NCBI GenBank assembly: GCA_039028155.1
Contig: JBCCIS010000046.1
Coordinates: forward strand, 1 to 41,157
DNA length: 41,157 nt
Source: Pseudomonadota bacterium
Lineage (GTDB): Bacteria > Pseudomonadota > Alphaproteobacteria > SP197
Direction of reading: 5' to 3'
The notes under the pieces are model-generated. The model was not told where the DNA came from, ran no database searches, and saw only the letters and a program-made list of their open reading frames with translations. A program made the translations under genes and the position numbers. Below, one piece after another: positions 1-41,157 of this stretch (its first letter is position 1; the number at the start of each line of letters is the position of its first letter).

Positions 1-114
1 ATCGCCAAACAACGCCACGGCGCCACCGGCGACGTCGAGGTCTACTTTGACGGCGCGACCACCAAGTACACGGATCTGGAGACCCGTTATTCACCTGACG
101 ACGGACCACATTGA
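1..114 (+). CDS. dnaB: Replicative DNA helicase DnaB, C-terminal end (partial)
   Basis: Frame 1 is open from the first base to a TGA at 112-114 and encodes 37 residues beginning IAKQRHGATGDVEVYFDG. This matches the usual C-terminus of DnaB (AKQRxGPTG followed by a short beta strand and FDG), the ring helicase that unwinds DNA at the replication fork. Only the tail is in the window, so the helicase motifs cannot be checked. The dnaB-alr order is common in alphaproteobacteria and supports the call. The downstream alr reading frame appears to start inside this gene. Confidence 0.8.
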   Translation: MAKQRHGATGDVEVYFDGATTKYTDLETRYSPDDGPH

Positions 115-1210
115 GCGCGCTGCCACCGAACTGATTATCGACCTGGATGCGCTGGCCGCCAATTGGCGCCAGTTGAGCGAGCGTGTGGCGCCTGGCCTGT
201 GCGCCGGCATGGTCAAGGCGAACGCTTACGGGTTGGGCCTGAACCGTGTCGCGCCGGCGCTCTATGAGGCCGGCTGCCGCCATTTCTTCACCGCCAATAC
301 GTTCGGCGCCATGAAGCTGAAGAAGCTGCTGCCGGATTGTCACGCCTTTGTTCTGAATGGGCTCACCGTCGGCACCGACAAGGTCTTTCTGGACAACGAC
401 CTGATCCCGGTGCTGAACGATCTCGGCCAAATCGAGCACTGGGCGGCGACGGCGCGCAGCGAAGAACGCAAGCTGAAGGCCATGATCCACCTGGATACCG
501 GCATGGCGCGTCTGGGGCTGCCGCCCTATGAGGTCGACAAGCTGGCTGAGCGCCCTGAGCTCCTGGACGGGATCGACGTTACCTATTACGCCAGCCACCT
601 GGCCTGCGCCGACGAGCACGACCACCCTCTGAACACAGAACAGCTCCACATCTTCCGCGATGCGCTCGCCCGCCTGCCGAAGGCGCCGGCGAGCCTGGCC
701 AACTCCTCAGGCATCTTCCTAGGGTCGGAGTATCACTTCGACCTCGCCCGGCCCGGTTACGCGGTCTATGGCGGGAACCCGACGCCGGGCCGCGAGAATC
801 CGATGCAGCCGGCTGTCAGGCTGCATGCGCGCATCATCCAGATCCGCGAGATCAAGGCGGGAGACCCCGTCGGCTACGGCGCCACCTATCGCGCGCGCCA
901 GAACCAGCGTATCGCGACCATCCCGGTCGGTTATGCCGACGGCTATTTGCGCAGTCTGAGCAGCATCGGCGTGGCGCGCGTCGCCGGGCGCGAAGTGCCG
1001 CTGGTCGGGCGGGTTTCGATGGACCTGGTCACGCTGGATGTCACCGATGTCCCGGAGGCCGAAGCCCAGGTCGGAACCTGGGTCGACCTGATCTGGGGAC
1101 CTGATAAGCTGGACCGGTTAGCGGGCTACGCGGGAACCATAGGTTATGAGTTGTTGACCGCCCTTGGCGGGCGATACCCGAGAAACTATCTGGGCGGTCC
1201 GCGGCAATGA
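47..1210 (+). CDS. alr: Alanine racemase
   Basis: PLP-dependent racemase that interconverts L- and D-alanine for peptidoglycan. The PLP-lysine motif MVKANAYGLG lies near residue 57, the barrel motif RPGYAVYGG near 245, VGYGATYRA (catalytic tyrosine region) follows, and GRVSMDLVTLD is the conserved C-terminal-domain motif. Length is normal for the family. The start is uncertain: the frame has no ATG or GTG ahead of the conserved core. The listed start is a TTG at 47 that overlaps dnaB by 68 bases; a CTG at 95 or ATT at 110 would remove most of the overlap. The gene ends in an ATGA overlap with the next gene, so it is probably cotranscribed with mlaE and mlaF. The function is secure, the start is not. 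Confidence 0.93.
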   Translation: MTARPPSTRIWRPVIHLTTDHIERAATELIIDLDALAANWRQLSERVAPGLCAGMVKANAYGLGLNRVAPALYEAGCRHFFTANTFGAMKLKKLLPDCHAFVLNGLTVGTDKVFLDNDLIPVLNDLGQIEHWAATARSEERKLKAMIHLDTGMARLGLPPYEVDKLAERPELLDGIDVTYYASHLACADEHDHPLNTEQLHIFRDALARLPKAPASLANSSGIFLGSEYHFDLARPGYAVYGGNPTPGRENPMQPAVRLHARIIQIREIKAGDPVGYGATYRARQNQRIATIPVGYADGYLRSLSSIGVARVAGREVPLVGRVSMDLVTLDVTDVPEAEAQVGTWVDLIWGPDKLDRLAGYAGTIGYELLTALGGRYPRNYLGGPRQ

Positions 1211-1980
1211 ACGTCTTCGCCCCCATTGGACGAGGATTCATCGGTTTCCTAGCGGTTGCTGGCCGTCTGACCGAGTTTGCCGCCGCATCGGTGTTCTACA
1301 GCCTGACACCGCCGTTCTATGGCCGCATGATCGGCCGCCAGATCCTTCAGATCGGCTACTACTCGCTACCCGTCGTCGGTCTGACGGCGATCTTCACAGG
1401 CATGGTGCTGGCGCTGCAGAGTTACACCGGCTTTTCCCGGTTCGAAGCCGAGAGCGCGGTGGCGGCCATCGTCGTTTTATCGATCACCCGGGAACTGGGC
1501 CCGGTGCTGGCGGGCCTGATGGTCGCGGGGCGGGTCGGCGCGGCGATCGCCGCGGAAATTGGCACCATGCGGGTCACCGAACAGATCGACGCGCTGACCA
1601 CGTTGTCGACCAATCCGTTCCGCTATCTCGTCGCGCCCCGCATCATCGCCGCGATCGTGACCATGCCCTTGCTGGTGATCGTGGCCGACATCATCGGCGT
1701 CTTGGGCGGCTACATCGTCTCGATCCACAAACTGGGTTTCAACCCGACCGTCTACCTGTTCAACACCTTTGACATCTTGGAACCGATGGACGTCATCTCC
1801 GGTCTGGTGAAGGCTGCCGTCTTCGGTTTCCTGATTGCGCTCATGGGCTGCTACCACGGCTACCATTCCGAGCGCGGCGCCCAGGGTGTCGGTTCGGCGA
1901 CGACCTATGCGGTGGTCTCCGGCTCGATCCTGATCTTGACCTTCAACTACATCGTCACGGAGATCTTCTTCTCGCGATGA
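1207..1980 (+). CDS. mlaE: MlaE-type phospholipid ABC transporter permease
   Basis: A 257-residue integral membrane protein of the MlaE/YrbE permease family, which moves phospholipids between outer and inner membrane in the Mla system. An amphipathic N-terminus is followed by FYSLTPPFYGRMIGRQ, then hydrophobic helices with the family motif LTAIFTGMVLALQSY and the conserved stretch SITRELGPVLAGLMVAGRVG and EIGTMRVTEQIDAL. Start and stop overlap both neighbours by the ATGA pattern (1207-1210 and 1977-1980), which indicates translational coupling with alr and mlaF. The periplasmic MlaD, MlaC and STAS-type MlaB partners are not next to it and must be encoded elsewhere if the system is complete. 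Confidence 0.92.
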   Translation: MNVFAPIGRGFIGFLAVAGRLTEFAAASVFYSLTPPFYGRMIGRQILQIGYYSLPVVGLTAIFTGMVLALQSYTGFSRFEAESAVAAIVVLSITRELGPVLAGLMVAGRVGAAIAAEIGTMRVTEQIDALTTLSTNPFRYLVAPRIIAAIVTMPLLVIVADIIGVLGGYIVSIHKLGFNPTVYLFNTFDILEPMDVISGLVKAAVFGFLIALMGCYHGYHSERGAQGVGSATTYAVVSGSILILTFNYIVTEIFFSR

Positions 1981-2756
1981 ACGCCACGGCCAACAAAATC
2001 GAAGTGCGCGGTCTGAAGAAGAGCTTCGGGACCAAGACCGTGCTGGACGGCATTGATATCGATGTCGCACCCGGTGAGTCGTTGGTCATTATCGGCGGCT
2101 CGGGCACCGGTAAGTCCGTAACCATCAAATGCATTCTGGGCCTGATGCACCCGGACGCCGGGACCATCACGGTTGACGGCCAGAACGCGATCGGCCTGCG
2201 GCGTCGCGAGCGCGACGCGTTGATGCGCAAGTTCGGCATGCTGTTTCAAGGCGGTGCCCTGTTCGACAGCATGACCGTGTGGGAAAACGTCGCGTTTTCC
2301 TTGATCCAGGGTCACCGCATGAAGCGCGACGCCGCGCGCGAGGTCGCGCTTGAGAAGCTTGCCATGGTCAGGCTGGGCGAGGACGTGGCGAGCCTGCTGC
2401 CGGCCGAGCTTTCCGGCGGCATGCTCAAGCGCGTTGCGCTGGCGCGCGCCATCGCGGGCGAGCCGGAAATCATCTTCTTCGACGAGCCGACCACCGGCCT
2501 CGATCCGATTACGGCCGACGTTATCAACAACCTGATTGCCGAGACCACCTCGGAACTGAAGGTCGCCACGATCTCGATCACCCACGACATGGCGAGCGTG
2601 CGCAAGATCGCCGACAAGGTCGCCATGCTTCACGAAGGCAAACTGATCTGGCAGGGGCCGGTCGGCGAAATCGACAAAAGCGACAATCCCTATGTCGATC
2701 AGTTCATCCACGGCCGCGCCGAAGGTCCCATCCAGATGGCGATCCGCCAGTCATGA
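1977..2756 (+). CDS. mlaF: MlaF-type phospholipid ABC transporter ATPase
   Basis: The cytoplasmic ATPase partner of MlaE, 259 residues. Walker A is GGSGTGKSVT (about residues 38-47), the Q-loop is FQGGALFDSMTVWENVAF, the ABC signature is ELSGGMLKRVALARAI and Walker B is EIIFFDEPTTGLDP, followed by the H-loop ITHDM. GALFDSMTVWENVAF is typical of MlaF. The start overlaps the mlaE stop by 4 bases. The next gene, radA, starts 20 bases after the stop. Confidence 0.93.
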   Translation: MNATANKIEVRGLKKSFGTKTVLDGIDIDVAPGESLVIIGGSGTGKSVTIKCILGLMHPDAGTITVDGQNAIGLRRRERDALMRKFGMLFQGGALFDSMTVWENVAFSLIQGHRMKRDAAREVALEKLAMVRLGEDVASLLPAELSGGMLKRVALARAIAGEPEIIFFDEPTTGLDPITADVINNLIAETTSELKVATISITHDMASVRKIADKVAMLHEGKLIWQGPVGEIDKSDNPYVDQFIHGRAEGPIQMAIRQS

Positions 2757-2776
2757 CGCTGGGGGCGGCGGGCTGA

Positions 2777-4153
2777 ATGGCCAAACTCGCCAGCCAGTTT
2801 GTCTGCCAGAATTGCGGCGCCGCCTATCGCAAATGGGTCGGGCGATGCGAGGCCTGCGGCGAATGGAACACGGTGACTGAGGAAGCTGCGCCGGCCAACC
2901 AGGCCCCCGGCGGTCTGAAAGGCAAACGCAAAGGCCGCCATATCGCGTTTGAGTCGCTGGCCGGCGCGTCCGAGCCTCCGCCGCGCATGACGACCGGGAT
3001 CGCCGAGCTGGACCGTGTCTTCGGCGGCGGTCTGGTGGCCGGCTCGGTCATCCTGCTGGGCGGCGATCCCGGCATCGGCAAATCGACGATCGCGCTGCAG
3101 GGCGCGGCGCGGCTGGCGACAAAGGGCGCGCGCTGCCTCTATCTCTCCGGCGAGGAAGCCATCGACCAGGTGCGCATGCGCGCGCGCCGTCTGGACTTGG
3201 CCGAGGCGCCGGTCGAGTTGGCGGCCGCCACGGACGTGCGTAACATCCTGACCAGCCTGGAAGGCGAGCGCGCCGATCTGGTGGTCATTGATTCGATCCA
3301 GACCATGTTCCTCGACAGCCTGGAATCGGCGCCCGGCACGGTCGGCCAGGTGCGCGGCGCCTCCCAGGAGCTGATCCGCCACGCCAAGGCAACCGGCACG
3401 GTGGTCATCCTGATCGGCCATGTCACCAAGGAGGGCCAGCTCGCCGGGCCCAAGGTGCTGGAACACATGGTCGACACGGTGCTCTATTTCGAGGGCGAGC
3501 GCGGCCATCAGTTCCGCATCCTGCGCGCGGTGAAGAACCGTTTCGGCGCGACCGACGAGATCGGCGTCTTCGAGATGACCGATCACGGCCTGGAGGAGGT
3601 CGCCAATCCGTCTGCCATGTTCCTGGACAACCGCGACGACGATGTCGCGGGATCAGCAGTGTTCGCCGGGATCGAGGGCAGCCGGCCGATGCTGGTTGAG
3701 ATCCAGGCCTTGGTAGCCCCCTCGCCGCTGGGCACGCCCCGGCGCGCTGTCGTCGGCTGGGACACTGGTCGGCTGGCCATGGTGCTGGCGGTGCTGGACG
3801 CCCGCTGTGGTCTTGCGTTGGGCGGTCACGATGTCTATTTGAACGTCGCCGGCGGCCTGAGGATTCAGGAGCCGGCCGCCGACCTTGCGGTGGCGGCGGC
3901 GCTGATTTCGTCCTATGCAGGCGCTCCCTTGGCGGCAACGACGGTTTTGTTCGGCGAAATCGGCCTGTCCGGCGAGGTTCGGCCGGTAAGCCAGGCAGCG
4001 GCACGGTTGCGCGAGGCCTCCAAACTGGGCTTTAACCGCGCCATCGCGCCAGCGCGCAGCAAGGGGGCCAAAGGCGATACGGCCCTGAAGCTGGAGCCGG
4101 TCGAGGAACTGGGAAGTCTTGTCGACCTGATACGCGGGAGCACACGCGGCTGA
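2777..4153 (+). CDS. radA: DNA repair protein RadA
   Basis: RadA (Sms) is a RecA-like hexameric motor that extends heteroduplex DNA during recombination. All family parts are present in 458 residues: an N-terminal C4 zinc finger (Cys 10, 13, 24, 27), a Walker A GGDPGIGKST at 95-104, the RadA-specific KNRFG motif at 253-257 and a C-terminal Lon-protease-like domain. The start ATG lies 20 bases after mlaF, and the stop shares one base with the cvpA start (TGATG at 4151-4155). The radA-cvpA-purF order is common in alphaproteobacteria. Confidence 0.96.
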   Translation: MAKLASQFVCQNCGAAYRKWVGRCEACGEWNTVTEEAAPANQAPGGLKGKRKGRHIAFESLAGASEPPPRMTTGIAELDRVFGGGLVAGSVILLGGDPGIGKSTIALQGAARLATKGARCLYLSGEEAIDQVRMRARRLDLAEAPVELAAATDVRNILTSLEGERADLVVIDSIQTMFLDSLESAPGTVGQVRGASQELIRHAKATGTVVILIGHVTKEGQLAGPKVLEHMVDTVLYFEGERGHQFRILRAVKNRFGATDEIGVFEMTDHGLEEVANPSAMFLDNRDDDVAGSAVFAGIEGSRPMLVEIQALVAPSPLGTPRRAVVGWDTGRLAMVLAVLDARCGLALGGHDVYLNVAGGLRIQEPAADLAVAAALISSYAGAPLAATTVLFGEIGLSGEVRPVSQAAARLREASKLGFNRAIAPARSKGAKGDTALKLEPVEELGSLVDLIRGSTRG

Positions 4154-4827
4154 TGGAAAACCTGCCGCTGACAATCACCGACTTCGCGGTCCTGGGCATC
4201 GTCTTTCTGTCCGGATTCCTGGCCTATCTGCGCGGCGCGGTGCGCGAATTCTTCTTTCTGGCGACCTGGGGCGGCGCGATCGCGGCGACGGTCTACTTTT
4301 ACGACCAGACCCTGCCGTACGCCCAGCAGTGGATCGACGACCCGCTGCTGGCCTCCGTCGCCAATGGCGCGGCGCTCTTCGTCATCACGCTCACGATCAT
4401 GACCATCGTCTCGGCGATGGTCGTCAAGCGGGCTGAAAATTCATCGCTCACAGCGCTCGACCGCTCGCTCGGCTTCGTTTTTGGTGTCATTCGCGGCGCT
4501 TTCGTCGTCTGCGTCATCTATCTGCTCTATACGCTGGCCGCGCCCATCGAAGAGCAGCCGAGCTGGCTGAAAAACGCCAAATTCACGCCATTAATCGCCG
4601 AAGGCGCCGAAGTGATGCTGGCCGTGATGCCCGAAGACTGGGACCTGCAGGGCGAGCGCGTCGTGGAACAGTTAAGAGAATCCTCATCAGCCATTGAACC
4701 GATCGTCGACTACAACGATCTAGTCAATCCCCAGCCTGGTGAGACAACGGATGGCAATTCCGACGAACCAGGGTATAACGACGACGACCGATCGGCCCTG
4801 GACGACGTTATCGACACCGAACAGTAG
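4153..4827 (+). CDS. cvpA: CvpA family inner membrane protein
   Basis: A 224-residue protein with four predicted membrane helices in the first 135 residues. It has the CvpA features DFAVLGIVFLSGFLAYLRGAVRE near the N-terminus and LDRSLGFVFGVIRGAFVV in the last helix pair. CvpA was named for colicin V production in E. coli and is linked to envelope function; its biochemical role is unknown. The C-terminal tail (about residues 165-224) is acidic and low in complexity. The gene lies directly before purF, as in many proteobacteria. Confidence 0.88.
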   Translation: MENLPLTITDFAVLGIVFLSGFLAYLRGAVREFFFLATWGGAIAATVYFYDQTLPYAQQWIDDPLLASVANGAALFVITLTIMTIVSAMVVKRAENSSLTALDRSLGFVFGVIRGAFVVCVIYLLYTLAAPIEEQPSWLKNAKFTPLIAEGAEVMLAVMPEDWDLQGERVVEQLRESSSAIEPIVDYNDLVNPQPGETTDGNSDEPGYNDDDRSALDDVIDTEQ

Positions 4828-4843
4828 GGCGACGACCGAACAC

Positions 4844-6310
4844 GTGACCCGCTTCGCTATTCATCATCCCTTTGCCGGCGACAAACTCCGGGAGGAGTGC
4901 GGCGTCTTCGGCATTACCGGGAATGAATCGGCTAGCGCCCATACGGCGCTGGGCCTGCATGCCCTGCAACACCGCGGCCAAGAGGCCGCCGGTATCGTCT
5001 CGTTCAATGGCGGCCAGTTTCATGTGCAGCGCAGCCTGGGCCTGGTTGCCGACGGATTCGGCGATCCCAAGGTTATCGATCAGTTGAAGGGTGCTTCAGC
5101 GATCGGTCACAACCGATACGCGACGACCGGCGACACCATTCTGCGCAATGTCCAGCCGCTGTTTGTCGAAACCTCCATGGGCGGACTGGCGATCGCCCAT
5201 AACGGCAACCTCACCAATTCCCACCTGCTGCGCCGCGAACTCGTCAAGAAGGGTGCGTTGTTCCAGTCGACCCTGGATACTGAGGTCATCGTTCATCTGG
5301 TCGCGCTGAGCAGTTTCAGCACGTTGCCGGACCGGCTGATCGACGCGCTGAAACAAGTCGTCGGCGCCTACTCGCTTGTCGCGTTGACCGATTCGGCGCT
5401 GATCGGCGTGCGCGACCCCATGGGGGTCAGACCGCTGGTCCTGGGTGACCTTCAGGGCGCGCCGGTCCTGGCGTCGGAAACCTGTGCCCTGGACATCCTG
5501 GGCGCCGACTGGGTGCGCGATATCGAGCCCGGTGAAATGGTGATCGCGACGCCTGAGGGTGTCGAGTCGCTGAAACCGTTCGACCCCGAGGCCGAGCGTT
5601 TCTGCGTCTTCGAGTACATCTACTTCGCCCGGCCCGACAGCATGGTCGAGCAGCGCAACGTCTATGACGCGCGCAAGCACATGGGCCGCGAACTGGCGCG
5701 CGAAAACCGCGTGCCCGCCGATATCGTGGTGCCAGTGCCGGATTCAGGCGTGCCCGCCGCGCTAGGCTACGCCGATGAGGCCGGGCTGCCGTTCGATCTG
5801 GGCATCATTCGCAATCACTATGTCGGCCGGACCTTCATCGAGCCGACCGATCATATCCGCCATCTGGGCGTGAAGCTGAAGCACAACGCCAACCGGGGCC
5901 AGGTCGCGGGAAAACGCGTCATCCTGATCGACGATTCGATCGTGCGCGGCACGACATCGACCAAGATCGTCACCATGATGCGCGAGGCCGGCGCAACCGA
6001 AGTCCACATGCGCATCGCCAGTCCGCCGACAACCCATTCATGTTTTTATGGCGTCGACACGCCGTCGCGCAAAGAGCTGCTGGCCGCGCGCATGGATGTT
6101 GAGGAAATGCGCTCCTTCATCGGCGTCGATTCGCTGGCGTTCCTCTCCGTCGACGGGCTTTATCGCGCCGCCGGGCAAGCCGGCGGGCGCCTCACGAACC
6201 AGCCGCAATACTGCGATGCCTGTCTGACCGGCGACTATCCGATCCCGCTTGTCGACCGTGACGGCGGCCACGACGCCAACCAGCTTTCCCTGCTGCACGA
6301 CTACGAGTGA
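4844..6310 (+). CDS. purF: Amidophosphoribosyltransferase
   Basis: First committed enzyme of purine synthesis: PRPP plus glutamine gives phosphoribosylamine. The class II amidotransferase domain starts at EECGVFGI with the nucleophile Cys, followed by HALQHRGQEAAGI, and the phosphoribosyltransferase domain carries the PRPP loop VILIDDSIVRGTTSTKI. I place the start at GTG 4844, just after the cvpA stop. This gives 488 residues with an 18-residue leader before Cys19, which family knowledge says is removed to free the N-terminal Cys. A longer in-frame start at GTG 4739 would overlap cvpA by 89 bases with no family support. Confidence 0.95.
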   Translation: MTRFAIHHPFAGDKLREECGVFGITGNESASAHTALGLHALQHRGQEAAGIVSFNGGQFHVQRSLGLVADGFGDPKVIDQLKGASAIGHNRYATTGDTILRNVQPLFVETSMGGLAIAHNGNLTNSHLLRRELVKKGALFQSTLDTEVIVHLVALSSFSTLPDRLIDALKQVVGAYSLVALTDSALIGVRDPMGVRPLVLGDLQGAPVLASETCALDILGADWVRDIEPGEMVIATPEGVESLKPFDPEAERFCVFEYIYFARPDSMVEQRNVYDARKHMGRELARENRVPADIVVPVPDSGVPAALGYADEAGLPFDLGIIRNHYVGRTFIEPTDHIRHLGVKLKHNANRGQVAGKRVILIDDSIVRGTTSTKIVTMMREAGATEVHMRIASPPTTHSCFYGVDTPSRKELLAARMDVEEMRSFIGVDSLAFLSVDGLYRAAGQAGGRLTNQPQYCDACLTGDYPIPLVDRDGGHDANQLSLLHDYE

Positions 6311-6314
6311 CACG

Positions 6315-7040
6315 ATGAGCGAACCCGCCAGCGGCCGCCTTGATGGCGCCGTGGCCCTGGTCACGGGCGCATCACGCGGCATTGGCCGGGCCGTCGCGCG
6401 CCGCTTTGGCGCCGAGGGCGCGCACGTTGTCGCCATCGCGCGCACCACGGGCGGGCTCGAGGAGCTGGACGACGAGGTTCGCGCGGCCGGAGGCCACGGC
6501 GCGACCCTGGTGCCTCTCGACCTCACCGATTTCGAGGGTATCGACCGGCTTGGCGGCGCGCTCTTTGAGCGCCATGGCCGCCTCGATGTCCTGGTCGGCA
6601 ACGCCGCGCAACTCGGCACGCTCAGCCCGACTGGCCACATCGACCCGCAAACCTGGCAGCAGGTGATGGATATCAACGTCACCGCAAACTGGCGATTGAT
6701 CCGCAGCATGGATCCGCTGCTGCGCCAGGCGACAGCGGGTCGCGCTATCTTCGTCACCGATAACGTGACCCAATCGACATCGCCCTACTGGGCGACCTAT
6801 GCGACGAGCAAGGCGGCGCTGGAAACACTCGCCCTGACCTACGCCTCAGAGGTCACGAAGACCAACGTTCGGGTCAACCTTCTGGCGCCATGCCCGGTTC
6901 GCACGGCCTTGCGCGCCAAGGCCTTCCCCAGCGAGAAACCCGAAGCGCTGGCGGCACCGGACGATGTGACCGACCTTTTCGTCGATCTGGCGGAAGCGTC
7001 ATGCACCCGCCATGGCGAACGCCTGTCGGTTGGGGCTTGA
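6315..7040 (+). CDS. Short-chain dehydrogenase/reductase
   Basis: A 241-residue classical SDR. The dinucleotide motif is TGASRGIG near residue 18, the structural NAA motif follows LDVLVG, and the catalytic Tyr-Lys pair is in YATSKAA. ATG 6315, four bases after the purF stop, fits the family start (a few residues, then GAVALVTGASRG). An SDR after purF is a recurring arrangement in Rhodospirillales-like genomes. The substrate cannot be told from sequence. The sequence between the NAA motif and the tyrosine (FVTDNVTQSTSPYW) offers candidate catalytic serines. It ends 12 bases before the convergent der. Confidence 0.88.
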   Translation: MSEPASGRLDGAVALVTGASRGIGRAVARRFGAEGAHVVAIARTTGGLEELDDEVRAAGGHGATLVPLDLTDFEGIDRLGGALFERHGRLDVLVGNAAQLGTLSPTGHIDPQTWQQVMDINVTANWRLIRSMDPLLRQATAGRAIFVTDNVTQSTSPYWATYATSKAALETLALTYASEVTKTNVRVNLLAPCPVRTALRAKAFPSEKPEALAAPDDVTDLFVDLAEASCTRHGERLSVGA

Positions 7041-7051
7041 CGTCCTGGGCC

Positions 7052-8389
7052 CTATTTGCGTTCGGCATAGGGGTTCTTCCCCGCCTTGAACCGGAAACGA
7101 AGGGGAATGCCAGGCAGGTCGAAGTCATCGCGCAGACGGTTCACCAGATAGCGCCGATAGGCATCGGGCAAGGATGACACCCGCGTGCCGAAGACGGTAA
7201 AGGTCGGCGGACGGTTCGCGGTCTGGGTGATGTAGCGCAACTTCACCCGGCCACCGCCGGAGATTGGCGGCGGGTGATTAGCGACGACATTACTGAGCCA
7301 GCGGTTCAGTACCGGCGTTGCCAGCTTGGTGTTCCAGCGGTCATAGGCAGCGACCACGGCGGGCATCAGCCGATCAACCCCCTTCCCGTTCAGCGCCGAC
7401 AAGGTCACCAACGGCACGTCGCGCACCTGCGGCAAAAGCTCGGCCAGACGTTTCTCCAATTCGCGCCGGAACGCCGGCGGGTTGTCGACGAGGTCCCACT
7501 TGTTGACCACGACAACGGGAGCGCGTCCCTCGGTCTCGACACGATCGACGATGGTCAGATCCTGCCGGTCGAGGACGCGCTCGGGATCCAGCACCACGGC
7601 GACCACATGGGCAAACTTGAGGCTGTTCAAGGTGTCGGAGACGGAGAGTTTCTCGAGCCGTTCGGTGACCCGCGCCTTGCGCCTCATCCCCGCCGTATCG
7701 ACAAGCTCGATGGCGCGGCCCTCGTATTCCCAGGCGGCTTCGATGGAATCGCGGGTCAGGCCCGGTTCCGGGCCGGTGATTGTCCGCTCCTCGCCCAACA
7801 GCTGGTTGACCAGGGTTGATTTGCCGACATTCGGGCGGCCGATGATGGCGAGTTTCAAGGGGCCTTCGTCATCGTCCGCCGCGTCAGCGCCGTCATCCGG
7901 GGCGTGGGCTTCGATCGCCTGGTAGAGTTCGGCAAGGCCCAATCCATGCTCGGCGGACAACGCGACCGGCTCGCCCATGCCGAGCTCGAAGGCTTCGAGG
8001 ACACCGGGCGCGCCGGCGTCACCTTCGGCTTTGTTGGCGATCAATACCACGGGTCGGCCGGTACGCCTGATGGCATCGGCAAAGTAGCGGTCTTCCGGCA
8101 CCAGACCGGCACGCGCATCAATGACGAACAATAGAAGATCGGCCTCACCCAGGGCCAGGTCGGTCTGGGCGCGCATGCGCCCGGCCATGGTCTCAGGCTC
8201 GCCCTCTTCCAACCCGGCGGTATCGATGACGCGGAATGTCAGCGGGCCAATACGGCCCTCGCCTTCGCGCCGGTCGCGGGTAACGCCCGGCGTGGAGTCG
8301 ACCAGCGCGATCCGTTTACCGGCCAGACGATTGAATAGGGTCGATTTACCGACGTTCGGCCGGCCGACAATGGCGACGGTGAAGGCCAT
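7052..8389 (-). CDS. der: Ribosome-associated GTPase Der (EngA)
   Basis: Double GTPase needed for maturation of the 50S subunit. Two complete G domains are visible in 445 residues. The first begins VAIVGRPNVGKSTLFNRLAG at the N-terminus with DTAGLEEG; the second begins LAIIGRPNVGKSTLVNQLLG after an acidic linker (DDGADAADDDEG), with DTAGMRRK and NKWD. A KH-like C-terminal domain ends in NPYAERK. The gene is followed upstream, 3 bases away, by bamB, and the der-bamB-yfgM-like block looks like one transcription unit. Confidence 0.97.
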   Translation of the reverse strand: MAFTVAIVGRPNVGKSTLFNRLAGKRIALVDSTPGVTRDRREGEGRIGPLTFRVIDTAGLEEGEPETMAGRMRAQTDLALGEADLLLFVIDARAGLVPEDRYFADAIRRTGRPVVLIANKAEGDAGAPGVLEAFELGMGEPVALSAEHGLGLAELYQAIEAHAPDDGADAADDDEGPLKLAIIGRPNVGKSTLVNQLLGEERTITGPEPGLTRDSIEAAWEYEGRAIELVDTAGMRRKARVTERLEKLSVSDTLNSLKFAHVVAVVLDPERVLDRQDLTIVDRVETEGRAPVVVVNKWDLVDNPPAFRRELEKRLAELLPQVRDVPLVTLSALNGKGVDRLMPAVVAAYDRWNTKLATPVLNRWLSNVVANHPPPISGGGRVKLRYITQTANRPPTFTVFGTRVSSLPDAYRRYLVNRLRDDFDLPGIPLRFRFKAGKNPYAERK

Positions 8390-8392
8390 CGG

Positions 8393-9724
8393 TCATCTGA
8401 GTGCGATGATCGAGCCGGAATCCTCGATCAGGAAGACCGTCTCCTGGGCGGCAATCGGCGCCAGCGGGAAGCCGTCGCCCGGCTCCAGCGCGCCCAGGAT
8501 CTCGCCGGTATAGGGCGAGATGGAAACGACCTGGCCGGACGTGCTGGTCACCAACAGGCGGTCGCTGACCAGCAACGGGCCGTTCCACATGATCGGGTCG
8601 TCACGCTCATCAACGTCTTCGTATTGCGGCAATGGTGTCACCCATCGCACGCGGCCATCCGCGCGCACCAGGCACACCACGTTGCCGTCGGTAGTGACGA
8701 TATAGATGTAATCGCCGGCAACCCAAGGCATTTGGACACCGCTCAACTGGCGCTCCCACAGCCTGGCACCGGCCGCCAGGTCAATCGCGACAAGCCGGCC
8801 GCCATGGCTGACGGCAAAGACCTGACCGCTATCGATCACCGTGCTGGCGTTGATATCGTTCAGCGCCGCGAGACTGCCAATGCGCGAACCGTAGGACAGG
8901 ATATCCGACCAGATGACCCGGCCGTTCTCGGCCTGCAGCGCATAAATCTCGCCTGACGAATAGGCTACCACCACGGCGGAGCCGGAGATCGCCGGACTGG
9001 CGCCGCCAAGCAATCCGGCGGTTTCCTCGATCCCTCTGTGAGTCCAAAGGGTCTCACCGGTGTCGGCATCCATGACGACAAGCTCGTTGTCGGATGTCAG
9101 GACATAAAGGCGCCCCTGGCTCACCGTGGGCGCGGCCCGCAGCGGCGGCCCAAGCGTGCGCCGCCAGTATTCCTCGCCCGTCTGGGCATCGAGCAGGACG
9201 ACCTCGCCAAAGCCGGTCGTCGCATAGATCCGGCCACGATAGAACGCCAATCCGCCGCCCCAACCGCCGTCATCCTCGATTTCCGGTGTCAGGTCGACAT
9301 CCCACAGCTCATCGCCCGTGTTGATGTCGAAGGCTCTGACCTCGGCGTCCGCATCCATGGTGTAGACGACACCAAGGGCAGAGACAGGCGATGCGATAAG
9401 GCGGCGAAAGCGCCCCTCGCCCTCGCCAATGCCGGCCGACCACGCCTCTGTCAGGTCGCCAGGTGCCGCCACGTGCAGCATGGCCTTGTCCACCAGGCCG
9501 CCGTTTTGCGGCCAGTTCGGCGTCGGGATGGGCGGCGGCAGCACAATTGGTGTCTCAGCGATTCCCGGATCAGCCGCCAGGTCCTGCTCCAATTGCAGGA
9601 TGGCGATGCGTTCGCCCGGCAAAGGCGGCGGCGGCGGCTGGCCCAGATAATCCAAGTCCAGTGCATCGCAGGCCGCCAGGAGCACACCGACCACGGCCAA
9701 CAGGCCGACAACACGAGATGTCAT
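8393..9724 (-). CDS. bamB: Outer membrane assembly lipoprotein BamB
   Basis: A 443-residue lipoprotein. A short signal peptide ends in the lipobox LLAAC with lipidated Cys19, followed by a proline-rich linker. About eight PQQ-like beta-propeller blades follow, with repeated patterns such as VYTMDADAEVRAFDINTGDELW, VVLLDAQTGEEYWRR and LVVMDADTGETLWTH. BamB helps the BAM complex insert beta-barrel proteins and would serve clients such as the autotransporter in this window. The start overlaps the stop of the upstream YfgM-like gene by 4 bases. Confidence 0.9.
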   Translation of the reverse strand: MTSRVVGLLAVVGVLLAACDALDLDYLGQPPPPPLPGERIAILQLEQDLAADPGIAETPIVLPPPIPTPNWPQNGGLVDKAMLHVAAPGDLTEAWSAGIGEGEGRFRRLIASPVSALGVVYTMDADAEVRAFDINTGDELWDVDLTPEIEDDGGWGGGLAFYRGRIYATTGFGEVVLLDAQTGEEYWRRTLGPPLRAAPTVSQGRLYVLTSDNELVVMDADTGETLWTHRGIEETAGLLGGASPAISGSAVVVAYSSGEIYALQAENGRVIWSDILSYGSRIGSLAALNDINASTVIDSGQVFAVSHGGRLVAIDLAAGARLWERQLSGVQMPWVAGDYIYIVTTDGNVVCLVRADGRVRWVTPLPQYEDVDERDDPIMWNGPLLVSDRLLVTSTSGQVVSISPYTGEILGALEPGDGFPLAPIAAQETVFLIEDSGSIIALR

Positions 9725-10383
9725 TCGCCGCCACCCGCCATGACATTGAGTTCGCTGGCGCGGTTGCGCAGGGTGGTCGGCGTCTCAGGGTCGGCGATCA
9801 AGGCGTCGAAGATGCGCTGTGCCTCCTGGTTATCGCCGTCGCGCATGGCGAGCAGCCCCTGAAGCTCCCGAGCGGAAAAGCGCCAGGGTGCGCCATCGGC
9901 CGCGAGCGGTTCGAGCCGTTCGGCGATCTGGCGGGAGTCAGCGCTGTCGAGCATCAGCATGGCGGCATAGAGCCGGGCAAGCTGACCGGTCGCGGTCTCG
10001 GGCCCGGCTTCGGCAGCGATGCGGTCGTAAAGCTCAAGCGCGCTCTCACGGTCGCCGGCGACGGCGAGCGACGCGGCTTGGCGCAGGCCGCCCAGGGCCG
10101 GATACCCGCCGCTGCCGTCCTCGACGAGCTGGCCGAATCCCTCGGCCGCCGCGACGTGGTCACCAAACGCCGCCGCGCGATCGGCGTGCCAGTAGATATA
10201 GCCGTCCTGGGCTAGGCTGCCCTGGCGGTATTCTCGCCAGCCGACAAAGGCCAGGACGACAACCAGCACAAGGACCAGCCCGCCGACGGCGTAGCGGCCA
10301 TAGGCCTTCCATAGCTTTTGCCATTGCTCGCGCTTGAGATCCTCATCGATCTCGCGCATTAGTTGGTCGCTGGGGTCGCTCAC
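9721..10383 (-). CDS. YfgM-like tetratricopeptide membrane protein
   Basis: A 220-residue protein. It has a charged N-terminus (LMREIDEDLKREQWQKLWKA), one membrane helix at about residues 32-50 (YAVGGLVLVLVVVLAFVGW), and a periplasmic part with TPR-like helix pairs (ASLAVAGDRESALELYDRIA, GLLAMRDGDNQEAQRIFDAL). This matches the YfgM/TPR_21 family, an ancillary SecYEG-chaperone protein usually encoded before bamB. I chose GTG 10383 (VSDPSDQLMREID), because the longer frame upstream runs through basic sequence without family character. The ATGA overlap with bamB shows coupling. Confidence 0.82.
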   Translation of the reverse strand: MSDPSDQLMREIDEDLKREQWQKLWKAYGRYAVGGLVLVLVVVLAFVGWREYRQGSLAQDGYIYWHADRAAAFGDHVAAAEGFGQLVEDGSGGYPALGGLRQAASLAVAGDRESALELYDRIAAEAGPETATGQLARLYAAMLMLDSADSRQIAERLEPLAADGAPWRFSARELQGLLAMRDGDNQEAQRIFDALIADPETPTTLRNRASELNVMAGGGE

Positions 10384-10429
10384 AAACCTGATACCTCTCC
10401 GCTGCGCGGCTAACTTAGCCATCGCGCGA

Positions 10430-10459
10430 TTAGCATGCAACGCGCCTGAATGATGCCAA
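10430..10459 (-). promoter_or_regulatory. Candidate promoter of the yfgM-like/bamB/der unit
   Basis: On the minus strand a TTGGCA (10454-10459) and a TGCTAA (10430-10435) are separated by 18 bases, about 45 bases before the GTG start. The match to sigma-70 boxes is moderate, and the -10 box is weak. The assignment is from sequence alone. Confidence 0.3.
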
Positions 10460-10558
10460 AAAATGGCGTTGGCATGGCACCTTGAGGCTGGCCGACACCG
10501 GATTGAAACGACGAAACGGATTGCCATCCAGGCGCGCGATACCACATGACTCCCCGTT

Positions 10559-10903
10559 ATGTCCGAACCCCGCACCTATCGCGAGTTTTGGCCGTTTTAC
10601 GTCGGCGAACACCGCCTGGAGGCCACACGGCGCCTTCACTTTGTCGGCACGGCCCTTGTTATCGCGATGCCGGTCCTTGCCTTGGTGACCTGGAACGGGT
10701 GGTGGCTGGTGGCCATGCCGTTCCTTGGCTACGGCTTCGCCTGGGTCGGCCACTTTTTTGTCGAGCGCAACAAACCCGCGACCTTCAGGCTCCCGGTGTG
10801 GAGCCTGATCGGTGATTTCCACATGTTCGCCCTGATGTGTTTGGGCCGGATGAACGATGAGGTCGCGCGCTGCACCCGCCAAAACCGCTCTGTCGGCGCA
10901 TGA
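10559..10903 (+). CDS. DUF962/Mpo1-like membrane protein
   Basis: A 114-residue protein of the DUF962 family, whose yeast member Mpo1 is an iron-dependent dioxygenase in fatty-acid alpha-oxidation. Family marks are FWPFYVGEHRLEATRRLHFVGT at the N-terminus, two central hydrophobic helices, and GHFFVERNKPATF followed by WSLIGDFHMF. The spaced histidines (in GEH, RLH, GHFF and DFH) fit the family's metal ligands. Small single-domain versions like this are common in proteobacteria, and their substrate is untested in most. The start ATG is the first before the conserved core. Confidence 0.85.
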   Translation: MSEPRTYREFWPFYVGEHRLEATRRLHFVGTALVIAMPVLALVTWNGWWLVAMPFLGYGFAWVGHFFVERNKPATFRLPVWSLIGDFHMFALMCLGRMNDEVARCTRQNRSVGA

Positions 10904-10965
10904 GTGTTGATCGCACGCACTGACGCGCCCTATTCTTGCACCGTGAGGGCGCGGAGGGGCCGGTC

Positions 10966-11610
10966 ATGTTGACGATTGCTGAGGAGATCCTTCTCCTCGT
11001 ACTGGATGACGAGACCGGTACGTTTGTTAACGAACCCGATGTGCATATCGGTTACGCCGTCGCTGGCGCGGTTCTGATGGATCTGGCGCTGGCCAACCGA
11101 ATTGACGCCGATAACGAAAAGCTGTTTGTCGCCGATAAGACAGCGACCGGCGATGCGGTTCAGGACTCGGTTCTCGAACGGCTGGAAAGCTCCAGCGAGC
11201 TGCACGACGCCGGCTACTGGGTCGGCGAGATCGGCCGCGATTCGCGCGACTTACGCGAACGCGTCCTGCACCGCCTGGTCGAACGCGGCATCCTTAAAGA
11301 AGTCGACAAGAAGATCCTCTGGGTATTCGAAACGCGGCGCTATCCCATGGTCGACGGCAAGGAAGAGCGTGAGGTCAAACGCCGCATCTTGGATGTTCTG
11401 CTCAGCGACTCCACGCCCGAGCCACGCGATATCGTCATCATCTGCCTGGCCGATGCCTGCAACCTGTTCGATCAGATCTTGAGCGAGCGCGAGGTCGAGC
11501 ATGTCGAGCCGCGCATCGACGAGATCGTCAAGATGGATGTCATCGGACAGGCCGTCGCCAACACCATCCGGGAAATCCGCGCCTCGATCGCACCGATGAT
11601 GATGATGTAG
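10966..11610 (+). CDS. GPP34 family (GOLPH3/Vps74-like) phosphoprotein
   Basis: A 214-residue, mostly helical protein of the GPP34 family. It begins MLTIAEEILLLVLDDETGTF, the classical opening of the domain (in GOLPH3, L-T-L-x-E-E-x-L-L-L-x-L-x-D). It continues with YAVAGAVLMDLALANRID and a helix bundle ending ADACNLFDQIL. In eukaryotes GOLPH3 binds PI4P at the Golgi; bacterial members have no settled role. ATG 10966 is preceded by GGAGGGG at about 10953. A run of methionines closes the protein (ASIAPMMMM). The next gene is a transporter 18 bases downstream. Confidence 0.82.
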   Translation: MLTIAEEILLLVLDDETGTFVNEPDVHIGYAVAGAVLMDLALANRIDADNEKLFVADKTATGDAVQDSVLERLESSSELHDAGYWVGEIGRDSRDLRERVLHRLVERGILKEVDKKILWVFETRRYPMVDGKEEREVKRRILDVLLSDSTPEPRDIVIICLADACNLFDQILSEREVEHVEPRIDEIVKMDVIGQAVANTIREIRASIAPMMMM

Positions 11611-11628
11611 GCGGACGCCACGCTGAGA

Positions 11629-12525
11629 TTGTTGCAGCAGCGGCTCTCGGCCCTTTCCGGCGGCAAGACCGCCGCCGGCGTCGGTTTCATGCTGCTTTCC
11701 ATGATGCTGATGGCATCGATGGACGCGACCGCGAAGTACCTGGTCAGCGACTACGCCATCGTCCAGATCCTGTGGGTACGTTTCGTCATCTTTTTGGTCG
11801 TCGCGCTGGTTCTTGCCGGGCGCCGCGGCATTCAGCGCGCGGTTGCCTCGCGGCATTGGAAACTGCAGATCGTGCGGTCCCTCGTGCTGCTGGCCGAGGC
11901 GGCCGTGTTCATCCTGGGCTTCAGTCTGCTGCCATTGGCCGACGTGCATGCGGTCGCGGCGGTGGCACCGTTGATCGCGACGGCGCTCGCGGTGCCGCTT
12001 CTGGGCGAAAAGGTCGGACCGCACCGGTGGACGGCCGTCGCGGTCGGCCTGATCGGCGTCCTCATCATCATCCGGCCGGGTGCCGACGCGCTCTCCTGGT
12101 CCGCCGCCGTGCCGCTGGCGGCAGCTTTCCTATGGGCGCTCTACCAGGTCCTGGTCCGCAAGGTCGGCCTTGACGACGCGGTGACGACGACCGCGCTCTA
12201 TACGGCAGTCGTCGGCCTGATCGTCCTGAGCGTCTTGGCCCCCTTCGTGTGGCGCGCGCCAGACCTCGAAGGCTGGCTCCTAATGCTGCTCGTCGGCGTC
12301 CTGGGCGCCGGCGCGCACATCATCCTCTTCAAGGCATTCGCCTTGGCACCGGCCTCGTTCCTACAGCCATTCGGCTATTTCCTGCTGGTCTGGGCGGCGT
12401 TCCTGGGATTTGTCGTGTTCCACCACATCCCCGATGTCTGGACGATCATCGGCGCCATCGTCGTGGTCGCCGGCGGCCTCTACGCGCTGCACCGCGAGAG
12501 GTTGCGCAAACGCAGGCCGGGCTAA
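11629..12525 (+). CDS. EamA/DMT family transporter
   Basis: A 298-residue membrane protein with about ten hydrophobic helices in two EamA repeats. The first includes MASMDATAKYLVSDYAIVQILWVRF, the usual opening of the domain. The second follows WSAAVPLAAAFLWALYQVLVRKV. DMT proteins export metabolites or drugs, and the substrate is not predictable here. The listed start is a TTG; an internal ATG at 11689 (MLLSMMLMASMD) would also keep the first helix. It converges with the next transporter gene, sharing 4 bases at the 3' ends. Confidence 0.87.
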   Translation: MLQQRLSALSGGKTAAGVGFMLLSMMLMASMDATAKYLVSDYAIVQILWVRFVIFLVVALVLAGRRGIQRAVASRHWKLQIVRSLVLLAEAAVFILGFSLLPLADVHAVAAVAPLIATALAVPLLGEKVGPHRWTAVAVGLIGVLIIIRPGADALSWSAAVPLAAAFLWALYQVLVRKVGLDDAVTTTALYTAVVGLIVLSVLAPFVWRAPDLEGWLLMLLVGVLGAGAHIILFKAFALAPASFLQPFGYFLLVWAAFLGFVVFHHIPDVWTIIGAIVVVAGGLYALHRERLRKRRPG

Positions 12526-13406
12526 CGCTGGCGGCGACTGCCCGTCATCGCATTAAAGAAGACCGCGCCCATGACAACAGCACCGCCGATGAACGCCAGC
12601 ATGGTCGGCGCTTCGCCCAGGATCAGCCAGACCCAGAGTGGACCGAAGATGACCTCGATCAGGCCCAGAACCATGAGTTCGGCGGCCGGCACATACTTGG
12701 CGCCGGCGGCATAGAGCACCAGCGCCGCGGAAACCTGAAAGGCGCCCATGTAGAGGCACAGCGCGAGATCGTGGTCGCTGATTGCGAAATCGCCGAGCTG
12801 CGTCGCCGAGATCATGCAGATGATGACGGAAGCCAGCATGACGCCCGGCACCATGTCGCTTTGACGTCCGGCGCGTAGCGAAACGCCGAAGGCGGCGAAC
12901 GTCATCGCGGCCCCCAGCGCCATCAGGTTGCCGAGCACGCGGCCGTCGCCGACGCCTTCCCACATCATGACGGCAACGCCGATCAGAGCCGCCGACATGG
13001 CGAGCCACGTTGCGCGCCGGACCGGCTCCTTCAGCACGAACCAGCCGATCAGGGCGGCGAAGAACGGTTGGGCGCTGATGATGAAGAAGACGCTTGCCGC
13101 GCGCGTGTGATAGAACGAGCCGATATAGAGAAGGTTGCTGACGGCCAGACATAGGCCGGTCGCCGCCATGGCCAAAAGGCCGCTTGTGAACGCCCGTGCA
13201 ACACGGCCGCGGTGTTTGATCAGTGTGATGCTGCCCAGGACCACAATCGCCGAGATCGAACGGTAGAACTGGACATGCCAGATACCGGCGTTGTCCATCA
13301 TGCCGATCAGGACGCCGGACTGGCTGATAAAGAAACCGCCCAGCAGGACCAGGCCGACACCCCGGAGATAATGCGGACTTCGCTCGATAACCGCCCCCAC
13401 GCGCAA
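12522..13406 (-). CDS. EamA/DMT family transporter
   Basis: A second DMT permease, 294 residues, ten predicted helices in two EamA repeats (LVLLGGFFISQSGVLIGMMDNAGIWHVQFYRS in the first, LGEAPTMLAFIGGAVVMGAVFF at the end). It differs clearly from the convergent neighbour and is not a recent duplicate. Start choices are TTG 13406 or GTG 13400, six bases apart. It lies 12 bases downstream of the glutathione-transferase gene on the same strand and may be cotranscribed with it. Confidence 0.86.
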   Translation of the reverse strand: MRVGAVIERSPHYLRGVGLVLLGGFFISQSGVLIGMMDNAGIWHVQFYRSISAIVVLGSITLIKHRGRVARAFTSGLLAMAATGLCLAVSNLLYIGSFYHTRAASVFFIISAQPFFAALIGWFVLKEPVRRATWLAMSAALIGVAVMMWEGVGDGRVLGNLMALGAAMTFAAFGVSLRAGRQSDMVPGVMLASVIICMISATQLGDFAISDHDLALCLYMGAFQVSAALVLYAAGAKYVPAAELMVLGLIEVIFGPLWVWLILGEAPTMLAFIGGAVVMGAVFFNAMTGSRRQR

Positions 13407-13417
13407 GCAGATCGAGA

Positions 13418-14056
13418 CTAGCTGAGCGCGTCCAAACCGGCGATCTTGTTGTGATCGTAGACGGCCTTGACCGACGGTCGCGCCACCAGCGCTTCCAGAT
13501 TGCGCCAGACATTCGGGTACTTTCTAAGCGAGGTGTGCTGGGGTCCGTTCCAGGCCGCCAGCATCGCCATATAGAAATCGGCAATCGTCAAGGTCGGCCC
13601 GAAGAAGTGGGGCCCCTTGCCGATCATCGTGTCGATCCGGCCCCAGAGGTCGGTGAGCCACTCACTGGCTTTCGCGTCGACGGATGACTCGCACGCCGGC
13701 GCCGTGACGTGACGTTCGGGATAGAAGTGCATGTGGTAAGAGGGCTGCAGCATCTCGGCCATGAAGAAGACCGTTTGATAGAGGTGGCCTCGTTCGACGC
13801 TGCCTGGCGCCGGTGCCAGGCCGGCATCGGGGAAGCGGTCGGCCAGATGGAATAGGATGGCAGCGGCCTGGTAGAACACCTCGCCGTTCTCGTCGACAAG
13901 CGTCGGCACCTTGCGGTGTGGGTTGAGCGCCAGATAGTCCTCCGGCCACGGCTGGTCGAAGTCGATGAAGGCGAGCTCGTAGTCCGCGCCGACTTCTTCG
14001 AGCGCCATGTGCGGCGCCATCGCCGCCGAAACGTACGTGTAGAATAGCCGAAACAT
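13418..14056 (-). CDS. Glutathione S-transferase family protein
   Basis: A 212-residue cytosolic GST. The thioredoxin-fold half has FYTYVSAAMAPHMALEEVG at the active-site end, where serine or tyrosine would activate glutathione. It also has NPHRKVPTLVDENGEVFYQAAAILFHLAD, the cis-proline and glutathione-carboxylate region (usual E-S replaced by QA). The helical half ends with GPTLTIADFYMAMLAAW, the conserved N-capping motif. ATG 14056 has AGAGGGACGG about 6 bases upstream. The absence of the usual glutamate-serine pair (YQAAA) suggests altered glutathione binding. Confidence 0.86.
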   Translation of the reverse strand: MFRLFYTYVSAAMAPHMALEEVGADYELAFIDFDQPWPEDYLALNPHRKVPTLVDENGEVFYQAAAILFHLADRFPDAGLAPAPGSVERGHLYQTVFFMAEMLQPSYHMHFYPERHVTAPACESSVDAKASEWLTDLWGRIDTMIGKGPHFFGPTLTIADFYMAMLAAWNGPQHTSLRKYPNVWRNLEALVARPSVKAVYDHNKIAGLDALS

Positions 14057-14122
14057 GATGCCGTCCCTCTTGCCCTGAGCAATAGAGAAGGAACCACGGC
14101 GCACCTTTGCTGGCAAGACGTC

Positions 14123-14623
14123 CTAATCAATCGGCGGGACGGGCTCGGTCGTGATGATGTAGACGGTGATCGCTGCCTGGGTGTTGAGGAAGTACGTCTC
14201 CGACTCGACGACACTGTGGGACGCTTTCAGCACATCGAGTGATGGCGGGCCGCGCAGGAGCGTGCGCCGTGACGTGTGGTCGAGCTCGTCAGCAAGCTCG
14301 CAGGCCTGATCCTCGATCGCACCGATCAACGCCTGCCATGCCGGTGTGGGATAGAGCAGTTCCTGATAGATGATCTGCCGTTCGTCGTCGTCGGACGCGG
14401 CGACCAGCATGTCGAGCATGTCGACCAGCGCCTGATTGACGCCTTCGGACAGGGAGACGGCCAAATCACGACCACGACAAACGATGAGTTTCTCGTCGCC
14501 TTCGCGCAGGTCGCCATGGACGTACGCGCCGCGACTCTCGGCGTGACTGACCTGCGCCACCATGAGAGCAAGCACGGCTGTACCCAGCAGGATGGCACAG
14601 TGTCTCACAAATGGGTTCAACAC
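14123..14623 (-). CDS. Exported protein of unknown function
   Basis: I do not recognise this 166-residue protein. It starts at GTG 14623 behind AGGGAGG, with a clear Sec signal peptide (LLGTAVLALMVAQVSHAES, cleavage after SHA). The mature part is helical and acidic. It has one early cysteine (KLIVCRGRDLAVSLSEGVNQA) and one later (DQACELADELDH), which could form a disulfide. The end ITVYIITTEPVPPID is hydrophobic. It overlaps the upstream gene by 7 bases, so the two are probably coupled. Nothing points to a specific function. Confidence 0.65.
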   Translation of the reverse strand: MLNPFVRHCAILLGTAVLALMVAQVSHAESRGAYVHGDLREGDEKLIVCRGRDLAVSLSEGVNQALVDMLDMLVAASDDDERQIIYQELLYPTPAWQALIGAIEDQACELADELDHTSRRTLLRGPPSLDVLKASHSVVESETYFLNTQAAITVYIITTEPVPPID

Positions 14624-15108
14624 GCTGTTGTGCCTCCCTTGGACCTCGGCGGGAGGTTGCCGAGCAGGCGGCGGTCGTGACGCCACCAGCGGCGCGGGAA
14701 CCGCGTGACCCGGACGTTGCGTTGCTTGTCGAGAAGAACGTCGATGTTGCTGCAGCCGCGCGCCTTGTCACCAAACGCCGCCCAAGCAAAAAAACACAGC
14801 GCCTTGGTCTCGAACGCCTCGTCGCCACCCCGCCCGATCTTCTCGGCGAGCTTTTCCATCATCGGCGCCCAACAGGAGTCCCGGATCTCTTGATCGGTCA
14901 TCTGCATACCCTTCTCAAGGGACATTGACCGAAACGAGGCAACAACCTCGTTGGCTTCGGCCGTGAAGCGCTCCGCATCAACATGGCATGACGTCACGAT
15001 GCCGATGCCGTCCGGCCGCGCCTCGCGCAAGGTGATGAAGACCGTCGGCTGCTCGTGCGAATCCGGCGTCGATCGCCTATCAGCCATATCAGAAACGTGG
15101 TTGCTCAT
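14617..15108 (-). CDS. Hypothetical protein
   Basis: An unrecognised 163-residue protein without signal peptide or membrane helix. The middle contains a helix rich in charged residues (CHVDAERFTAEANEVVASFR, then LEKGMQMTDQEIRDSCWAPMMEKLAEKIG) and a segment FETKALCFFAWAAFGDKARGCSN. The end is very basic (RRWWRHDRRLLGNLPPRSKGG). The 7-base overlap with the exported protein downstream suggests cotranscription. ATG 15108 (MSNHVSD) was preferred over an upstream in-frame start at 15138. Confidence that it is a gene rests on this arrangement and on GC-typical codon use. Confidence 0.55.
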   Translation of the reverse strand: MSNHVSDMADRRSTPDSHEQPTVFITLREARPDGIGIVTSCHVDAERFTAEANEVVASFRSMSLEKGMQMTDQEIRDSCWAPMMEKLAEKIGRGGDEAFETKALCFFAWAAFGDKARGCSNIDVLLDKQRNVRVTRFPRRWWRHDRRLLGNLPPRSKGGTTAC

Positions 15109-15262
15109 GGCGTTTCCGGCAAGCGACGGCAAACCCATGTGATCGAAAGCCTTGGCATAATTGATCTTTTCAGCAATGGCGAATCACGGCGATAGGTGAC
15201 GAACCACAGTCAAATACGTTATCAAAGGTCTGTCGAGGCCCCACCCGCAGCTTGAGGCCATC

Positions 15263-17413
15263 ATGTCCCTCACCCACGTCGAAGATCGTCCGACACCCGC
15301 AGACTGCCGAGCCGACAGCCAGCTTCAGGTCTGGGAAGCCGCCGGCAAACGGTTTTTCGTGCTGACCCAGAAAGGCCACTTCGCGGACCTTTGTTATGAC
15401 CACGGCCGCCTGTTGGCCAAGGAAATTGAGGACGGCGTTTTTCCGGAGATCCTGGCGACCATCGCGCACGATGTCGACGCCAGCCCCGATCTGGAGACCG
15501 GCGCCATGGACAGCATCCAGGGCGCCTTTTTCAATCGGCTCAGCAACGATGTCCTGGAATCGTCCAGCCAGGAGTTTCGTGACGGTGTGGCCGCGCTGGC
15601 ACAGGGCTGTTTAGGGCAACTGTCCAATCCGCTGTTTAATGAGACAGCCGTTGAACATGCCTGCGTCGCGATCGACACGGGCAACATCGCAACCGGCTTT
15701 AACCACCTGGTCGCCAACGTCAGCGGTGCAAAACGCACCGGCCATTGGCTGCAGTATGCGGTATTGGCCAACATCTTTGAGGAGTCCGGCCGCAGCTATG
15801 ACGAAATCGACGACGATGAGGATGAGGTTAAGAACAACACCGCAGCACTGCGTAACCGTATGCGCAACACGCGCGGGCGACGCCGCGCCGGTATGGGCTG
15901 CACCGGCATTTGGGCCGCGGCCGGATTAACGGCTAACGGCCATGGCCTACACGCGCGAAACTTCGATGGTGCCTTCTTTGCTTGGAACCGCTACCCCGTC
16001 TTGCATCTGATTGATGAGACACCGACCAACAACAACTGGCAACGTTACGCCGCCGTCGGTACGGCGGGACTGGTCTATCCAGGCGGCATCAGCGGCGTTA
16101 ATGAGGCCGGTATCGCTGTTTCGCTGCATCAAATGTCGACGGTGAATTTCACCGCCGGCGACGGCAGCGGCGACTTCGACGTCGCACCTTACGTCCAACA
16201 ACGCATGCTTCGGGAAGCCAAGACGCTGGATGACGCCGTCGACATCGCACGGTCGCGAAACCATTTCGCCTCTTGGACGATCCTGGTCAGCCACGCGGCG
16301 TCGGGCAAAGCCTTGCGGGTCGAGCTGAACGGCGCCCGCGACGATGACACCGGTGACCACATCAATCGGGTGGAAGCAAGCCCCGCGGCGGAGCGGATGG
16401 TGCAGTCAAACCACTTCCTCTCCGAGGCATTGAAGGAACGTCACAATCTGCTGAGCGACGCACATTTTACCCCAACCGTCGGCAAGTGGATGGAGACCCG
16501 CGCACGCCTTGCCACGGCCGACAAACACCTCAAGGACGCCACCGCAGCGGGCGAGGTGACAACGCAGTGGGCGCTCAACACGTTGGCCGATCACAACGAT
16601 GAGACGTTGGATGGCGACCGCCGCAGCTTCGGCCGGACGATCTGCAAGTCCTATAGCCTTATGGGCAGCATCGCGCGGGCAAGCGCCGATCGTGCCAGTC
16701 CGGATGACGAGATCTGGTTCACGCTTGGCGACCGGATGCCCGGACCCCATTCGACGCTCGTCGGCTTCGCCATCGACTGGCAGGCACTTTCATTTGCGCC
16801 GGTCGGCACCCATGTGGCGGATACGGCACCGCCCGCGCTTCTGTCCGCCATGGACGACTATATCGAGGCCTTTTCGTCCCACGACCGGCCACGCCGACCT
16901 AGCGGCGACTATGTACGGCGCAGGCCGACCGAGGCGGAAATGCAAGGCATTCGCCGCCTGGCGATTGCGGATCTCGATCGCGCGATCGAAACCCTCGACA
17001 ACGCCGCCGTCGTCGACCCGATCTATCGCTATATCCGCGCCCGGCTGTGCCACGACACCGCAATGGCTGTGCCCCAGGCGGTTCAGGACGAGTTCTTGCA
17101 TAAGGCGGCAGACGACTGGGCCTGGTTGCGCGAGCATGCTGACAGCAATGACGTCGCGATGACGGATTGGGAGCGCGCCCTAATCTACATCCTTTCAGCC
17201 GCCACCAAGGCCGCGCTTGATCCACAGGACCCGTCCGCGCACGACGAACTCCTGGATACCGGCCGTACCCTGCTGGAAGGTGTAGCGCACAGCCTGTTCG
17301 GCGATGGCGCCGTGCATCACGACATCAAGAACTGGCGTAAGGTCATCGCCGCCATCGACGCCGATGGCGGCTTTGCGGAACTGCCCAGCATCGATTTCGT
17401 CACCGTGGAGTAG
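15263..17413 (+). CDS. C45-family Ntn-hydrolase (acyl-coenzyme A:6-APA acyltransferase-like)
   Basis: A 716-residue protein of the AAT/C45 N-terminal-nucleophile hydrolase type. The key motif is AGMGCTGIWAAAG with Cys213, the expected autocleavage nucleophile, followed by GLHARNFDG at 228-236, the family's (A/G)RNFD motif. Before the cleavage site are an acidic stretch (YDEIDDDEDEV, 179-189) and a basic one (RNTRGRRR). Further family features are SGVNEAGIAVSLHQM and LREAKTLDDAVDIAR. The pro-part of about 212 residues and the C-terminal region beyond about residue 530 make it longer than typical members. No signal peptide is seen. It converges with the decarboxylase gene, overlapping 14 bases. 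The amide or peptide substrate is unknown. Confidence 0.78.
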   Translation: MSLTHVEDRPTPADCRADSQLQVWEAAGKRFFVLTQKGHFADLCYDHGRLLAKEIEDGVFPEILATIAHDVDASPDLETGAMDSIQGAFFNRLSNDVLESSSQEFRDGVAALAQGCLGQLSNPLFNETAVEHACVAIDTGNIATGFNHLVANVSGAKRTGHWLQYAVLANIFEESGRSYDEIDDDEDEVKNNTAALRNRMRNTRGRRRAGMGCTGIWAAAGLTANGHGLHARNFDGAFFAWNRYPVLHLIDETPTNNNWQRYAAVGTAGLVYPGGISGVNEAGIAVSLHQMSTVNFTAGDGSGDFDVAPYVQQRMLREAKTLDDAVDIARSRNHFASWTILVSHAASGKALRVELNGARDDDTGDHINRVEASPAAERMVQSNHFLSEALKERHNLLSDAHFTPTVGKWMETRARLATADKHLKDATAAGEVTTQWALNTLADHNDETLDGDRRSFGRTICKSYSLMGSIARASADRASPDDEIWFTLGDRMPGPHSTLVGFAIDWQALSFAPVGTHVADTAPPALLSAMDDYIEAFSSHDRPRRPSGDYVRRRPTEAEMQGIRRLAIADLDRAIETLDNAAVVDPIYRYIRARLCHDTAMAVPQAVQDEFLHKAADDWAWLREHADSNDVAMTDWERALIYILSAATKAALDPQDPSAHDELLDTGRTLLEGVAHSLFGDGAVHHDIKNWRKVIAAIDADGGFAELPSIDFVTVE

Positions 17414-18617
17414 AGAGTTCGCCGGGCGGCATGACGCCCTCACCCTCGATCCGCACCCAGTGGTCCGTATGAAAGCCGTTGAAGCGCGTGCTGGTGGCGT
17501 TGGTGTAGGCGCCCGCAAGGCCGAACTCGATCCAGTCGCCCACCGCGAGATCCGCCGGCAGGTCCATCTTGTGCGGCAGCACGTCCAACGTGTCGCAGGT
17601 CGGACCCGAGATCGCATAGGAACGCCTGGCCGCACTCGCCGCGCCACCGGGCCGGATGACGCGCCACGGGTACTGGACGGCATTGCTTGACATGTTGAGT
17701 TCCGAGAGCCCGCCATAAACACCGTCGTTCAGAAACACCATGTCGTCCTTGATCAAAATGACCTGGACCAGAAGCGACTGGCCCTCGGCGACAAGGGCGC
17801 GGCCCGGCTCGCACATCAGGCCGCCTTCACCAATCCACGACCCGTTTCCGGCTGTCTCGCGAATGGCGTCAAAGAAGGCATCGACCGGATCGGTACCCAG
17901 TCCCGGGTAGTCGGTCGGAAAACCCCCGCCGACATCGAGCGATACGATCGCGACACCCGATGCCGTGACGACCTCTTCGGCCGCGGTGATGGCGCGGCGA
18001 TAGGCATCGGGATGGCGGCACAGCGAGCCGACGTTGAACGCCAGGCCGGGCTGCAGACCGGCGTCAGCGACACGGCGCAGCAATCGCGCGACCTCTTCAG
18101 GCTCGGCGCCGAACTTGCTGGAAAGCTCATAGACCGAGGCTGGGTCGAACGCCTTCATGCGGATGTGGATGGTGGTGTCCTGATCCGCCAGAGCCAGAAG
18201 CCTATCGACCTCGCTTTCGTGATCGGCGACGAAGTTGCGGACGCCGTAACTGAAGAAAGCGGTCTCGGCTGCGCCGGCCAGCTTGCAGATGGCCATGAAG
18301 TAACAGGTGGCGTCCGGACAGTGTTCCTTGACCAGCGCAACCTCGCGCAAGGACGCGGTATCGAAATGGCGAATGCCCGCGCCATAGAGTTCCCGGATGA
18401 TCTCGGGATGCGGATTGGCTTTGACCGCATAGAGCGTACGGCCGGGAAAGCCCGTGACGAAGCGGCCGGCGACCTGCTGCAAAACGCGCGGATAGAGGCA
18501 ATAGACGGGCTCGGCGGGTTTCAGCGCATCGACGACGGCATCGACCGATCCGAACGTCTGAAGGCTGGCAGCCCGGCTTGTGATAGCGGGCGTCTCGACG
18601 GCGAGCGTTTGATTCAT
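17400..18617 (-). CDS. Ornithine/lysine decarboxylase, alanine-racemase fold
   Basis: A 405-residue fold-III PLP decarboxylase like eukaryotic ornithine decarboxylase. The PLP lysine is K66 in YAVKANPHP, the glycine loop is VSLDVGGGFPTDYPG, and EPGRALVAEG holds the phosphate-binding arginine. GPTCDTLD carries the catalytic cysteine-aspartate pair typical of ODC and lysine/ornithine decarboxylases. Diaminopimelate decarboxylases usually differ there. The product would be putrescine or cadaverine. ATG 18617 has GGGAGGGATG upstream. It is divergent from an Lrp-type regulator, which is a natural candidate controller. Confidence 0.88.
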   Translation of the reverse strand: MNQTLAVETPAITSRAASLQTFGSVDAVVDALKPAEPVYCLYPRVLQQVAGRFVTGFPGRTLYAVKANPHPEIIRELYGAGIRHFDTASLREVALVKEHCPDATCYFMAICKLAGAAETAFFSYGVRNFVADHESEVDRLLALADQDTTIHIRMKAFDPASVYELSSKFGAEPEEVARLLRRVADAGLQPGLAFNVGSLCRHPDAYRRAITAAEEVVTASGVAIVSLDVGGGFPTDYPGLGTDPVDAFFDAIRETAGNGSWIGEGGLMCEPGRALVAEGQSLLVQVILIKDDMVFLNDGVYGGLSELNMSSNAVQYPWRVIRPGGAASAARRSYAISGPTCDTLDVLPHKMDLPADLAVGDWIEFGLAGAYTNATSTRFNGFHTDHWVRIEGEGVMPPGELSTPR

Positions 18618-18701
18618 AAGGTCATCCCTCCCGGTAACCATCCGCAGCATTGCGTTCGGGCCGAATGATACCCGCGGCGGCTTGACGGTTGCGGGCAAAC
18701 C

Positions 18702-18717
18702 CTCCGAAAATATGGAG
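18702..18717. promoter_or_regulatory. Candidate operator between decarboxylase and Lrp-type regulator
   Basis: CTCC-N8-GGAG with an A/T-rich centre (GAAAATAT) in the 140-base gap between the two divergent starts. Lrp/AsnC sites are short imperfect dyads with A/T centres, so this fits in form. A TTGACG lies just before it (18682-18687) and could be the -35 box of the regulator. No binding data exist. Confidence 0.35.
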
Positions 18718-18757
18718 AATTTGGTCATTATGACTCCGCCTGGAGGGGGATCTCGCC

Positions 18758-19240
18758 ATGGATCGTCTGGACATCCGAATCCTCGACGCATTGCAACGCG
18801 ACGGCACGCTGACTCAGGCGGAGCTGGCCGAACAGGTCGGCTCAACCCCTTCCACGAGCTTGCGGCGCGCCGAACGCCTCAAGGCGAGCGGGCATCTGGA
18901 CCGGTGCGTCTATCTCGCCGATCCCAAGAAGCTGGAGCGTGGTCTGCGCGCCATCATCACCGTCGTCACCAGCGGTCTGGGCGGCAAGAAGGGCAAAGAG
19001 TTCGCCAAGCGTCTCGCGAGCGAACCGGCGCTCGACATGGCCTATGGCACGACCGGCGAGGTCGACGCCGTGCTCCTTGCGAATTTCAGGGATATGGAAG
19101 AATTCCGGACCTTCTGCGAACGCCTGTTCGACAACGATCCCCATGTCCTCCGCTACACAACGATGTTCGCGGTGGATAGCTACAAACACACAACCGTGGT
19201 GCCAACCGATGCACTTGCCGCGCGGCTTGAGGACGCCTAG
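18758..19240 (+). CDS. Lrp/AsnC family transcriptional regulator
   Basis: A 160-residue regulator. The N-terminal winged helix-turn-helix is typical ([42 protein letters not shown], residues 4-45), and the C-terminal half is the RAM ligand-binding domain (AIITVVTSG... [29 protein letters not shown]). GGAGGGGGATC precedes the ATG. Lrp-like proteins often control a divergent neighbour in response to an amino acid, so regulation of the ornithine/lysine decarboxylase is a reasonable inference. Its stop overlaps the convergent pyrC by 4 bases. Confidence 0.93.
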
Positions 19241-20289
19241 CCCTCGGCCTCCACGAAGCGCCAAGACAACGTCTCACCGGCGTGGAACGGAACGAGCGTC
19301 AGGTCATCGTTGCCAACGACATCCGGCACGGCTTGTGCTTCGCGGCGCAATGTGACCTGGCCATCGTTGAGCGGCAGACCATAGAAACGCGGGCCAAACT
19401 CCGAAGCGAAAGCCTCAAGCCGGTCGAGCGCGCCCTCCTCGTCAAAGGTCTGGGCGTAGCTCTCCAGGGCGACGGGCGCGCTGAAGATGCCGGCGCAGCC
19501 GCAGGCACTTTCCTTCTCGTGCTTGGGATGAGGCGCGGAATCCGTGCCCAGAAAAAACCTTGGATTGCCCGAGACCGCCGCCTTGCGCAGGGCCTCGCGA
19601 TGCTGACGGCGCTTGGCGACCGGCAGGCAATAGGCATGCGGCCTGATCCCACCTTCGAACATGGCGTTGCGGTCGATGCGCAGATGATGGGCGGTGATCG
19701 TGGCGCCAAGGTTCGCGCCGGCCGCCTCGACAAACGCGACGGAGTCCCCAGTCGTGATGTGCTCCAGCACCACCTTCAGCGCCGGAAAGTCGGCGAGCAC
19801 CGGGCCCAGCACCTGTTCCAGGAACACCGCCTCGCGGTCGAAGATATCGATATCCGGCGACACGACCTCGCCATGGACCAAGAGCGGCATGCCGATCGCC
19901 TGCATGCGCTCCAACACCCCGTGGATATGACGCACATCGGTGACGCCGGACGCGGAGTTGGTCGTGGCGCCGGCTGGGTAAAGCTTGCAGGCGGTGAAGA
20001 CGCCACCCTTAAACCCCGTCTCGATCTCGTCCGGATCGATTTCGTCGGTCAGATAGGCCGTCATCAGCGGGGTAAAACCGCGACCCGCCGGTAGCGCCGC
20101 AAGAATGCGGTCGCGGTAAGCGGTGGCCGCGGCGACCGTGGTGACCGGTGGTACCAGGTTCGGCATGATGATCGCACGCGCGAACTGGCGCGCGGTATGG
20201 TCGGCGGCAAAGGCCAGCATGGCGCCATCACGCAGATGAACGTGCCAGTCGTCGGGCCGGCGCAAGGTCAGCGTCTCGCCGCCCGTCAT
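19237..20289 (-). CDS. pyrC: Dihydroorotase, homodimeric type
   Basis: Zinc enzyme closing carbamoyl-aspartate to dihydroorotate in pyrimidine synthesis. The 350-residue protein shows every metal ligand of the E. coli PyrC type, each shifted by one residue: H16 and H18 (WHVHLRDG), K102 (carboxylated lysine in CKLYPAG), H139 (LVHGE), H177 (EHITT) and D250 (GTDSAPH). The substrate residues around [20 protein letters not shown] are also typical. Nothing unusual is seen. Confidence 0.96.
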
Positions 20290-20484
20290 CGGGCCAGCCG
20301 CGATCGTTCGGCACCGCCAGTCACATTCGCACCCCAGTTAAACCCGTCGTTTGCGGTCAACGGGCACCGGATGCCCAGACCGTTACCCTGCATACACAAG
20401 CAGGCCGGGTCTGCCTACGGTTTGTCGTGAGTTTTGCGCGGATATCCGCAGGGGCAGCCGTGGGCTACAACAATTGCACCGACG

Positions 20485-21003
20485 TCAATTGGCGCTGCTG
20501 CGCGCGACGTGGCGCCGGAACGCCTCTTCCAAGTCGTCGCTGGTGCGCTCGCCAACCAGCACATCGCGCCGGTTCCCCTCGGCATCGAACAACAGCAGCG
20601 TGACATGGTTGACGTTGTGCGCGGCCGCCAGCTGACGGCCTTCGGAGCGGCTGATATCGGCAATCAGGTATTGCAGCTCACCGTCCTCAAAGGACGCCAT
20701 CGCATCGCGCGTCTCGCCCTGCAGGGCCAGGCAACGCGGACAGTTGGGATCATGGATCTGGACGACCGCCGGGATCCCATTGCCGATCTGGGTGAGGTCG
20801 TGCTCCCGGATGGTCGCGCGGACATCCTGGATCAGGTACCAGCCGCCGCCGCCCGCGACCACCGCCAGCAGACCGCCGTTGCGGATCTTCCGCAAGACGT
20901 CGCGCCGGCTGGACTTGTCCGATGCGTCCTCGGGCGCCGCTTGGACCGAAACGTTCGCCTGTTTCTTCGCCGGCCGTTTGGCTTTCCGTTTCTGCTTCTT
21001 CAT
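20485..21003 (-). CDS. Membrane-anchored thioredoxin-like protein
   Basis: A 172-residue protein. A lysine/arginine-rich N-terminus (KKQKRKAKRPAKK) is followed by SSRRDVLRKIRNGGLLAVVAGGGGWYLIQ, a single hydrophobic anchor that also resembles a Tat signal. The rest is a thioredoxin-like domain with AVVQIHDPNCPRCLALQ, a CPRC redox pair, then LQYLIADIS and a conserved-looking VNHVTLLLFD where a cis-proline is usually found. I cannot name a subfamily. ATG 21003 is preceded by GGGGGTGG; a GTG at 21015 is the alternative start. Confidence 0.72.
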   Translation of the reverse strand: MKKQKRKAKRPAKKQANVSVQAAPEDASDKSSRRDVLRKIRNGGLLAVVAGGGGWYLIQDVRATIREHDLTQIGNGIPAVVQIHDPNCPRCLALQGETRDAMASFEDGELQYLIADISRSEGRQLAAAHNVNHVTLLLFDAEGNRRDVLVGERTSDDLEEAFRRHVARSSAN

Positions 21004-21096
21004 TGCGCGCACCACCCCCGGTTTCCCAACGCCACGCCATCAACGCTTTCGCGCGTGTCATAGTGGCGGAGCGTGCGAAAAGAGAGAAGCTGACCT

Positions 21097-21114
21097 CACG
21101 CACACGTGTGCGTG
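21097..21114. repeat. Perfect 18-bp palindrome
   Basis: CACGCACACGTGTGCGTG reads the same on both strands. It lies about 95 bases before the thioredoxin-like gene start and 30 bases from the displaced guaA fragment. No T-run follows, so a terminator is less likely than a protein-binding site. Confidence 0.6.
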
Positions 21115-21143
21115 GTTTATCGCGCCTACCTATCGGGCGGGGG

Positions 21144-21240
21144 GCCCTACTCCCACTCGATCGTGCCGGGCGGTTTCGACGTGATGTCGTCGGTCACCCG
21201 GTTGATGCCGCGCACCTCGTTGACGAAGCGGCCGGCGATC
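21144..21240 (-). pseudogene. Displaced 3' fragment of guaA
   Basis: These 97 bases match the 3' end of intact guaA (23186-23282) at 90 positions, an offset of exactly 2042 bases in the same orientation. Read on the minus strand the fragment ends in the GuaA C-terminus [12 protein letters not shown] and the stop codon. Upstream it has [16 protein letters not shown] against [16 protein letters not shown] in the intact gene, and a Y-to-D change. Similarity stops abruptly at 21241. It has no start and is not a gene; it looks like the original guaA end pushed away by an insertion. Confidence 0.88.
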
Positions 21241-21487
21241 TGACATGGCGGTCGTGGATCAGCGTAGGTGCAGAATGCAGGAATGCGGATTCCGCTAATG
21301 ATTGTTACAATTCTGGGATTGAGACTAAGGCCGCCCGATCAGAATCGTCTGGGAACCGACGAAGCTGCCAATTCGTGATCAACCCACCTAGCACGCCATC
21401 AGGTTCCGCCTTCTGATCCCGTCGAGTTTTCGAACCGGCGTTCAATGTTCAATCGTCCCAGCAAAGAGCGAGCAATAGGTCAAAGCA
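21241..21487. other. Non-coding left part of the insert
   Basis: About 250 bases between the guaA fragment and the carbamoyltransferase start. No gene is visible on either strand. The sequence is visibly richer in A and T than the flanks (for example GATTGTTACAATTCTGGGAT at about 21299), in line with foreign origin. It probably holds the promoter of the carbamoyltransferase gene, though no clear -35/-10 pair stands out. No integrase or transposase remnant was found. Confidence 0.5.
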
Positions 21488-23164
21488 ATGAGTTCCAGAT
21501 CCTGTTTCATGGGCCTTAACCTTGGGCATGATCGCGCAATTTCGTTCGTAAGCGATGGCCCGCTTTCGTTTCACACCGCTATTGAACGGCTCGACCGCCG
21601 AAAACACTCCGAGTCGCCCGACTACCCGGTCGCCGAGATTAACCGGGTGCTCGACCACCTTGGGATCGCTATCGACGATATCGCGGGTGTCTGTCTCTCT
21701 TATCTCGGGAGCAACCCCGAGCGGATCAGCGAGACGATGGCGTGGGAGTTTCGTCAGGAGTTTCCAGGCTTCCGCGGCGACTTCTCCACGCTGGATCATC
21801 ATAACGCGCACGCGATCGGTGCGCAGGTCTGCAGCGGATTTAATGAAACACTCGTCCTGGTCGCGGACGGCGCCGGTGATGAACGCCTGTGGGGCACGCA
21901 GGCTGAGTCCCTGATTTCCGTCAACGCGAAAACTTGCCAATTGATAGATGAGCGCGTGCAGTCGATGCCGCGAAGTCAGCTCAATCGGCCAAAGTTCTAC
22001 GATCCCGCATTCTTCCGCGCTGATGACGCAACGCGTCAAATCAGCCTGGGCCTGAAGTACGAGCAGATCACGTATTTGTGCGGATTCGGCCCGGGGCAAG
22101 CGGGCCAGACGATGGCTCTGGCGGCCTATGGGGAACCTCTATTCGATTACCAGCGCTACCTGCCGTCCGATCTTTCGTTCTCGCTGACCTATCCGGACTT
22201 CCTGCGGGAGTTCACGGACCTGGCGTCCTCGCGAAAGCAGACCCTTAGAGAGTTCGCCAAGAGTAATCGTGCTGATATCGCGGCGACCTATCAGGCCTAT
22301 CTCGAAGAAGCGCTCGTTCGCATCAGCGAGGAGGTCGTGCGCCGCCACAAGCCTGACGCGCTGTGTTTCGCCGGCGGCATATTCTTGAACTGCCTCTCGA
22401 ACAGGAAAATTACCAACGCCCTATCGCAAACGAACCTCTACTTCCTGCCGGCATGTGGTGATGACGGACAGTCAATCGGCACGGCGGCCTATGCGTACTG
22501 GCGACAGGCAGAACGTTTTCCCGAACCGAACACCGCCTTCCCCTACCTCGGCCGCGGCTTCTCGTCGGAGGAATGCGAGAAAGCTGTCGCCGAAGCCGGT
22601 CTTGCCGGCGAGAGACTGTTCGGATCATCCCGCGCGGAGCGTCTTGCCCAACTGCTCGCCGAAGGCAAGATCGTGGGTGTACTCCAGGGCCGATCGGAAG
22701 CCGGCCCCAGGGCACTCGGCCACCGCAGCATACTGGCGGACCCGCGCTCCCCCACGACAAAGCCTCGCATCGACGCTGGCATCAAACGACGCGCCGAGTT
22801 TCGGCCCTACGCGCCGATGATGCTCCGCGAATGTGTCGGCGACATCACCGACTTCGCCTCTGCTTCGCCCCACATGCTGATCACCGCCGATGTTCGGGAA
22901 CAGCATCGGTTGAAGTTGCCCGCCATCACGCATATCGACAACAGCACACGCGCACAGACGGTGACGGAAGAGATCGATCCGTTTCTCTTCGCGCTTCTCA
23001 CGGCGTTCGAACACAAGACCGGCTATGGCGTCCTTCTCAACACGTCCTTCAACGATGAGTCGGAGCCCATCGTCGACAGCCCGGAAGATGCCATCCGCAC
23101 GTTCCTGCGCACCGAGCTCGATGCGTTGCTTCTCGAAGAGGTTCTCGTGACCAAATCCGGCTGA
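21488..23164 (+). CDS. NodU/CmcH-type O-carbamoyltransferase
   Basis: A 558-residue enzyme of the NodU/CmcH/TobZ family, which moves a carbamoyl group from carbamoyl phosphate, via carbamoyl-adenylate, to a hydroxyl of a sugar, Nod factor or antibiotic. The Kae1-like domain has GLNLGHDRAISF (usual GxxxxHDxS), LDHHNAHAIGA (metal histidines), GQAGQTMALAAYGEP and CFAGGIFLNCLSNRK. The C-terminal domain has LQGRSEAGPRALGHRSIL and LLNTSFNDESEPIVDSPEDA. All blocks are present, so it is probably functional. It is the only gene between the two guaA repeats and runs opposite to its neighbours. No glycosyltransferase or biosynthetic partner is near, so the acceptor is unknown. Confidence 0.9.
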   Translation: MSSRSCFMGLNLGHDRAISFVSDGPLSFHTAIERLDRRKHSESPDYPVAEINRVLDHLGIAIDDIAGVCLSYLGSNPERISETMAWEFRQEFPGFRGDFSTLDHHNAHAIGAQVCSGFNETLVLVADGAGDERLWGTQAESLISVNAKTCQLIDERVQSMPRSQLNRPKFYDPAFFRADDATRQISLGLKYEQITYLCGFGPGQAGQTMALAAYGEPLFDYQRYLPSDLSFSLTYPDFLREFTDLASSRKQTLREFAKSNRADIAATYQAYLEEALVRISEEVVRRHKPDALCFAGGIFLNCLSNRKITNALSQTNLYFLPACGDDGQSIGTAAYAYWRQAERFPEPNTAFPYLGRGFSSEECEKAVAEAGLAGERLFGSSRAERLAQLLAEGKIVGVLQGRSEAGPRALGHRSILADPRSPTTKPRIDAGIKRRAEFRPYAPMMLRECVGDITDFASASPHMLITADVREQHRLKLPAITHIDNSTRAQTVTEEIDPFLFALLTAFEHKTGYGVLLNTSFNDESEPIVDSPEDAIRTFLRTELDALLLEEVLVTKSG

Positions 23165-23185
23165 GCACGGCGCGAGGGATCACGC

Positions 23186-23282
23186 GCCCTACTCCCACTC
23201 GATGGTGCCGGGCGGTTTCGACGTGATGTCGTAGGTCACGCGGTTGATGCCGCGCACCTCGTTGACGATGCGGTTGGCGACC
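23186..23282 (-). repeat. Right direct repeat (3' end of intact guaA)
   Basis: Second copy of the 97-bp repeat at 21144-21240, covering the last 31 codons, the stop and three bases beyond. Seven mismatches separate the copies. Together they bound the carbamoyltransferase insert. Confidence 0.85.
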
Positions 23283-24751
23283 CGGCCCAGGAAGTCGTGC
23301 TCGAAGGGGTAGTAGTCGGCGGTCATGCCGTCGGTTGAGGTGACGGCGCGCAGCGCGCAGACGAACTCATAGGTGCGGTCGTCGCCCATGACGCCGACCG
23401 TGCGCACGGGCAGGAGTACGGCAAACGCCTGCCAGATGGCGTCATAGAGGTCGGCCTTGCGCATCTCCTCGATATAGATGGCGTCAGCCTTCCTCAGGAT
23501 CTCCAGCTTGTCGCGGCTGATCGCGCCGGGAATGCGGATGGCGAGACCCGGGCCCGGGAACGGGTGGCGGCCGACCAGGGTTTCCGGCAGGCCGAGCTCG
23601 CGGCCGAGGTCGCGCACCTCGTCCTTGAAGAGTTCGCGCAACGGCTCGACCAGCTTCATGTTCATGCGTTCTGGCAGGCCGCCGACATTGTGGTGCGACT
23701 TGATGGTGATCGACGGACCGCCGTGGAATGACACGGACTCGATGACATCGGGGTAGAGCGTGCCTTGCCCCAGAAACTCGGCACCGCCGATCTTCTTGGC
23801 TTCCTCCTCGAAGACCTCGATGAAGGTCCCGCCAATGATCTTGCGCTTCTGTTCGGGGTCGTCGACGCCCTCGAGCTTGCCGAGAAAGAGGTCGCTTGCA
23901 TCGGTCGCGATAAGCGGGATGTTGTAGTGACCGCGAAACACGCTCTCGACCTCGTCGGCCTCTCCGGCGCGTAAGAGGCCGTGATCGACGAAGACGCAGG
24001 TCAGTTGATCACCGATCGCCTCGTGCACCAGGACGGCGGCGACGGAGCTGTCGACGCCGCCGGAGAGACCCATGATGACCTTGCCCTTGCCGACCTGATC
24101 GCGGATCGCCTGCACCGCTTGCTGACGGAACGCGGCCATCGACCAGTCGCCGGAACAGCCGGAGATGTTGCGCACGAAGTTTGCCAGGAGCTTCGCGCCA
24201 TCAGGAGTATGGGCGACCTCGGGGTGGAACTGCACGGCGTAGAAGTTCCGTGCTTCATCGGCGATGGCAGCGAACGGTGCGCCGTCGGATGTCCCGACGA
24301 CCGAGAAACCATCCGGCAACTGGGTGACGCGATCGCCGTGCGACATCCAAACCTGCTTCTTGTCGCCGACCCGCCAGACACCGTCGAACAAGGCGCACGC
24401 GTCGGTCACCTCGACATAGGCGCGACCGAACTCCCGGTGGTCGGAGCTTTCGACCTTGCCGCCAAGCTCCTCGCACATGGTCTGCTCGCCGTAGCAAATC
24501 CCGAAGACGGGCACACCAAGATCAAAGACCGCATGCGATACCGCCGGCGCCTCGTCCCACATGACCGACGACGGGCCGCCGGACAGGATGATGCCCTTGG
24601 CGCCGAAATTGCGAATGCGGTCATCATCAGCCGTGCACGGCAGGATTTCGCAGTAGACGCCGGCTTCGCGCACGCGCCGCGCGATGAGCTGGGTCACCTG
24701 CGAGCCGAAGTCGAGGATCAGGATTTGTTCGTCGTGCGGTGTCTCGGTCAC
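23189..24751 (-). CDS. guaA: GMP synthase (glutamine-hydrolysing)
   Basis: Converts XMP to GMP. The class I amidotransferase half carries Cys86 (FGICYGEQ), His176 and Glu178 (QFHPEV). The ATP pyrophosphatase half carries SGGVDSS at 230-236. The dimerisation domain ends in the standard KPPGTIEWE. The protein has 520 residues and looks intact although its 3' end has a duplicate at 21144-21240. The start is GTG 24751, one base after the VOC stop region. It belongs to the guaB-GNAT-VOC-guaA minus-strand unit. Confidence 0.97.
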
Positions 24752-24752
24752 G

Positions 24753-25169
24753 TTACTCCTTTCTGATGCCTTTCAGTTCGATCGTGTTGCCATCGGGATC
24801 CTGGATGTAGATCGACGGTCCCATGCCATGCGTGCCGAAACGCTCACCGCTATCGCTCACCTTGATGCCGTGGCTGGCGAGGTGCTCGCGGATTGCCGCC
24901 TCATCGAACGGTTCGACGTCGACGCAGATATGATCGACGTTGCGGCCCTCCTTGCCCGGGCCCGCGCCACCGGCTTGCCCAAGCTTGCCGTCGAGGCTGA
25001 CGAGATCGATCATGGCGCGCCCGACGCGCAGGTGATAGAGGCCCAAGGGCTCGTTCTCACGCTCGACCGGGCAGCCGAGGACATCGCGGTAGAAGGCGAT
25101 CGACCGGGCGATGTCGCGAACCCGGAAAACCACATGGTCCATCTCTAGAACGGCAAAGGGCACGGTCAC
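24753..25169 (-). CDS. VOC family (glyoxalase-like) protein
   Basis: A 138-residue single-domain vicinal-oxygen-chelate protein with two beta-alpha-beta-beta-beta repeats: [25 protein letters not shown], then [22 protein letters not shown] and [20 protein letters not shown]. Histidine (MDH, VDH) and glutamate (IEL) metal ligands are in place. Members include glyoxalases, dioxygenases and resistance proteins; the substrate is open. GTG 25169 is preceded by GGGAG at a good distance. A TTG at 25187 would instead overlap the upstream gene. It lies between guaB and guaA and is probably cotranscribed. Confidence 0.85.
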
Positions 25170-25183
25170 GGTCTCATCTCCCG

Positions 25184-25714
25184 TCAACGTGGCGCAGGGT
25201 CAAGCGTCCAGCCATAGGCGAGCTCATCCAGCAAGACACCGGCGAACGGTTCGCTGCGGCGTGCGATAAGCCGGCCGCCCATGGCCTCATAGAAGAAACG
25301 GGTGGGGTTGGCCTCAAGCACCCACAGAATGACGCGCCGCAGCCGCGCAAGGCGCAGACAGTCGAAAAGCGCTTCCATCAGCTGGCGGCCCAGCCCCTGC
25401 CCGTGCCAGTCGGGCAACAGATAGAGCGTATAGATCTCACCGTTCCAATCGCTGTCTGCCGGCAAGCCGTCCGCGCGCGCCGTCCCGGCATTGCCAAAAC
25501 CAACGACACCGGCCTCCTGGTCCTCGACCACCACGGTCATACCTTGATCGCGGCGCGACAGAATGCCGCGCCAAAAGGCCGTTCGGTCGGCGACCGACAG
25601 GCTGGTCAGATAGGCATCGGGCAAGACGCCGGCATAGGTGCTGCGCCATGTCTCGACATGAATGAAGGCGATGGCCTTGGCGTCGGCGGGGCCGGCTGGC
25701 CTGATGGTCGCCAC
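25184..25714 (-). CDS. GNAT family N-acetyltransferase
   Basis: A 176-residue acetyltransferase. It opens with IRPAGPADAKAIAFIHVETWRSTYAGVLP, common in the GNAT group, and has the acetyl-CoA loop LYLLPDWHGQGLGRQLMEAL (Q/R-x-x-G-x-G/A form) and the C-terminal FYEAMGGRLIARR. The acceptor is unknown. The start is GTG 25714, five bases after guaB. It sits between guaB and the VOC gene. Confidence 0.87.
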   Translation of the reverse strand: MATIRPAGPADAKAIAFIHVETWRSTYAGVLPDAYLTSLSVADRTAFWRGILSRRDQGMTVVVEDQEAGVVGFGNAGTARADGLPADSDWNGEIYTLYLLPDWHGQGLGRQLMEALFDCLRLARLRRVILWVLEANPTRFFYEAMGGRLIARRSEPFAGVLLDELAYGWTLDPAPR

Positions 25715-25719
25715 CCCGA

Positions 25720-27177
25720 TCAGGTTTCGGACTGATAGTTGGGGGCGTCGCGCTGGATCGTGACGCCGTGGATATGGGATTCGCGCAGGCCCGAATTGGT
25801 GATGCGCACGAACTGGCAGCCCTGGCGCATGTCGTCGAGCGTGCCATTGCCAGTGTAACCCATGGAGGAACGCAGACCGCCGACCAGCTGGTGGATGACG
25901 TGGTGGGCCGGGCCCTTATAGGGCACGCGTCCCTCGATACCCTCGGGCACCATCTTCACAACATCCTTGATGTCCTGCTGGAAGTAACGGTCGGCCGAAC
26001 CGCGCGCCATGGCGCCGAGCGAACCCATGCCGCGGTACTGCTTGTAGCTGCGGCCACCGAACAGGAAGACCTCGCCGGGGCTTTCGTCGGTGCCGGCAAG
26101 CAGCGAGCCGATCATGGCGCAGTTGGCGCCGCCGGCGATCGCCTTGGCCAGATCGCCGGAATACTTGATGCCGCCATCGGCGACCACGGGCGTGTCGCTC
26201 TTCACCGCCTCCTCGACCACGTCCATGATCGCGGTCAGCTGCGGCACGCCGACACCCGCCACCACGCGTGTCGTGCAGATCGAACCCGGCCCGATGCCGA
26301 CCTTCAGCGCATCGGCACCCTGGTCGATCAGCATCTTCGCGCCCTCGGCCGTCGCGATGTTGCCGGCCAAGACCTGGGTATAGTTCGACATCGACTTGAT
26401 GCGCGCAATCGCGTCCATGACGCCCTGGCTGTGACCGTGCGCCGTGTCGACGACGATCACGTCGGCGCCGGCATCGATCAGCGCCTCGGCCCGCGCGAAA
26501 CCATCATCGCCGACGCCCGACGCCGCGCCGACCCGAAGCCTGCCCTGCTCGTCCTTGCAGGAATTGGGGTGCGACTGCGCCTTCTCGATATCCTTGACCG
26601 TGATCAATCCAATGCAGCGCCCGTCATCATCGACCACCAGAAGCTTTTCAATGCGGTGCTGATGCAACAGGCGCTTGGCCTCGTCATGGCTGGCGCCTTC
26701 CTTAACCGTGATCAGGTCGTCCTTGGTCATGAGGTCACTGATCGGCTGGGCCCGGTCGGTCGCGAAGCGCACATCGCGATGGGTCAGAATGCCGACCAGT
26801 TTGCCGCCCGGTTGGTCCACCACAGGAATACCGGAGATACTGTGGGTCTCCATCAAATCGAGCGCATCGGCCAGCGGCGCTTCAGGCCCGATGGTGACCG
26901 GGTTGACCACCATGCCCGACTCGAACTTCTTGACCCTGCGGACCTCGTTGGCCTGCTGCTCGGCGGTCAGGTTCTTGTGGATAATGCCGATGCCGCCGTT
27001 CTGCGCCATGGCGATCGCCATCGGCGCCTCTGTCACCGTGTCCATGGCCGCGGAAATCAGCGGGATGCCCAGTTCGACCGTCTTGGTCAGACGGGTCGCG
27101 GTTTGGACGGAATTGGGGAGAATCTGGGAGTAGGCAGGGACCAGCGAAACGTCATCAAATGTCAGGGCTTCGCGCAT
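25720..27177 (-). CDS. guaB: IMP dehydrogenase
   Basis: Oxidises IMP to XMP, the step before guaA. The 485-residue protein starts [21 protein letters not shown], the usual N-terminus. It has paired CBS domains inserted at about residues 90-205 ([33 protein letters not shown]) and the catalytic cysteine loop [20 protein letters not shown] 27177 has GAGGTGGTGAGGA directly upstream; a longer frame to 27240 lacks family support. It is the first gene of the guaB-GNAT-VOC-guaA unit. Confidence 0.97.
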
Positions 27178-27306
27178 GTCCTCACCACCTCGCTGTTTTG
27201 AAGTGGCGCGATCCACTATCACGAATTGGCCGGGAGTCAAAGGTGGAACGTGTCATGGCTGCCATGCGGCGCCAATGCCGACACGCCGCCGGCCGAAAAA
27301 CGGAAA

Positions 27307-27332
27307 GGGCGGGACACCGAAGCGCCCCGCCC
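27307..27332 (-). terminator. Rho-independent-like terminator after the solute-binding protein gene
   Basis: A 7-bp stem (GGGCGGG...CCCGCCC, loop of 12 bases). On the minus strand it is followed by TTTCCGTTTTT. It lies about 30 bases past the stop at 27361 and before guaB. Confidence 0.65.
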
Positions 27333-27360
27333 TCTTTGCTATCGAACGTGTAGGTCTCGG

Positions 27361-28506
27361 TCAGATACCGGCCTTGACCTCTTCATACATGGCCTGCAGT
27401 TCAGGCTCGTTCTGGATGGTCGCCTGGAAGATACCGCCGGCGATGTAGCCTTCGATATCGTTAGGCGGCAGACCGCGGTTGGCCAGTTCCTCGGCGGAGA
27501 ACCGCTCATAGGACTTCATGTTGGAGTGGCCCATGCCATAGCTCTCGATCCAGAACTGACCGGTATCGGGCGACAGGAACGCGTTGATCAGGTCATAGGC
27601 GCGCTCTTCTTTCGCCGGATCGACCGAGTTCATCAGCGTGATGCCGCAGGTCCAGGTCATCGGACCTTCCTTCGGGTTCATGAACGCGACCGGCACGCCC
27701 TCATTGGAGAGGTTGAGCGGGGTCGAGTTCCAGGATGCCGCGGCAATCAGCTCGCCGGAGGCAAGCGCCTGTTCCCAACTGGTCGTGTCGTTGGTGTAGT
27801 AGCGCAGCAGCGGACGCTGCTCCTGCATCAGCTTCTTGGTGACCTCGACTTCCTCGGGCGTCATGTTGAAGGGATCAGCGGCGCCGGAGTAGATCGCCGC
27901 GACCATGACACCGTCGATCAGGCTGTCGATCATGGAGAGCCGGCCGGCGTACTTGGGATCCCAGAGAATGCCCCAGGTGTGGGTCTCGGGATCGACGTAT
28001 TCGGGCGCCAGGTCGGTGCGGAACGTGACCGAGGTCAGGCCCCACCACGCACAAACCATCTTGCGCTCGCCATCGATTTCCATGTCCGGCACGCCTTGCA
28101 GCACGGGAATGACGTCGTTCCAGTGGCTCAAGCGGTCGGTGTCGATGGTCTTGAGAAGGCCCATATCTGTCCACTTCTGGACCTTATAGGAGCACGGCAT
28201 CGCGACATCGGGCGCGAAGCCGGCGCGCATCTTGGCCTCGGCTTCCTCTTCGTCGCCCCACATGGAGAAGTTCGGGGATTCGCCATATTTGTCGATATAC
28301 TCCTGGTGCATCTCCGGCACTTCGTAGCCGGACCACGTGAAGCACAAGACATCGTCCTCACCGGCGGCGCGCACGGCGCGCGATGCCAGCGGCGCCACGG
28401 TCATGCCAAGGCCGACGGAAGCGAGGCCCTTCTTGAAATCGCGCCGGCTCAAGCGGCCGAATTTCATCGCGTCGACAAAACGCTCGATGTCGCGTTTTGA
28501 CTCCAT
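27361..28506 (-). CDS. Tat-exported spermidine/putrescine-type solute-binding protein
   Basis: A 381-residue periplasmic binding protein of the PotD/PotF-like group. The N-terminus has a twin-arginine signal, SRRDFKKGLASVGLGMTVAPLAS (RR at residues 21-22), with cleavage near SRAVRAA. The mature part begins DVLCFTWSGYEVPEMHQEYIDKYG and contains YKVQKWTDMGLLKTID, AWWGLTSVTFRTDLAPEY and WEQALASGELIAAASWNS, all usual for polyamine-type binders. No permease or ATPase gene is adjacent, so its transporter is elsewhere or it works alone. GAGGGAGATC precedes ATG 28506. The transcript has its own promoter and terminator. The ligand could also be another cation or an organic acid. Confidence 0.84.
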   Translation of the reverse strand: MESKRDIERFVDAMKFGRLSRRDFKKGLASVGLGMTVAPLASRAVRAAGEDDVLCFTWSGYEVPEMHQEYIDKYGESPNFSMWGDEEEAEAKMRAGFAPDVAMPCSYKVQKWTDMGLLKTIDTDRLSHWNDVIPVLQGVPDMEIDGERKMVCAWWGLTSVTFRTDLAPEYVDPETHTWGILWDPKYAGRLSMIDSLIDGVMVAAIYSGAADPFNMTPEEVEVTKKLMQEQRPLLRYYTNDTTSWEQALASGELIAAASWNSTPLNLSNEGVPVAFMNPKEGPMTWTCGITLMNSVDPAKEERAYDLINAFLSPDTGQFWIESYGMGHSNMKSYERFSAEELANRGLPPNDIEGYIAGGIFQATIQNEPELQAMYEEVKAGI

Positions 28507-28571
28507 GATTGATCTCCCTCTTGCTCTGATTTGGTAGAGACGAAGGCGCGGTTCGGCCTTCCTCACGGCGA

Positions 28572-28599
28572 ACTATAGAGCAATCGGTAGACGAGACAA
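28572..28599 (-). promoter_or_regulatory. Candidate promoter of the solute-binding protein gene
   Basis: Minus-strand TTGTCT (28594-28599) and TATAGT (28572-28577) with a 16-base spacer, about 65 bases before ATG 28506. Both boxes match the sigma-70 consensus well. A 10-bp palindrome, AAAGCGCTTT (28609-28618), lies just upstream and could bind a regulator. Confidence 0.5.
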
Positions 28600-28641
28600 C
28601 GCCAACCCAAAGCGCTTTAGCGCACATCTCGTTTGTTTGAA

Positions 28642-28660
28642 TTGCTTGGGCGCCCAGCAA
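28642..28660 (-). terminator. Possible hairpin after rlmE
   Basis: An inverted repeat (TTGC/GCAA arms around GGGCGCCC with one bulge) about 90 bases after the rlmE stop. No convincing T-run follows on the minus strand, so the terminator reading is weak; a protein site upstream of the binding-protein gene is equally possible. Confidence 0.25.
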
Positions 28661-28746
28661 ACAAATGCGCACCACTTTCACGATCGAGAGCGGATGCATG
28701 TCTTCTGGTGGAACTGTCAACCGGCGCTATCTGAGAACGATCCGCT

Positions 28747-29436
28747 CTACTCGGGGCGATAACCCTGGGCGACGAGATAGATCTCGCGCGAGTCCTTGCG
28801 GCTGGCTTCCGGTTTGGCGTGCGCGACCTTGGCAAAGCGGCGCTTGATCTGGTTGAGTAACTCGCCCTCCGTACCACCCTGCAGAACCTTGGCAATGAAC
28901 GTGCCGCCCGGTGCCAGCAGATCCTCGGCAATTGCCAGCGCACTCTCGACCAGGCCCATGACCCTTAGATGATCGGTCTGACGGTGGCCGGTTGCCGGCG
29001 CCGCCATATCGGACAGCACGACATCGGCCGGGCCACCAAGGGCATCGCGTATGGCCCGCATGCCGTCGGCCGACGTTGCGTCGCCAACCAGGACCGCGGC
29101 ATCGGCGATTGGTTCGATCTCGTTGAGGTCGATGGCGACGACCTGGCCGCCAGGGCACCGCGCGACCGCGACCTGGGTCCAGCCGCCAGGGGCGGCGCCC
29201 AAGTCGACAACGCGCGCGCCACGCTTCAGGAACTTATAGCGATCGTCGAGCTGAATCAGTTTGTAAGCGGCACGCGAACGCCAGCCTTCTCGCTTGGCGC
29301 CTTCCACATAGGGATCGTTCAACTGGCGTTCGAGCCACCGCGTCGACGATGACCGGCGGCCGCGCGCTGTCTTGACCCGTTTAGAGAGAGGCCGACCGCC
29401 CGATGGTTTGCCGCCGCCGCGCCGACCGCTGCTCAC
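28747..29436 (-). CDS. rlmE: 23S rRNA 2'-O-methyltransferase RlmE
   Basis: FtsJ/RrmJ family methyltransferase acting on U2552 of 23S rRNA. A basic N-terminal extension of about 30 residues (SSGRRGGGKPSGGRPLSKRVK) is common in alphaproteobacteria. The SAM site is VVDLGAAPGGWTQVA, and the catalytic K-D-K-E residues fall in AAYKLIQLD, LSDMAAPATG, TFIAKVLQGG and REIYLVAQGY. The GTG start overlaps the stop of the upstream phosphatase gene by 4 bases, a common pairing in this class. Confidence 0.95.
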   Translation of the reverse strand: MSSGRRGGGKPSGGRPLSKRVKTARGRRSSSTRWLERQLNDPYVEGAKREGWRSRAAYKLIQLDDRYKFLKRGARVVDLGAAPGGWTQVAVARCPGGQVVAIDLNEIEPIADAAVLVGDATSADGMRAIRDALGGPADVVLSDMAAPATGHRQTDHLRVMGLVESALAIAEDLLAPGGTFIAKVLQGGTEGELLNQIKRRFAKVAHAKPEASRKDSREIYLVAQGYRPE

Positions 29437-30506
29437 CTGCCCTGCCTAGACGCCGCCGCGCCATTGCCGCCGCGCTGGTCACAGGAATCCTGGCGGTCGA
29501 CATCCATCATGCCGAGCAGCATGCCTTCGCGGAGACCGCGATCGGCGACGGAGAGCCGGCCGACCGGCCACACGGCATGAACCGCGTCCAGAATGGCGCA
29601 GCCGGCGACGACCAGGTCCGCGCGGTCGCGCCCGACACACGGCACCTGGCACCGGGTTTCATAGTCCATGGCGACGAGTTCGCGGGTCGCCGCTGAAAGG
29701 TCATCAAAATCGAGAGCGATACCGTCGACGCGGTTGCGGTCATATTGCGGCAGTTTTAGATGAATGCCGGCCAGGGTCGTCACCGTGCCGGACGTGCCGA
29801 TCATCTGCACATCGCCGCCATCCATCAGGTCGCCAAAACCATGCTCGGCCTCGAATGGCGAGAGGTGATCGCGCACCTCCTCGATCATGTCGGCGTAGAT
29901 GCCTTCGTCCACGCTGTGGCCGCCATGGGTCTCGGCCAGGGTGACGACACCACAGGGGATCGACTTCCAGGCGACAATCTCGACCGCGCCGTCCGGCTCG
30001 ACCGCGAGCCAGGAGATTTCCGTCGAGCCACCGCCGATATCCAGGATCACCACGTGGCGCGCCCACGGTTCGATCAGGGGCTGGCAACCGACAATGGCGA
30101 GCTGAACCTCTTCATCGGGCGAGATGACCTCAAGCCCAATACCGGTCTCGCGCGATACGCGCTCCAGAAATCCGTCGCCGTTGGCGGCGCGCCGGCACGC
30201 CTCGGTCGCGACGCAACGCGCCCGGCTGACGCCGCGCCGGCGCATCTTGCCCGCGCACACGTGAAGCGCTTCGATGGTGCGGTCGATGGCATCGTCGGAC
30301 AATCGACCGCTGGCGTGGACGCCCTCGCCCAGGCGCACGATTCGCGAAAATGCGTCGATGACACGGAACCCCTCGCGCGTCGGGCGCGCGACAAGCAACC
30401 TGCAGTTGTTGGTGCCCAGGTCTATGGCGGCGTACGTCGTCTGCTGACGTCGCCGTGGCTGTCTGCGGTGCCCTCGTCCGCGACCGTTACTGCCTGAACC
30501 CACCAC
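29433..30506 (-). CDS. Ppx/GppA family phosphatase
   Basis: A 357-residue sugar-kinase/actin-fold exopolyphosphatase or pppGpp phosphatase. Its motifs are AAIDLGTNNCRLLVAR (phosphate loop), ATEACRRAANGDGFLERV, VISPDEEVQLA, ILDIGGGSTEISW and GTSGTVTTLAGI. The N-terminus is basic (GRGRGHRRQPRRRQQ). It lacks the long C-terminal HD-like domain of E. coli Ppx, so it is the short form typical of alphaproteobacteria. GTG codons at 30506 and 30503 are both possible starts. Whether it prefers polyphosphate or pppGpp cannot be told. Confidence 0.92.
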   Translation of the reverse strand: MVGSGSNGRGRGHRRQPRRRQQTTYAAIDLGTNNCRLLVARPTREGFRVIDAFSRIVRLGEGVHASGRLSDDAIDRTIEALHVCAGKMRRRGVSRARCVATEACRRAANGDGFLERVSRETGIGLEVISPDEEVQLAIVGCQPLIEPWARHVVILDIGGGSTEISWLAVEPDGAVEIVAWKSIPCGVVTLAETHGGHSVDEGIYADMIEEVRDHLSPFEAEHGFGDLMDGGDVQMIGTSGTVTTLAGIHLKLPQYDRNRVDGIALDFDDLSAATRELVAMDYETRCQVPCVGRDRADLVVAGCAILDAVHAVWPVGRLSVADRGLREGMLLGMMDVDRQDSCDQRGGNGAAASRQGR

Positions 30507-30879
30507 CTAAACTCCGCCTCCCTTAGGCGCTGTGGCGCTTATGCGCTCACGTCATCCTGTCTAACCCGAAACCGCGGCGCTGCAAACTCCACAGATGGGC
30601 GCGTGACCGGCACCGAATTGGCGGCGACGTGGCGGCTAACGCCAGGACATCCCGCGAGACCGCCGTCTTACCTTGCCGTCATACCACCCGCATCTTGTCG
30701 GAAATTGGGCGGCTGGAGGTATGAAGGGAAACTCCTCCGGACTGTGTCTTCCGCAACCCATGGCTGAAGCCGCCAGCATGGCATGGCCGGGCGCGCCCGG
30801 CACCGGTGACGCCGGTTGACAGCCGCAGGGCACCTCGGCATAAGGCGCGGACACCGGCGCCCATGGGGCGCGTCCCTGT
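30507..30879. other. Intergenic region before tRNA-Gln
   Basis: About 370 bases with no supported gene. A 14-bp perfect palindrome CCGGGCGCGCCCGG lies at 30787-30800, just before the tRNA promoter. The first part must carry the ppx promoter on the minus strand, but no clear boxes were seen. Reading frames here on the minus strand run antisense through the tRNA. Confidence 0.6.
30816..30844 (+). promoter_or_regulatory. Promoter of tRNA-Gln
   Basis: TTGACA (30816-30821) matches the -35 consensus completely, and CATAAG (30839-30844) is a fair -10 box after a 17-base spacer. The start of transcription would fall about 30 bases before the tRNA. Confidence 0.65.
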
Positions 30880-30953
30880 TGGGGGATAGTTTAACGGTAG
30901 AACCTTCGGCTCTGACCCGAATAGTCCTGGTTCGAATCCAGGTCCCCCAGCCA
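30880..30953 (+). tRNA. tRNA-Gln (anticodon CUG)
   Basis: A complete 74-base cloverleaf. The acceptor arms are TGGGGGA and TCCCCCA, the D arm is TAGTTTAACGGTAGAA, and the anticodon stem TTCGG/CCGAA carries the loop CTCTGAC, with CTG as anticodon. The T arm is CCTGG-TTCGAAT-CCAGG, and CCA is encoded at 30951-30953. These are the usual identity features of bacterial tRNA-Gln. Confidence 0.96.
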
Positions 30954-31031
30954 TAATAAAATTGTTGAATATCAAGTAGTTGCGCACAACACCTAAAGCG
31001 TTGCGCGGCCGACCTGTGACCTCGCAGTTTC

Positions 31032-33071
31032 CTAGAATGCGATCTGCAAGCCGGCCTGGCCGGCGATGGTGCGCCCGCTGTTGCTTTCCAACGTCGCCTC
31101 GACGCTGCCAAACAGCGACACGCCGTCATCGATCAATGCCGACAGCTCGACGCCCGCCAGCGCCGCGCCGACGCTGTCCTCGCCACCCGCATCGAAGTTG
31201 ATGGTCTGACCCAACAACACAGCGTCCACATTGCTGTTGTCCAGGCGCGTGCGCCCCTCCACGCCCGCATAGGGCGCGAAGTAGACGCTATCCGCGTATT
31301 GCGGGATACGCACCGGCACCGTCACCTGGAACCGACCGGTCAGCAGATGGATGAACCGGTCGTCGACCGTCATGCCGCTTGATGAGCCCGTCTCCGTATA
31401 GCTGTCCAGATGCGTGCCCGCGTAGCCCAGTTGCACACTGGGGATGACCTCCTGCCCGTTGACCGACACCGTGCGCGCCACAGAAAGCTCCGGCGCGATG
31501 AAGTAGCCATCATAATCCGCCGATGCCGTCTCCATGCCACCGGGCGCGGCGTTGTTGGCGATGTTGCGGCTGAGTTCGTAGCGGCTCCAGCCACCGGTCA
31601 CGACCAGATCGACCGCCCATAGTCCGGAGGCATAACCGCCATAAACACCGATGAAGGCACTACCGATATCCTCGTCATGAGAGTCGAACTCCACGTCCAG
31701 CTCACCATAGGAGGCGCCCAGGAACAGGCCCGCGCGCGTATCGGCGCCGACCGGCGTGTCGACACCGGCGACGACGCCGCCCAGGTAGTGGTTCGCGCCA
31801 ACGGTCGGCGACGTACTGTTCTGATCGCGCGCCAGGCCGAACACCTCGACCCACGCCTCGGTGGCGGAACCCGCGCCAATCGACGAGGCGAACCCCAATC
31901 CATCGTCTTCGTCAAGCGACGCCACCGCCTGACCCGTCGATCCGCCTAGCCGTTCGCTGCGCAGGCGCGAGAAGACGCTGCCCGAGACCGAATTCGTCAG
32001 ATCGAAGACGATGTCGTCGGCCATGGCCAGCGCCGTCGGATCGACCACCGCCACCTGCAGTCCGTTCACCGCGAACGGCGCGCCGTTGGCGACAACGAAC
32101 GGTGCGTTGCCGGTGAACGTGTTGTTGATGTTCAGGCCGTTCGCCACATCCAACGTGTTGCCGGGGGCGAAATTCAGCGGCCCCTGAATGTTAGAACCCT
32201 GCAGCAAGCGCAGCGTGTTGCCGCCGCCCGTAAACCGCACGGCGGCCGAGGCCGTGCCGCTCGCAACGAGTTGACCGCTGTTGTTGACAACGTTGTTCGT
32301 CGCACCCTGAATGCTGTCCGCGGTTAGACCCGAGGCTGAGATCGTTCCGGTGTTCGTGATCGTGCTGCCAGTGGTAACGATCACGCCGTGAGCGGCGCCA
32401 CCCTGCGTGACGATGTTGCCGCTGTTGTTAACCGTGGTGTTGGCGCCGGTGGAGATACCGAAAGCGTTAGCGCCCAGCGTCGAGATCGTCCCGCTGTTGC
32501 CGATCGTGTTGCCGGTACCAAAGGCGAAAACACCAATCGCGCCCAGGCCGGTCGTTGAGATCGTCCCGGAGTTGCCAATGGTGTTGTTGTTGACTGCGTT
32601 GATGCCGTGCGCGGTCGCGCCCTGCGTTGTGATAGCGCCACTGTTGAAAATCGTGTTGTTGTTGGCGACCGTGACGCCATGAGCGCTGCCGCCCAGTGTC
32701 GAGATCGCGCCGGCATTGCCGATCGTGTTCCCGTTGCCGCCTAAGATGCCGAAGGCCGCACCCAACCCAGAGGTCGAGATCGTGCCCGTGTTGTTGACGA
32801 CGTTGTTGTTGCCCATAAAGATGCCAACATCCACCGCCCCAAGCGTTGTAATCTGACCTTCGTTGGTGATCGTGTTGCTGTTGCCGGCAAAGACACCGAC
32901 GCCGCCGGTCAAAATCCGGCCGCCGGGCTTCACGATGCCTGTCTGACCGTTGATCAGGATCTGGGTGGTAAACACCGTCTGGCCGTTGTCGACGATAAAG
33001 TCGGCACGAGCACCCGCCACGCCAACGACCATGGCAGCGGCTACCGCCGCGCCCTTCGCCCAACACCGCAT
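31032..33071 (-). CDS. Autotransporter with 24-residue passenger repeats
   Basis: A 679-residue type V secreted outer-membrane protein. The signal peptide is MRCWAKGAAVAAAMVVGVAGARA. The passenger (about 59-276) has nine repeats of 24-25 residues with the pattern G(I/V)xxxxNNTIxNSGTISTxGxxA(H/F), expected to form a beta-helix. A linker follows, then from about 404 a C-terminal autotransporter barrel (TEAWVEVFGLARDQ... YGGYASGLWAVDLVVTGGWSRYELSRNI) ending in the BAM-recognised AGLQIAF. ATG 33071 has GGGGG upstream; TTG codons at 33092 and 33089 are alternatives. No protease motif was seen. A likely role is adhesion or surface structure. Confidence 0.87.
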   Translation of the reverse strand: MRCWAKGAAVAAAMVVGVAGARADFIVDNGQTVFTTQILINGQTGIVKPGGRILTGGVGVFAGNSNTITNEGQITTLGAVDVGIFMGNNNVVNNTGTISTSGLGAAFGILGGNGNTIGNAGAISTLGGSAHGVTVANNNTIFNSGAITTQGATAHGINAVNNNTIGNSGTISTTGLGAIGVFAFGTGNTIGNSGTISTLGANAFGISTGANTTVNNSGNIVTQGGAAHGVIVTTGSTITNTGTISASGLTADSIQGATNNVVNNSGQLVASGTASAAVRFTGGGNTLRLLQGSNIQGPLNFAPGNTLDVANGLNINNTFTGNAPFVVANGAPFAVNGLQVAVVDPTALAMADDIVFDLTNSVSGSVFSRLRSERLGGSTGQAVASLDEDDGLGFASSIGAGSATEAWVEVFGLARDQNSTSPTVGANHYLGGVVAGVDTPVGADTRAGLFLGASYGELDVEFDSHDEDIGSAFIGVYGGYASGLWAVDLVVTGGWSRYELSRNIANNAAPGGMETASADYDGYFIAPELSVARTVSVNGQEVIPSVQLGYAGTHLDSYTETGSSSGMTVDDRFIHLLTGRFQVTVPVRIPQYADSVYFAPYAGVEGRTRLDNSNVDAVLLGQTINFDAGGEDSVGAALAGVELSALIDDGVSLFGSVEATLESNSGRTIAGQAGLQIAF
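32244..32897 (-). repeat. Tandem 72-75 bp coding repeats of the autotransporter passenger
   Basis: Nine units with spacing 24, 25, 24, 24, 24, 25, 24, 24 and 24 residues. They share asparagine ladders (NNNTI, GNTIGN) and NSGTIST. The DNA copies have diverged, so the array is kept at the protein level and is not a recent expansion. Confidence 0.85.
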
Positions 33072-33103
33072 CACAAACCCCCAATGCAACAACTCTACCT
33101 TGC

Positions 33104-33109
33104 AGTATA
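33104..33109 (-). promoter_or_regulatory. -10-like box upstream of the autotransporter
   Basis: TATACT on the minus strand, about 33 bases before ATG 33071. No good -35 box lies at the proper distance, so this is only suggestive. Confidence 0.25.
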
Positions 33110-33276
33110 GGGGCCGAATCCAATCGACGCCAGAATTGTGACATGATTCGATGATGTTAGAGCCTGTTCTTAACCCTTGCGGACGCGCGGGTTTCCCGGG
33201 ATCCGCGCAGAATGGCGACAGAGTGTAACCTTAAGGACACACCGGCTGTGGCGCCGACGCCCTCGCCCGTTGGCCG

Positions 33277-35148
33277 CTACTCCAACAGCCGTTCTGCCGC
33301 GTCGTCTCGCGCCTCGCGACGAATCAGCGCCAAGAACGGCTCGGCGAAGTTCTCCAGCTTGGCCGCACCGACGCCGTGGATGTGGCCGAAGGCCTCGCGG
33401 TTCGTCGGCCTGATTTGAGCCAGTTCCTGCAAGGTGCGGTCGTGGAAGACGACATAGGGCGGCACGCCGCGGGCATGGGCGATGTCGCGGCGCAGGCGCT
33501 TGAGGGCATCATAAAGTCCCTTGTCGGCGTCGGTGAGAGAAGCCGGCGCCGGGCCCGACTTGGCGGCCGGTTTCGCCGTCTTCTTGCGCTGGGGCTCCGG
33601 GCGCATCATGAAGATCGCCGCGCCGTCGGCGAGTTCCCGGCCCCGGTCGGTCACCAGCAGGCCGCCATAGCCGCCGACGTCGATTTCCAGGAAACCGGAG
33701 GCGACGAGCTGGCGGATCAGCGAGCGCCAGTCGGCCGCTTTTCGATCGGCGCCGGCGCCGAAAACGTCGAGCTGGTCATGACGGAAACGCCCGACCTTCT
33801 CCGTCGCCTGACCGCGCAGAATGTCGACCAGGTGAGCGGCGCCGAACCGTCCGCCCGAACCGATCGCCGCGGCCATCGCTTGGCGCGCCGGTTCGGTGCC
33901 ATCGATCGCGTCGACGCCATCCAGGCAGACGTCGCAGTTGCCGCAGGGTTCGATGTCCTCGCCGAAATAGGCGAGCAACGGACGGCGCCGGCATTCGACG
34001 GCCTCGCAATAGGCCAGCAGCGCGTCGAGACGACGGTGATCGACACGCTTTCGCGCGTCCGACGCGTCGGACTCCTCGATGAACACGCGGCGCATACGGA
34101 TGTCGTCGAGGCCGTAAACCATGACCGCCTCGGCCGGTTCGCCGTCACGGCCCGCGCGGCCAATCTCCTGGTAGTAGGCCTCGACCGAGCCCGGAAGATC
34201 AGTGTGGCAGACGAACCGCACGTCCGGTTTGTCGATGCCCATGCCGAAGGCGATGGTCGCCACCATGACGATACCGGGTTCGGTCAGGAACGCCTCCTCA
34301 CCGCGCAACCGTTCGGCGGTGTCGAGCCCGGCGTGATAGGCGATCGCCTTGTGGCCCTGGTCGCGCAACAGCGACGCCGCCTGCTCTGTCTTGGCGCGCG
34401 ATAGGCAATAGACGATGCCGCACTGGCCGCGGTAGCGCTCGACGACCTCACTGAGCTGTTTGAGCCAGGCGGCCTTCGCTTTGACGCTGAGCCGGATGTT
34501 CGGCCGGTCGAAGCCGGCGACATGGACCCGGCCATCACCACCGAACAGCGCGGCGACGATATCGTCGCGCGTCACCTGATCGGCGGTCGCCGTCATGGCC
34601 GCAATGGCGGCGTCGGGGAAATGGCCGCGCAGATCGCGCAGTTGATCGTATTCCGGCCGGAAGCTGTGACCCCACTGGGAGATGCAGTGCGCCTCGTCGA
34701 TCACCAGATAGGCCACCGGCAGCTTCTGGAGCGCCGCCAGCATGCGCTCGGTCATCAAACGCTCAGGCGACATATAGAGGATCGCCACCTCGCCCGCCGC
34801 AACCTGTCGCCAGACGGTGACATTGTCGCTGCGCGATTTCGACGAGTTGATGGTAGCGGCCCGGACGCCGGCCAGACGCAGGGCACCGACCTGGTTGTTC
34901 ATCAACGCCACCAGCGGCGAGACGACGACAGTGAGGCCGCCCTTGATCAGCGCGGGCACCTGGAAACACAGTGACTTGCCCGCACCGGTCGGCATGACAG
35001 CCAGCGTGTGACGCCCGGCGAGCAGGCTGTCGACGACATCTTCCTGCCCAGGCCGGAAGCCGTCGAAACCGAAGACGTCCTTCAGAACGCGCCGCTTCTC
35101 ATCCTCGACGTCGACGTTATCGGGTTGCCGCAGATCGTGAACTGCCAT
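33277..35148 (-). CDS. recQ: ATP-dependent DNA helicase RecQ
   Basis: A 623-residue superfamily 2 helicase. It has FRPGQEDVVDSLLAG (motif 0), VMPTGAGKSLCF (Walker A), VIDEAHCISQWGHSFRPEY (DEAH and the RecQ aromatic loop), TATADQVTRDDI, and IGRAGRDGEPAEAV (motif VI). The zinc cluster is CEAVECRRRPLLAYFGEDIEPCGNCDVC. An RQC winged helix follows, then a C-terminal HRDC domain (LKRLRRDIAHARGVPPYVVFHDRTL). RecQ unwinds recombination intermediates in the RecF pathway. The order and short gap fit cotranscription with the upstream acyltransferase. Confidence 0.96.
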   Translation of the reverse strand: MAVHDLRQPDNVDVEDEKRRVLKDVFGFDGFRPGQEDVVDSLLAGRHTLAVMPTGAGKSLCFQVPALIKGGLTVVVSPLVALMNNQVGALRLAGVRAATINSSKSRSDNVTVWRQVAAGEVAILYMSPERLMTERMLAALQKLPVAYLVIDEAHCISQWGHSFRPEYDQLRDLRGHFPDAAIAAMTATADQVTRDDIVAALFGGDGRVHVAGFDRPNIRLSVKAKAAWLKQLSEVVERYRGQCGIVYCLSRAKTEQAASLLRDQGHKAIAYHAGLDTAERLRGEEAFLTEPGIVMVATIAFGMGIDKPDVRFVCHTDLPGSVEAYYQEIGRAGRDGEPAEAVMVYGLDDIRMRRVFIEESDASDARKRVDHRRLDALLAYCEAVECRRRPLLAYFGEDIEPCGNCDVCLDGVDAIDGTEPARQAMAAAIGSGGRFGAAHLVDILRGQATEKVGRFRHDQLDVFGAGADRKAADWRSLIRQLVASGFLEIDVGGYGGLLVTDRGRELADGAAIFMMRPEPQRKKTAKPAAKSGPAPASLTDADKGLYDALKRLRRDIAHARGVPPYVVFHDRTLQELAQIRPTNREAFGHIHGVGAAKLENFAEPFLALIRREARDDAAERLLE

Positions 35149-35189
35149 GCCCCTGTTTAGCGCAACCGGTCCGGGAATCCATCCGCGAA

Positions 35190-36191
35190 CTAAGGCGTGG
35201 CACTGCCTTTTGGCAGGTCCTTTTCGACAAAGGCTTGAAGCCTCTGCGCCACGACCGCGGGCGCGCCGTCGAAATCGCTTGCCGGCAGGACAGCGCCAAA
35301 CGTGAGATCGAACGTCGCCCTGCGCTTGCCATAGATCTCGTAGAAGCGGGAGAGATCGCGAAGCTCTTTATGAACCGCCGACAGGAGATAATAGACAAAG
35401 GAATTGCGCGCGCGGATGTGCACGGGGATCGCTGGAACGCGGTGCTTCTGGACCATTTTGACCACGGCGGGCAGCCACGGTTTTTCTTTCAGACCACGCC
35501 ATGTCTGCCTCGCCATGCCGCCTGCCGGAAACATGACGATCACCCGTCCAGCGTCGATCGCCGCTTGAAGCGCGCGCAAGGTCTCGCGCATGCGCTCGGG
35601 CCCGCGCCGTTCGGCGAGCCACTCGACGGGAATAATGACGGGCGCCAGGCCGGGCACGATGCGCACAGCATCCCGGTTGGCAAAGAAGGAGAAGTCGTCG
35701 CGCACGCCGCAAAGCGCCCGGCGAAGCGCGAGGCCGTCGACCATACCGGTCGGATGGTTGGCGATGATCACCACGGGACCGCGACGCGGCATGTGGTCGA
35801 TCCCCGACGACCGCACATCGAACGGCAGGAGTTGATCGAGCAATTGCAGCGCGTCGTCCGCGTTCATCGGCGCCAGGCGATCGGCCCATTCGACCGCGAG
35901 TGGATACCGAAAGACCGGGTCGAGGACCGCCCTGATCGCCGGCCATAGATAGGGAATGCGGCGAAAGGTCATCGCGCGTTCGTCGATCACCTCGTCGATG
36001 ATGTGCCGCGCCCGCCCGTGATGGACAGCCGTCTTCACGGCGACCCGCGAATCCGTCACCTCGGACCCGTGGCACCCGCACTTTCGGCAGAGACGGTCAT
36101 CGTTTTCTCTCCTCAACGATGCGGCGCAAGAAAAACGTAGTGCCAGAACGCGGCGGTCGGAACCGATAGGCGCGAGAAACATTGCACTCAT
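35190..36191 (-). CDS. PlsC-like 1-acyl-glycerophosphate/hemolysin-type acyltransferase
   Basis: A 333-residue member of the lysophospholipid acyltransferase superfamily. The catalytic box is IIANHPTGMVDG at about 142-153 (H146 and D152; H-X5-D, the form seen in hemolysin-like acyltransferases). The acceptor motif lies near VIPVEWLAERRG, and FPAGGMAR is the glycerophosphate-site motif. IDEVIDERAMTFRRIPYLWPAIR is typical upstream sequence. ATG 36191 lies 24 bases after tetR with AGG upstream. A GTG at 36059 would drop an odd cysteine-rich leader (LCRKCGC) and is a real alternative. It may form a unit with tetR and recQ. Confidence 0.78.
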   Translation of the reverse strand: MSAMFLAPIGSDRRVLALRFSCAASLRRENDDRLCRKCGCHGSEVTDSRVAVKTAVHHGRARHIIDEVIDERAMTFRRIPYLWPAIRAVLDPVFRYPLAVEWADRLAPMNADDALQLLDQLLPFDVRSSGIDHMPRRGPVVIIANHPTGMVDGLALRRALCGVRDDFSFFANRDAVRIVPGLAPVIIPVEWLAERRGPERMRETLRALQAAIDAGRVIVMFPAGGMARQTWRGLKEKPWLPAVVKMVQKHRVPAIPVHIRARNSFVYYLLSAVHKELRDLSRFYEIYGKRRATFDLTFGAVLPASDFDGAPAVVAQRLQAFVEKDLPKGSATP

Positions 36192-36215
36192 GGCAACCTA
36201 AGAACGTCAACGCGG

Positions 36216-36833
36216 CTAGTCCTGACGCCTGATAGCGTTCATCACCATCGCATGAAGCGTTTCGCGCGGCGGTTTTGCGTCCTGGCGACCCCTGAAAGCC
36301 AAGCGCAGTGCCAGACTTTCGACGGCGCCCAGGATAAATTCGGACACCTCTTCAGTATTCAATGATGCGTCAAACTCGCCAGCCTTGATCCCCTTCTTCA
36401 GGATGTCGGAAACTGCATTCGTGACAATCCCTCTATTCACGGCGAAGGCCTTGGCGACATCCCGATTGCGAAATGCTTCAGCGGTTATCTCAACCGTCAG
36501 CGCAACGTTCTCGGGCCAGGCCGAATAGTCGAGATAACAATCAAGGAATTGCGCGAGTGCCTGACGCGGATCGGCGACTTCGCGAAGCGACTCAAGGATC
36601 TCCTGCAACGCCTCGGCGTCCATGCGCGCGATCTCGGCGATCAGCGCATCCTTGTTCTGAAAGTGATTGTAGAGGTTGCCCAGACTGATGCCGGCTTCCG
36701 CCGCGATGTCGCGTATCCCCGTCTGATGAAACCCCTTGGCGACGAAACACCGCGTCGCCGCGCTAACGATCATGTCCCTGCGGTCGTGAAGGGCTGCGTC
36801 TTTGGTCATCTCGGCGATCTGCTGTTTAGGCAT
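36216..36833 (-). CDS. TetR/AcrR family transcriptional regulator
   Basis: A 205-residue repressor. The N-terminal helix-turn-helix is typical: RRDMIVSAATRCFVAKGFHQTGIRDIAAEAGISLGNLYNHFQNKDALI (about 18-65). The C-terminal ligand-binding half resembles the TetR_C_6 type (FLDCYLDYSAWPENVALTVEITAEAFRNRDVAKAF). It is divergent from the monooxygenase gene with a 105-base gap holding a clear dyad, so it probably represses that gene and itself. The inducer is unknown; a ketone or lipid is plausible given the neighbour genes. Confidence 0.93.
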   Translation of the reverse strand: MPKQQIAEMTKDAALHDRRDMIVSAATRCFVAKGFHQTGIRDIAAEAGISLGNLYNHFQNKDALIAEIARMDAEALQEILESLREVADPRQALAQFLDCYLDYSAWPENVALTVEITAEAFRNRDVAKAFAVNRGIVTNAVSDILKKGIKAGEFDASLNTEEVSEFILGAVESLALRLAFRGRQDAKPPRETLHAMVMNAIRRQD

Positions 36834-36845
36834 GGATCATAGCCT

Positions 36846-36876
36846 TGCATTCGAGTGGGCACTCCTCCATATTATG
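36846..36876 (+). promoter_or_regulatory. Candidate promoter of the monooxygenase gene
   Basis: TATTAT (36871-36876) is a near-consensus -10 box, with TTGCAT (36846-36851) as -35 at a longish 19-base spacing. The dyad at 36882-36899 begins 5 bases after the -10 box, over the expected transcription start. Confidence 0.45.
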
Positions 36877-36881
36877 CAAAT

Positions 36882-36899
36882 GAACGATCGTTCGTTCAA
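36882..36899. promoter_or_regulatory. TetR-type operator
   Basis: TGAACGA-TCGT-TCGTTCA, an 18-bp dyad with 7-base arms, containing the perfect 12-bp palindrome GAACGATCGTTC. The form (GAACGxxCGTTC) is typical of TetR-family operators. It lies between the divergent tetR and monooxygenase starts. Confidence 0.75.
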
Positions 36900-36938
36900 G
36901 GTCTGATTGGGTCACTGGCCCGTCATGCGGAGGATTTC

Positions 36939-38462
36939 ATGGCACACTTCAACATCGTCATTGTCGGCGCCGGGCTGTCCGGGATCGGCTGCGCCCGTTA
37001 CCTGCAGCAGAAGTGTCCGAACAAATCACTCGTCCTGCTGGAGGGCCGCGAAAGGATCGGCGGCACGTGGGACCTCTTCCGCTACCCAGGCATTCGCTCC
37101 GACAGCGACATGCATACCCTTGGCTATGCCTTCAAACCGTGGGAAGGCGGCAAGGCGCTCGCCGACGGACCATCGATCCTGGACTACATCAAGGAAACGG
37201 CGGAAGAAAACCACATTACCGACCACATTCGTTTCAACCGCCAGGTGACGTCGGCCCGATGGTCAACAAGCGAGTCCCGCTGGACGCTCGATGTCGAGCA
37301 CGGCAATGGTGGCGGGCGCGACCGCTATACCTGCGACATGCTGCTGCTGTGCGGCGGTTACTACCGTTACGACAGGGGACACGCGCCGGGGTTCAAAGAC
37401 GCCGATACGTTCGAGGGCCAAGTCGTCCACCCGCAGTTCTGGCCCGAAGACCTCGACTACGCGGGCAAGAGTATCATTGTTATCGGAAGCGGCGCGACGG
37501 CGATAACTCTTGTGCCTGCGCTGGCGAAGGACGCGGCCAGCGTAACCATGGTCCAGCGCTCGCCGAGCTATGTCTATTCAATGCCCAGCGTCGATCACGA
37601 CGCCGAGCGGCTCAGGAAGTACCTGCCCTCAACGCTTGCCTATGCGATCACGCGCTGGCGCAACATTCGTTTGAACCAGTACTACTACTATCAATCGCGC
37701 GAGGAAGTCGAAAAGACCAAACAGGATCTGATCTATCTGGTGCGCGAAGCGCTGGGACCGGACTACGACGTCGAGAAACACTTCACGCCACGCTACAACC
37801 CTTGGGATCAGCGTCTCTGCCTGATCCCCGACGACGATCTCTATGACGCCATCAACTCGGGCAAGGCCGTCGTGGTGACGGACGAGATCGACCGGTTCAC
37901 CGCCGGCGGCCTGAAGCTCAAGTCGGGTGAGGAACTGAAGGCCGACATCATCATTTCCGCCACGGGCCTGGAACTCAACGTCGCCAACGGGATCGATTTC
38001 AGTGTTGACGAAAAGCCGGTCAATTTCGCCGAGACGTTCTCCTACAAGGGTATGATGTTCTCTGACGTACCGAACCTGATCCAGGCAACCGGCTACTTCA
38101 ACGCGTCGTGGACACTGAAGATCGACCTGACGGCCGAGTACATCTGCCGTCTGCTGAAGCTCATGGACAAGCGCGGCATGCGCCAGGCAACGCCCAGGCT
38201 GCGCGACGTCGAAGACGCGGACCTTCAGGCCATGACCTGGAACGACGAGTTCACCGCCGGCTACATCAAACGCGCCCAGCACCTTTTCCCAAAGCAGGGC
38301 GACCGCGCGCCGTGGCAACAAACCGGCGACTTCTACGCCGACAAGAAAATGATACGCGACGCGCCGCTCGAAGACGGTGCGCTTCGGCTCAGCAATCCCG
38401 TGGACACGTCGAAGGAACGGGTCGCGACCACGCCCGCGACGTCGGAACGTCCGGCCGCCTGA
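36939..38462 (+). CDS. Baeyer-Villiger-type flavin monooxygenase
   Basis: A 507-residue FAD/NADPH enzyme. The FAD Rossmann motif is IVGAGLSGIG (8-17), followed by RIGGTWDLFRYPGIRSD. The Baeyer-Villiger fingerprint FxGxxxHxxxWP is FEGQVVHPQFWP at 158-169 (tryptophan, where N-oxidising FMOs usually differ). The NADPH Rossmann motif is VIGSGATAIT (181-190), and DIIISATG closes the core. It is expected to insert oxygen into a ketone or oxidise a heteroatom. ATG 36939 has GGAGGA five bases upstream. The TetR dyad in front implies induction by substrate. Confidence 0.88.
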   Translation: MAHFNIVIVGAGLSGIGCARYLQQKCPNKSLVLLEGRERIGGTWDLFRYPGIRSDSDMHTLGYAFKPWEGGKALADGPSILDYIKETAEENHITDHIRFNRQVTSARWSTSESRWTLDVEHGNGGGRDRYTCDMLLLCGGYYRYDRGHAPGFKDADTFEGQVVHPQFWPEDLDYAGKSIIVIGSGATAITLVPALAKDAASVTMVQRSPSYVYSMPSVDHDAERLRKYLPSTLAYAITRWRNIRLNQYYYYQSREEVEKTKQDLIYLVREALGPDYDVEKHFTPRYNPWDQRLCLIPDDDLYDAINSGKAVVVTDEIDRFTAGGLKLKSGEELKADIIISATGLELNVANGIDFSVDEKPVNFAETFSYKGMMFSDVPNLIQATGYFNASWTLKIDLTAEYICRLLKLMDKRGMRQATPRLRDVEDADLQAMTWNDEFTAGYIKRAQHLFPKQGDRAPWQQTGDFYADKKMIRDAPLEDGALRLSNPVDTSKERVATTPATSERPAA

Positions 38463-38505
38463 GGCCTGCCAGCCACACCATCGTGTGACGGCATAAGGGA
38501 CCGCG

Positions 38506-39366
38506 ATGTCGACGATCAATCGTGAGCTCAAGATCGGGTTCGGCGCGATTTTCAGGACGTTTCGCCGGCGCATCGCCAAGACCTGGGGCATCGTTCTCGT
38601 CGAGAACGTGCTGCTCGCCCTCATTCCGCTTCTCATAGGTTTTTCGATCGACGGCCCGCTTGCCGGCCGCCTTGACGAACTGGCCATGCTGGGCGGCGTG
38701 CTCGCTCTTCTCGGCGTCATAGGGGTCGCCCGGCGCATCTATGACACGCGCGTCTACGGCACCATTCGTGTGCATCTCGGGTTCTCCCTGCACCACCGAA
38801 ACACCGGTTTGCGCGTCTCTGCCCGCAACGCGCGCCTCGGCATGTCGCGCGAGCTTGTCGATTTCCTCGAAAAGGATGTGCCCGAACTCATCACCGCGAT
38901 CGTTCAGGTGATCATCAGCCTCACGGTGCTAGCCGTCTTCGACCCGCGTCTCGGTCTGGCATCAGCCATCGTTCTCGTTGCGATGATCGGCTTCTACGCC
39001 TGTTTTCACGGATCCTTCTACCGCTTCGCCGCCAACATGAATGAGCGCCATGAGCGACAAGTCGACGTCCTGGATGGCGGCTCCAAACTCGGCGTGTTCC
39101 GCCACTTGCGGGGCCTGCGCGGGATCGAGGTCTCGGTATCCGACACCGAGGCCTATCTTTACGGCGGCATGTTTCTGATGCAGATCGCCTTCGTCATCTT
39201 CAATCTTTACGTCGGCGCGCAGTTGCCCGCGGTGACCGCGGGCATGATCTTCTCAATCGCAACGTATTCGTGGGAGTATGTCGACGCGGCTCTCAGGCTG
39301 CCCATGGCGCTGCAGAGTTGGTCGCGCCTGAGCGAAATTACCAAACGCATCAACCAACCGACTTGA
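38506..39366 (+). CDS. ABC transporter six-helix membrane domain protein (no ATPase domain)
   Basis: A 286-residue membrane protein that looks like the transmembrane half of an ABC exporter (ABC_membrane_3 type) without the nucleotide-binding half. Helices are visible near 27-50, 60-75, 130-170 and 225-265 (TWGIVLVENVLLALIPLLIGF, ELITAIVQVIISLTVLAVF, LYGGMFLMQIAFVIFNLYVG). The cytoplasmic stretch SRELVDFLEKDVPE is like exporter coupling regions. The reading frame ends cleanly at 39366 and no ATPase follows, so this is not a simple truncation. It lies 43 bases after the monooxygenase and may share its transcript. An ATPase would have to come from elsewhere. Confidence 0.72.
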   Translation: MSTINRELKIGFGAIFRTFRRRIAKTWGIVLVENVLLALIPLLIGFSIDGPLAGRLDELAMLGGVLALLGVIGVARRIYDTRVYGTIRVHLGFSLHHRNTGLRVSARNARLGMSRELVDFLEKDVPELITAIVQVIISLTVLAVFDPRLGLASAIVLVAMIGFYACFHGSFYRFAANMNERHERQVDVLDGGSKLGVFRHLRGLRGIEVSVSDTEAYLYGGMFLMQIAFVIFNLYVGAQLPAVTAGMIFSIATYSWEYVDAALRLPMALQSWSRLSEITKRINQPT

Positions 39367-39387
39367 GACACGCCGTCGTCTTCGCGC

Positions 39388-39428
39388 GTTCCCCGTTGTA
39401 GAGTCGCCGGACACGTCAAACGGGGAAC
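39388..39428 (+). promoter_or_regulatory. Inverted repeat covering the ureAB ribosome binding site
   Basis: Perfect 10-base arms GTTCCCCGTT (39388-39397) and AACGGGGAAC (39419-39428), separated by 21 bases. The right arm contains the GGGGAA that serves as Shine-Dalgarno sequence, 7 bases before ATG 39435. In RNA the hairpin would hide it; in DNA the arms, about three helical turns apart, could be a regulator site. Confidence 0.6.
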
Positions 39429-39434
39429 ACATCC

Positions 39435-40133
39435 ATGCTGCTGACACCGACCGAGATGGAACGGCTGACCATCTTCACCGCCGCCGAACTGGCGCGCCGC
39501 CGCCGTGCGCGCGGCCAACGGCTGAACCATCCCGAAGCGGTCGCCTTCATCGCCGACGAGCTGCTGGAGGCCGCGCGCGACGGCCAGACGCTGGCCGAGG
39601 TCATGACGTTGGGCGCGACACTTCTGACCACCGACGACGTGCTGCCGGGCGTTGCCGAGCTGATGTCGCTGCTGACCCTCGAGGGACAGTTTCCCGACGG
39701 GCCGAAGATGATTTCGGTCCACAACCCGGTGCGCCCGGGCAAGGAGGCGCAGGTCGATACGGTGCGGCCCGGCGAGGTGTTGACTGCGGACGGTGATATC
39801 GAGCTGAATGCCGGGCGCGAGCGCATCACACTGACCGTGCTCAACACAGGCGACCGACCCGTGCAGGTCGCCAGCCACTATCACTTCTTCGAAGCCAACA
39901 AGGCGCTTGAGTTCGACCGCGCCGCAGCCTTCGGCATGCGCCTCGACGTGCTGGCGGGCGCGGTCGCGCGGTTCGAACCTGGCGAGTCCAAGGACGTCAC
40001 CCTGGTCGCCATCGGCGGTACCGGCGAGATCACCGGCCTCAACAACCTGACCGAAGGGCAAGTCTCTGATCCCGCCGTCAAGCAGGTGGCGCTCGCGCGC
40101 GCCAAGGCGCGCGACTACAAGGGAACGGAATAA
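39435..40133 (+). CDS. ureAB: Urease gamma-beta fusion subunit
   Basis: A 232-residue fusion. Residues 1-100 are the gamma subunit ([37 protein letters not shown], ending [14 protein letters not shown]). From about 110 comes the beta subunit ([63 protein letters not shown]). Fused gamma-beta subunits are known in Helicobacter and several other bacteria. After the beta core the usual glycine-rich end is replaced by [32 protein letters not shown], which I do not recognise. The stop shares one base with ureC (TAATG). Confidence 0.9.
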
Positions 40134-41157
40134 TGGCGACCATTTCTCGCGACGCCTATGCCGCGGCGTTCGGCCCGACCACCGGCGATCGCGTCAGACT
40201 GGGCGACACCAGCCTGCTCGCGCGCGTCGAAAAGGACCACACGGTCTATGGCGAGGAGCTGTTGACCGGCCTGGGTAAGAGCTTGCGCGACGGGCTTGGT
40301 GTCAATGCCAGCGCGACGGCGGCGGACGGCGCGCTTGATGTCGTCGTTCAGAACGCGCTGATCATCGATCCGGTGCTCGGCATCATCAAGGGCGATATCG
40401 GCATCATCGACGGGCGCATCGTCGGCATCGGCAAGGCGGGTAACCCGGCGGTCATGGCCGGCGTCGACCCGAACCTGATCGTCGGACCGTCGACCAAACA
40501 CTTCATGGCCGAAGGCATGATCGTCACCCCCGGCGCCATTGACGTGCATGCCCACTACGGCCAGCCGGCGGAGGTTTGGCACGCGTTGTCGTCGGGCATG
40601 ACGACCATGATCGGCGGCGGCTTCCCCGGCTGCTGGTCGGTCGATTCCGGCGGGCTGTGGGCCAACACGCGCATGCTGAAGGCGATCGAACCCTTCCCCA
40701 TGAACTTCGGCCTGTTCAGCCGCGGCAGCGCGCACAAACCCGAAGGCATTGCCGAGCAGATCCGCTCCGGCGTCATCGGCGTCAAGATCCACGAAGACAT
40801 TGGCGCCATGCCGGCGACCATCGACTGCTGTCTCTCCGTCGCTGACGATCTGGACTTCCAGGTCCAGCTCCACACCGACACCATGAACGAGGCCGGCTTC
40901 TTTGAGCGCACCATGGAGGCGATCGCCGGGCGCACCATCCACATGTACCACACCGAGGGCGCGGGCGGCGGTCACGCGCCGGACATCATCCGCTGCAACG
41001 GAGAGGTCAACTGCCTGCCGTCGTCGACCAACCCGACCAACCCCTTCACGTTGAACGCGCTCGACGAGCATCTCGACATGATGATGCTGTGCCACAGCCT
41101 GTCGCCGAACGTGCCCGAAGACGTCGCGTTCGCCGACAGCCGGCTCAGGCCGCAGAC
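40133..41157 (+). CDS. ureC: Urease alpha-subunit-like amidohydrolase (5' part)
   Basis: The first 341 residues of a UreC-like nickel amidohydrolase; the rest lies beyond the window. The metal ligands and catalytic residues are kept: HAH (K. aerogenes H134/H136), the carbamylated lysine and H219/D221 in VKIHED, HTDT (H246), [15 protein letters not shown] (H272), and the flap C-H pair (MLCHSLS, C319/H320). Yet the region from [11 protein letters not shown] to the flap is divergent. The usual GGGTGPAxGTxATTCTPGPW loop is replaced by [16 protein letters not shown], four residues shorter. HEDWG has become HEDIG, and CHHLD is CHSLS. It may be an atypical urease or an enzyme for a related amide. 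Accessory genes ureDEFG are not in view. Confidence 0.85.

Follow-up and report, generated by a model that had tools for sequence, protein, structure and literature searches.

A urease-like alpha subunit with a conserved di-nickel core and a rewritten pocket: a candidate hydrolase of substituted ureas or amides

Urease is usually taught as having essentially one physiological substrate. The stretch of DNA analysed here, a contig of 41,157 nucleotides (the window), ends within a gene for a urease-like alpha subunit, UreC, that keeps the catalytic residues of urease but belongs to a lineage, clade A, with a shortened lid and altered pocket residues. From its sequence relatives and genome context, clade A UreC may be an active, UreD-matured hydrolase of urease fold that acts on an N-substituted urea or a related amide, a reading to which we give a chance just under even. 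A drifted but ordinary urease is a serious rival, because the NCBI urease model accepts the full-length sibling of the protein and the short lid of Haloarcula urease is compatible with urea.

The locus and its catalytic core

The source assembly comprises 5.3 Mb in 118 contigs, with 97.41% completeness and a contamination value of 4.19; the window is contig C46 of this genome (G000). The features at its right-hand end are as follows, those within ureC being placed by alignment.

36855..38462, + strand: flavin-binding monooxygenase-like protein, named by profile matches; same strand as ureAB-ureC
38506..39366, + strand: ABC transporter protein with the transmembrane part only (PF13748); same strand, 68 nt ahead of ureAB
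39435..40133, + strand: ureAB, fused urease gamma/beta subunit of 232 aa; NCBIfam NF009671 at 335.5 bits (cut-off 243), Pfam Urease_gamma and Urease_beta
40133..41157, + strand: ureC, encoding a urease-like alpha subunit of clade A; 341 codons from the start, with the frame still open where the window ends; the remainder lies on contig C16 of the same genome (- strand, 88697-89488)
40547..40555, + strand: H139-x-H141, Ni ligands
40613..40678, + strand: rewritten lid (residues 161-182), shortened from 26 to 22 residues
40784..40804, + strand: KIHEDIG, from K218 (the carbamylated-lysine position) to G224, with Ile at the Trp225 position
40871..40873, + strand: H247, Ni ligand
40949..40951, + strand: H273, Ni ligand
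41090..41098, + strand: flap C320-H321-S322, with Cys-His kept and the next His replaced by Ser

The last base of ureAB overlaps the start of ureC. Among the best 79 loci of 558 stretches, the sibling locus alone shares the PF13748 gene near ureC, and the same is true of the flavin-monooxygenase-like gene. A scan of the window for promoters and terminators gave one match resembling a promoter and one resembling a terminator; the corresponding means for shuffled sequence were 0.7 and 3.1. A tandem repeat scan gave two rows, one of them inside ureC (40377-40436; imperfect, period 21, 2.7 copies, 77% matches). Elsewhere in the window, inspection by eye found a 686-aa protein (31032-33092, - strand) that contains repeated units rich in asparagine and glycine and whose C-terminal half is autotransporter-like, and a 558-aa protein resembling carbamoyltransferases of the NodU/CmcH type (21488-23164, + strand).

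Where is the rest of ureC? Besides the window gene, a genome search finds UreC matches at two other sites, one at the end of contig C16 and one on contig C49, which carries a full-length paralog. The C16 end opens with a frame containing a 36-residue stretch that is 100% identical to window UreC residues 306-341. The two contig ends overlap by 112 nt (window 41046-41157) with three mismatches, all within four bases, that leave Leu-Arg unchanged, so the break is probably due to strain variation in the assembly. The joined UreC is 569 aa long. A sibling genome (G001) carries, on MAG contig JANQGO010000468.1, an intact ureC of 93% identity with the same two genes upstream. Because gene order and lid are conserved there, we reject the idea that the odd lid arose from a chimera or a frameshift.

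Alignment to Sporosarcina pasteurii urease places the catalytic residues of window UreC at H139, H141, K218, H220, E221, D222, H247, H273, C320, H321, and R337. The earlier note had held that the nickel ligands, the carbamylated lysine, and the flap Cys-His are in place, and this is correct, with the last Ni ligand, D361, supplied from beyond the window by the C16 remainder. The alignment likewise upholds the reported changes from HEDWG to HEDIG and from CHHLD to CHSLS. A further change, Ala366 to Gly, also lies in the C16 part. The Ala170 position, counted on the S. pasteurii row, is inside the rewritten lid segment and falls in a gap of the alignment. Of the urease numbers used from here on, H137, E223, W225, H275, H324, and Q365 are counted from residues numbered in the available portion of PMC7433671.

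By database rules, window UreC is a urease subunit. The fragment scores 157.6 bits with Pfam Urease_alpha (PF00449; cut-off 23), 104.6 with Amidohydro_1 (PF01979; cut-off 25), and 488 with NF009686 (cut-off 354). With the urease equivalog model TIGR01792, the 341-aa fragment scores 452.6, below the cut-off of 680, and the full-length sibling, scanned in place of the joined window protein, is accepted at 737.5. Thus, the profile cut-offs for a urease alpha subunit are reached, that of TIGR01792 by the sibling. The Ni ligands, the carbamylated-lysine position, His222, His323, Asp224, Arg339, and Asp363 are all present, a fused UreAB lies directly upstream, and a gene for the nickel-insertion accessory protein UreD scores over its cut-off on contig C32 of the same genome. 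Window UreC does not have the canonical lid and flap set of a 26-residue lid, HEDWG, CHH, and Ala366.

An AlphaFold model of the sibling UreC, built from 30 sequences (mean pLDDT 78.2, pTM 0.87), superposes on Klebsiella aerogenes chain 1fwg_C with a VIA-align Z of 46.1 and an rmsd of 2.2 Å over 549 residues, and Foldseek agrees. The pLDDT is below 50 at the lid (165-172) and across most of the flap (304-333). The structure prediction that the earlier note had proposed therefore supports the urease fold of the full-length sibling, and leaves the geometry of the pocket undecided.

Lineages, pocket states, and selection

The phylogeny proposed in the earlier note sets window UreC outside the canonical ureases. 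In total, 106 UreC sequences were aligned and 103 grouped, leaving out those of Haloarcula marismortui, Streptomyces NBC_00841, and Aminobacter SR38; the maximum-likelihood tree holds 68 of the aligned rows, 38 rows of clade C (the fused-UreAB type) having been thinned out. Clade A (13 rows) has support of 100/100. Together with clades B, D, and E and the single sequence L076, it forms a derived clade of 29 rows, also supported at 100/100, which lies near clade C and apart from the 14 canonical rows in their own 100/100 group. For the order of the derived clade and clade C, that is, clade C as one clade versus clade C as paraphyletic, the AU test gives p 0.403 (22 rows against 46). With these groupings, fixed pocket changes, and a changed gene neighbourhood, the suggestion of a distinct urease lineage is borne out. 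The fusion of ureAB does not by itself mark that lineage: in Deinococcus, UreAB is fused and the lid is canonical.

The loci compared are the best 79 distinct ones among 558 stretches confirmed in a scan of the genome collection, a limit that leaves aside more distant relatives. Within these 79, all 25 derived loci come from assemblies titled as metagenomes, and many clade C loci come from named strains. Of 385 sampled Alphaproteobacteria genomes, 11 have a match at E <= 1e-205. All matches of at least 66% identity fall in the window's own family, one of them being the clade B paralog of genome G007. Two further lid types occur in this sample, one in L179 and the other in L182 and L183. Aberrant lids are present in L147, L151, L179, L182, and L183 (Streptomyces NBC_00841, Aminobacter SR38 plasmids, and Alphaproteobacteria), which suggests a wider diversity of pockets. 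The contig of L076 carries two UreC genes within about 10 kb, the derived one and another that is clade-C-like and accompanied by UreD-like frames (by eye).

Which residues of the pocket vary? In all 103 grouped sequences, positions H137, H139, K220, H222, E223, D224, H249, H275, G280, H323, R339, D363, and M367 are unchanged. Around this core, the lid has 26 residues in 13 of the 14 canonical sequences (25 in the other), 23 in clade C (60/60), and 22 in A, B, D, E, and L076; the claim that the window's lid is four residues shorter thus stands. Position 225 is Trp in canonical UreC (14/14) and clade C (60/60), and becomes Leu or Ile in A (11 and 2 of 13), Tyr in B (6/6) and D (6/6), and Phe in E (3/3). 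Position 366 is Ala in the 14 canonical sequences and Gly in the other 89. Position 322, the flap Cys, is kept in A and D, replaced by Val or Ile in B (5 and 1) and by Ser or Ala in E (2 and 1), and also lost in L076. Position 324 is Thr or Ser in A (11 and 2), Leu in D (6/6), Leu or Ser in E (2 and 1), and His in B. The pocket changes are therefore lineage traits, and the sister clades, as aligned, have kept the catalytic residues and altered the pocket in different ways.

Window UreC and its sibling differ by a dN of 0.041 and a dS of 0.442 (dN/dS about 0.09), and paralog B differs from its own sibling by 0.021 and 0.385 (about 0.05); by these ratios, clade-A UreC is under purifying selection. 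The odd pocket is not a matter of chance, because the short lid, HED[L/I], and CH[T/S] recur in 13/13 clade-A sequences and dN is this far below dS.

Does the genome provide for maturation? UreC is found in 14 of the 16 genomes of the window's family: by motif, 13 of them have clade A, and the other, G004, has the clade C type. UreD is found in exactly the same 14, with one copy per genome even where there are two or three UreC genes. The co-occurrence has a Fisher p of 0.008, although the genomes are related and so not independent. On contig C32, UreG- and UreF-like frames adjoin ureD (by eye).

The second divergent UreC of the window's genome, on contig C49 (L005, 11673-13379, - strand), belongs to clade B and has the flap Cys replaced by Val, HEDYG, and the lid GGGHGILFGVDSGGDW; it lies near genes for a peptide-type binding protein and a trimethylamine-methyltransferase-like protein. 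By motif, clade B occurs in seven genomes, and G010 and G011 have second UreC matches of 61-62%. A canonical UreC is present in one family genome of 16, G007, which thus holds A, B, and canonical types; C and D coexist in G209.

Gene neighbourhoods and candidate reactions

Gene neighbourhoods were surveyed with phmmer (E <= 1e-10) at the best 79 of the 558 stretches, up to 10 kb on each side, with some contigs shorter; the loci are related, and their counts are not independent events. Within this set, the 54 clade C loci are linked to UreD (54), UreG (54), UreF (51), UrtC (35), UrtB (33), and an aliphatic amidase (25), and none of these six was found near the 11 clade A loci. Nor was a UrtB or UrtC homologue found by the same search near any of the 25 derived loci. 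At the window's own ureC, no ureD or ureG was seen upstream in the window or downstream on C16.

The clade A loci have other neighbours: an MFS transporter (9 of 11), enoyl-CoA hydratase (9), CoA ligase (8), acyl-CoA dehydrogenase (5), class-III aminotransferase (5), and a PuuE-like deacetylase (4). Among the same best 79 loci, the corresponding counts in clade C are 0 or 1 of 54, and 0/54 for the MFS transporter, CoA ligase, and enoyl-CoA hydratase. A separate count from gene calls finds the MFS cluster at 10 of 12 clade-A loci of the family, the sibling and L045 being those where it is absent. Pfam supports the names of these neighbour proteins, and none of the NCBIfam matches listed for the acyl-CoA proteins reaches its cut-off. 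The acyl-CoA gene set is not beside ureC in the window's locus or in that of the sibling, which does have the class-III aminotransferase.

The other derived clades differ again. Among the best 79 loci, clade B is accompanied by a peptide-type binding protein (3/4) and a trimethylamine-methyltransferase-like protein (2/4), and clade D by UreD (4/6) and a PuuE-like protein (3/6). At one clade E locus, two creatininases score above the curated cut-off (352.9 and 361.3 against 235), and another has a dihydropyrimidinase above its cut-off (586.9 against 393.25) with hydantoinase A/B genes; the three E sequences include a nearly identical pair, and these neighbourhoods therefore count as two cases. 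Creatininase, dihydropyrimidinase, and hydantoinase are enzyme types of pathways that include ureido compounds (for the creatinine route, see PMC6742649, in excerpt), and the clade E neighbours thereby lend help to a ureido substrate. No gene of the creatininase or hydantoinase type lies beside the window's own ureC.

What reaction would such an enzyme catalyse? The product of the locus, UreC with the fused UreAB, would be a catalytically competent di-nickel amidohydrolase of urease fold, matured by a single, unlinked set of urease chaperones. Because it shares its di-nickel ligands, carbamylated-lysine position, and acid-base residues with urease, the enzyme is expected to act on a C(=O)-NH2 group by urease chemistry. 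As in urease, the carbonyl would sit on Ni(1) and one NH2 on Ni(2), with the bridging hydroxide as the nucleophile and the flap His assisting. In the urease structure described in the available part of PMC7433671, the carbonyls of Ala170, Ala366, and Gly280 accept hydrogen bonds from the urea NH2 groups, and the distal urea nitrogen is directed towards the entrance channel. The shorter lid, Ala366Gly, Trp225Leu/Ile, and His324Ser/Thr may make room at that end of the pocket, so that an N-substituted urea (a ureido or N-carbamoyl compound, R-NH-CO-NH2) or a related carboxamide could be accepted with its substituent towards the channel. A ureido substrate would yield R-NH2, CO2, and NH3; any specific substrate is a guess. 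Guanidine and creatinase-like chemistries were also considered and were left for want of evidence.

The earlier note's idea of a different or larger substrate is accordingly favoured and unproven. The varied pocket rewrites of the sister clades, the two or three UreC types per genome, and the lack of Urt-like linkage speak for it, and the TIGR01792 score of the sibling and the reported activity of Haloarcula hispanica urease, which has a 22-residue lid (excerpt of PMC7305310), speak against it. These last two points, together with the kept catalytic residues and the co-occurring UreD, are also the case for an ordinary urease, in which urea is the substrate and the lid and flap changes are drift tolerated in a deep lineage. 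We regard this as a real possibility, if a somewhat doubtful one. Because urea is contacted at 170 and 366 by backbone carbonyls, at least in the portion of the structural account available, the side-chain changes may matter little. Moreover, the genome search found no canonical UreC in this 97.4% complete assembly, so a clade A or B protein could be the urease of the genome. Creatine-type catabolism could supply plain urea, and the genome has one creatininase over its cut-off (259.1 against 235) and 11 hydantoinase-B matches. However, several lineage-specific pocket states around an invariant core would not be expected if the ligand were always urea. Clade A is also retained beside clade B, and in G007 beside a canonical UreC too, and among the best 79 loci the derived clades lack Urt homologues (0/25) and clade A is linked to acyl-CoA genes.

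Alternatively, clade A UreC might be a nickel-dependent carboxamide hydrolase that feeds the linked acyl-CoA dehydrogenase, ligase, and hydratase. The recurrence of the MFS, CoA ligase, and enoyl-CoA hydratase genes at 8-9 of 11 clade-A loci, and of an aliphatic amidase at 25 of 54 clade C loci, is consistent with this proposal, but the window's locus and its sibling do without these genes next to ureC, and gene linkage does not tell which bond is cut; we consider it unlikely. A non-catalytic or decaying homologue, for which the loss of the flap Cys in B, E, and L076 might argue, is very improbable given a catalytic set invariant in 103/103 sequences, the low dN/dS values, and the retention of UreD.

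If clade A does act on substituted ureas or amides, a gene annotated as 'urease' in an uncultured bacterium would not always be a sign of urea use. Beyond clade A, a broader and tentative suggestion, with a chance somewhat below even, is that proteins of urease fold in uncultured Alpha- and Gammaproteobacteria have diversified into nickel hydrolases that retain the di-nickel chemistry and act on differing N-substituted ureas or amides, with A, B, D, and E as separate substrate lineages. All four clades would then be annotated as urease by current models. Clades that keep the di-nickel machinery and a maturation gene while varying the substrate-facing residues would form a natural series for studying how urease specificity is set.

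Comparison with known systems

Searches of the open-access literature on second, divergent, or fused ureases, which misses most subscription journals, yielded no description that we recognised as clade A and no activity test of the fused short-lid type. Canonical UreC (EC 3.5.1.5), as in Klebsiella aerogenes and Sporosarcina pasteurii, shares with clade A the fold, the Ni ligands, the catalytic Lys, His, Arg, and Asp residues, and the presence of UreD in the genome. Clade A differs in its lid (22 residues against 26), in the replacements Trp225 to Ile/Leu, His324 to Ser/Thr, Gln365 to Glu, and Ala366 to Gly, and in having no linked ureD, ureG, ureF, or urt genes. More distantly, dihydroorotase, dihydropyrimidinase/hydantoinase, and allantoinase belong to the same barrel superfamily (Z about 23), with 17-20% identity in the rows listed.

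Haloarcula urease shares the 22-residue lid with clade A and differs in the sequence of that lid; its Trp225, Cys322, His324, and Ala366 are all canonical. Given the activity reported in the excerpted source, a short lid by itself does not show that a urease homologue acts on another substrate.

Also among the close known systems are the fused-UreAB ureases of clade C, which are about 58-64% identical to the window protein and share with it the fused UreAB, a short lid (23 residues), and Gly at position 366. In contrast to clade A, they keep HEDWG and CHH; the set of 23-residue lid, HEDWG, and CHH is found in 60/60 clade C and 0/13 clade A sequences, that of the window included. Likewise, among the best 79 of 558 stretches, ureD and ureG are both linked to ureC at 54/54 clade C and 0/11 clade A loci, and clade C often has urt and aliphatic amidase genes as well. 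The clade C ureases of plasmids L007, L009, and L011 have an ANTAR regulator and a Urt-like transporter as neighbours, and those of L007 and L011 also have an aliphatic amidase. In the available part of PMC3098086, a Bradyrhizobium japonicum Urt-like transporter encoded beside amidase genes is argued to carry an amide and not urea; this argument bears on clade C, and the transporters of the three plasmids may carry amides rather than urea.

The gene order ureEF(AB)CGD was described in 2008, from gene order and a tree, for two clusters of Bradyrhizobium BTAi1 and for PSYR2197 of Pseudomonas syringae B728a (PMC2492869, in the portion available). BTAi1 is aligned here as a member of clade C (L105); the P. 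syringae protein lies outside the alignment. The fused ureEF(AB)CGD relatives are thus already known, and on its sequence clade A is a variant of the urease type with a putative substrate.
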